Part shown: one piece after another, positions 1 to 43,266 of the stretch | Numbering within the stretch: position 1 is the stretch's first letter | Layout of the letters: the number at the start of each line of letters is the position of its first letter | Origin: Deltaproteobacteria bacterium HGW-Deltaproteobacteria-22 | GTDB taxonomy: Bacteria > Myxococcota_A > Polyangia > HGW-17 | Direction: 5' to 3' | Length of the DNA: 43,266 nt | Assembly (NCBI GenBank): GCA_002841825.1 | Contig: PHAZ01000007.1 | Location: 34,928 to 78,193 of the forward strand | Notes under the pieces: generated by a model | What the model was told of the DNA's origin: nothing | Database searches by the model: none | What the model saw: only the letters and a program-made list of their open reading frames with translations | Position numbers and translations under genes: made by a program

Positions 1-1
1 G

Positions 2-232
2 TTGACCAACCGCCTCACCGCCCGCTTCGTCATCGCCCTGCCCGCCAATGTGTTCATGGCCGTCCAGAGAAAGCTCGGCCTGGTCTTTCTGGAGCGCTCG
101 ACGCGCTGGGGCATGAACAACCTGCTCAAGATCGTGCCCGTGGCCGGTGGGGCCGTGGCCGGAACGCTCGACGCGGTCGTGCTGCGCCGTGTGGGCAACA
201 CCGCGATCGAATGGTTCGAAGAGCCTTCCTGA
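2..232 (+). CDS. EcsC-like protein, C-terminal fragment (5' truncated by window)
   Basis: The frame is open from the window edge to a TGA at 230-232 and gives 76 residues; the true start lies outside the window, and the TTG at base 2 is only the first possible codon. The tail, with 'KIVPVAGGAVAGTLDAVVL' followed by RRVGNTAIEWF, resembles the C-terminus of EcsC-family proteins, where a Gly-rich hydrophobic helix is followed by a conserved R-x-x-G-x-x-A...F segment. The biochemical role of EcsC is not well defined. It converges with the adaptor gene on the other strand, 20 bp away. The family call rests on this short tail only. Confidence 0.5.
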   Translation: MTNRLTARFVIALPANVFMAVQRKLGLVFLERSTRWGMNNLLKIVPVAGGAVAGTLDAVVLRRVGNTAIEWFEEPS

Positions 233-252
233 CCTCAATTTGATAAATGAAT

Positions 253-1365
253 CTAGGGGTTCATCGAAGGAGCCTGGTCCCGTACGAAAACGGGAGTACC
301 TTCCCTCAGGAATTGCTGGCCCGAAATGACCAGCTCGTCACCGGGGGCGAGGCCCTCGAGGATCTCCAGGCGACCATGGATCAGGCGGCCTGTCTTCACG
401 TACGCCACGGCGGCGCGCCTAGAGCGCGCGAGGTATACGTAAGTACGGCGATCCTCGGAACGCATCACGGCGGAGAACGGCACGCGAAGCGCGGGCGGGC
501 CCGGAAGCTCCAGCGTCACGATGGCCTTCATGCCTCCGCGCAGCACCGGCTTGTCCCCGACGAACTCATTGTCCACCAGGATCGTCACCGGAAACGTGCG
601 CGTCTTGAAGTCCGCCAGCGGCGAGATGTGGTCGATCTTCCCGGTGGTCTTCTTCTCAGGATCGGAGAATTCCAGGTTCACCGTGGACCCCGGCTTCAGG
701 TGTGTCAGTTCCTGCTCGGAGGCCGGGATCACCACCCGGATCCGGGACAGGTCCAGCAGCGTTCCCACCTCGCGCGCCGGTGAAACCAGATCACCCTCGG
801 AGACGGACTTCTTCTCGATCACACCCGCGATCGGAGCCCGCAAGAACACCCCCGAGAGGGCCACGTCGGCCTGTCGCAACTGCGCCTTGGCGACGTTGAC
901 CTTGCCCTGCATGCGGTCGGCCTCGGCCTGGGGCAGGGCGTCCTGTCCGGCCAGGGTCTGCATCCGTACCGCGTCTGGCTCCAGTGTCCTCACCTGAATC
1001 TGCGCGAGCTTGCGGTAGGACCAGTAGTCCTCCTCGACGAGCGTGCCGAGCAGGTCGCCGGCCTTGACCACGGCGCCCTCCTGGAAATTGAGGGTCTTGA
1101 TCCGGCCGCTGCCCTTGAAGGTGAGCTGGATCTCGGCCCCGGGTGCGGTCGTCGCGGTCCAGCGCAGCCGCTCGACGGTGGCCTGCTGCACGAGCTTCTC
1201 CGTGCGCACGGTCACTTGGTTCTCCGTGCGCACGGTCACCTGGTTTTCCGTGCGCACGGTCACCTGGTTCTCCCCGGTCTGCCGGGGTTGGTCACCGGAA
1301 GGTGACTCGGTGCAGGCGAAGGTGGAGAACAGGAGAATGGAAAGAATTATTGCAACAATTCTCAT
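253..1365 (-). CDS. Efflux RND/HlyD-type periplasmic adaptor lipoprotein (membrane fusion protein)
   Basis: 370 residues. The N-terminus MRIVAIILSILLFSTFAC is a lipoprotein signal with Cys18 as lipidation site. The body has the usual adaptor order: a biotinyl-lipoyl half (GSGRIKTLNFQEGAVVKAGDLL), a short helical hairpin around residues 120-165, the second lipoyl half (FLRAPIAGVIEKKSVSEGDL), a beta-barrel and a membrane-proximal domain ending in GLAPGDELVISGQQFL. Such proteins bridge an inner-membrane pump to a TolC channel. Residues about 32-55 carry three copies of ENQVTVRT. The gene overlaps the upstream TetR gene by 4 bp (ATGA), so the two are probably translationally coupled, but no pump or channel follows; the adaptor is an orphan here. 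Confidence 0.88.
   Translation of the reverse strand: MRIVAIILSILLFSTFACTESPSGDQPRQTGENQVTVRTENQVTVRTENQVTVRTEKLVQQATVERLRWTATTAPGAEIQLTFKGSGRIKTLNFQEGAVVKAGDLLGTLVEEDYWSYRKLAQIQVRTLEPDAVRMQTLAGQDALPQAEADRMQGKVNVAKAQLRQADVALSGVFLRAPIAGVIEKKSVSEGDLVSPAREVGTLLDLSRIRVVIPASEQELTHLKPGSTVNLEFSDPEKKTTGKIDHISPLADFKTRTFPVTILVDNEFVGDKPVLRGGMKAIVTLELPGPPALRVPFSAVMRSEDRRTYVYLARSRRAAVAYVKTGRLIHGRLEILEGLAPGDELVISGQQFLREGTPVFVRDQAPSMNP
1201..1272. repeat. Three tandem 24-bp units inside the adaptor gene
   Basis: Three head-to-tail 24-bp units occupy 1201-1224, 1225-1248 and 1249-1272, differing at only two positions (a T/C at unit position 16 and a C/T at position 22). Each encodes eight residues, so copy-number change keeps the frame. 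They fall in the linker between the lipidated Cys and the first lipoyl domain. Confidence 0.95.
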
Positions 1366-2063
1366 GCTTTTCCAGAGAGGGGCTTTCCGGAGAAGAAATC
1401 CAGCAGGATGGACTTGATATCCACGCCGAGGTCCATCTCATCTTCGAAGGCCTGCGCATACACCGGCCACTCCCGGTACTGCGGCAGCCTCGACAGGTCG
1501 GGCTTGTGGATCTCCCAGACCACCAGCTTGGCGATGGTTTCCTGCACCGTCTGCATGATCAACTTCTCGGAGATGTCGACGAACTGAAAGCCCATGATCG
1601 AGAACAGGCCATGGGTGTAGACCCAGACCTGCCGGATCACGTGCAGGATGCGGGCAGGCTCCATCCGCCCCAGAAACGGGTGGTCCTTGAAGGATGTATG
1701 CTGCACGAGAAAGAAGAGCATCTCGTTGGCCTTGGAGAAGTCGAGCCGCCCGGTCTGGAAGATCAGATGGTAGATATGCGGCTCCTCCTTCATCAACTTG
1801 ACCTGCATCCGCGCGATGTGGTGCAGCGGCTCGCCCTCGATGGGCGCACCCAGCAGGAACTCCTTGACGAAGCCGGCGGCGTGCTCGATGGTGGCCAACT
1901 CCAGCTCCTCCATGTTGGAAAACGCCCGATAGATCGGCTGGGTGGAGCAATCCATGGCGTTGGCCAGGTTGCGCGTCGACAAACGTCCAACGCCATTTCT
2001 GCGGACGAACTCGAACGCACCATGAATCAGCATCTCGCGGGTAATGAAAACTCTCGGTGGCAT
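1362..2063 (-). CDS. TetR/AcrR-family transcriptional repressor
   Basis: 233 residues from the chosen start. The N-terminus holds a TetR-type helix-turn-helix: ITREMLIHGAFEFVRRNGV, then LSTRNLANAMDCSTQPIYRA with the recognition helix and the aromatic 'YRAF' in place of the usual YxHF. The C-terminal ligand-binding domain has no recognisable ligand signature. An in-frame ATG five codons upstream (2078) exists, but a full Shine-Dalgarno GGAGGTGA sits five bases before the ATG at 2063, which overlaps the upstream candidate and decides for 2063. The stop overlaps the adaptor start by 4 bp. A dyad across the predicted -10 suggests autorepression and control of the adaptor. Confidence 0.88.
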   Translation of the reverse strand: MPPRVFITREMLIHGAFEFVRRNGVGRLSTRNLANAMDCSTQPIYRAFSNMEELELATIEHAAGFVKEFLLGAPIEGEPLHHIARMQVKLMKEEPHIYHLIFQTGRLDFSKANEMLFFLVQHTSFKDHPFLGRMEPARILHVIRQVWVYTHGLFSIMGFQFVDISEKLIMQTVQETIAKLVVWEIHKPDLSRLPQYREWPVYAQAFEDEMDLGVDIKSILLDFFSGKPLSGKA

Positions 2064-2081
2064 TGAAATCACCTCCATGCC

Positions 2082-2095
2082 ATAACATGCGTTAT
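2082..2095 (-). promoter_or_regulatory. Candidate TetR operator overlapping the -10
   Basis: The inverted repeat ATAAC-N4-GTTAT (2082-2086 and 2091-2095) overlaps the predicted -10 hexamer of the TetR gene. Its position fits an autoregulatory operator; binding is inferred, not shown. Confidence 0.5.
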
Positions 2096-2119
2096 ACTTT
2101 TTGTCGGTGCCAGGATCAA
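2091..2119 (-). promoter_or_regulatory. Sigma70-type promoter of the TetR-adaptor pair
   Basis: On the minus strand TTGATC (2114-2119) and TATAAC (2091-2096) are separated by 17 bp. The -10 end is 27 bp from the chosen ATG at 2063. Confidence 0.6.
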
Positions 2120-2155
2120 GGAAATACTGGCAAATTTTGTTATTTATTTACAGCC

Positions 2156-4208
2156 TCAAGGCAGGACTTCGGCTGGAAAGAGGCGGGTGATCGTGGTGCC
2201 ATCGCCCAACTGGCCATAGTCGTTGAATCCCCAGCACCACACAAGACCGTCCCCTTTCACCGCGCAGGTGTAGATCTCGTCGGCGGCCACCACCTCGACG
2301 TCAGTGAGACCCGTCGTGGTCACGGACAGGGACCGGTTGATGTCGGTTCCGTCGCCCAGTTCACCCTGTCGGTTGTGTCCCCAGCACCGGAGCGTACCGT
2401 CCGAGAGCAGCGCGCACGAGTGGATGAAACCCAGCGCCAGGGAGACGGCGCCGCCGAGGCCTGACACGGTCAGCGGCGTCCAACTCTCGGTTGTGCTTCC
2501 GTGGCCGAGTTGGCCGTAGGTATTGTAGCCCCAGCAACGCACCGTTCCGTCTTCCAGCAGCGCGCAGGTGTGCTGGTTCCCCAGGGCGATGTGGATCGCG
2601 GTGGTGATGCCAGTGACGTTGGTCGGGGTGTTTCTGGTGGTGGTGGTGCCGTCGCCCAGCCGCCCGTTCAGGTTCACGCCCCAGCACTGCGCCTGTCCGG
2701 TGAGCAGCACCGCACAAGTATGGTAGTAGCCGCCGGCGATGACGCGCACGCCCGACAGCCCCGTGGGTGACACGGGCAGGAGGCGGTTGGTGCTCGAGCC
2801 GTCGCCGAGCTGGCTCGACCCGTTGCGGCCCCAGCAGCGCACGGTCCCATCCTGGAGCAGGGCACAGGCATGAAACGATCCGGCTGTGAGGGCCGTCACG
2901 CCGCTGAGATTCTGTACCGTCTGGGGCGTCGCATGATCCACCGTCGTGCCGTCGCCGAGCTGGCCGTAGCCGTTGTGCCCCCAGCACTTCACGGTTCCGT
3001 CCGAGATCAGCGCGCAGGCGAACTCGCTGCCGGCGACCAGATCGGTTGCGTCGGTCAGGCCCTGCACCGCCACGGGCACCAGGGAGCTCACCGTCGTCCC
3101 GTTACCCAGCTCGCCCACCGAGTTGCCTCCCCAGCATCTGGCGGAGCCGTCGGCGAGCAGGGCACAGGCGAAAAACTGACCGGTGGTGACGCGAACCGCC
3201 CGCTGGCAGGTGGATGAACTGATGACGCAGGCCGCCGAACAGGTGGGGGTGCCGCTGAAGAAGCCGAAGTCCCGGCAGGTGGCACCGGCCAGGTCGCTGC
3301 CGTCGCATTCCTCTTCAAAGAGGGCCTGCACCAGGTTGTCGCCGCAACGTCCCACGGCCGCGCAGCCGGACTCGTCCAGGGCGGTGCAGGTGTCGTTGCA
3401 GCCGAGATCTCCGCCGTACCATCCCCGCGATTCACAGGTCTGGCCTCCCACGTCCCCGATCTCGCAGATCTCGCCGTCGCCGGCCTGGATGATGCTGTCC
3501 CCGCATTTGCCGAAGCTCGCGCAGTCGCCGAGGTTGAAGTGACAGAAATTGTCACATGTCAGGGTGCCGCCGTAATAGCCGAGGCTCTCGCAGGTGGAGG
3601 AGTCGAGCTCGGATCCGTCGCACTCCTCGCCGTAGGTCCCCTGAACGGTGCTGTCTCCGCACTTGCCGAAATTCTGGCAACTCTCGAGGTCGTACAGGCA
3701 GTCAAACTCACCACACGCGAGGGTGCCACCGTACCAACCGAGGCTCTCGCAGGTCTCCCCGTCGAGGTCGTCACCTTCGCAGTCCTCAAAGCGATGAACA
3801 ATCAAATCATCACCACACGTGATCGAATATTCGCAGCCCGTGGTGTCGTACCGGCAGAACTCGTTGCAGCCGAGGTTGCCGACACCCAGGCCCAGGCTGG
3901 TGCAGGACTCGGCCGACAGGTCGTCGCCCTCGCACTGCTCGCCGAACCCGACCTGGATGATGTCGTCTCCACAGCGGGAGGAACACACCGACAAATCGAG
4001 GGTGCAGTCCGCACGACACACCAGCGGATCGCTCTGCTGGTAGAAACCGAGCGCCTCGCAGTTGATCGCGGAGGTGGCCTCGCCGTCGCACGCCTCGCCC
4101 GGATCGAGCACGCCGTCGCCGCAGTTGTCCACGATTTTCACCTCGGCTTTGCATCCAGAAAGGACATAGATTAATAAATAAAGCGGGAGGGCTGATCTGA
4201 ATCCTCAT
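2156..4208 (-). CDS. Cys-rich CGD-repeat plus RCC1 seven-bladed propeller lipoprotein, with an apparent +1 frameshift in the signal peptide
   Basis: The main frame runs from 4141 (GTG) to 2156 and gives 661 residues. It has six Cys-rich modules starting CGDG/CGDD/CGDS/CGDN (residues about 7-315), each with ECDG- or CEGD-like continuations, then seven RCC1-type blades marked by CWGxNxxGxLGxGT. The fold is probably a disulfide-rich stalk carrying a beta-propeller on the cell surface. Upstream in the same frame lie a hydrophobic stretch and a lipobox (LLIYVLSGC) but no start codon, because a TGA precedes them. An ATG at 4206-4208, with AAGGAG six bases before it (4215-4220) and a promoter at 4251-4279, is in the other frame. 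Removing one base after codon 4 gives MRIQ joined to SALPLYLLIYVLSGC, a textbook lipoprotein signal. Either the sequence has a one-base error or the gene is broken or shifted. Ligand unknown. Confidence 0.8.
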
Positions 4209-4250
4209 GACTGACTCCTTCGATACGGCACCCGGCACGGGAATGGGCGC

Positions 4251-4279
4251 ACCATAGCAGAGCGAAGGCCCCGATTCAA
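4251..4279 (-). promoter_or_regulatory. Promoter for the RCC1 lipoprotein gene
   Basis: On the minus strand TTGAAT (4274-4279) and TATGGT (4251-4256) are separated by exactly 17 bp. The predicted transcript starts about 36 bases before the ATG at 4208, which supports that ATG as the real start. Confidence 0.5.
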
Positions 4280-4334
4280 TGGGGTCCAACCGCGGAGGTT
4301 TGACAGGACTGTGTTTTTCTGCCATGGAGAAGCC

Positions 4335-5084
4335 ATGTGCAGGATGGCCCTATTTTCCTGGATGATGATGGCGATGGCGTGCTCGGAGCCGGCTTCCAAA
4401 CCCGGGCCGGCGTTGGGCGGGCCGCCGGTGCATGCGGTGCCCGTTCCTTTGGAGCATGGACCCGAAAAAGGCCCGGCCCTCAGACCACCGGCACCACACA
4501 CACCGCTTGAACGGCGGCTGGCGGCTGCCGGACTCACCGAGGTCACGCCCGGGCCTGGTTTGCTGATCGATCTCGTCTACGCCACGGAAGGCAACTTCAC
4601 CGGACGCGTCATCTACAAGGAGCTTCACCGCTGCTTCCTTCAGCCGGAGGCCGCGGAGAAATTGCTGGCCGCCGCCGCCGCGCTGTCAGTCAAGCGCCCG
4701 GAATGGATCCTGCGCGTGGTCGATTGCGTGCGCCCGCTGTCTGTGCAGCGGATCCTCTGGGCGGCCCATCCCAACCCCGCCCACGTGGCCAATCCGGAGA
4801 CCGGCACCTCTTCCCACAATCATGGATGTGCGGTGGACCTCACCCTCGCCGCAGGCCAAGGAGCGCTGGAGATGGGGACGGAGATCGACGATTTCTCCGC
4901 AGGAAGGAAGCTCACCGTGAAGGAAGAAGAGCGCCTTTGCCGAACCGGTGAACTGTCCGCTGCTGCCTGCAACAACCGACGGTTGTTGCGCACGGTCATG
5001 ACCGGCGCCGGCTTTGTCCCGTACGAAGGCGAGTGGTGGCACTTCAATGGCTGTGACCGCGACCGGTTCGACCTCATTCCGTAG
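4335..5084 (+). CDS. D-alanyl-D-alanine dipeptidase, VanX/M15D family lipoprotein
   Basis: 249 residues. The ATG at 4335 is chosen over a GTG at 4311 because GGAGA (4326-4330) sits just ahead of it and because it begins a lipoprotein signal (MCRMALFSWMMMAMAC, Cys16). The catalytic set of the family is intact: VYATEGNFTG near the start of the domain, the substrate-stabilising Arg in VDCVRPLSVQ, the zinc ligands in SSHNHGCAVD, and the base and third ligand in GEWWHF. The enzyme hydrolyses D-Ala-D-Ala. As a lipoprotein it would act in the periplasm on cell-wall dipeptide, which fits peptidoglycan turnover; no vanH/vanA partners are nearby, so vancomycin resistance is not indicated. A terminator follows at 5125-5155. 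Confidence 0.9.
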   Translation: MCRMALFSWMMMAMACSEPASKPGPALGGPPVHAVPVPLEHGPEKGPALRPPAPHTPLERRLAAAGLTEVTPGPGLLIDLVYATEGNFTGRVIYKELHRCFLQPEAAEKLLAAAAALSVKRPEWILRVVDCVRPLSVQRILWAAHPNPAHVANPETGTSSHNHGCAVDLTLAAGQGALEMGTEIDDFSAGRKLTVKEEERLCRTGELSAAACNNRRLLRTVMTGAGFVPYEGEWWHFNGCDRDRFDLIP

Positions 5085-5124
5085 GCATCCGGCAGCAGCC
5101 ATCGCCACGGAAATCAGATCAGTG

Positions 5125-5155
5125 GTCTGACGGCTTGACCCGCAGGACTTTTTTT
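5125..5155 (+). terminator. Rho-independent terminator after the dipeptidase gene
   Basis: A stem formed by GTCTG-(A)-CGG and CCG-CAG-(G)-AC with a six-base loop (5134-5139) is followed at once by seven T (5149-5155). Two single-base bulges weaken it slightly. Confidence 0.6.
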
Positions 5156-5163
5156 ACTACGAA
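5135..5163 (+). promoter_or_regulatory. Possible promoter for the Sel1 lipoprotein, inside the terminator
   Basis: TTGACC (5135-5140) is followed after 17 bp by TACGAA (5158-5163). The -35 is good and the -10 is weak. The element overlaps the terminator hairpin and T-run. Confidence 0.35.
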
Positions 5164-5211
5164 TGGAATCGCGATTGATCACCGAACCGCTTCGGAAGGG
5201 ACAACAAATTC

Positions 5212-6552
5212 ATGAAACGAACGCTCCTCCCCGTTTTTGCCTGCCTGGCGCTGCTGCTCTCGTGCCAATGCGAGTTCCATGTCGGCTCGAAGGACAAGAA
5301 GGAATCCGACAAGAACCAGACGCCCGATGAATTGTACCAGGAGGGCCTGCACCACCTCCGGGCGCCGGGTGCCAACGAGGCGAGGCCCGAGAAGGCGCTC
5401 CTCTTCTTCACCCGGGCCGCCGAGCAGGGCCACGCCGACGCACAGTTCAACCTGGGCGTGATGTATGAGCGTGGCATCGGCGTCAAGGCCGACCCGGCAC
5501 AGGCCCTCGCGTGGTACCGAAAGAGTGCACTGCAGGATAATCCCAAAGCCATCTTCAATCTCGGAGTGATGATCGACAACGGCCGGGGCGGGCCCGAGAA
5601 TCCGGGCGAGGCGTTCGCCCTGTTCCAGAAAGCGGCCGACAAGGGGATTTCCGACGCCTTTTACAGTCTGGGCTTCTGCTACGAGCACGGGCGCGGGGTC
5701 GCCGTTGACTTCGCCATGGCCGCACAGTGGTACCAGAAGGCCGCAGACAAGGGCGACGGCAGCGCCCAACTAAACCTGGGGTTGCTCTACGAGAGCGGGC
5801 GCGGCGTCCAGGCCGATCTCAAGCGCGCGCTCGAACTGATCGGCAAGCCTGCCGCTGCCGGCGGTGCGTTGGCCATGTTCAACATGGGACGCATCCTGGA
5901 GCGGGAGAACTCCGGCGTCCAGGACCTTCCCGGAGCGGTTGGATGGTATCAAAAGGCCGCAGTCAAGGGCAACGCCAAGGCCATGACGAACCTTGGACTG
6001 CTTACCGAGGAGGGACGCGGCATCGAGAAGGATCCGAAGTCCGCCGCCGTGTGGTTCCGCAAGGCCGCCGACCTGGACGATCCCATGGGCATGCTCAATC
6101 TGGGCCGCATGATGCTCGACGGGGTGGGCGTGGAGAAGGATCCGAAGGGAGGCATCGCGTGGTTCCGCAAGGCCGCCGACCTGGGAAACTCCATCGCCCG
6201 GTACAACCTGGCGGTCTGCCTCGAGGACGGACGCGGCACCGAAAAGAATCCGGTCGAGGCCGTGAAACTGTACCAGCAGTCAGCAGGTGCCGGACACGTG
6301 ATGTCGATGGTCAACCTCGGCCTGGCGTACATCAACGGCCGGGGCATCCTGCAGGATTACGCCAAGGGCCTCGAGTGGATCACGAAGGCCGCCGACGCCG
6401 GACATCCGCTGGGATACATGAACCTCGGCCTGCTCCACGAGGAAGGCTTCGGTGTGAAGCAGGACCGGGAAAAGGCCCGTGTCTACTACCAGAAGGCCCT
6501 GGACCTCGGCTTCCCTCCGGCGGCCGAGCGCCTCAAGAAGTTGAAGAAATGA
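5212..6552 (+). CDS. Sel1-repeat (SLR) lipoprotein
   Basis: 446 residues. MKRTLLPVFACLALLLSC is a lipoprotein signal (Cys18). From about residue 40 to the end there are some ten to eleven 36-residue Sel1-like repeats, each with the pattern A-x-x-N-L-G-x-x-Y-x-x-G-x-G-V followed by A-x-x-W-(Y/F)-x-K-A-A. These alpha-alpha repeats form a superhelix that binds proteins or peptides; in other bacteria SLR proteins act as scaffolds at the envelope or in signalling. The repeat block runs almost to the C-terminus, which ends LKKLKK. It stands alone between a terminator and a GC-rich hairpin, so it looks monocistronic. No partner can be named from the sequence. Confidence 0.9.
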   Translation: MKRTLLPVFACLALLLSCQCEFHVGSKDKKESDKNQTPDELYQEGLHHLRAPGANEARPEKALLFFTRAAEQGHADAQFNLGVMYERGIGVKADPAQALAWYRKSALQDNPKAIFNLGVMIDNGRGGPENPGEAFALFQKAADKGISDAFYSLGFCYEHGRGVAVDFAMAAQWYQKAADKGDGSAQLNLGLLYESGRGVQADLKRALELIGKPAAAGGALAMFNMGRILERENSGVQDLPGAVGWYQKAAVKGNAKAMTNLGLLTEEGRGIEKDPKSAAVWFRKAADLDDPMGMLNLGRMMLDGVGVEKDPKGGIAWFRKAADLGNSIARYNLAVCLEDGRGTEKNPVEAVKLYQQSAGAGHVMSMVNLGLAYINGRGILQDYAKGLEWITKAADAGHPLGYMNLGLLHEEGFGVKQDREKARVYYQKALDLGFPPAAERLKKLKK

Positions 6553-6572
6553 TCCCGGCCGCCCCCGGGATC
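6551..6572. terminator. GC-rich hairpin between converging genes
   Basis: A perfect 8-bp stem, GATCCCGG (6551-6558) with CCGGGATC (6565-6572), and a six-base loop, begins at the Sel1 gene stop. No T-run follows on the plus strand; on the minus strand ATTTCTT follows. It could serve as a weak bidirectional terminator for the two converging genes. Confidence 0.4.
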
Positions 6573-6595
6573 GGGTATGCGTTCCCGAGGGTGGA

Positions 6596-8827
6596 TCATC
6601 GGTGGAAAAAGCCCAACTTCTTCCTGTTGGCGATCCCGATCACGACGATCAGCAACCCAAAAAAAACGAGGAATGAGCCGGACCGGGTGCCGGTGGCGCA
6701 TGAGCAGCCTTCATCCTGCTTGCGATCCGGCTCCCCGTCGGCGTCGGTATCGGCGTCGGTGCCGGCGTCGGGATTGGGTTGCACGACCAGGAGTGTCTGG
6801 TTGACCGCGACGTCGGTGAGCTCCTGCTCCTCGCCGGACCCGCGCGGCCAGCGGATGTGCACGGAGTCCGCCACGGAGGTGTCTCCGAGGCCGAAGTGCA
6901 GGGTCAGCGGATTCTGGGTGGTCGTGCCCTTGCTGCCCTCGACCTGGCGCACCCAGACCTTCTCACCGGAGCGCACGGTGACCACCGCACCGATGGCCGC
7001 CGCGTTGGCGCGCGTGCCGCGCAACCGCAGCTTGAGCCAGTTGCCGGACCCTGGAACGTCGTTGCGGTAGAAGCGGTTGGCGAGAAAGTCGAGATCGCCG
7101 TCGTTGTCGATGTCGGCAAACGTGACGCCCCAGCCGTTGTCGATGCGCAGGCCCGACGCATAGGTCACGTCCTCGAATCCGGCGCCGGCCAGGTTGCGGT
7201 ACAGGAAGCCCTGGTAGCCGACGTAGACATCGGTGATGTAGAGATCTAGATAGCCGTCGTTGTCGAAGTCCCCCAGCGCCGGATCGGAGTGGGTCTCGGA
7301 ATAGGTGATGCCCCAGGCCGCGCGGCTCTCGGTGAATCCGTAATCAGGCGGCCCGTCGTTGAGGTAGAGCATGCTCTTGTCGGAAAACTCGATGAACCGC
7401 GGGTGCGCCAGGTTTGCCACGAACAGGTCCAGGTGTCCGTCGTTGTTCACGTCCCCCCACTGGGAGCCGATGCTGTGTCCGTAGGACCCCTGGACCAGCT
7501 CGCCGACGGTGCCGTTTTGGTCGGAGATGTTCTCGAACGTGCCGTCGCCGAGGTTCCGGAAGAAAAAGTTGCCCTGCAGCCGGTAGTTGGTGACGTAGAT
7601 GTCGAGGAATCCGTCCTCGTTCCAGTCGGCCATGGCCACACCGCGGCCGCACAGACCGCGTCCCATGAAGCGGATGCCCGAGCGCTCGGAGACGTCCATG
7701 AAGGTGCCGTCGCCGTTGTTGTGCCACAGGTAGTCGAGGGTTCCCTGGGAGAGCACACCGCCGGTCCAGTCCGTGGGGGTCTCATAGTTGGCCACGTACA
7801 GGTCCACCCAGCCGTCGCCGTCGACGTCCCCCCAGGCCGCACCCTCGGTCGGCAGATAGTCATATGGCCGGCCCGCGGTCTCGCTTTGGTCGGTGAACGA
7901 GCCGTCGCAGTGACCGCGATACAGTCGATCGTGCGGCAGCTCCTCCACGCCGTCAGGCATGCAGCGGTTCTCGATGCAGCCGTAGCCCTCGATGCAGTCG
8001 CCGGGCACGCCGCACGCCGGGAAGAAGTGGTATCCGGTCGCATAGAAGTCCAGGCAGCCGTCGTTGTCGTAGTCAGCCCAGAGACCGCCGTTGGCGCCGT
8101 TGGGCTCCACGCCCAGCGGTGAAGAGAGAAGGGCAAACGTGCCATCGCCGAGGTTGCGGTAGACGGCCGATCCGTTGATCAGCAGGTCATCGAAGCCGTC
8201 GTTGTCGAAATCGCCCCAGGCCATGCGCGACCCCATCGACACGCCGGCACCGGAGGTGATCTCCGTGAACCAGGTATCCTCCACGATGTCATGCCAGAAC
8301 ACGGTCGCGCGCACCAGCGCGTCCACGGACTGGGTTCCCGTGGCGTCGCCGACGAAGTACCACTCCCCGGAGATCCGCACCAGCGAGGACGTCTCGGCGT
8401 TACCTGAGGCGTCCCATGACAGGCGGGTGGCGCCGTCACGCAGCACATGCCCGACGTAGAAGTTCTGCATCGGCTCGATCTCCGGGCTCCCTCCGGTGAG
8501 ATCCACCTCGGTCCAGCCGTCGGCTGTCGGCGTCACCGTGCCGCTCCACAGCACACGGTCGAGATCCGGCGCGTTGCCGCCGTTGTCGCCCCAGACAAAG
8601 ACATCGGCGGGCTCGCCCACGGCACCGAAGTGCAACTGCAGCGACAGCAGGGTGGCCGGATGCAGCGCAAAGAAGCGCACGACCTCGATGTCGCCGGCGG
8701 CGAGGTTCTGCACCGTTCCGGCGGGCGTCCCGTCGTCGTGGGTCAGTTGCGTCTCCTGGGCCCGGGCGGGCACGGCGAACCATGGAAGTATTCCTGCAAC
8801 CAGGACCAGGATCAACTTGTTCTGCAT
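6596..8827 (-). CDS. FG-GAP/VCBS seven-bladed propeller protein with ASPIC/UnbV domain and MYXO-CTERM-like tail
   Basis: 743 residues with a cleavable signal peptide (MQNKLILVLVAGILPWFAVPARA). After a jelly-roll-like N-terminal region there are seven Ca-binding FG-GAP motifs of the form GD-x-D-N-D-G-x-x-D-L, then an ASPIC/UnbV domain (NWLKLRLRGTRANAAAIGA to IRWPRGSGEEQ). The C-terminus has an Asp/Thr-rich spacer, then DEGCSC, a hydrophobic helix and NRKK, which is the MYXO-CTERM layout used for cell-surface sorting in myxobacteria-related lineages. It is therefore predicted to be displayed on the surface. AGGGGG precedes the ATG. Only 23 bp separate it from the EnvC-like gene, so it may be the last gene of that transcript. 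Confidence 0.87.
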   Translation of the reverse strand: MQNKLILVLVAGILPWFAVPARAQETQLTHDDGTPAGTVQNLAAGDIEVVRFFALHPATLLSLQLHFGAVGEPADVFVWGDNGGNAPDLDRVLWSGTVTPTADGWTEVDLTGGSPEIEPMQNFYVGHVLRDGATRLSWDASGNAETSSLVRISGEWYFVGDATGTQSVDALVRATVFWHDIVEDTWFTEITSGAGVSMGSRMAWGDFDNDGFDDLLINGSAVYRNLGDGTFALLSSPLGVEPNGANGGLWADYDNDGCLDFYATGYHFFPACGVPGDCIEGYGCIENRCMPDGVEELPHDRLYRGHCDGSFTDQSETAGRPYDYLPTEGAAWGDVDGDGWVDLYVANYETPTDWTGGVLSQGTLDYLWHNNGDGTFMDVSERSGIRFMGRGLCGRGVAMADWNEDGFLDIYVTNYRLQGNFFFRNLGDGTFENISDQNGTVGELVQGSYGHSIGSQWGDVNNDGHLDLFVANLAHPRFIEFSDKSMLYLNDGPPDYGFTESRAAWGITYSETHSDPALGDFDNDGYLDLYITDVYVGYQGFLYRNLAGAGFEDVTYASGLRIDNGWGVTFADIDNDGDLDFLANRFYRNDVPGSGNWLKLRLRGTRANAAAIGAVVTVRSGEKVWVRQVEGSKGTTTQNPLTLHFGLGDTSVADSVHIRWPRGSGEEQELTDVAVNQTLLVVQPNPDAGTDADTDADGEPDRKQDEGCSCATGTRSGSFLVFFGLLIVVIGIANRKKLGFFHR

Positions 8828-8850
8828 GGCAACCCCCTGTCTTTCGGGAA

Positions 8851-9951
8851 TTATTCGTTATTCTTGAGCCACAGGTGCGGATCCAGGACCTCGCGGCCGG
8901 ACCGCAGCTCGACGTAGACGGGATGGGAGGACGATCTCGACGCGGGCACCTTCGCGATGAACTGGGCGCGCCGGACGATCTCGCCGGCCTTCACCGAGGG
9001 CAGCTCGATGCGTCCGACGATGCTGTGCACGCCGAAGTCGTGCTCGATGACGATCACGGTGCCGAACCCGTCCACCTCGCCGACGAAGCGCACGGTGCCA
9101 GCCTCGGGCGCGCGAACGGAGTCTCCGGGCTGGCCCGAGAGATAGACACCGGGACGATCCGTTGGCGACCCGGGCAGCACCGGACCGGCCACCGGACGCA
9201 CCAGCATGCCGCGATGCTTCACCGTCCCCGCATTCTCGTTCTTCACCGCATTCCGGATTGTGCGGATGCGGTTGTAATGGTTCCAGTCCTGCATGTCGAA
9301 CGTCAGTTTGTTCACACCCTCGAGACGACGCTCGAGCGGCTCGATCTCGAACAGGCTCCGCTTGATCAGGCTCTCGGCCTCCAGCGCCAGCAGCCGGAAA
9401 TTCTCCTCCAGCGACTCAAGCTCGCTTACGGTCTCGTCCACGGAGGCACGCCGATCGCGCAGCCGCTTCAGATCCGCCTGAAGACTTCGCTTTTCGAGGA
9501 TTTCGCGCTCCAGCAGGGTCAGCAGCACGATCCGGCCGTCGCGGGGCACGCTGCGACGTCCGGCAAGGACATGGGCCTGGCCGAAGGTGGCATGCGTGAG
9601 CTTGTAGACGGCCTCGACGAGCTCCCGCAACCGCCGGTCCTTCTTCAGGATCGCGCGGTTCGTCGCCGAGATCGTGACGGTCAGCCGATCCCGCTGTGCC
9701 ATCCACTCCAGGCGCTCTTCCTGAAGCACCGTCTGCGAATCGGTGTACCGCCGCTGCTGATCCCGGCTCCGACCCACGACCTCCCACAACTGGGCCTGCT
9801 TCTCCAGGAGACTCGAAACCCGGCCAGAGGATGGTCCCTCCGGCTGCACGGACGAATCCATCAACACCGGAGGCGGTGCGGCCACTTCCTCCGGCGGGGA
9901 ACCGGGAGAAAACCTGAATTGGAACAGCAGGAAACAGAACCAGGCTGTCAT
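8851..9951 (-). CDS. EnvC-like coiled-coil protein with degenerate LytM (M23) domain
   Basis: 366 residues from the ATG at 9951; a GTG at 9957 that overlaps the ftsX stop is an alternative. A short hydrophobic N-terminus (AWFCFLLFQF) may be an export signal. Residues about 50-240 are strongly coiled-coil. The last 110 residues have the LytM beta-sheet pattern (GMLVRPVAGPV, GDSVRAPEAGTVRFVG, GFGTVIVIEHDFG, ELRSGREVLDP), but the zinc-binding H-x(n)-D appears as R-x-x-V-Y and the HxH motif as PVYVEL, so catalysis is not expected. E. coli EnvC is likewise a dead LytM factor that is recruited by FtsEX and activates septal amidases. Gene order ftsE-ftsX-this gene supports the same job. No amidase lies in the window. 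Confidence 0.85.
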   Translation of the reverse strand: MTAWFCFLLFQFRFSPGSPPEEVAAPPPVLMDSSVQPEGPSSGRVSSLLEKQAQLWEVVGRSRDQQRRYTDSQTVLQEERLEWMAQRDRLTVTISATNRAILKKDRRLRELVEAVYKLTHATFGQAHVLAGRRSVPRDGRIVLLTLLEREILEKRSLQADLKRLRDRRASVDETVSELESLEENFRLLALEAESLIKRSLFEIEPLERRLEGVNKLTFDMQDWNHYNRIRTIRNAVKNENAGTVKHRGMLVRPVAGPVLPGSPTDRPGVYLSGQPGDSVRAPEAGTVRFVGEVDGFGTVIVIEHDFGVHSIVGRIELPSVKAGEIVRRAQFIAKVPASRSSSHPVYVELRSGREVLDPHLWLKNNE

Positions 9952-9953
9952 GC

Positions 9954-10856
9954 TCACCCCTGGACCCGGACGGTGAGAAGGGCCACACGGGCAGCCAGCA
10001 TGCCGGTCAGCGCCGTGGCCGCCAGCGCGATGCCGGCCCCACGTGCCGTGAACAGCACGAACGAGCGGAAGTCCGATGCGCCCGGACCCAGCAGGACCTC
10101 CAGCAGCGGCGCGCCGAGCCAGAACACGCCCGCGAGCAGGCCCAGCGCGAGCAGGCCTCCGACGAGCCCATGAAAAAGGCTCACCAGCACCAAAGGCGTT
10201 CGCATGAAGGCTGGCGAAGCTCCCAGGGATCGCAGCACGGCCAGTTCGTCGACCTGGGTCTCCACCCGGGAGCGGGCCGCGCTCATGATCACCCAGCCCG
10301 AAACCAGCAGCACCACACCGCACAGCAGCGCCGCGATCAACGCCGCGATCTCGAACACGTTGCCGAAGCGCAGGTTCCAGCGGTCCATCGAGCGCACATC
10401 CCCCACGCCGCGGTGCACCCCGGCCATCGAGCGGAGCCGGTGCTGCGAGCTGCGCACGGTCTGTGGATCGCCCGAGATCACGACGTCGAGGACCGCAGGA
10501 AAGAAGCCGGGCTCCACGTCGACGATCAGGTTCGAGTCCGGCCCCAGCGCCGCGATCAACTCGGAGCGCGCCTGCTCGGGCGACACCTTCGTGACCTCGC
10601 GCACCCCCGGAAAGCCGGAGATCTCGGTCACCAGGCGGTCACGGTCGGCCTCGGCCAGCCCGGCCTCGAGCACCACGGTCATGCGCTGCCCGGCGGACCA
10701 TGCGTGCTCGGCGACCTTGACGCCCTCGGCGACCCAGATCACCAGACCCGCAAGCAAAAACGCCAGCGCCACCGTGAACACGGTGAACACATGGGCCAGG
10801 GGCCGCCTCTTCAGTTCATGAATGGCTAGTTGAAAATAATACGCCCACGTTTTCAT
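9954..10856 (-). CDS. ftsX: Cell-division ABC transporter permease-like protein FtsX
   Basis: 300 residues, close to family size. The start MKTWAYYFQLAIHELKRRPLAH is typical of FtsX, with GGAAGAGG just ahead. One membrane helix near residues 20-43 is followed by a large periplasmic loop (about 45-165, containing VVLEAGLAEADRDRLV), then three helices in the C-terminal half, with the conserved VDELAVLRSLGAS-type cytoplasmic loop between the second and third. FtsX does not transport; it passes ATP-driven motion from FtsE to a periplasmic amidase activator at the septum. It overlaps ftsE by 41 bp and is 2 bp from the EnvC-like start, so the three are surely co-transcribed. Confidence 0.92.
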   Translation of the reverse strand: MKTWAYYFQLAIHELKRRPLAHVFTVFTVALAFLLAGLVIWVAEGVKVAEHAWSAGQRMTVVLEAGLAEADRDRLVTEISGFPGVREVTKVSPEQARSELIAALGPDSNLIVDVEPGFFPAVLDVVISGDPQTVRSSQHRLRSMAGVHRGVGDVRSMDRWNLRFGNVFEIAALIAALLCGVVLLVSGWVIMSAARSRVETQVDELAVLRSLGASPAFMRTPLVLVSLFHGLVGGLLALGLLAGVFWLGAPLLEVLLGPGASDFRSFVLFTARGAGIALAATALTGMLAARVALLTVRVQG

Positions 10857-11526
10857 GTGCCTCTTCCACGTGCATCAGCCGGGTGTGCACGATCTGCCAA
10901 TGGTCAATGCGATCCGAAGCCGGCAGGTAGTCCAGATGATGGGTCGCGATCACGATCGACATCTGGTCCTCGGCGGCGTGCTCCAGAAGGATGCGCACCA
11001 GCCTGTGCGCGAAGGGACGGTCCAGGTGTGCGAACGGCTCGTCGGCCAGCAACGCCTGGGGCCAGGCTACCACCGCCCGCGCGAACGCGGTCTGTCGTGC
11101 CTGTCCGGCCGACAGCGTCCCGGCAAACCGGTAGGCGAGCCGGCTCAGGCCAAAGCGCGCGAGCACCTGCTCCACACGCTCGGTCAACTTTGCGCCGTGG
11201 ATGCCCATGATCCTCAACGGCAAAGCCACGTTCTCGATCACGGTCTTGTCGTCGAGCAGGCGGTCCGTCTCGTGCACCATCGCCACCTTGCGCAGCAACT
11301 GCATCTTTCCCTGCGCCGACAGGCGACGGAGATCCTGTCCGCCCATCCATACCCGTCCGGCATCGGGGACGAGCTCACCGCGCAGCATGCGCAGGATCGT
11401 GGTCTTGCCCGAGCCCGTCTCCCCGGCGATCACGCAGATCCGGCCGGGATTGGCGGCAAAACTCACCTGCTCGAGCAGGGGTTCATCTTTTTCAAACGAC
11501 TTGGAGATCTGTTCAGCGCGTAACAT
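10816..11526 (-). CDS. ftsE: Cell-division ATP-binding protein FtsE
   Basis: 236 residues from ATG 11526; a GTG at 11544 would add six residues (MLVSSG) but the family normally begins as here (MLRAEQISKSF). Walker A is GETGSGKTT (about residues 35-43), the signature is LSAGQARQ instead of LSGGEQQR, Walker B is ALLADEP, and the switch His is in ATHH. No clear Shine-Dalgarno is visible before either start. FtsE is the cytoplasmic ATPase that drives FtsX. The gene follows the TolC-like gene by about 40 bp in the same direction, so division and efflux genes may share a transcript. Confidence 0.92.
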   Translation of the reverse strand: MLRAEQISKSFEKDEPLLEQVSFAANPGRICVIAGETGSGKTTILRMLRGELVPDAGRVWMGGQDLRRLSAQGKMQLLRKVAMVHETDRLLDDKTVIENVALPLRIMGIHGAKLTERVEQVLARFGLSRLAYRFAGTLSAGQARQTAFARAVVAWPQALLADEPFAHLDRPFAHRLVRILLEHAAEDQMSIVIATHHLDYLPASDRIDHWQIVHTRLMHVEEAHENVGVLFSTSHS

Positions 11527-11568
11527 ACCGGAGGAAACTAGCACGCGCGCCGCAGGTGCGCAAAAAAG

Positions 11569-13191
11569 CTAGTCCTCCAGCTTCAGTTGATATTCATTGA
11601 GGATGTCGCCGGAAAGGGCCTGGATCTGGACCCACGCGGTCCAGTAGTCGTAGACGGCCTTGATCTGCGCGAGCCGGGCGGCATCGAGCTCGGCCATGCG
11701 CAGGAGCACCGAGTGGTTGGTGCCGCGGCCCAGGGAGAACAAGTCGTTCTCCAGTTTGAGGTGGGCCTCGGAGGACTCCACGGCCAGCTTCGCGATCTCG
11801 ATGCGTTTGCGCGCGGTCATCATGGTTTCTCGGGAGAGCATCGCCGACATGATCAGGCCGTTGGACAGGTTCTCCTTCTGGAGGCGCAGGTTCTGGGCGG
11901 TGACGTCCAGGATCTCCAGGCTGGCCTTGGCCTGCGTCCGCTCGACGGACCACGAGAACGACAGGCCGCCCGTGATCGTGAAGGCGGAGAACTTCACCAG
12001 GCTCTCCCAGGAGGACGAGTACTCGTTGGACGATGAGGTGGGTCCCGCGGTGAGGGTGAGGTTGAGCTTGGGAAGCAGGCCCTGCCGTGCGAGCTTCTCC
12101 TCCTGGCGAAGGACCTCGAGTTGCTTTTCGAGCACGGCCAGATCCTTCGAGCGCCGCAGCACCGTGGCCACCAGCTCCGCGGGCAGGGTCTTGGCCACGA
12201 AGGCGAGGTTCTGCTCAGACGGGCGAAGCAGCATCGGCTCCTCCTCCAGCGGCAGGTTCAGCTGGCTCTTGATCGCCAGTGACGCCTGCAGGATACGGAT
12301 CCGCGAGAGCATCAGATCCCCTTCGCGCTGCGCCACCGCGTTCTGGACGGCGAGCAGATCCGAGGGCTTGGCATGACCGACGATCAGCAATGATTTGGTC
12401 AGATCCAGCTGGCTTTTGGCCACCTGCAGGCTGACCGCTAGCAGGTCCTGCTCCTGCCAGACCATCCAGAGGTTCCAGTACGAGATCACCAGATCACGCA
12501 CCAGGGTCTGGGCCTTCGCCTCACGGGAGAGACGGTCCGCATCGAGCTGGATGCGGGCCTTCTGCGTGGCCGTGGTGGTGACATCCCTGCCGAAGCCGGC
12601 GAGCAGTGGATGGGTGAACACAAAGGTGAACGCATTGGAGAAGGTCTTGCTCTCCATTTCTGTGGGGGTGCCGCTCATGGCCAGCGTCATGGTCTGGTCC
12701 GTGCGCGAGGTCGAGAACTGCAGCGCCACCGAACCGCCCGTGGGCAGGAGCCGGGCGATCTGGGCGTCAAAACTGTATTTCTTCAGGCTCGTGACCGAGA
12801 AGAACTGTCCGGGGACGAACTCGGCCTCCTGGGACACCACGTTGAGGTTGGCCGACAACTGGGTGTCGAACATCGCCGACGTGGCCTGCACGGTGGCACG
12901 ACTGGTGAGTATCTTCAGGCCGGCCTCCTTCAGACCGCGATTGTGGGAGATCGCCCGGGCCAGGATCTCCGGCAGGGAGATCGACTTCACCGGCTCGGCC
13001 TCGGCAGAAACCGGGACGGTTGCCGCTGGCACGACGGCGGGGGGCTCATCGGGCGACGGCTGCTCCATCGGAGGCTTCTCCGGTAGCTCCACCGGAGGCT
13101 TCTCCGGCGGCGTCACCGTAGTGGGGACCGGCGGTGCCTTGGGCGACGGGGTCCCGGCAAGCAACAGGGAGAAAAGAAGCGCGGAGATCAT
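11569..13191 (-). CDS. TolC-like outer-membrane efflux protein
   Basis: 540 residues from the ATG at 13191, which overlaps the RND pump stop as ATGA and begins a signal peptide (MISALLFSLLLAGTPSPKA). A Pro/Glu-rich segment (residues about 20-65, repeated PEKPP) precedes two outer-membrane-efflux-protein repeats: ISLPEILARAISHNRGLKEA with VAKSQLDLTKSLLIVGHAKPSDLLAVQNAV, and later LKLENDLFSLGRGTNHSVLL. Such proteins form trimeric barrels with a long periplasmic alpha-tunnel. The conserved internal duplication and length fit the family apart from the Pro-rich insertion. It is the third pump component in this operon. Confidence 0.9.
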   Translation of the reverse strand: MISALLFSLLLAGTPSPKAPPVPTTVTPPEKPPVELPEKPPMEQPSPDEPPAVVPAATVPVSAEAEPVKSISLPEILARAISHNRGLKEAGLKILTSRATVQATSAMFDTQLSANLNVVSQEAEFVPGQFFSVTSLKKYSFDAQIARLLPTGGSVALQFSTSRTDQTMTLAMSGTPTEMESKTFSNAFTFVFTHPLLAGFGRDVTTTATQKARIQLDADRLSREAKAQTLVRDLVISYWNLWMVWQEQDLLAVSLQVAKSQLDLTKSLLIVGHAKPSDLLAVQNAVAQREGDLMLSRIRILQASLAIKSQLNLPLEEEPMLLRPSEQNLAFVAKTLPAELVATVLRRSKDLAVLEKQLEVLRQEEKLARQGLLPKLNLTLTAGPTSSSNEYSSSWESLVKFSAFTITGGLSFSWSVERTQAKASLEILDVTAQNLRLQKENLSNGLIMSAMLSRETMMTARKRIEIAKLAVESSEAHLKLENDLFSLGRGTNHSVLLRMAELDAARLAQIKAVYDYWTAWVQIQALSGDILNEYQLKLED

Positions 13192-16100
13192 GCACTCACC
13201 TCGTTTTTGGGAATGACCAGGCGGACGATCCACCAGAAACCCCGTCGGATCGCGTCGATCAGCATGTAGATGCACGGGACCAGCAAAAGCGTCAGGATCG
13301 TCGAGAACCCGAGTCCCCACACGATCGACAACGCCATCGGCTGCAGGAACTCCTCGGAGCCGAAGACCCCCAGCCCCATCGGCAGCAGACCAGCGACGGT
13401 CGTCACCGTGGTCAGGATGACCGGGCGCAGGCGCAGTTTTCCTCCCTGCACGACCGCGTCACGCAGGGGCATGCCCTCCTTGCGGGCGTTGTTGATGAAG
13501 TCCACCAGCACGATGGCATCGTTGACGACAATGCCCAGCAGGGCGACCACCCCCAGCAGCGCCGTCATCGAGATCGGCAGGTTGTGGAACTTCAGGCCCA
13601 CGATCACGCCCACAGCACCGAAGGGCACCGCCATGAGCACGATCAGCGGCTGCAGGAAGCTCTGGAAGATCGTCGCCAGGATGATGTAGATGCCCAGCAG
13701 GCTCAGCAAGGCCGCCATCTTCACGAAATCCATCAGTTCGTCCGAGGTCTTGCTCTCCCCCTCGTAGACGAACTCGTAATCCGGGTTCTCCCGGGCCAGC
13801 TTGTTGGTGAACTTGTGCAACTCGGCGTTGACCTTCACGGAGGTGGTCTTGCGCTGGTCGATGTCGCCCGAGACCGTGACCGTGCGCTTGAAGTTCACGC
13901 GCTGCAGGCGGCCCGGACCGACGCCCTTCTCCAGGGTGGCCACGGCCGAGAAGGGGATGAGCTTCCCCGTCAGGGGGGAGGTGAGCTCCATGTTGAGAAT
14001 TTCATTGATGCTCTGGCGCCGGCTCTCCGGGAACTTCACGACCACGTTGATGTCATCCTCGTCGCGCTGGATCTTGGATGCGATGCCGCCGGCGAACGAC
14101 CGCCGGATCATCAGGCCCACCAGCGCCGGATTGAGCCCGTACATGGCCGCCTGCTCGGGATTGACCTTCACGATCAGTTCCCGCTTGCCGGAGATCAGGT
14201 CGTCGGTCACGTCGGTCACGCCCGGGATCTTCTCGGCGAACTCGCGGATCTGCCGGGACAGAAGGGCTATCCCCTCCTGGTCGGGCCCGCGCACCTGCAG
14301 TTCGATGGGTGAACCCGCCGGCGGCCCGTCGCGGGCCACGGTCACGTTGAACAGTTCGACGTCCGGGATGTTGAGCAGCTTCTGCCTCCACAGGTTGAGC
14401 ATCAGTTCGGGCTTGCGCGGCGACGTGTTCCCGTCATGCGCGAAGTTTATCTGGCACTGGGCCGTGTGCGAGCCGATGTTGGCGGTATGGCCACGGAACG
14501 TCGTTCCGACCATGCACCAGAAGCTCTCGACCTCGTCAATGGTGGCCTTCTTGATCTCCTCTTCGAGCTCCTTGACCACCTTCTCCGTGTGCTCGATCTT
14601 GGTACCCACGGCGGCCTCGAAGTTGATGCTCGCGCGGCGGATCGTCTTGGCCGGGAACGGGTTGAACTCCAGCCCGCGGCCCGAGATAATCAGCGTCGCC
14701 ATGAAGCCGACGATGAAGAGGATCAGCGAGACATACCAGTACCGTGTCACCTTGCGCAGGAACCAGGCGAAGCCCTCGCGCATGGCGATGAACCAGCGGG
14801 CCTCACCGGTGATCCCCTCGGCGTTCACTTCACCCTTGAGGTGCTTGGGGGTCCGCAGGACCTCCGCACAATGGGAGGGAAGCACAAAGAGCGCCTCGAA
14901 CAACGACATCGACAGCGCGATCGCCACGACGATGGGCACCACGGACAGGATCTTGCCCATGTTTCCGGGTAGAAATGCCAGCGTCGAGAACGCCACGACC
15001 GTGGTGGACACCGCGCCGATGACCGACCAGAACACCTCGTTGGTGCCCTTGATCGCAGCCTCCTTCGGGGTCATGCCCAGCATCAGGTAACGGTAGACGT
15101 TCTCCACGACGACGATGGCGTCATCGACGATCATGCCCAGGGCGATGATTAAACCAAACATGGACATCATGTTCATCGTGATCCCCATCAACTGCATGAT
15201 CACGAAGGTGCCCATGAAGGCCACCGGAATCCCGATCGCGGTCAGCACGGCGGCCTTGAAGGACAGGAACACGAACAACAGGATCAGCACCAGTACGAAA
15301 CCGGTGAGGCCGTTGCTGTACATCGTGTTCTGGCGACGCTTGATGAACTTGGAGGTGTCGAAGAGGATCGCCAGGGAGATGCCGTCGGGGGCATTGGCGT
15401 TCCATGTGTTCATATAATTCTTGATTTTATCGGACAGACGGATCGAATCCACGTCGTTCTTGCGGTTGACCGGGATGTAGATGCTGCGGAAGCCGCCCAC
15501 ACGACCCAGCGTCTGCGCGTCCTCCAGCACCTCCTCCACACGGGCGACGTCCTTGACCCGCACGGTGCCCAGCGTCGTGGTCTTCAGGACCACCTCCCGG
15601 ATGGCCCTGGCATCGGACGCCTTGCCCAGCACCCGGATCAGGTATTCGCCGCGGTCGAGCTTCACCGTGCCGCCGGGGATGTCCGACTGCCGCGCTGTGA
15701 TCACGTCCATGACCCGGGAGATGTTCAGGTTGTAGGCGTGCAGTTTTTCCGGGGACACCTCCACGCGCAGCTCGAGATTGCGCACGCCCCACGGCTCGGC
15801 GCTCGAGACACCCTGAAGGCGCTCGAGCTCGTCCTGGATGTCCTTGGCAATCTTGCGCGTGGTCATCTCGGGCAGCTCGGACTGAAGGCCCAGCCACACC
15901 ACCGGAATCTCCATCTTGGCGACCTTGACGACCGGTTTGACCATGTCAGCGGGCAGATCCGCGATGCGGCCGATGGCCGACTGGATGTCCAGGCCCACCC
16001 GTGAGACCTCGTCCTCGGGCATTCCCTCGTCCGTGGTCACCGTGATGTTGATCATGCCCTCGGAGGAGGCGACATTGATCTCGTCGATGCCTGTGATGTC

Positions 16101-16316
16101 CTTGATCTCCCGCTCGATCTTGATGCCGACCAGGCTCTCCATCTCGGCCGGGGAGACGCCCGGGTAGACTGCGGTGATGTTGATCGTGCCCTGGGGGATC
16201 TCCGGGAAGACCTCGCGGGGCATGCGGGTGACCGCCAGATAGCCGGCGATGACCAGGAACAGGGTCAGCAGGTTCATCAGCACCGGCTGACGGACGGAGA
16301 ATTGGGAGAGGCTCAT
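13188..16316 (-). CDS. RND-family efflux transporter, inner-membrane pump (AcrB/HAE1-like)
   Basis: 1042 residues, the usual RND length. The start MSLSQFSVRQPVLMNLLTLF forms the first membrane helix; a porter domain follows (FPEIPQGTINITAVYPGVS, GVSSAEPWGVRNLELRVEV), then six helices, a second large periplasmic loop and six more helices. Around residue 400 the fourth helix carries the proton-relay Asp pair in GMIVDDAIVVVENVYR, and the C-terminal half has GIVVNDAIVLVDFIN. It exchanges protons for substrate and hands substrate to the TolC channel. ATGA overlaps join it to both the adaptor upstream and the channel downstream. Substrate cannot be told from the sequence. Confidence 0.94.
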   Translation of the reverse strand: MSLSQFSVRQPVLMNLLTLFLVIAGYLAVTRMPREVFPEIPQGTINITAVYPGVSPAEMESLVGIKIEREIKDITGIDEINVASSEGMINITVTTDEGMPEDEVSRVGLDIQSAIGRIADLPADMVKPVVKVAKMEIPVVWLGLQSELPEMTTRKIAKDIQDELERLQGVSSAEPWGVRNLELRVEVSPEKLHAYNLNISRVMDVITARQSDIPGGTVKLDRGEYLIRVLGKASDARAIREVVLKTTTLGTVRVKDVARVEEVLEDAQTLGRVGGFRSIYIPVNRKNDVDSIRLSDKIKNYMNTWNANAPDGISLAILFDTSKFIKRRQNTMYSNGLTGFVLVLILLFVFLSFKAAVLTAIGIPVAFMGTFVIMQLMGITMNMMSMFGLIIALGMIVDDAIVVVENVYRYLMLGMTPKEAAIKGTNEVFWSVIGAVSTTVVAFSTLAFLPGNMGKILSVVPIVVAIALSMSLFEALFVLPSHCAEVLRTPKHLKGEVNAEGITGEARWFIAMREGFAWFLRKVTRYWYVSLILFIVGFMATLIISGRGLEFNPFPAKTIRRASINFEAAVGTKIEHTEKVVKELEEEIKKATIDEVESFWCMVGTTFRGHTANIGSHTAQCQINFAHDGNTSPRKPELMLNLWRQKLLNIPDVELFNVTVARDGPPAGSPIELQVRGPDQEGIALLSRQIREFAEKIPGVTDVTDDLISGKRELIVKVNPEQAAMYGLNPALVGLMIRRSFAGGIASKIQRDEDDINVVVKFPESRRQSINEILNMELTSPLTGKLIPFSAVATLEKGVGPGRLQRVNFKRTVTVSGDIDQRKTTSVKVNAELHKFTNKLARENPDYEFVYEGESKTSDELMDFVKMAALLSLLGIYIILATIFQSFLQPLIVLMAVPFGAVGVIVGLKFHNLPISMTALLGVVALLGIVVNDAIVLVDFINNARKEGMPLRDAVVQGGKLRLRPVILTTVTTVAGLLPMGLGVFGSEEFLQPMALSIVWGLGFSTILTLLLVPCIYMLIDAIRRGFWWIVRLVIPKNEVSA

Positions 16317-17611
16317 GGTTTTCTCTCCTTGGCGGGCGGCGTCCCCGTCGCAGGCGGCGTCCCCGTCGCAGGCGTTGCATCCTGCGTGGGCACTGACGCC
16401 TGATCCGGCGAGGCCGCGGTCTGGGCGTCCACGAGTTCCTTGTTGATCCCGGTCTCGATCATCTGGACACGCACGCTCGCCTTGTCGCGCAGCTTGGTGT
16501 TGCCGGCGATGACCACGCGGGTGCCCGGCGACAGCCCGGACGTGACCTCATACCAGCCCTCATAGGTGCGCCCCAGGGTCACTTCCTTCATCTCCGCGGG
16601 CCCGGCGGTCTCGTGGTTGGCCGTGGCCGGCACCGAGAACACCCACATTTTTCCAAGCCGCTCGACGAGGGCCTCGGCCGGCACGAAGAGCCCGGTAACG
16701 GGCTTCTTCGATATCTTCGCCCGCAACGTCATGCCCGAGAGGATCCACCACTTGCGCTGCACCGGCGCGTGGCCGTTTTCCATGTTCTTCATGTCCGGAA
16801 GCGGCACCTTCAGCACGTTGGGAAACCGGATCTCCACAGGAAACGCACCCAACTGGGGGTCCTGGGCGGGGCTGATCGAGTGGATCGTCCCGCGGATGCC
16901 GCGGTCCGGATAGGCCAGCGGCGTGATCCAGACGGTGTCATTCTGGGAGATGAACTTGATGTCCAGCTCGGAGATGCCCACGATCATCCGGATCGTCGTC
17001 AGATCCACGATGCGGTACAGTGGCGTACCCATGTTCACGTAGTTGCCGACCTCCTGGAACTTCGCGGAGATCTCCCCTGTGAAAGGAGCGTACAGGCCGG
17101 TTCCGTAGAGGGTCTCGTCGAGCTGGGACATCCCTGCGTTGGCCGCCGTCAACTGGGTCTTGCGCGTCTTGAACAGCAGATCGGCGGTCTCCAGATCCCG
17201 GTTCGTGACTGCGCCGCGATCGTACAGTTCCTTGACCTTCTTGTAGTCGCTCTCGGCCTGCGTCAGGGAATTCTGGATCTCCTGAACCTGCGCGGCGGCC
17301 TGGTTCTTCCGGGACCACAGACCCAGACTGCGGACCCGCGCCAGGGGCCTGCGCTCAAACACGGTCTCGCCGACCTCGGCGGGCAGGAACTGCAATTTGC
17401 CCGGCTGTTCGACCGACAGCGTGACCTCGCGCAGCGGAAGCGCCTGTCCCATCGCGTGAATCAGCGGTACATAGGTCTCGGTCTGAACGGTCATCGCCTT
17501 GACAAGCTGGGGTGGCAGGACAAAATCGTCCTTCTTGCCTTTCTTGGACGGTCCGCCGCAGCCGGAGACCAGCCAGAGGGCACTTAGGGATAAAAGAAGA
17601 ATATTTCTCAT
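16313..17611 (-). CDS. RND efflux periplasmic adaptor lipoprotein
   Basis: 432 residues. MRNILLLSLSALWLVSGC is a lipoprotein signal (Cys18). Domains in order: lipoyl half (VTLSVEQPGKLQFLPAEVG), helical hairpin (about residues 105-160), second lipoyl half (GLYAPFTGEISAKFQEVGNYV), beta-barrel, and membrane-proximal domain with GWYEVTSGLSPGTRVVIAGN. It links the RND pump to the TolC-like channel. The C-terminal 40 residues are Ala/Thr/Pro-rich with a duplicated ATGTPP encoded by an 18-bp repeat near 16340-16375, and look disordered. Four-base overlaps with the regulator and the pump indicate one translationally coupled operon. Confidence 0.92.
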   Translation of the reverse strand: MRNILLLSLSALWLVSGCGGPSKKGKKDDFVLPPQLVKAMTVQTETYVPLIHAMGQALPLREVTLSVEQPGKLQFLPAEVGETVFERRPLARVRSLGLWSRKNQAAAQVQEIQNSLTQAESDYKKVKELYDRGAVTNRDLETADLLFKTRKTQLTAANAGMSQLDETLYGTGLYAPFTGEISAKFQEVGNYVNMGTPLYRIVDLTTIRMIVGISELDIKFISQNDTVWITPLAYPDRGIRGTIHSISPAQDPQLGAFPVEIRFPNVLKVPLPDMKNMENGHAPVQRKWWILSGMTLRAKISKKPVTGLFVPAEALVERLGKMWVFSVPATANHETAGPAEMKEVTLGRTYEGWYEVTSGLSPGTRVVIAGNTKLRDKASVRVQMIETGINKELVDAQTAASPDQASVPTQDATPATGTPPATGTPPAKERKP

Positions 17612-18123
17612 CGCGAGGTTCCTTTCCCCTCATCGGTTTTATTTTTTTCTGATTCGATCTGGACCTTACTCCAGCGCTCGAAGGCATGACTCACCATTTC
17701 AAAGAAAAATGCGTGGAATTCGGCCATCTCCCGGACGTTCTGCTGCACGTTGTCGGAGAGGTTCCCTATGATGTCCATGTGGCTCTGCCAGAAGTCCCGC
17801 ATACCCCGGATGGCGTTCATCTTGCTCTTGAACATCTCCACCATGAAATTCTTGCGCAGCCGCCAGCGATGTCCCCTCTGACCGGGCGCCGGACACTTCT
17901 CCAGGTGGCCGAACTGCTCCAGAATCCGCAGCGTCTGCGAAAGCGCACCCTTGGAACCGCCGGTGAGCTGGATCAGATCCTGCGTGGATTTCTCGGGCGG
18001 ATCCGTCAACACCATCACCGCGAAGATCCGGCCGGCCAGGGGCGGCATGCCGAACGATTCCATGCGCAGCGCGTACTCTTCAATTAATCTTTCCACCCGG
18101 GGCGTCAATTCAATTGTAGACAA
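17608..18123 (-). CDS. GbsR/MarR-family transcriptional regulator of the efflux operon
   Basis: 171 residues. The winged helix has the GbsR-type layout: LAGRIFAVMVLTDPP, then STQDLIQLTGGSKGALSQTL (recognition helix with SKG), then LEKCPAPGQRGHRWRL (wing). A C-terminal helix pair probably mediates dimerisation. The start is a TTG at 18123, chosen because a complete GGAGGTGA (18128-18135 on the minus strand) sits four bases before it and no ATG is placed as well. It is the first gene of the efflux operon and overlaps the adaptor gene by 4 bp. A perfect inverted repeat lies exactly in its promoter spacer, so autorepression relieved by pump substrate is the likely mode. Confidence 0.87.
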   Translation of the reverse strand: MSTIELTPRVERLIEEYALRMESFGMPPLAGRIFAVMVLTDPPEKSTQDLIQLTGGSKGALSQTLRILEQFGHLEKCPAPGQRGHRWRLRKNFMVEMFKSKMNAIRGMRDFWQSHMDIIGNLSDNVQQNVREMAEFHAFFFEMVSHAFERWSKVQIESEKNKTDEGKGTSR

Positions 18124-18157
18124 GCCTTCACCTCCGGAAGAGGATGTTGTGCAGGTA

Positions 18158-18187
18158 TTTGTAGTTTAGTGAGTACTAAACATTCAA
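18158..18187 (-). promoter_or_regulatory. Efflux-operon promoter with operator filling the spacer
   Basis: On the minus strand TTGAAT (18182-18187) and TACAAA (18158-18163) are 18 bp apart. The 18-bp spacer (18164-18181) is exactly the inverted repeat GTTTAGT-N4-ACTAAAC, with 7-bp perfect arms. Binding of the adjacent GbsR-like regulator here would block polymerase. Confidence 0.6.
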
Positions 18188-18249
18188 CACCTACATGCTC
18201 GTTCTAGCGATTGAAAACACATTTGGCAAGGGGAAAATTCCATTCCTGT

Positions 18250-18271
18250 AAAAAATTTTCCACCCAGGGTG
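18250..18271 (-). terminator. Weak terminator after the unknown membrane-protein gene
   Basis: On the minus strand CACC-CTG-GGTG (18261-18271) is followed by GGAAAA-type bases and a run of six T (18250-18255). The stem is short. An overlapping 8-bp inverted repeat, GGAAAATT with AATTTTCC (18232-18239 and 18254-18261), could form an alternative stem. Confidence 0.35.
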
Positions 18272-18286
18272 ATATTTTGGGCATTT

Positions 18287-19069
18287 TTACGACAGGCGTT
18301 CGGACACGGGCCGGATCGCGATCACGAAAAGCACGGCGCCGGCATAGGCCAGCAGCGTACCGACGACCACGCCCAGGGTGGGATAGGCAAACTGGACAAT
18401 ATGTGAATATACCAGGATGTTCACCGACGAAAAAATAAGGATCTTCCCCGTGGCGCGGGCGAAATCCGGGCCCTGGGTGAGGGTCAGAATCACCATCGAG
18501 GACATCATCACGGCCGGAAAGGTGGAGACGATGCCGGTGATCCAGGACGAGGTCGTCAAGGAGATGGCCACGACGCTGGCCACCAGGCCCCCCGAAAAGA
18601 GGGCACGCAGCAGAAACTGCCAGGTGGACCAAGTCTTCTCACGACGTGGAGGCGTGCGCACCTTCAGGATCTTCTCGGCAAAGACCATGGTGGCGACCAG
18701 GATCAGGGTGTAGGCCGCCAGCGACTGCCAGGGCGTCAGCGGAAAACGCGAGGTGAGCCACGCCGCGCCGAACCAGTACAGAAGGGAGATGCCGGTCGCG
18801 AGGACGAGACCCCGGGGCACCAGCCAGATGAACAGCGCAAGGAAGATGGAGTTGATGCCCATGCCGACAGGGACCGACGCGGCCGCACCGGCTGCGTATT
18901 GCGGACCCCGCAGCACGGCCATGAAGATCAGGGACACCAGCAGGTTGCTCGGCAGGTTCACGAGCAGACCGCCCACGCGGCTGCCCTTCTTCTCCGCGAT
19001 CCAGGTCGCTGTGGAGATCCAGCTCCCGGCAATCACGAAGGCGAGGAAAATCTGAAGTGCGGTCAACAA
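18287..19069 (-). CDS. Multi-spanning membrane protein of unknown function, two similar halves
   Basis: 260 residues from a TTG at 19069, preceded by AAGGAAG; a start at 19126 would add a polar leader that does not look natural. About eight membrane helices are visible. The first half contains GSWISTATWIAEKKGSRVGG then NLPSNLLVSLIFM, and the second SLTTSSWITGIVSTFPAVMM then SSMVILTLTQG; both place a Gly/Ser-rich helix before a Pro and a run of small residues, suggesting an internal duplication of a four-helix unit. A polar loop (KVRTPPRREKTWS) separates the halves. I do not recognise the family. It ends the minus-strand run that includes mlaE-like and tmk. Confidence 0.7.
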   Translation of the reverse strand: MLTALQIFLAFVIAGSWISTATWIAEKKGSRVGGLLVNLPSNLLVSLIFMAVLRGPQYAAGAAASVPVGMGINSIFLALFIWLVPRGLVLATGISLLYWFGAAWLTSRFPLTPWQSLAAYTLILVATMVFAEKILKVRTPPRREKTWSTWQFLLRALFSGGLVASVVAISLTTSSWITGIVSTFPAVMMSSMVILTLTQGPDFARATGKILIFSSVNILVYSHIVQFAYPTLGVVVGTLLAYAGAVLFVIAIRPVSERLS

Positions 19070-19142
19070 GGAACATCTTCCTTTCCGGGAAGAAACACCC
19101 CGGGCCCATGATGCGCCCCGTATCAAGGCGCCCGAACCTCAG

Positions 19143-19946
19143 TCAGTGGAAGACCAGGAGCAGCACGTCGGTGAGCAGCACGTCAAAGAACAGGATCGAG
19201 ACCGACGACCATACGACCGCACGGGTGGTGGCCCGACCGACGCCGGCGGCGCCCCCGTCGGCGTAAAAACCCTGGTAGCAGGAAATCGTGGAGAAGACCA
19301 CCCCGAACACGGTGGCCTTGATCAGGCCCTCGAGGATGTCGCGTGCGTCGATGTACCATTCAATGTTGTACCAGAAGGGTCCTTCGTCGACACCCATGAG
19401 GGTGACGGCGACGAACGTGGCGCCCCCGATGCCGACGAGTATGAATACCATCGTCAGCAGCGGCATCATCAGCACGCCGGCCACCACCCGGGGCGAAACC
19501 AGGTACTGCACCGGCGAAACGGCCATGGTGTTCAGCGCGTCGATCTGCTCGGTGATGCGCATGGAGCCAAGCTCGGTGGCCATGGCCGAGCCCGCGCGCG
19601 CGGTCACCATCAGCGCGGTCAGCACCGGCGCGAGCTCGCGGGAGAGCGAAAGCGCCACGGTGACGCCGATGAAGGCCTCCGCCTGGAACATCTTGAAGGT
19701 GTACACGGTCTGCAGGGAGAACGCCGCGCCGGTGAACGACGCGACCAGCGCCACGATGCCCAGCGAACCGATGCCGACGAAGTCCATCGCCGAGACGAAG
19801 TTGCGCCAGCGGAACGGCGGCCGAAAAAGCCAGAAAAGCGAGGAGAACAGAAGCATGAAGATGTTCCCGACCTGGGTGAAGAAGGCCAGAAACGGCGCAA
19901 AGAAGGCGTCGGCGGCCCGGTTCAGGAATCTCCAGAGGCTTCCCAT
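19143..19946 (-). CDS. mlaE: MlaE-type ABC transporter permease (phospholipid/lipid trafficking)
   Basis: 267 residues from the ATG at 19946, matching the usual length of about 260. The family signature is clear: the amphipathic N-terminal helix before ALVASFTGAAFSLQTVY, then LSLSRELAPVLTALMVTARA and GSAMATELGSMRITEQIDAL, which is the coupling region to the ATPase, followed by DALNTMAVSPVQYLVSPRV and four further helices. In MlaFEDB-type systems this subunit forms the lipid channel with an ATPase (MlaF) and an MCE protein (MlaD). Neither is adjacent, so the partners must be encoded elsewhere. It begins 4 bp after the tmk stop. Confidence 0.88.
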   Translation of the reverse strand: MGSLWRFLNRAADAFFAPFLAFFTQVGNIFMLLFSSLFWLFRPPFRWRNFVSAMDFVGIGSLGIVALVASFTGAAFSLQTVYTFKMFQAEAFIGVTVALSLSRELAPVLTALMVTARAGSAMATELGSMRITEQIDALNTMAVSPVQYLVSPRVVAGVLMMPLLTMVFILVGIGGATFVAVTLMGVDEGPFWYNIEWYIDARDILEGLIKATVFGVVFSTISCYQGFYADGGAAGVGRATTRAVVWSSVSILFFDVLLTDVLLLVFH

Positions 19947-19950
19947 GCGT

Positions 19951-20553
19951 CTATCCGGGCAGCAGGCCGCGCACCGACAACTCCATGAGCGCGGTGCGGA
20001 CCAGATGCTGGGGCGGGAGGCTGGCGTCAAGCGTCACCAGCGAGGATCCGAAGGTGCGGGACAGGTCCCGGTAGCGTTGTGCGACCTTCTCCTGGAAATC
20101 GGCGCCTTCCAGGTTCTCGCGCAGGCCGCCGCGGTTCTGGATGCGGGCCTGGGCCACTTCATAAGGCAGGTCCAGGAAGAATATCACGCCGGGAAGCGGC
20201 GCGCGGGCGTTGCAGTGGGAGACCCAGGCGACGTCCTCGTCGATGCCCTGATAGGCCAGGGAGGACAACACGTAGCGGTCCGTGATCACCCATGTGCCCT
20301 TCTGCAGGTTGGGCAGGATCTCCGAGAGCCAGTGATGTCTCCGGTCAGCCGCGAACAGCAGCGCGTACACGGCCGGATCCGGGGTGTCGGCCGACCTGAG
20401 CAGTTCGCGCAGGAGCCGGCCAACGGGTCCCGAGGAGGGCTCGGCGGTACGGTGGACCACCAGACCGCTGGCCGTCAGCGTCGCATGAAGTCCATGGGCG
20501 AAGGTGGTGGTGCCGGCGCCGTCGATGCCCTGAAGTCGATGACATGATTTCAC
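19951..20553 (-). CDS. tmk: Thymidylate kinase (dTMP kinase) with variant P-loop
   Basis: 200 residues, from a GTG overlapping the upstream stop (GTGA). The enzyme phosphorylates dTMP to dTDP for DNA synthesis. Family marks: QGIDGAGTTTFAHGL (P-loop), EPSSGPVGRLLRELL (dTMP-binding, normally EP...G), VITDRYVLSSLAYQG (DR(Y/H) motif), FFLDLPYEVAQARI and a short LID region with RGGLRENLE. The P-loop Lys of GAGKST is replaced by Thr here (codons GGC ACC ACC ACC). I cannot say whether this variant is active, although the rest of the protein is conserved. It is coupled to the outer-membrane protein upstream and to mlaE downstream. Confidence 0.85.
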   Translation of the reverse strand: MKSCHRLQGIDGAGTTTFAHGLHATLTASGLVVHRTAEPSSGPVGRLLRELLRSADTPDPAVYALLFAADRRHHWLSEILPNLQKGTWVITDRYVLSSLAYQGIDEDVAWVSHCNARAPLPGVIFFLDLPYEVAQARIQNRGGLRENLEGADFQEKVAQRYRDLSRTFGSSLVTLDASLPPQHLVRTALMELSVRGLLPG

Positions 20554-21455
20554 CGTATGAAGAAGCGCAGGTCAAGTCCGACGATGGTGGCCCGATCGCC
20601 GTCGAGCTGGTGCTGGATGGAGAACTCGACGGAGGAACCCTTGGTGATGTAACCCAGACCGCCGGACACGAAGGTCTGATCCAGGAACTCGCGGCGGCTG
20701 CCGCCTCCCCGGATGACAATACCCTGAGCGAAAAAGAACTCGGCTCCACCGCGAATCCAGGGCTTCTTGCCCTCGATAAGCCCGTCCACCTCCAGCATCA
20801 ACTGGTTCTTGAACAGCCGGGCCGCCACGCCCGCGCCGAACACATACGGCCGGTCATCGGAGTGATCCGACAGCAGATCGTAGGCGACCGCACCGACGGA
20901 GAACATGTCTCCGATCTTGGCGATCGCACCCACGTCGAGCGTGAAGAACTTTTCCTTCACGTCGCCGGTAGGCAGACCATTGAGTTCATAGTTATAATAA
21001 TGACCATTGACGCCGATCGCGAGCCATTCCGAAAAGGCCAGCGACAAGGCCAGACCGGCGCGCCATAGTTTTTCGTCCAACTTTGTGCCGGTGGCCACGT
21101 CCTCGGGTTCGGCCGACCCCATCGAGGTGAAGAGACCGGCGGCAAGACGCTCGTTCTTGAACGAATCGACCAGCGCGGTCAGCCCGTTGTGACCTGAGGT
21201 CTTGTTGTTGTAGTGGTAGTAGTTTTCCCAGATGTACGAGCGTACGAGGCTCATGGCTGCGGGATTGGCGATCAGGGCGTCGGAGCCCGTGCCCGAGGCG
21301 ATCACGGCGCCGCCAAGGCCCAACCCGCGGGCGCCCATGGGCTCCAGCCAAGGCTCATAGGCGGATGCCGGAGTCGGCGCAAGGAAAAGCAGCACTCCGG
21401 ACAGGAAGGCCCAGATTCGGATTTGCCGGAACACGGTCTCAGGTTTCAAAATCAT
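20550..21455 (-). CDS. Predicted outer-membrane beta-barrel protein (PorV/FadL-like)
   Basis: 301 residues from the ATG at 21455, which has a G-rich Shine-Dalgarno (GGGGG) upstream and starts a region leading into a signal peptide (WAFLSGVLLFLAPTPASA). The mature start, EPMGARGLGLGGAVIASGTG then SDALIANPAAMSL, is the conserved N-terminal hatch-like motif of PorV/FadL-type barrels (GARxxGMGGA...NPA). The rest alternates polar and hydrophobic residues in about a dozen strands and ends in ...DLRFFIR, an aromatic barrel terminus. The cargo or partner is unknown. It overlaps the tmk start by 4 bp, which is an unusual pairing. Confidence 0.75.
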   Translation of the reverse strand: MILKPETVFRQIRIWAFLSGVLLFLAPTPASAYEPWLEPMGARGLGLGGAVIASGTGSDALIANPAAMSLVRSYIWENYYHYNNKTSGHNGLTALVDSFKNERLAAGLFTSMGSAEPEDVATGTKLDEKLWRAGLALSLAFSEWLAIGVNGHYYNYELNGLPTGDVKEKFFTLDVGAIAKIGDMFSVGAVAYDLLSDHSDDRPYVFGAGVAARLFKNQLMLEVDGLIEGKKPWIRGGAEFFFAQGIVIRGGGSRREFLDQTFVSGGLGYITKGSSVEFSIQHQLDGDRATIVGLDLRFFIR

Positions 21456-21547
21456 ACAGAACCCCCGGAATAATTCCCCGACGAACAAACCATGGATTTG
21501 CGGCAATTGCAACTTTTGGCGAGGGTCGTGAGGGGCAGCGATGACGA

Positions 21548-22108
21548 TCAGATTTTCAGTTTGAACGGCGAGACCTGACCCTTGGCGCGTTTACGGATCT
21601 GCGCCTTGAGTTCATAATACCGCTCGGAGATCTGGATCAGGCGCTCGGTGCGGCGCACAAGCTCGGCCTTGAGCAGTTCGCGCTCACGGGCCTCGCGCTC
21701 CAACATCTCCTGGTATTTAATCTGCACCATGGCCTCGTCGGTCACGTTGCGCAGGATGACCAGGGTCCCCTCGAGCACCTTCTCTTCGCCGAGCAAGGGG
21801 ATGGCGCTCAGAATGAAGCGGAACTCCTCCTGGGTCTCAAGGATGGTGGCGACGACCTCGTCGAAGCGCACCTGCCGGTTCTGGTCGACGGCCTCCTGGA
21901 CGATGTCCATCGGCATGCTCATGATCTCGGACAGCGTCAACCCCTTGAGTTTGCGGGCGACGTTGCGCGGGAACAGGGAGAAGAACACCCGGTTGAAGTC
22001 CACGATCACCCCTGAGGGATCGGTGGTGAACCACGCATCGATTACAACATCTTTGACTTCCTGGAAGGCGGCGGATTGACTCATGGTGGGTACGGTAAAA
22101 GAAACCAT
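21548..22108 (-). CDS. PAS-domain protein with C-terminal coiled coil
   Basis: 186 residues; an ATG at 22084 (MSQSAAF) is an alternative and neither has a clear ribosome site. Residues about 15-125 form one PAS domain: VVIDAWFTTDPSGVIVDFNR, then LKGLTLSEIMSM, and a PAC-like end FILSAIPLLGEEKVLEGTLV with ILRNVTDE. The rest (about 130-175) is charged and coiled-coil (QEMLEREARERELLKAELVR). There is no kinase, GGDEF or helix-turn-helix output, so it probably senses a small molecule or redox state and acts through protein contact. It lies 16 bp after the protease gene on the same strand. Confidence 0.82.
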   Translation of the reverse strand: MVSFTVPTMSQSAAFQEVKDVVIDAWFTTDPSGVIVDFNRVFFSLFPRNVARKLKGLTLSEIMSMPMDIVQEAVDQNRQVRFDEVVATILETQEEFRFILSAIPLLGEEKVLEGTLVILRNVTDEAMVQIKYQEMLEREARERELLKAELVRRTERLIQISERYYELKAQIRKRAKGQVSPFKLKI

Positions 22109-22124
22109 CGGGCGGTGTCAATCC

Positions 22125-23822
22125 CTATTTTCTGCGGCGACGCCGGATGATCACCGGAATGAACGCGAGCAGCAGCATCCATCCACCACCGGAGCGGGGT
22201 CGGGCCGAGGTTGAACAACCCGAATCGGATGCTTCTTTCTTCTTGCAGGCGACTGAGTTCGCGCAGTCGGGGTCGAAGCAGTCCGCCCAGCCGTCCCCGT
22301 CATTGTCCAGCTGGTCCGCACAGGCGAGCTCCACCTGGCCGGCGCAGGCTGCATTGGAAGCGCAGTCGGAATCGGCACAGTCGGTCAGGCCATCCTGGTC
22401 ATTGTCGATGTCGTCGTCACACCAGTATTCCTGCGTCGGGGCCTGGCACACCTGCAGGGAGGCACAGTCGGTGTCGTCGCAGTCGGTGTCGTCGTCTCCG
22501 TCGTCGTCGATGGAGTTGGTGCAGTTCTCCGGGGGGAACACGCAGGTGGTGGTCAGGCTGAAGCGCCCCGGGTACCGGTAGCTCTCCACGACCAGGTAGG
22601 TCGGCGTCTCGCCCACGGTCACGGACATGGTCTCCGCGGCCAGGGCATCGTTGGCCGAGTACTGCAGGCAGGAAGAGGAGGCACAGGAGTAGCGGTCGCC
22701 CGAGAGCAGGAAGATGTCCAGGTCCTGATCCAGCGGGGTCATGGTTATCTGCACGACCGTTCCCGGCGGCATGGCCAGCTGGAAGGCGATCTCGGGTCCG
22801 GTCTCGGTCCCCTGTGCCATGCAGGCGTACTCGGTGAAGCCGGCGATTCCGTTCTTGGTCGTCGAGTTCACGGTCTCGTTGCAGAACAGGTAATAGTAAT
22901 CCTCGCACGGTGAGGACGGACAGGTACCGACGCCGGTGCAGGTGGAATCAGCGCAGTCGACCGCCCCGTCGCCGTCGTTGTCGATACTGTCGGTGCAGAT
23001 CTCCGCCGGCGCGCCGTTGATGAACGTGTTGATCTGGGACTCGTAGTTGCTGACCTCGGTGTACACGCCCGGTCCCGTGCACTCGGAATAGCCATACGAC
23101 GTGATGCCTGCGACGTACTTCACATTGTTGCGGGTGACCAGCCCTGGACCACCGGAGTCACCCTGGCAGGTGCCGCCGTTGTTCTGGTCGGTCCAGATCG
23201 TCCAGGGGGCCGCATAGGTGCCGCTCCACTGGGAAATCGTGCAGGGGTTCGAGGAGTGGCAGAGTCCTTCGATGCTGCCTGTGTAGATCCGGCGCACCAT
23301 GGAGTTGGAGTTCTCGTCGGAACCGTTGGTCAGGCCGTAACCGACAAAGGTGATCGCCGCGCCGATGTCCGCGTTGGTCAGCACCTGCGCCGCGGGCAGG
23401 ATGGGAATCGGCGTGACATCGCCGGGGGCGGGGCCGGAGAGCCGCAACAGGGCAATGTCGTAACGGATGTTCGTGGCGTTGTAGGACGGATGCACCCAGG
23501 ACTGGATGACCTCGCGGGACCGCGTGGCCATGTCGCAGTTGTTCAGATCCCTGCAGAAGAAGACGCTGAACTGGTCCACCGGCACGGGTGTGGTGGTGTT
23601 GCTGTACGTGACACAGTGGCCGGCTGTCATGAGCACATTGGGTGCGATCAGCGTGCCGCCGCAGGCGTAGCCGGCGTCCAGATAGAGGAAGGCCACCGCA
23701 TCGTTGGCGGCGCTGGTGTCGACCGAGCCGTTGATGATGAACGACTCCAGCGACGGTGGGTTCTCGGACCCGCATCCGAAAGCCATCACGAACAACACCG
23801 CAGACAGAAGCAACTTGCGCAT
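22125..23822 (-). CDS. Secreted trypsin-like serine protease with DNDGDG/DC repeats and MYXO-CTERM-like tail
   Basis: 565 residues from the ATG at 23822, which has GGAG eight bases upstream and begins a lipoprotein signal (MRKLLLSAVLFVMAFGC). The protease domain keeps the triad: His in LMTAGHC, Asp in RYDIALLRL and Ser in CQGDSGGP. An Asp-rich region follows with four motifs of the type C-x-D-x-x-D-N-D-x-D-G-x-x-D-C-x-D-x-x-C, the first right after the protease and the other three near the end; a beta-rich domain separates them. These probably bind calcium. The C-terminus, DSGCS then a hydrophobic helix and RRRRRK, matches the MYXO-CTERM pattern. Having both an N-terminal lipobox and a C-terminal sorting tail is odd. 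Confidence 0.88.
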   Translation of the reverse strand: MRKLLLSAVLFVMAFGCGSENPPSLESFIINGSVDTSAANDAVAFLYLDAGYACGGTLIAPNVLMTAGHCVTYSNTTTPVPVDQFSVFFCRDLNNCDMATRSREVIQSWVHPSYNATNIRYDIALLRLSGPAPGDVTPIPILPAAQVLTNADIGAAITFVGYGLTNGSDENSNSMVRRIYTGSIEGLCHSSNPCTISQWSGTYAAPWTIWTDQNNGGTCQGDSGGPGLVTRNNVKYVAGITSYGYSECTGPGVYTEVSNYESQINTFINGAPAEICTDSIDNDGDGAVDCADSTCTGVGTCPSSPCEDYYYLFCNETVNSTTKNGIAGFTEYACMAQGTETGPEIAFQLAMPPGTVVQITMTPLDQDLDIFLLSGDRYSCASSSCLQYSANDALAAETMSVTVGETPTYLVVESYRYPGRFSLTTTCVFPPENCTNSIDDDGDDDTDCDDTDCASLQVCQAPTQEYWCDDDIDNDQDGLTDCADSDCASNAACAGQVELACADQLDNDGDGWADCFDPDCANSVACKKKEASDSGCSTSARPRSGGGWMLLLAFIPVIIRRRRRK

Positions 23823-23839
23823 GACACTGACTCCAGACC

Positions 23840-23854
23840 GGCGGAGAATCCGCC
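23840..23854. other. Perfect hairpin ahead of the protease ribosome site
   Basis: GGCGGA-N3-TCCGCC, a 6-bp perfect stem, ends some six bases before the GGAG ribosome site in the predicted 5' leader. On the plus strand it is followed by ATTTTT, but no plus-strand gene ends there, so a leader role is more likely than termination. Confidence 0.45.
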
Positions 23855-23924
23855 ATTTTTCAGATAGCATGGAAAGTCGAAATCATAAATACGCCTTGAG
23901 TATCAAGGACTTTCCACGAAAAAG

Positions 23925-23953
23925 AAAGTACTTCCAGGGACCTGCCCCGTCAA
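23925..23953 (-). promoter_or_regulatory. Possible promoter for the protease gene
   Basis: On the minus strand TTGACG (23948-23953) and TACTTT (23925-23930) are separated by 17 bp. The -35 is good and the -10 weak. A 6-bp inverted repeat CCTTGA-N3-TCAAGG lies downstream at 23894-23908. Confidence 0.35.
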
Positions 23954-23971
23954 GCTGTATTCCGGTGAGAC

Positions 23972-25111
23972 TCAATTCTCGAGGCAGGTCAGGGTATCGG
24001 AGAGCAGGAAATCCTCGTAGTGACTCTGGTACCCGCAGCCCTCGCACACGATGGGCTGGGTCTGCTCCATGCCGGCGTTGTCCCCGATGATGAACGTCTG
24101 GGCTTTGGAGACACCCACCGCGTCATAGGCCCAGACGTCGGTGTCGGCGTTGCCGTAGGCCCGCACCAACTCCAGCCCGCAGGTGGCGATCAGTCCCTCG
24201 AGATATTCGGTCTTGTACGCCTGGGTCTCCTGACCGCTGACCGTCGTGCCGCTGTCGGAGGTGAACCGGACGGAATGGAACGGCATGGCATGATCGGCCA
24301 GCCACTGCCTCGTCTCCACCGCGAGCCAGTAGGGGCGACCCGTCACCATGACGACATGAAAGCCATGTTCTACGTAGTGCTGCACCACGAGGTCCGCGTA
24401 GGGATACATCTCGGCGGTCGAGAACCCTGCCCAGTCCTGCATCACCTCGGCATCGGAGGTGGTCAACGTGCCGTCGATGTCGAACACCACAGCCTGGCGG
24501 TTCGTCCCGATCACCGTGACGTACCCGACGGCCTCGGTGAGATCTCCGGCGACCACGCCACGGAGCATGTACGTTCCGGCACCCAGCCCGCCAATCTGGA
24601 TCTGGATCTTGCCGTCGGTATCGGTCAGGAAGCGGCCCAGAAACTCCCAGTCGCTCCTGCCGGTCCCCCAGAGGTAGACCAGAATCCATTCATCCTGCAG
24701 ATCCTTGTGCAGGGCGCTGTTGTAGTCGAATTTGGCGGTGACGGTCACCGGCGTGTTCTCGGGCACCATCTCATCGTGCATCATGTGGTACGGACTGCCG
24801 CTGGCCGCGGTGGTGGACGAAATGATCGAGTGGTTCCATTCCTCGTCTGGCGGGTAACTGAACGGTGGAACGTGCATCAGCGTTTCATCGACCGCGCAGG
24901 GCACCGGATCGACGCTGCCGTCGCCGTTGTCGTCGGCTGCATCCTCCACGAGATCCACCTCGGGAACGTCCTGGCCCGCGTCGCTCTGGTTGTTGAGGTT
25001 GTTTGCATTATTGGTATTGTTAATATGATTATTAATATTATTTGAACGACCAGCCGGATCCGAACAACCAAGTATAAAAAATAAAAGGATGAAAGGAAGT
25101 GAGGTTCTCAT
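23972..25111 (-). CDS. Lipoprotein with lipin/Ned1/Smp2-type (LNS2) HAD phosphatase domain
   Basis: 379 residues from the ATG at 25111, which starts a lipoprotein signal (MRTSLPFILLFFILGC); no ribosome site is obvious. An Asn-rich spacer (about residues 22-42) and an Asp-rich segment follow. Residues about 120-205 form a beta-rich domain. The C-terminal half is LNS2-like: VVFDIDGTLTTSDAEV (nucleophile DxDGT), VVMVTGRPYWLA, QAYKTEYLEGLI, RAYGNADTDVWAYDAVGVSK and TFIIGDNAG. Both catalytic Asp residues are kept, unlike in PITP-type LNS2 domains. Eukaryotic lipins dephosphorylate phosphatidate in the cytosol; here the enzyme would be exported and anchored, and its substrate is unknown. It is the first gene of the minus-strand half of the window. 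Confidence 0.85.
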   Translation of the reverse strand: MRTSLPFILLFFILGCSDPAGRSNNINNHINNTNNANNLNNQSDAGQDVPEVDLVEDAADDNGDGSVDPVPCAVDETLMHVPPFSYPPDEEWNHSIISSTTAASGSPYHMMHDEMVPENTPVTVTAKFDYNSALHKDLQDEWILVYLWGTGRSDWEFLGRFLTDTDGKIQIQIGGLGAGTYMLRGVVAGDLTEAVGYVTVIGTNRQAVVFDIDGTLTTSDAEVMQDWAGFSTAEMYPYADLVVQHYVEHGFHVVMVTGRPYWLAVETRQWLADHAMPFHSVRFTSDSGTTVSGQETQAYKTEYLEGLIATCGLELVRAYGNADTDVWAYDAVGVSKAQTFIIGDNAGMEQTQPIVCEGCGYQSHYEDFLLSDTLTCLEN

Positions 25112-25272
25112 GGACGATTCAATAGCACGTTTCGAATTGCAGGAAACCGGAATAATCCTCCGGACGCACGGCCAGGCCGGAAAATAGTCTGACAAGCCGA
25201 CCGGTTTGCGGTAAACATGCTTCTGGTGCCGACCGATGGGCGGATCGGCCCTTCTTTCGAGGTGGACAGCAC

Positions 25273-26256
25273 ATGCGGGATCAATGGATGACTTTTGTGA
25301 TGCTCTGCGGGATCACGGCTGCGTCCGCCTGCGGATGCCAGAAACAGGAGCCCGTGCGGTCACCCAAGCCCGCCGATGTCGTCGGGCACAAGGATCCCGA
25401 ACCCGGCATGATGACCGTGGTCGTGCCTCCTGGGTCCATGACGGCTGACGCCACGCCCGTGGTCGAGGTCGCACCCGTTCCGCCGCCGGATCCGATCGAG
25501 ACCATGACCGTGCCCGCGGATCCCGTCGAAAAAGCCAAGCTCTATTATGAGATGGGCTATGGCGCCGCCGCGGTGCAGTTGCTCGGTGCCCTGCCGGCGG
25601 AGACGCTGGAAAAGACCGGAGTCCAGCTGCTGCTCGGACAGGCCGCAGAACTGTGCGGACGCAATCGTGAAGCGGTCGCAGCCTGCACGAAGGCCGCCGC
25701 CGTCACCGAGGCCGCTCCGAAGACACAGGCGCTGATGTGCCAGGCCCGTGCCTATCTGGGACTCAAGGAACATGCCAAGGCCCTGCGCAGCTTCGAGGCA
25801 GCCCTGGAGGCCTCTCCGGACGACCTGATCGTGCGACGCGCGACCATGGACGTGCTGCTCGGGCTCAAGAGCCGCGACGCCCTGCTCAAGGTCGTCCAGG
25901 AGACCCTCGCCAAGGCGCCCGGCGATCCGGCCACGATGTTGTACCTCGGATCGGCCCACGAGCTGGCAAAGGCACGTGAAAAAGCCCATGAAACATACGA
26001 AAAACTCACCGGGAACGACACAATCCCGGCCTGGGTGGAGGCCGAAGCCTTCGATCGCATGGGCATGCTCTGGATCAAGGCCGATCCGAAAAAGAGCCGC
26101 GAGATTCTGGCACGCTGCAGGCAACGTGTTCCCGGCGCCGGCTGTCCTCGCACCGAGCTCTCCCTGTCCCCTCCGGATCCGCGTCATCCCGAGCGCCGGA
26201 TCCGCAACGTCTCGCGCCCGGGCCGCTACGGTGAGACGCCCCTGCCCCCGCCATGA
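25273..26256 (+). CDS. TPR-repeat lipoprotein
   Basis: 327 residues. The ATG at 25273 has GAGGTGG seven bases upstream. The N-terminal signal ends in a lipobox (GITAASAC). A Pro/Val-rich linker (about residues 28-80) leads into TPR-like helical pairs: VEKAKLYYEMGYGAAAVQLL, then QAAELCGRNREAVAACTKAA, ALMCQARAYLGLKEHAKALR and ATMLYLGSAHELAKAREKAH. A basic, Pro-rich tail closes the protein. TPR lipoproteins act as envelope scaffolds; no partner is indicated. The stop overlaps the prmC start (ATGA), so the two are translationally coupled, and divergent transcription from the lipin-like gene starts in the same 161-bp gap. Confidence 0.82.
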   Translation: MRDQWMTFVMLCGITAASACGCQKQEPVRSPKPADVVGHKDPEPGMMTVVVPPGSMTADATPVVEVAPVPPPDPIETMTVPADPVEKAKLYYEMGYGAAAVQLLGALPAETLEKTGVQLLLGQAAELCGRNREAVAACTKAAAVTEAAPKTQALMCQARAYLGLKEHAKALRSFEAALEASPDDLIVRRATMDVLLGLKSRDALLKVVQETLAKAPGDPATMLYLGSAHELAKAREKAHETYEKLTGNDTIPAWVEAEAFDRMGMLWIKADPKKSREILARCRQRVPGAGCPRTELSLSPPDPRHPERRIRNVSRPGRYGETPLPPP

Positions 26257-27119
26257 CCGACGAAACCGCCAGCCGTACCTGGACCGTCCGTGACGTCGTG
26301 CGCTGGATGACGCAGCGCTTCACCGACGAGAAGCTCGATTCTCCGCGACTGGACGCCGATCTGCTGTGCGCCCATCTGCTGGGCTGCGACCGAGTAGGCA
26401 TCTACCTGGCCATGGACCGGCCTCTTTCGGGCGCCGAGCGCGACGACCTGCGCGCCCTGGTCCGCCGCCGGCTGGCCCGCGAACCGGTCGCCTACCTGAC
26501 CGGCAGGAAGGAGTTCTTCGGGTTGACCTTCACCGTCACGCCCGACGTGCTCATTCCGCGGCCTGACACCGAGACCCTCGTGGAGGCAGCCCTGGATCTG
26601 ACCGGCCCCGCCGACGCAAGTGCGGGGCTGCACCTGCTGGACATCGGCTGCGGCTCCGGCGCGATCGCGATCTCCCTGGCGCATGCCCGCCCGTCCTGGC
26701 GCGTCACGGCCACCGATCTCTCCACCAAGGCCCTGACCGTGGCCCGGGGAAACGCCCTGCGGCTGAAGACCGAGGTGGAGTTCCTCGAGGGCAGCCTCCT
26801 GGCACCGGTGGCAGGCAGGCGCTTCAACCTGATCGCCTCCAACCCGCCGTACATTCCGAGGGATGCCGTCCTGCAGCCGGAGATCCGCCACGAGCCATCG
26901 GGGGCGCTCTTTGCCGACGACGGCGGACTGGCCCTGCTCAAGGAGATCCTCGCGGAAGCGCCCGGGCACCTCGAACCCGGCGGCCACCTGCTCGTCGAGT
27001 TTGGACAGGACCAGGACACGCTGCTGGCGGACTTCGCGGCGAGCACCGGTGCCTATGCCGAAATCAGGGTTTTATGCGATCTCGCGGGATCCCCGCGGGT
27101 TCTGCACGCCCACCGGTGA
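26253..27119 (+). CDS. prmC: Release-factor glutamine methyltransferase PrmC (HemK)
   Basis: 288 residues, typical length. The N-terminal helical domain recognises release factors. The methyltransferase has [20 protein letters not shown] (SAM site, around residue 127) and the catalytic NPPYIP (around residue 199), with [20 protein letters not shown] before it as in all PrmC proteins. It methylates the Gln of the GGQ motif in RF1 and RF2. It begins within the stop of the TPR lipoprotein gene. No prfA gene is adjacent. A pyrimidine-rich stretch follows its stop. Confidence 0.95.
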
Positions 27120-27214
27120 TTTCTCTTCCCAATCTTTTTCTTTTTCAGTATGAAAGTCCGGGTCTGAACAGACCGGTGAAAAGGCTTCTTCACACCATCC
27201 ATCGGAGGTTTTTC

Positions 27215-28414
27215 ATGTACGGACAGTTGAAGGACATTCTGAAATCGGAACTGCAGGGCATTCGCGAGGGCGGCCTGTACAAGAACGAACGGGTGGTCGT
27301 CACCCCGCAGTCGGCCAACATCCGTGTGCAGGGACGCGGAAAGACCGTGATCAACCTGTGCGCCAACAACTATCTGGGGCTGGCCAATGATCCGCGCCTG
27401 GTCGCCGCAGCCAAGGAGAGCCTCGACAAGTACGCCTACGGCATGGCTTCAGTACGTTTCATCGTGGGGACACTTGACATCCACAAGGAGCTCGAGAAGC
27501 GCATCGCCGCCTTCGTGGGACGTGAGGACGCGATCCTCTACTCGTCCTGCTTCGACGCCAACGGCGGCCTCTTCGAGACCCTGCTGGGAGCCGACGACGC
27601 GATCATCTCCGACTCGCTCAACCACGCCTCCATCATCGACGGCGTGCGCCTGTGCAAGGCCAAGCGCTACCGCTACAAGAACAACGACATGAACGACCTC
27701 GAAGACCAGTTGAAGAAGGCCGACGCGGAAAACGCACGCCTGAAAATGATCGCGACCGACGGTGTCTTCTCGATGGACGGCATCATCGCCAACCTCAAGG
27801 GCGTCTGCGATCTGGCCGACCGCTACAACGCGCTGGTGATGGTCGACGAGTCCCATGCCTCGGGCTTCGTCGGCGCACGGGGCCGCGGCACGCACGAATA
27901 CAACGGCGTCATGGACCGCGTGGACATCGTCACCTCCACGTTCGGCAAGGCCCTCGGCGGCGGCTCCGGCGGCTTCACCGCGGCACATCCTGAGATCGTC
28001 GAGATCCTGCGCCAGCGCAGCCGCCCGTACCTCTTCTCCAACACCCTCGCCCCGACGATCACGTCGGCCACCCTCAAGGTCCTCGACATCCTCGAGGAGA
28101 CCACCGAGCTGCGGGACAGGCTTGAGCAGAACCACCGCCACTTCCGTACCGAGATGGAGAAGCTCGGCTTCACGCTGCGCGGCAAGGATCACCCGATCTG
28201 CCCCGTGATGCTCGGCGACGCCCGCCTGGCCGGCCTGATGGCCGAAGACCTGCTCGCCGAAGGCCTCTACGTCATCGGCTTCAGTTACCCCGTCGTCCCC
28301 AAGGGCGAGGCGCGCATCCGCACACAGATCTCCGCGATCCACACCCGGGAGGAGCTCGATTTCGCGATCGCCGCCTTCGCCAAGGTGGGCCGCCGCCATG
28401 GCGTGATTTCCTGA
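27215..28414 (+). CDS. kbl: Glycine C-acetyltransferase (2-amino-3-ketobutyrate CoA ligase)
   Basis: 399 residues, the size of E. coli Kbl (398). The ATG at 27215 has GGAGG (27204-27208) six bases upstream; longer starts into prmC are rejected. It is a PLP-dependent alpha-oxoamine synthase: [14 protein letters not shown] near the N-terminus, [33 protein letters not shown] (PLP Asp and His), and [13 protein letters not shown] with the PLP-binding Lys, then [13 protein letters not shown]. It makes 2-amino-3-ketobutyrate from glycine and acetyl-CoA, or the reverse during threonine breakdown. The usual partner threonine dehydrogenase (tdh) is absent here. A weak promoter (TTCCCA, 17 bp, TATGAA; 27127-27155) may serve it. 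Confidence 0.95.
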
Positions 28415-28440
28415 GCCTCCGCCCGAAGAATCAGGGAATC
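28405..28440 (+). other. Stem-loop at the kbl 3' end
   Basis: GATTTCCTGA (28405-28414, including the kbl stop) can pair with TCAGGGAATC (28431-28440): ten pairs with one G-U wobble and a 16-base loop. No T-run follows, so it may stabilise the mRNA or act with Rho rather than be an intrinsic terminator. Confidence 0.4.
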
Positions 28441-28520
28441 GCCCGGCGACCGCCAGAATCTTTCACTTAAAATTTGCGCATAATGTAGGTTTGTGATACA
28501 CATGTAGCCAGGGGTGTGTC

Positions 28521-29462
28521 ATGCGTGTGATTTTGGCTCAATTCATGTTCTGGTCGCTGCTTGGAAGCCTGGCGTCCTGCACCGGAACTTCGGCCCGGCT
28601 GGAAACGACGCTGCGCAAACTGACTGCCGAACAGAAGTCGGTCTCCGTCCAACTCGAGACCATGACTCGGCGGCTGGCGGTCCTTGAGTCCCGGCTGGCG
28701 ATCCGCGGGGCAAAACCGGGGGTTCCGGGCCATTCCCGGGTCCGAACGCGTGAGCTCGGCCCCGAGGAGCTGCCGAGGGTGACGCTGCGTCCGCCAGTGT
28801 CGAGGCCCACGTCGAAGCCCGAGCCTCCGTCCGATGTCCAGACCGAGGAGGACGTGGTCAGCACCGGACGCGAGGAGCCCGTCGAGGAAGACGACGCGCC
28901 GCCGCCATCTCCGGGTCAGAAGCGCATCGTGTTGCGCCTGCAGGGCGAACCCGCCGGGGCCGATCCCGCCTCCAATCCCGGAGGGCCGGTGCTGCCGCTG
29001 GGCAAGTACGCCCCGCTGAAGGAGCCCGAGGAGAGCACACATCATCCTGCGGGCAAGGCCCCGGCCAAGCCTGCCGAGCGTCCGGCCGCCGGTGCCGAAG
29101 GTCTGTACCAGACAGCCATGGACCACTTCGAGCAGGGGCGTTACGCCCTCGCCCTCACCTGGTTTTCCCGGGTGGAGAAGGAATATCCCGGTCATGCGCT
29201 GGTCCCCAACGCCATCTTCTGGCAGGGGGAATGCCACTTCCAGAGCGGACGCTATCCTCTTGCGGTGAATCAATACCAGCGCCTGATCGATGCGTATCCG
29301 AAGAGTTCCAAGGTGATTGATGCCATGTATAAGCTCGGCATTGCCCTGGACAAGAACGGAAATGCCACCCGGGCCAGGGAGATGCTCTCCCGCGTGGTGG
29401 AACTGGTCCCGCAGACCCCGACTGCCGCCAAGGCTGCCGCCTACCTGCAGAAAATGAGGTGA
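28521..29462 (+). CDS. CpoB/YbgF-like TPR lipoprotein
   Basis: 313 residues with AGGGGTG before the ATG. The signal ends in a lipobox (LLGSLASC, Cys20), unlike E. coli CpoB, which is soluble in the periplasm. A short coiled coil (about 25-65, LRKLTAEQKSVSVQLETM) is followed by a long Pro/Glu-rich linker (about 66-195) and three YbgF-type TPR units at the C-terminus: LYQTAMDHFEQGRYALALTW, AIFWQGECHFQSGRYPLAVN and AMYKLGIALDKNGNATRARE. CpoB coordinates Tol-Pal and peptidoglycan synthesis during division. No tol-pal genes are here; the LysM protein follows 3 bp later, which supports an envelope role. Confidence 0.8.
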   Translation: MRVILAQFMFWSLLGSLASCTGTSARLETTLRKLTAEQKSVSVQLETMTRRLAVLESRLAIRGAKPGVPGHSRVRTRELGPEELPRVTLRPPVSRPTSKPEPPSDVQTEEDVVSTGREEPVEEDDAPPPSPGQKRIVLRLQGEPAGADPASNPGGPVLPLGKYAPLKEPEESTHHPAGKAPAKPAERPAAGAEGLYQTAMDHFEQGRYALALTWFSRVEKEYPGHALVPNAIFWQGECHFQSGRYPLAVNQYQRLIDAYPKSSKVIDAMYKLGIALDKNGNATRAREMLSRVVELVPQTPTAAKAAAYLQKMR

Positions 29463-29465
29463 TTC

Positions 29466-30725
29466 ATGAATCCCGCCATCCTTCTACTGATTGCTTTTCA
29501 GGCGTACTGGTTTCAACAGAACCCCGCCAATCCACCCGGCACCGTCCCTGGGACCTATCCGCCCGTCTCACAGAAAAACTGGGCCGTCCTGCCCAAACCC
29601 GGTGATGACAACGCGGAGGAGAAACGTCCGACGCCCCGGCCCACGGCATCCAAGGACGCGGTCGAAAAGACCGGAGGCCGGAACGAGGAGGCCGAGGACG
29701 ACGCGGACTGGGATCTGATCCACTCCTCGGGTCTGATCGTGGCCGGGCCGCGCACGACCGCCAAGAGGCACGTCGTGACCAAGGGAGAGACCCTCTGGGA
29801 TCTGGCCGAGAAGTACTTCGGCGATCCGTTGTTCTGGCCCGAATTGTGGTCATGGAATGCGCACATCACCAACCCCCACTGGCTCTTTCCGGGCACGGTC
29901 GTGAATCTGACCAGCCGGCCCGAAGTCGCCGTCGAAGAGTCCTCAACCGATCAGGAGGAGAAGTTCTACGGCCTTGAGTTCCAGAAAGGCACGGTGACCG
30001 TGCGCAACAGGGCCTTCATCGACGAGGAGACACTCAAGGAGAGCCGCGCGATCTCAGGTTCCCCCGAAGAAAAGAGCCTGCTGACGGTCGGAGACATCAT
30101 CTACATCAAGGATCCCGACAAGAAACTGAAGCCCGGCTCCGTGTACACCGTCTTCCGTCCGATCCAGAAGGTCTCCGATCCCCAGAACAAGCAGGTCCTC
30201 GGCCAGCTCGTGCAGATCCTCGGCGAGGTCCGGATCAGGGAACACCGGCCCGAGGGAGTGCTCAAGGCCGAGATCACCCGCTCCATCGCCGTGATCAACC
30301 GCAAGGACCTGGTCGGAAAGGTCCAGACCAGCTTCAAGCAGGTTACGCCCGTCGTGCAGAAGCGTGAAAAGCCCATCGTCGGACGGGTTGTCGCCACCAT
30401 CGAAGAAACCGAACTGCTGTCGGCCAACGACATGGTCGTGGTGAACCTTGGCAAGGAGCATCAACTCAAGCCCGGGGCGATCCTGCCGCTGATCGTGCGC
30501 GGAGACGGCCTGTACACCCACCTGCATCCGCTGGACCCGTCCCGCAAGCAGGATTCCTCCTTCCCCTACGAGACCAAGGGGACCCTGGTGGTGTACGAGG
30601 TACATGAAAAGTACTCCTTCGCCGTGATCCTGCGTTCCGAACACCCCATCAGGGTCGGGGACGAGGTGCTGTTCGGAGACGTGCCGGATGCACCAGAAAA
30701 GCCCGCTGCAGAAGAGAAACCCTGA
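29466..30725 (+). CDS. LysM-domain envelope protein
   Basis: 419 residues; GAGGTGA lies four bases before the ATG at 29466. A short hydrophobic N-terminus (MNPAILLLIAFQAYW) may export it. After a charged linker, one LysM domain sits at about residues 100-150: HVVTKGETLWDLAEKYFGDP, then FWPELWSWNAHITNPHWLFP. LysM binds N-acetylglucosamine in peptidoglycan. The remaining 260 residues are beta-rich, with repeats of the type (V/L)GDIIYIKDP...LKPG and a PIVGRVVATIEETELLSAND region; similar LysM-led proteins are common in myxobacteria-type genomes. It is 3 bp downstream of the CpoB-like gene and forms a two-gene unit with it. Confidence 0.85.
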   Translation: MNPAILLLIAFQAYWFQQNPANPPGTVPGTYPPVSQKNWAVLPKPGDDNAEEKRPTPRPTASKDAVEKTGGRNEEAEDDADWDLIHSSGLIVAGPRTTAKRHVVTKGETLWDLAEKYFGDPLFWPELWSWNAHITNPHWLFPGTVVNLTSRPEVAVEESSTDQEEKFYGLEFQKGTVTVRNRAFIDEETLKESRAISGSPEEKSLLTVGDIIYIKDPDKKLKPGSVYTVFRPIQKVSDPQNKQVLGQLVQILGEVRIREHRPEGVLKAEITRSIAVINRKDLVGKVQTSFKQVTPVVQKREKPIVGRVVATIEETELLSANDMVVVNLGKEHQLKPGAILPLIVRGDGLYTHLHPLDPSRKQDSSFPYETKGTLVVYEVHEKYSFAVILRSEHPIRVGDEVLFGDVPDAPEKPAAEEKP

Positions 30726-30772
30726 GTCCTGGCCGGTGCGTTTCGGGGCTTGTCCATTTCCAATCCTTTTAC

Positions 30773-30800
30773 TTGACACAAAACCGTTTGTGCATACCAT
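30773..30800 (+). promoter_or_regulatory. Promoter of the FHA operon with inverted repeat in the spacer
   Basis: A consensus TTGACA (30773-30778) and TACCAT (30795-30800) are 16 bp apart. An inverted repeat CACAAA-N4-TTTGTG (30777-30782 and 30787-30792) overlaps the -35 end and fills the spacer, and may bind a repressor such as the TetR protein encoded at 33298. The 198-bp gap 30726-30923 otherwise holds only the leader described next. Confidence 0.55.
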
Positions 30801-30806
30801 TTGGGC

Positions 30807-30923
30807 ATGAGGTTCGGCGGGAATCATCCAACGGTCAGTTCATTTGCATGCTCCGTTATTTCGGACGCACGCATCACCCCGAAACCTCGTTTTCACGGCC
30901 ATTTTCCACGGGAGGATTCATAG
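30807..30923 (+). CDS. Possible leaderless 38-residue leader peptide ahead of the FHA genes
   Basis: An ATG at 30807 opens a frame ending in TAG at 30921-30923, immediately before the FHA gene start at 30924. The ATG lies seven bases after the predicted -10, so transcription could begin at or next to it and the message would be leaderless. The peptide begins MRFGGNHPTVSSF and has no known motif. It may simply be a chance frame; the AGGAGGA-type ribosome site for the FHA gene lies inside it. Confidence 0.3.
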   Translation: MRFGGNHPTVSSFACSVISDARITPKPRFHGHFPREDS

Positions 30924-31724
30924 ATGAGCGGCGAGCGTCCGTGCCCCCAGTGCAGCCAACCCATTCCGGCGGGATTCAAGTTCTGCGGGAATTGCGGGTA
31001 CAAAGTCGAAGGTGGAGCTCCGGCTCCCGCACCTCACCCGACCAAAGGCTCGACGATGTATTTCGGCGCCTTCCAGATGCCCGGTCGGGCCCGTCTGATC
31101 CTGATCAAGGGCAGCGGTCAGGACGGGACCACGTATTATCTCACCGGCCAGGATCACGTCATCGGCCGTTCCGATGGATCCATCCGGCCCGAGCAGCCGG
31201 ATCCGTTCCTCAGCCCCCGTCATGCCAACTTTTTCTATGACAACGGGAACCTGTTGGTGCGGGACGAGGAAAGCGTCAACGGCGTCTTCGTCCGGATCAA
31301 GGGCTCCGTTCCAGTCCAGCCCGGCGACAACTTCATGGTGGGCAAGCAACTGCTTCGCCTGGATCTGACGGAAGAGTACACGGAACCCCGCGCCGAAGCC
31401 GATGGAACTTACTACTACTACACGCCCCATATTCCGGCATCATTCCTGGTCACGCGTGTCCTTCAGGGTGGCATCGACGGGGATGTGTACCGGGCCGAAG
31501 GCAACAGCCTCACGATGGGCCGCTCCGGAAACACGATCGATTTCCCTTCGGATCCGTTCATTTCCGGCAATCATGCACGGCTTGAGTTCACCGGTGACGG
31601 ATACAGCCTGACCGATCTGAATTCACGAAACGGCACTTTCTGCCGCATCAAAAACGACCAGCAACTGGTGCACGGTGACTTCGTGTTCATCGGACAACAG
31701 TTGTTCCGGGTGGAAATCACCTGA
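30924..31724 (+). CDS. Zinc-ribbon protein with two FHA domains
   Basis: 266 residues; GGGAGGA lies seven bases before the ATG. The N-terminus holds a four-Cys zinc ribbon, CPQCSQPIPAGFKFCGNCG (residues 7-25). FHA domain 1 spans about 50-150 (GRSDGS, SPRHANF, SVNGVF) and FHA 2 about 165-266 (MGRSGN, SGNHARLEF, LNSRNGTF). Both keep the Arg, Ser-x-x-His and Asn-Gly positions used to bind phosphothreonine. There is no catalytic domain, so the protein is an adaptor or reader. A close relative follows 49 bp later. The kinase it would serve cannot be named from sequence; PrkA lies 4.7 kb downstream. Confidence 0.88.
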   Translation: MSGERPCPQCSQPIPAGFKFCGNCGYKVEGGAPAPAPHPTKGSTMYFGAFQMPGRARLILIKGSGQDGTTYYLTGQDHVIGRSDGSIRPEQPDPFLSPRHANFFYDNGNLLVRDEESVNGVFVRIKGSVPVQPGDNFMVGKQLLRLDLTEEYTEPRAEADGTYYYYTPHIPASFLVTRVLQGGIDGDVYRAEGNSLTMGRSGNTIDFPSDPFISGNHARLEFTGDGYSLTDLNSRNGTFCRIKNDQQLVHGDFVFIGQQLFRVEIT

Positions 31725-31773
31725 TTCGATTGCGTGCGCCTGTCGTCCCGGTAACGACACAAGGAGATGAACC

Positions 31774-33285
31774 GTGTCAAGTGTGATTTGTAAACAATGT
31801 GGAAGAGAAAATAGATCGCATTTCAAGTTCTGCCTGGGCTGCGGCGTGGAACTCAACAAGGAAAACGTCATCGTCAAGGCGGAAGCCACCATTCCGCCGG
31901 TGATGCCGCCGGCTCCGGAACAGTCTCACAAGATCGCCAGCGCGCCTACGATGGCCGCGACACCGGGTTCAGAGTTGGCCGATTATCTGAAGAGCCAGGG
32001 AATCGCGATTCCCGAGAGCAGCCGGCCCAGCCCGTCGGTGCCGACGCCGCCGCCCTTCGCGGCTCCCCCTCCGGCGGGTGCACCGCCGTTTGCTGCTCCC
32101 GCCCCGGCGCCAGCTCCGTTTGCTGCTCCCGCCCCGGCGCCAGCTCCGTTCATGGCTCCGCCGCCGGCGCCTGCCCCGTTCGCAGCCCCTGCGCCCTTCG
32201 AGGCCCCGCCGGCTTCGGCGGCGCCGCCCCCGGCAGGCGCTCCGTTCATGGCACCACCCCCCCCGGCCGCGCCCGCCCCGTTCGCTGCCCCCGCGCCCTT
32301 CGCGGCCCCGCCGGCGCCGGTGGCTCCTCCGGCGGCCCCGGTCATCGACGAGAGCAGCGACGAGCTCCCCTTCACACCCCCGGCCGCGCACGGCGGGTTC
32401 GAGATGGCCGACACCGTCTGCGCCGACGATGAGCAGCAGCAGATGATCCTTCCCAAGCCCGTACCCGATTCCGGCGCCAAGGTCTGCTCGCAGTGCGGCA
32501 CCGCCATCACCCCGGGGTTCAAGTTCTGCGGCAACTGCGGCAGTCCGGCCATCGTGGACGCGCCGGTCCCTCCTTCCCTGGATTCCACGATTCCGGCGCC
32601 AGCCCCCTTCGTGGCCCCGGCCCCCGTCCCTGTGCCAGTTGCGGCCCCGGCCCCCGTCCCGGTGGCCCGCCTGATCGTGCAGCGGCCCGACGGCTCCACC
32701 GCGCCGGTCATCGACATGTTCGACGGAGAGACCATCCTCGGCCGCTCGACTCACGCGGCCTTCTCCAACGACTACTACATGTCTCCAAACCACTGCAAAC
32801 TCACCATCGACAGCGGCTCGATCTTCGTCGAAGATCTCGGCAGCCTCAACGGAACGTTCTTCCGCCTGTCGCACGAGGAACTGCTGCACGACGGTGACAT
32901 GTTCCGCGTGGGCACCGAGGTGCTCCGCTATCGGGCCCTTCCGCCGGTCGACGCACTCGATGACGGCACCATCATCGCAGGCAGCCCGAACCTCGACGCC
33001 TGGGGCCGCCTCGAGTTGATCATGGGCAAGGACGTGCCCGGACAGGCCTTCGCGATGACCGGTGAGCGCATCCGGATCGGCCGCGAGGAAGGCGACATCA
33101 CATTCCCGGACGATGGCTACGTCTCTGGAGAACACCTGGAAGTCACGCGGATGGACAACGCGTCGTATTTGATCGACCTGAACTCCTCCAATGGCACCTA
33201 CCTGAACATCAAAAACATGATGGAGCTCGATCCGGCTACACCCATCCTCATGGGGTATCAACTGTACCGGATCGAACTGCTGTAA
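31774..33285 (+). CDS. Zinc-ribbon/FHA protein with long Pro-Ala linker
   Basis: 503 residues from a GTG at 31774, preceded by AAGGAG. The order is: zinc ribbon 1 (CKQCGRENRSHFKFCLGCG, residues about 5-23), a Pro/Ala-rich linker of some 150 residues (about 85-215), zinc ribbon 2 (CSQCGTAITPGFKFCGNCG, about 238-256), a second Pro-rich spacer, and two FHA domains (about 300-390, GRSTHA, SPNHCKL, LGSLNGTF; and about 410-503, GREEGD, SGEHLEV, LNSSNGTY). The core repeats the layout of the preceding protein, so the two probably arose by duplication. It would link phosphothreonine signals to another partner through its ribbons. Confidence 0.86.
   Translation: MSSVICKQCGRENRSHFKFCLGCGVELNKENVIVKAEATIPPVMPPAPEQSHKIASAPTMAATPGSELADYLKSQGIAIPESSRPSPSVPTPPPFAAPPPAGAPPFAAPAPAPAPFAAPAPAPAPFMAPPPAPAPFAAPAPFEAPPASAAPPPAGAPFMAPPPPAAPAPFAAPAPFAAPPAPVAPPAAPVIDESSDELPFTPPAAHGGFEMADTVCADDEQQQMILPKPVPDSGAKVCSQCGTAITPGFKFCGNCGSPAIVDAPVPPSLDSTIPAPAPFVAPAPVPVPVAAPAPVPVARLIVQRPDGSTAPVIDMFDGETILGRSTHAAFSNDYYMSPNHCKLTIDSGSIFVEDLGSLNGTFFRLSHEELLHDGDMFRVGTEVLRYRALPPVDALDDGTIIAGSPNLDAWGRLELIMGKDVPGQAFAMTGERIRIGREEGDITFPDDGYVSGEHLEVTRMDNASYLIDLNSSNGTYLNIKNMMELDPATPILMGYQLYRIELL
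32089..32148. repeat. Exact 30-bp tandem duplication in the Pro-Ala linker
   Basis: Two identical 30-bp units (32089-32118 and 32119-32148) lie head to tail, each coding ten residues of the FAAPAPAPAP type. A third partial copy follows. The length keeps the frame. Confidence 0.95.
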
Positions 33286-33297
33286 CCGGTCTACATC

Positions 33298-33885
33298 ATG
33301 GAAAAAGACCGCCGCAGTCTCATCCTGGATTGCGCAAAGGAACTTTTTGCCACCCGTGGCTACCATTCCACCGGCATCTCCGACATCATTGAAAAAGCCC
33401 AGGTGGCCCGCGGTACTTTTTATTTATATTTTGATTCCAAGCGGGCCGTCTTCGACGTTCTTCTTGAGTCCGCCTTCGAGACGATCCTGTCCTCGGTCAA
33501 GCCTGTGGTCGTGGGTCCCACCCCCGACCGCGACAACATCCTGAAGCAACTCAGGATCAACCTCGGCCGCGCGCTGGCGCCCCTGTTCGCCGATCGCCAT
33601 CTGGCCCGCATCGTGGTCAGCCAGGCCGAGACCCTCGACGAAGCCGCTGCCGCTCGTATGGAGGCCTTTTACGCAGCCCTGCGGCACTACCTCGAGGAAA
33701 GCCTCCAGGAAGGCCAGGAAAAGCACGTGATCCGCCAACTGAACACCAAGATCGTCGCCACGGCAGCCGTAGGCATGATCAAAGGCATCGTCTGGACTCA
33801 TGCGACCGGCTCGGAATCCTTCGACTACCACGAGGTCGTCGAGGAAATCGTGGAGTGGGCCGCAATGGGCATCGTCACCCGGTAA
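33298..33885 (+). CDS. TetR-family transcriptional regulator
   Basis: 195 residues. Helix-turn-helix at about residues 8-52: ILDCAKELFATRGYHSTGIS, then DIIEKAQVARGTFYLYFDSK, with the typical G-T-F-Y-x-Y-F-x-S-K end. The C-terminal domain has no recognised ligand motif. It lies 12 bp after the FHA gene and 15 bp before the next gene, so it is part of that operon and may feed back on the promoter at 30773. There is no clear ribosome site before its ATG, consistent with coupling to the upstream gene. Confidence 0.9.
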   Translation: MEKDRRSLILDCAKELFATRGYHSTGISDIIEKAQVARGTFYLYFDSKRAVFDVLLESAFETILSSVKPVVVGPTPDRDNILKQLRINLGRALAPLFADRHLARIVVSQAETLDEAAAARMEAFYAALRHYLEESLQEGQEKHVIRQLNTKIVATAAVGMIKGIVWTHATGSESFDYHEVVEEIVEWAAMGIVTR

Positions 33886-33900
33886 AGTGAGGGTTGTTTC

Positions 33901-34938
33901 ATGTTGTGGTGGGTTTTCATGCAATGTTTCCTCCTGCAGCCGCAGGAGATATCCTCCCATGAGGAGCTCTGGGGCGAGTCCACCGTCGCGCAGGTGAAGG
34001 ACTGGCAGGCGGCCCGCGAGGCGGCCCGGACAGCGGGACTTGAAGCGGTGCTGAAGGAACTATGGAGCAAGCGCGCCGCACCCACGCTGTTCATGGGGAT
34101 TCCGGCCGCCGAGGTCGAGCGGATCCAGAAGATCGTGATGTCGAAGAAGTCGTCGTTCCTGATCGGCCTCTCGGGCATCCAGGAGAACCGCAGCGCCACC
34201 GGAGCCTATACTTTCCGGGCGCTGTACCAGATTGATGTCGTCGGTTTCCTCAGGGAAATCAAGCGTCTTCTGCTTTTCAACAAGCTCCGCACCGTGCATG
34301 TGCACCTCGAGTCGACCGAACCTGCCTGGGTGACGTCCGACTGGACGTCACAGTTGTCTCAGCCTGGTCTCTCGTGTGTCGTGAAGACGGAAAAGCTGCC
34401 CCAGCACTGCCCGGTCGACTTCTGCATCCTGGCGCAGTCCCGGCGCACCGCCGAGGGATGGGAAGCCCTCATCAGGCTGCGCACCACGACGCGCGTCGAG
34501 GCCCCCAAACCACGACGTGGTCCAAGGCCGAAGCCGACGGAGAAGTCCACCGATGAATCCTTCTCGACGGTCGCCACGGTCCAGGAGGGTCTATATCTCC
34601 AGTTGCCGCCGGCTTTGCTCGCGCGTATGGGCGTCACCCCTACCGTGGCCGTCCAGATCCAGACTCCGGGAACGCTGGACTTCGCCGCCTGGATGCAGGT
34701 GCTTTTCCTGATCCAGCGGCAGGAGCCCGAGGTCGTCGCGTTGCGCACGATCGGGCTTCTTTCGGGCAGAAACACCGCGGTTTTCCACGTGCGCCAGGCA
34801 CCCGGTGGACGCGATGTGTGGTTCAAGGGACTGTATCTGGGAAAGAACGTTACCGCCACCTGGAAGAAGCGCGCCGACGGCGTGATCGAACTGCAGGTCG
34901 AGACACCGCCGGCCCTGCTGGAGAATCGTCCGCAGTAA
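33901..34938 (+). CDS. Hypothetical exported protein, possibly DUF2066-like
   Basis: 345 residues; an ATG at 33919 is an alternative. The N-terminus is hydrophobic (MLWWVFMQCFLL). The early region, REAARTAGLEAVLKELWSK, then SSFLIGLSGIQENR and YTFRALYQIDVVGFLREIKR, recalls envelope proteins of the DUF2066 type, which place an A-R-x-x-A-L helix before a strand pair. That resemblance is weak and unconfirmed. The middle has a Pro/Lys-rich insertion (PRRGPRPKPTEKS) and the end is beta-rich. It is co-transcribed with the TetR regulator and the PEGA lipoprotein. I cannot assign a function. Confidence 0.6.
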   Translation: MLWWVFMQCFLLQPQEISSHEELWGESTVAQVKDWQAAREAARTAGLEAVLKELWSKRAAPTLFMGIPAAEVERIQKIVMSKKSSFLIGLSGIQENRSATGAYTFRALYQIDVVGFLREIKRLLLFNKLRTVHVHLESTEPAWVTSDWTSQLSQPGLSCVVKTEKLPQHCPVDFCILAQSRRTAEGWEALIRLRTTTRVEAPKPRRGPRPKPTEKSTDESFSTVATVQEGLYLQLPPALLARMGVTPTVAVQIQTPGTLDFAAWMQVLFLIQRQEPEVVALRTIGLLSGRNTAVFHVRQAPGGRDVWFKGLYLGKNVTATWKKRADGVIELQVETPPALLENRPQ

Positions 34939-34969
34939 TCCCGGCGGTGTCCGGTCTCAGGTATACAAC

Positions 34970-35290
34970 ATGAATTATTTCATACGTTTTGTCTTCTTCT
35001 CCTGCGTGCTCGGTCTGTTCGCGACATCCTGCTCGCACGTCACCTTCGCGCCCAAGTCCCGACAGGGTCTGATGCTGCTGGCGATACCGCCCACGGCACA
35101 GGTATACGTCGATCACAAGTACTGGGGCACCGGGATCGAACTGGAGAGGATCCCCCGCCTGCTCCCCACAGGACGTCACGAACTGCTGATCGTCGCGCCG
35201 AACCATTACCCGTACTACTCCACCTTCACACTCAAGGCGCACGAACTGCTGCGCCGCAAACCCGGGCTGGTCCGGATCACGGAGAACTGA
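34970..35290 (+). CDS. Small PEGA-like lipoprotein
   Basis: 106 residues. The signal ends in a lipobox (LGLFATSC, Cys21). The rest looks like one PEGA-type beta domain: LMLLAIPPTAQVYVDHKYWG, then LPTGRHELLIVAPNHYPYY, matching the pattern 'P-x-A-x-V-x-V-D-x-x-x-x-G ... L-x-x-G-x-H'. Such domains are common surface or periplasmic binding modules. It lies 31 bp after the hypothetical gene and 3 bp before the transporter, so it belongs to the same unit. Confidence 0.75.
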   Translation: MNYFIRFVFFSCVLGLFATSCSHVTFAPKSRQGLMLLAIPPTAQVYVDHKYWGTGIELERIPRLLPTGRHELLIVAPNHYPYYSTFTLKAHELLRRKPGLVRITEN

Positions 35291-35293
35291 CCG

Positions 35294-36412
35294 ATGGAAA
35301 AACCTTTCGGCTTCGGATCGCCCCGACGCACGCACCTGTTTCTCCAGATTGCGATGCTCATCGGAGCCCTGCTCCTGGTCGCGAACCTCCTGGTACTGCT
35401 GATGCCGCTGGTCATCCCGGTCCTGATCTCGTTCTTCCTGGCGTACTTCTGCAACCCGTTCGTGACCCGGCTGGAGAAGCGGCGGGTGCCCCGGACCGTC
35501 GGCATCCTGATCCTGCTGTCGCTGTTCGTGTTGTTCGTCTTCTTTTTCGTGCTCTTCATCGTGCCCCTGCTGGCCTCCCAGCTCGACGAGTTCATCCGCA
35601 AGATTCCGGGGTACACCATGGCCGTCAAGGGCTGGCTGATCCCGCGCATCGAGAGCCTGCTGGACACGACGCTGCCCAACGCCTCGGAGGTGATGGCCTC
35701 GGCGATGGACCGCTTCGGCTCGGACCTCTCCACCATCGCCCGCGACGCCGCCTCCCCACTGCGCGAGGTGGCCACCTTCGCCGCGGCCGGCACCTTCTTC
35801 CTGTTCTCTTTCCTGGCCACGCTTTTCCTGATTCCGTTCTTCACTTTCTTCCTGCTGCGGGACTTCGACAAGCTCGGACGTGTCTGGACACGTCTGGTAC
35901 CTGCCCGCCATCACTGGTGGATGCAGGATCTGCTGCATGACATGGACGGCACCATGAGCTCCTGGCTGCGTGGCCAGATCCTGGTCATGGTCATCCTGGG
36001 CACGCTGTATTCCATCGGCTATTCCTGGATCGGCATCACCCTGAGCCTGTTCATCGGCCTGCTCACGGGCTTCATGGCCTTCATCCCGTACGTGGGTGCC
36101 TTCATCGGCTTCCTCCTGGCGTTGACCATGGCCATCCTCGACGGCGGAGGACTCGGCCCGGTCGTGGGTGTCAGTTTGGTCTTCGGCGGGGTCCAGCTCC
36201 TCGATGGATTCTTCATCACGCCCAACGTGCTGGGCAAGAGCGTCGGGCTCAACCCCGCGCTGGTGGTCGCAGCCCTGATGACCTTCGGCATCCTGTGGGG
36301 GTTCTGGGGGGCGTTGATCGCAGTGCCATTCGCAGCATTGCTGGCCGTGTTGACGCGGCACACCCTCAAACTTTATCAGGGATCTGAGTTCTATAATCGT
36401 TCCGAATCCTGA
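35294..36412 (+). CDS. AI-2E family transporter (PerM/UPF0118)
   Basis: 372 residues; GGAG lies nine bases before the ATG. About eight membrane helices: a hydrophobic N-terminal pair (LLVANLLVLLMPLVIPVLIS), a soluble segment (about 115-170), then the conserved C-terminal part with FLLRDFDKL, MDGTMSSWLRGQILVMVILG, YVGAFIGFLLAL and QLLDGFFITPNVLGKSVGLN followed by PALVVAAL. E. coli members export AI-2 or other small molecules, and others act in sodium tolerance; the substrate cannot be told here. It ends the operon starting at the FHA genes and is 51 bp from prkA. Confidence 0.9.
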   Translation: MEKPFGFGSPRRTHLFLQIAMLIGALLLVANLLVLLMPLVIPVLISFFLAYFCNPFVTRLEKRRVPRTVGILILLSLFVLFVFFFVLFIVPLLASQLDEFIRKIPGYTMAVKGWLIPRIESLLDTTLPNASEVMASAMDRFGSDLSTIARDAASPLREVATFAAAGTFFLFSFLATLFLIPFFTFFLLRDFDKLGRVWTRLVPARHHWWMQDLLHDMDGTMSSWLRGQILVMVILGTLYSIGYSWIGITLSLFIGLLTGFMAFIPYVGAFIGFLLALTMAILDGGGLGPVVGVSLVFGGVQLLDGFFITPNVLGKSVGLNPALVVAALMTFGILWGFWGALIAVPFAALLAVLTRHTLKLYQGSEFYNRSES

Positions 36413-36442
36413 TTGGCGATTGTTCGCATACATGGTAATAAT
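36413..36442 (+). promoter_or_regulatory. Possible promoter for the prkA cluster
   Basis: TTGGCG (36413-36418) is followed after 18 bp by AATAAT (36437-36442). It begins right at the AI-2E gene stop. The AGGAGGA ribosome site for prkA (36451-36457) follows. Spacing is slightly long, so this is a weak call. Confidence 0.35.
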
Positions 36443-36463
36443 ACCGACACAGGAGGACGACGG

Positions 36464-38542
<2,079 letters not shown>

Positions 38543-38561
38543 AACCCACGGCAGGTGACCT

Positions 38562-39671
38562 ATGAGCCAGCGAATCGATCCGGATCACAGCCGCTTCCGC
38601 CAGATCGTGCGCGGACAGATCAAGGGAAATCTGCGCAAGTACATCTCCAGTGGAGAACTGATCGGCAAGAAGGGCAAGGATCGCGTCACGATCCCGATGC
38701 CCAGCATCGATCTGCCCCGCTTCAAGTACGGTTCCAAGGATCAGGGCGGCGTCTCCCAGGGCCCCGGGGACGTCGGGGACGGTCTCGGCTCGGATCCGCA
38801 GTCCGGAGATGGCGAGGGCCAGGCCGGAAACCAGCCAGGGCAGCATGAGATGGAGGCCGAGTTTACCCTCGAGGAGCTCGCGCGCATCCTCGGAGAGGAA
38901 CTCGAACTGCCGCACATCGAGCCCAAGGGCATGCGGACCATCCGCGCCCCGCGCGACAAGTACAACGCCATTCGCCGCATCGGCCCGGAGAGCCTCAAAC
39001 ACTTCAAGCGCACCTTCAGGGAGGCGCTCAAGCGCCAGATCATCATGGGCTCCTACAACCGTGAACAGCCCATCATCGTTCCACGCAGGGAGGATCGCCG
39101 CTACCGCTCCTGGAAGGAGAGCGTCGTCCCCCAGACCAACGCAGTGATCGTGTATCTCATGGATGTGTCCGGATCCATGGGGGATGAGCAGAAGACCATG
39201 GTGCGCATCGAGAGCTTCTGGATCGACACCTGGTTGCGCTACCAGTACAAGGGCATCGAGAGCCGCTACATCATTCACGACACCAAGGCCCGCGAGGTCG
39301 ACCAGGACACCTTCTACAGCACCAAGGAGAGCGGAGGGACGATGATCTCCTCGGCCTACCTGCTGACGGCGGACCTGATCGAGGCGGAATACCCGTCCGA
39401 CGCCTGGAACGTGTACGTGTTTCACTTCTCCGACGGCGACAACTGGTCCCGTGAGGACACCCAGAAGTGCTTCGACGCGCTCAAGGTCCGGCTGCTGCCG
39501 CGGATCAACCTGTTCGGCTACGGCCAGGTGAAGAGCCCCTACGGATCGGGCCAGTTTCTGCACGATCTCGAGGAAGCCTTTCCGCATCCCGAGAACCTGG
39601 TGCTCTCGCCGATCGAGGACCGCAACGCCATCATGGACTCCATCCGGGACTTCCTGGGAAAGGGCAAGTGA
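38562..39671 (+). CDS. yeaH: YeaH/YhbH (DUF444) VWA-like protein
   Basis: 369 residues; AGGTGA sits just before the ATG. The N-terminus ([20 protein letters not shown]) and the region [20 protein letters not shown] are typical of the family. A VWA-like domain in the second half carries the MIDAS motif DVSGSMG (about residue 204) and later YFHFSDGDN-type residues ([13 protein letters not shown]). It probably acts with PrkA and SpoVR as a metal-dependent partner. The stop overlaps the SpoVR start. Confidence 0.94.
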
Positions 39672-41191
39672 ACCGCATGCTGCCTCCGTACCTCCAGGAA
39701 ATGCAGACACAGGTGGAGACCGTCGCCCACGCCGCGGGCCTGGACTTCTTCGAGACGCGGTTCATCCTTGTGGACACCAAGACCCTCAACGAGGTCGCAG
39801 CCTACGGCGGCTTCCCTTCGCGCTACCCGCACTGGCGCTTCGGCATGGAATACGACCGGCTGGCCAAGGGCTCCCGTTACGGGCTGAGCAAGATCTACGA
39901 GTTGGTGATCAACAATGATCCCTGCTACGCCTACCTGCTGGAAGGAAACAACCTGGTCGACCAGAAGATGGTCATGGCCCACGTCATGGCCCACAACGAC
40001 TTCTTCAAGAACAACGTGTATTTCAAGTTCACCAACCGCAAGATGATCGACGAGATGGCCAACCATGCTGTGAAGGTACAAAAAATAATTGATCGTATCG
40101 GCATCGAGTCCGTGGAAAACTTCATCGACATCTGCCACAGCATGGACAACCTGATCGATCCCTACAGCCTCTTCATCGCCCGGCCGCCCGCGACCCGCCG
40201 CGAGCTCGAGGACCTCATCGAGGAGGCCCGGCTGGCCGCAGCCGACGCACCCGAGGCGGAGAAAAAGGGCGCCGTGCGCTCCTACATGAAGGGCTTTCTC
40301 GCAGGCGACCGGAAGAACGCCGCCGAGACGCCGGGACCTTCGATCGGCCTGCGGAAGGAGCCGATCAACCCCACGCGCGACGTGCTGGGCTTCCTTCTCA
40401 ATTGTGCGCCACTGGAGGACTGGCAGCGCACGATCCTGGAGATCGTCCGCGAGGAGGCGTACTATTTCGCCCCCCAGGCCATGACCAAGATCATGAATGA
40501 GGGATGGGCCACCTTCTGGCACAGCCGCCTGATGACACATCACCTGATCGACGCCTCCGAGGTCATCCAGTTTGCGCACACCACGTCCGGTGTCACCGTC
40601 CAGGCACCGGGTCAGTTGAACCCTTACAAGATGGGCGTGGAACTGTTCCGCGACATCGAGCACCGATGGAACCGCGGCATGCACGGCAAGGCCTGGCGCG
40701 ACTGCGATGACTACGAGAAGAAAAAACACTGGGACACCGGCGCCGGAGAGGGTCTGCAGAAGATCTTCGAGGTGCGCCGCATGTTCAACGACGTCACCTT
40801 CATCGACGAGTTTCTCACGCCCGAATTCCTGACCGAGCGTCTGTTCTACACCTACGACTACAGCCGCTCCAAGAGCGAGTACGTCATCTCCTCGCGGGAG
40901 TTCTCGGAGATCAAGAGCCGCCTGCTGTTCCAGTTGACCAACGGCGGACATCCGATCATCGCGGTGACCGATTCCGACTACGTCAACCGCGGCGAGCTGC
41001 TGCTCGAACACCGGCACTACGGTGTGGATCTCGAAGTGCCCTATGCCAAGAGCACGCTGGAGAACCTCTTCACCATCTGGAAAAAGCCCGTCAATCTCGT
41101 CACGAAGGTCAAGGATCAGCCCACGCTGCTGAGCTTCGACGGTTCGGATCACTCTTCCCGGGAACTACCCGTGTCCGCGGTAGGCGGTTGA
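39668..41191 (+). CDS. spoVR: SpoVR family protein (YcgB)
   Basis: 507 residues from a GTG at 39668 that overlaps the yeaH stop (GTGA), close to E. coli YcgB at 510; an ATG at 39677 is the alternative. Family blocks are clear: [60 protein letters not shown] then [30 protein letters not shown] and [20 protein letters not shown]. Bacillus SpoVR is needed for spore cortex formation; in non-sporulating bacteria the trio is linked to stationary-phase survival. It is the third gene of the prkA cluster. Confidence 0.95.
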
Positions 41192-41193
41192 TC

Positions 41194-42579
41194 ATGGCCA
41201 GTGTCGGAGACCGGATCATCGCCCGCATCGTCGATCTGACACCGGAATGGGAAGGCGTGGGACTCTTTGGCGCCGTCGGAACCAAAGAAGCCCATGATGT
41301 TGCCGACTCCGTGGTCATGGAAAAATCCCAGTCACCACAGAACGACGGCGAAATGGTGCGCGTGCCCGGTGTTTGGCCCGGTGACATCGTGGAATGCGCC
41401 CTCCTGGCCCGGAGCCGGCACCACGGCCACTGGTTCGGGCGCGCGATGCGGGTCGTGGCCCACGGCGTCACCCGTGAGAAGGGCGTCTGTCCCGTGCAGG
41501 CTGCCTGTGGCGGCTGTGCGGCGCTGACCATCCCCTATGAAGCCCAGGTCGCGCAGAAATGGGCGCGCCTCGAGGCCCTGTTCCCGGGAGCGGGCTTCGT
41601 CGCGGCACCACAGCCCCTCCGCTACCGCAACAAAGTCAAGTGGATCGTCGGACCCGGCTCCGATGGTCGACCGACCGTCGGCTTCTATCGGCACGACTCC
41701 CACCGCTTCCTGCCGGTCTCCGACTGTGCCGTGCTCGTTTTGGCCCTGGCTCGGCTGGCGCGCCAGCTTCCTGAGGTGATCGCTGATGTGCCCCCGTACA
41801 ACGAGGCCGATCAGACAGGTCTGCTGCGCGCGATCCTGGCCAAATGTACGTCCTCTGGCGAAATGCTGGTGACCTTTGTCGTCGCGGCCCGTCCCGACAC
41901 GGACATGGTGGACAGGCTCTCGGCCGCCGGAACCCTCGAGGGCGTCGCGGGCGTCACCTGCAACCTGCACCCTGACACCGGCAACCGGCTGACCGGTCAT
42001 GAGGAATGGACACTTGTGGGAGCGGACTCCGTACGCGAGAACGATCATTCCGCTGCGTACCTCGTCAACGCCACATGCTTCTCCCAGGCACATCACAGCA
42101 TGGCCCGGGCGGCCGTGGACAACATCGTCCGAGCTTTGCATCCGGTGACCGAACCGGTGCTCGACCTCTTCTGCGGGGTGGGCCCCATCGCCCTGGCGTT
42201 GGCCGCCGATGGCCATGCGGTGACGGGTGTGGAACTCGAATCACGCGCCATCGAGTTGGCCCGTCAGGCAGATCCATCGCTGTCATGGATCACCGCGGAC
42301 GTGAACCGCATCGAGGCCCTGCCAACACCCGCAGGAGACTTTGCGCTGGTGGTGAATCCGCCGCGACAGGGCCTCTCTGCGGATCTCCTTTCCTGGATCG
42401 AAGCCCAACCGATCAGGACCCTTGCGTATATGAGCTGCAATCCCCAAACCCTCGCTCGCGACGCAGCCCGACTCACCGCTGGTTCTTTCATACTTGACAC
42501 CGCCACAGGATACGATATGTTTCCACAGACGCCATGGTTTGAAACTGTTGCCCTATTTTTTCGTCAGGTGAACTCATGA
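41194..42579 (+). CDS. 23S rRNA (uracil-5-)-methyltransferase, RlmD/RumA-like (TrmA family)
   Basis: 461 residues from the ATG at 41194, 2 bp after the spoVR stop. The N-terminal part is TRAM-like. A [4Fe-4S] motif, CPVQAACGGC, lies at about residue 99. The C-terminal SAM domain has VLDLFCGVGPIALALA, NPPRQGLSADLL and the catalytic Cys in YMSCNPQTLARDAARLT. The usual FFQ motif before the SAM site is replaced by TCFSQAHH. It methylates C5 of uridine in rRNA or possibly tRNA; the exact site cannot be told here. The stop overlaps the next gene as ATGA. Confidence 0.88.
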   Translation: MASVGDRIIARIVDLTPEWEGVGLFGAVGTKEAHDVADSVVMEKSQSPQNDGEMVRVPGVWPGDIVECALLARSRHHGHWFGRAMRVVAHGVTREKGVCPVQAACGGCAALTIPYEAQVAQKWARLEALFPGAGFVAAPQPLRYRNKVKWIVGPGSDGRPTVGFYRHDSHRFLPVSDCAVLVLALARLARQLPEVIADVPPYNEADQTGLLRAILAKCTSSGEMLVTFVVAARPDTDMVDRLSAAGTLEGVAGVTCNLHPDTGNRLTGHEEWTLVGADSVRENDHSAAYLVNATCFSQAHHSMARAAVDNIVRALHPVTEPVLDLFCGVGPIALALAADGHAVTGVELESRAIELARQADPSLSWITADVNRIEALPTPAGDFALVVNPPRQGLSADLLSWIEAQPIRTLAYMSCNPQTLARDAARLTAGSFILDTATGYDMFPQTPWFETVALFFRQVNS

Positions 42580-43266
42580 AGAACTCACTTCTAGCCCTGT
42601 GCTTGCTGCTTTTCCCATTTTCCGCCTGTGAAACCGACCTCAAGGATGGCCACTACACCTGCGATCCCAACGAGCCCGGAGCCTGCCCCGACGCCTGGGT
42701 CTGCCAACTGCGCGGCACCGACGGGATCTACCGCTGCTACGAGAGCGCCGGCGCCTACTGCCAGAACGGGGTGCTTGATCCCGGCGAGATCTGCGACGGC
42801 ACCGATCTGGGCGACTTCACCTGCGAGAACGGGTTCGCGATCTGCCTGACCAACTGCACCGCGATCTGCACCGAGTGCGGCAACGGCGAGATCGAACTCA
42901 ACGAGCGCGGCGTGGGCGAGGAGTGCGACGACGGCAACTCCGACGACGGCGACGGCTGCTCATCGGAGTGCCTGATCGAACGATCATACTGTGTCGAGCG
43001 TGACTCCGACGAGTGCCTGAACTGGTGCGGTGACGGCACCATCAACGGACCCGAACTGTGCGAACCCGGAAATCTCGGCGGCTACGACTGCACCGACTTC
43101 GGATTCCACGATGGCACCCTGGCGTGCTCGACCGACTGCCGGACCTTCGACCCCTCGCAGTGCGAAGGGTTTTGCGGGGACGGCATCATCCAGGACGTGG
43201 AGGTCTGTGACGGAATCCAGCAGAATCAACTCTCCTGCTGGGACTTCTTTTTCACCGGCGGGGGTC
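42576..43266 (+). CDS. Cys-rich CGDG/DUF4215-type lipoprotein, truncated at the window end
   Basis: Starting at an ATG that overlaps the methyltransferase stop, the frame is open to the last base (230 residues so far). The N-terminus MKNSLLALCLLLFPFSAC is a lipoprotein signal (Cys18). The mature part is built of Cys-rich modules: NGVLDPGEICDG, a clear DUF4215-type unit CGNGEIELNERGVGEECDDG with GDGCSSEC, then CGDGTINGPELCEPG and CGDGIIQDVEVCDG. The same module type forms the N-terminal stalk of the RCC1 lipoprotein at 2156-4208, so this protein may also carry a further domain beyond the window. Its coupling to an rRNA methyltransferase is unusual. Confidence 0.87.
   Translation, partial: MKNSLLALCLLLFPFSACETDLKDGHYTCDPNEPGACPDAWVCQLRGTDGIYRCYESAGAYCQNGVLDPGEICDGTDLGDFTCENGFAICLTNCTAICTECGNGEIELNERGVGEECDDGNSDDGDGCSSECLIERSYCVERDSDECLNWCGDGTINGPELCEPGNLGGYDCTDFGFHDGTLACSTDCRTFDPSQCEGFCGDGIIQDVEVCDGIQQNQLSCWDFFFTGGG

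Follow-up and report, generated by a model that had tools for sequence, protein, structure and literature searches.

The closest described counterparts of the protein analysed here are the animal PITPNM proteins (Nir, RdgB), which are cytosolic. The Nir LNS2 domain lacks the catalytic Asp of the DxDxT motif and another Mg-binding residue and is held to sense phosphatidate (PA) and not to cleave it (PMC12419160; preprint PMC10925316); the PA-binding Lys of Nir1 is K820 (PMC12419160). The Nir PA-binding domain now serves to probe PA in living cells and is understood as a lipin relative that has lost catalysis. For the lipin/Pah protein Tt Pah2, two papers describe an Ig-like domain that helps to form a flat membrane face (PMC7066176) and a lipin signature made up of Asp155, which serves Mg, and Arg269, which serves PA; the exchange R269E impairs the use of PA but not the hydrolysis of pNPP (PMC12657724).

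A search of the open-access literature by title and start of abstract, with subscription papers outside its scope, found no paper on bacterial members of the PITPNM-type LNS2 family, and a term search of PMC12419160, PMC10925316, PMC12657724 and PMC7066176 gave no occurrence of 'bacteri'.

Gene and domain organisation

The window, by which we mean the whole 43,266-nucleotide stretch of DNA that was analysed, carries on its minus strand (25111 to 23972) an open reading frame of 379 amino acids, uninterrupted by stops, whose orthologues from two congeneric genomes are 88–91% identical. Its features are as follows.

23972..25111, minus strand: coding sequence, 379 aa, predicted exported lipoprotein with beta-sandwich and LNS2 (HAD) domains (ORF translation, Pfam)
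25064..25111, minus strand: predicted signal peptide and lipobox, MRTSLPFILLFFILGC, with Cys16 and Ser as the +2 residue (sequence)
24986..25042, minus strand: Asn-rich spacer, residues 24–42 (sequence; N-terminus matches in the same genome)
24512..24790, minus strand: PITM1–3 type beta-sandwich (Ig-like), residues 108–200, with conserved H109xxxD113 (PF24695, model)
24083..24490, minus strand: LNS2 domain of PITPNM type (HAD fold), residues 208–343 (PF24694, fold comparison)
24452..24481, minus strand: DIDGTLTTSD, with predicted nucleophile D211, D213, T215 and D220 (equivalent to Tt Pah2 Asp155) (alignment)
24332..24343, minus strand: TGRP, residues 257–260, R259 being equivalent to Tt Pah2 Arg193 (alignment)
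24212..24214, minus strand: Lys300, predicted catalytic/PA-binding Lys (equivalent to Tt Pah2 Lys244 and the Nir LNS2 Lys position) (alignment)
24137..24154, minus strand: GNADTD, residues 320–325, with A322 at the position of the lipin PA-recognition Arg269 (alignment)

The arrangement described in the original prediction, an LNS2 domain with DIDGT, TGRP, Lys and GNADTD motifs following a lipobox, an Asn-rich spacer and a beta domain, is thus present in every element. Among the nearest relatives (88–91% identity) the LNS2 domain has a dN/dS of 0.07–0.18 and is under purifying selection; this value, together with the mean pLDDT of the model described below, places the feature well beyond chance.

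Relationship to PITPNM/Nir proteins and lipins

The Pfam model of the PITM1–3 LNS2 domain (PF24694) matches the window protein at 105.7 bits (cut-off 27.7) over residues 208–343 and that of the PITM1–3 beta-sandwich (PF24695) at 55.9 bits (cut-off 27.7) over residues 108–200, whereas the lipin-type LNS2 model PF08235 reaches only 36.5 bits (cut-off 32.3). Within a set of 82 family sequences (A2), the PITM LNS2 model matched all 82 and the beta-sandwich model 76 (E ≤ 0.001); the Pfam models evidently recognise bacterial family sequences. The APP1 model PF09949 gave no match to the window protein at E ≤ 0.01, and the Pfam scan of the protein found neither PITP nor DDHD domains. Since these two are absent and a signal peptide is present, the window protein is not a full-length PITPNM protein.

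The only strong sequence match in the PDB was the C-terminal domain of human PITPNM1 (Nir2), at E 1.4e-22 and covering both domains. A profile of the window protein and 19 bacterial relatives matched PITPNM1 at E 1.5e-49 and Tetrahymena lipin at E 4.5e-20, the latter mostly in the LNS2 part. With BLAST, run as were the trees on 80 of the 82 A2 sequences (the second copies at L033 and L039 being used in place of the first), the best bacterial match scored 144 bits (36% identity) with PITPNM1 against 67 bits with Tt Pah2. An AlphaFold model of residues 65–379, built from 82 sequences (mean pLDDT 92.8, pTM 0.90), found as its best fold matches nine chains of the Nir2 C-terminal domain, with Tt Pah2 next. 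In VIA-align the model superposed on Nir2 (9jzp_A) with Z 29.6 and 2.2 Å over 253 residues, both domains included, on the PA-complexed Nir2 domain with Z 29.3 and an rmsd of 2.2 Å over 251 residues, and on Tt Pah2 with Z 20.1 and 3.1 Å over 236 residues.

Because the Pfam, PDB sequence, BLAST and fold comparisons agree, the window protein is shown, at the level of sequence and model, to be a beta-sandwich and LNS2 unit of the PITPNM/Nir/RdgB type ('PILS'), and is predicted to be built and to work like one. The label 'lipin-like' given to it originally is therefore imprecise: the PITPNM/Nir type is much closer in every comparison, the lipin signature Arg is absent, and we reject lipin as the nearest relative.

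Predicted export and lipid anchoring

The hydrophobic N-terminus of the window protein runs into an FILGC lipobox at residues 12–16, ending in Cys16 and followed by NNINNHINNTNNANNLNN. These features agree with the original view that the protein is exported from the cytoplasm on a lipid anchor, and make the anchor probable. By a crude, home-made rule, an export signal was found in 70 of 78 relatives (the ORFs of 81 relatives, less three cut upstream), 40 of them with a lipobox and 30 with an AxA-type signal; at least four of the eight with neither (L034, L051, L056, L076) resemble signal peptides by eye. Lipoboxes were common among the Myxococcota members and AxA signals among the Gamma- and Betaproteobacteria members. 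The background among neighbouring ORFs, by a similar rule that differs slightly from that used for the relatives, was 223 of 762, and export is thus predicted to be a property of the whole family and not of a single gene. Cys72 is conserved in 71 of the 82 family sequences.

Eight other places in the genome match the N-terminus and seven of these encode a lipobox and an Asn-rich spacer, a recurrent lipoprotein design in this genome (window 24986–25042; L203–L209). Most of the other Asn-rich-spacer lipoproteins have C-D-D from the Cys onwards, whereas the window protein has C-S-D. Under the lipoprotein sorting rule of E. coli, Ser in the +2 position would favour an outer-membrane location; we know of no proof of this rule in the group to which the present organism belongs.

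Proposed function and substrate

Sequence and model show the domain identity, an intact active site, an export signal and purifying selection. The reading we prefer, which we put at about an even chance, is that the window protein is a Sec-exported, lipid-anchored, Mg-dependent HAD phosphatase of PILS build that acts on a PA-type lipid. After lipidation, the flexible Asn-rich spacer would let the two-domain unit lie flat on the membrane outside the cytoplasm, and the open active site would take the phosphomonoester head of a PA-type lipid, PA or lyso-PA. D211 would attack the phosphate, D213 would serve as acid/base and K300 would hold the phosphate, with acidic residues including D220 and D325 helping to bind Mg, and diacylglycerol and phosphate would be released. 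The enzyme may serve to clear or recycle PA, whether of the bacterium's envelope or of lipid from outside, and so yield phosphate.

The lipin PA-recognition signature is half present in the window protein. Using Tt Pah2 numbering, for which the PDB letters were checked against D146, D148, D155, R193, K244 and R269, the equivalent of Asp155 is D220, acidic (D or E) in 81/82 sequences of A2 and in 90/99 of a set collected without a motif filter; the equivalent of Arg269 is A322, and Arg is found there in only 2/82 and 2/99, respectively. Given A322 and the rarity of Arg in the relatives, PA specificity is not predicted by the lipin signature. Nir2 likewise has no equivalent of Arg269, yet has been solved with PA (title of 9jtz). 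With PITPNM/Nir as nearest kin and the lipin Arg absent, PA is a plausible though unproven substrate, and by kinship our best guess. Of the phosphatidate activity proposed originally, the phosphatase chemistry is upheld by the intact active site and PA-binding kin speak for the lipid, but the missing signature Arg leaves PA as no more than plausible. A short helix precedes the beta-sandwich at the site of the membrane-binding amphipathic helix of lipin and Nir1; its amphipathicity is only slightly above that of shuffled sequences (mean z 0.93, n = 78; shuffle p < 0.2 in 56%), which weakly suggests an amphipathic helix in the bacterial family.

The absence of the lipin Arg would also suit a scavenging surface phosphatase, with the same export and HAD chemistry, that uses as substrates soluble phosphomonoesters (nucleotides, NMN, sugar phosphates) in the manner of class B/C acid phosphatases such as lipoprotein e(P4). 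This alternative is the strongest of those considered, although we judge it unlikely. The Acid_phosphat_B model (PF03767) matches 60/82 family sequences at E ≤ 0.001 but leaves the window protein itself at 25.6 bits, under the cut-off of 27; the class C acid phosphatase of Bacillus anthracis is among the fold matches at Z 9.6, but fold and sequence are much nearer to the PA-binding Nir2 (Z 29.6) and the PA-hydrolysing lipin (Z 20.1). No recurring lipid-metabolism gene was seen in the clustered flanking genes of the named loci (judged by eye, unannotated), in keeping with scavenging; against it, the Ig-like partner domain, part of the flat membrane face in Tt Pah2, is conserved in the bacterial family. 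To our knowledge class B/C acid phosphatases have no such domain.

Enzyme or sensor

The motifs of the window protein, DIDGT (211–215), TGRP (257–260), Lys300 and GNADTD (320–325), are all intact, which supports the original assignment of a catalytically intact LNS2-type HAD domain. D211, D213, T215, K300, G320 and D325 are invariant in A2 (n = 82), where the conservation of DxDGTLT is biased because the scan pattern required D[IV]DGTLT, while K300, G320, N321 and D325 lie outside the pattern. Protein and Pfam-model searches with no DxDxT filter yielded a set of 99 sequences, which includes the window protein and partly overlaps A2; 97 of the 99 retain the same six residues. Lys300 is kept in 82/82 and 98/99 of the two sets; PITPNM1 retains a Lys aligned with it, and K820 of Nir1 appears, from its position, to fall on this invariant residue. 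With the catalytic residues kept and only half of the lipin PA signature present, the exported LNS2 protein is well supported as a predicted phosphatase, and we infer PA as its substrate.

A second alternative is that the protein binds or senses PA or another lipid, as in animals, its active site being merely a pocket. The nearest solved relative does bind PA and is held not to hydrolyse it (PMC12419160), and two of the 99 bacterial relatives (L182, L193) look degenerate. We nevertheless regard this as improbable, since the bacterial proteins conserve both the catalytic D211 and an acidic residue at position 220, which PITPNM1 has lost, and none of the 10 long relatives scanned carries a PITP, DDHD or other extra domain.

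The apparently broken active sites of L182 and L193 may be independent losses of catalysis, paralleling that in animals. Locus L030, the copy in Marinomonas sp. SBI8L, is split into two pieces by an in-frame stop, was left out of A2 and is possibly a pseudogene.

Distribution and gene neighbourhood

Members of the family were found, over the Pfam cut-off, in 77 of 282 genomes from the phylum of the window, which named relatives (L022, 91% identical) show to be Myxococcota, against three of 274 genomes from the class to which a Pseudoalteromonas chosen as centre belongs, itself one of the three. Named matches come from Myxococcota, Pseudomonadota, Spirochaetota, Bacillota (Orenia, Polycladospora), Planctomycetota and Holophagaceae. 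The suggestion that a bacterial lipin attacks foreign phospholipid in predation would gain from the frequency in Myxococcota and from an intact, exported active site, but is very improbable, as the protein is not a lipin by any comparison, no gene was seen recurring beside the family loci across distant relatives, and the family occurs also in Chitinimonas and in Massilia, Marinobacter and Orenia, the last three not being known to us as predators, so that we find no evidence for such a use.

At L033 and L039 (Massilia rubra, Chitinimonas prasina) two family members lie 1–3 kb apart on one contig, suggesting tandem duplication. Two plasmid records, both from Pseudoalteromonas and each of more than 1.2 Mb, carry a family member. 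Nine matches in viral contigs cover only part of the HAD domain (about residues 208–336) in ORFs of 385–749 aa and were rejected as family members; the phage matches among those listed, where annotated, are polynucleotide kinase/phosphatases or hypothetical proteins.

The LNS2 gene stands alone in the window, with a trypsin-like protease downstream and a divergent TPR protein upstream. The protease gene (22125–23870, minus strand) adjoins it and encodes acidic double-disulfide repeats and a MYXO-CTERM sorting tail. The largest cluster of flanking genes comprised seven loci, all Pseudoalteromonas, and an operon or multi-gene system was rejected, no partner gene being seen, on inspection by eye, to recur across distant relatives. 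The contig of a close relative is 94.4% identical to the window over 18 kb around the gene, and its local gene order therefore says little. PLDc_2 matches in the same genome lie on two other contigs and are uninformative for the LNS2 gene. Elsewhere the window encodes a 661-aa RCC1-repeat protein (2156–4141, minus strand), the RCC1 propeller being common in eukaryotes, and, within 36413–41191 on the plus strand, a PrkA kinase (36413–38542) near SpoVR (39467–41191), with an ORF at 38562–39671 between the two.

Origin of the animal sensor

In the trees, from which three long branches (L193, L182, L083) were left out, the window protein clusters with Pseudomonadota and a Spirochaete, apart from the other Myxococcota (5 rows; 99/95 and 99/97), suggesting that the gene has moved between phyla. 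Human PITPNM1 falls together with L073, L114 and L127, all with intact active sites (98/90 with lipin included, 99/88 with lipin excluded); L114 and L127 come from Myxococcota genomes and L073 is labelled only 'uncultured proteobacterium'. An AU test of a clade of PITPNM1 and lipin, a group specified after inspection of a quick tree, gave p 0.040. That the animal PITPNM sensor descends from a bacterial enzyme of the window-protein type is suggested and no more, given a single eukaryotic PITPNM sequence, the very long lipin branch, the post-hoc group and the odd letter make-up of PITPNM1.

On this basis we offer, tentatively and as rather less probable than the preferred reading of the protein itself, the view that the Nir/PITPNM PA sensor is a dead bacterial enzyme. 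Animals, or a near ancestor of theirs, would have acquired an exported phospholipid phosphatase like those of myxobacteria; there it would have lost the nucleophile, retained the PA pocket and come to act as a sensor at ER–plasma-membrane contacts. Bacteria, the present one among them, would continue to use the active enzyme outside the cytoplasm. The bacterial family, which shares both domains, lies nearer to the Nir domain than lipin does and has an intact active site, offers a direct test of the passage from enzyme to sensor, as well as stable proteins for structural work and assays. It further draws attention to an exported phosphatase, so far unstudied, of Myxococcota and marine Gammaproteobacteria.

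Comparison with known systems

The animal proteins PITPNM1–3 (Nir2, Nir3, Nir1; RdgB; PDB 9jtz, 9jzp, 9jz1) have both domains in the same order as the window protein, and H109xxxD113, R259, K300 and D325 are conserved in common. The PITPNM1 active site is degenerate, reading SIDGS where the window protein has an intact DIDGT: Ser stands at D211 and T215, and D220 and N321 are lost through gaps or changes. The animal unit is fused to other domains, whereas the window protein is predicted to be exported and stands alone.

With lipin/Pah (Tt Pah2, PDB 6tzy, 9d15) the window protein shares the Ig-like and HAD layout, the capless HAD domain with DxDxT, and equivalents of the Tt Pah2 DxDxT, Asp155, Arg193, Lys244 and GNxxTD. 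Its distance in sequence is much greater than from PITPNM, the signature Arg269 is replaced by Ala, and lipin is cytosolic with its Ig-like domain split by a long linker, whereas that of the predicted exported window protein is unsplit. The APP1-type phosphatidate phosphatase (PF09949) is likewise a HAD phosphatase, whose model matches 18/82 family sequences at E ≤ 0.001. The class B/C acid phosphatases (PF03767), some of which are surface lipoproteins, have in common with the window protein the HAD fold, export and a possible lipid anchor.
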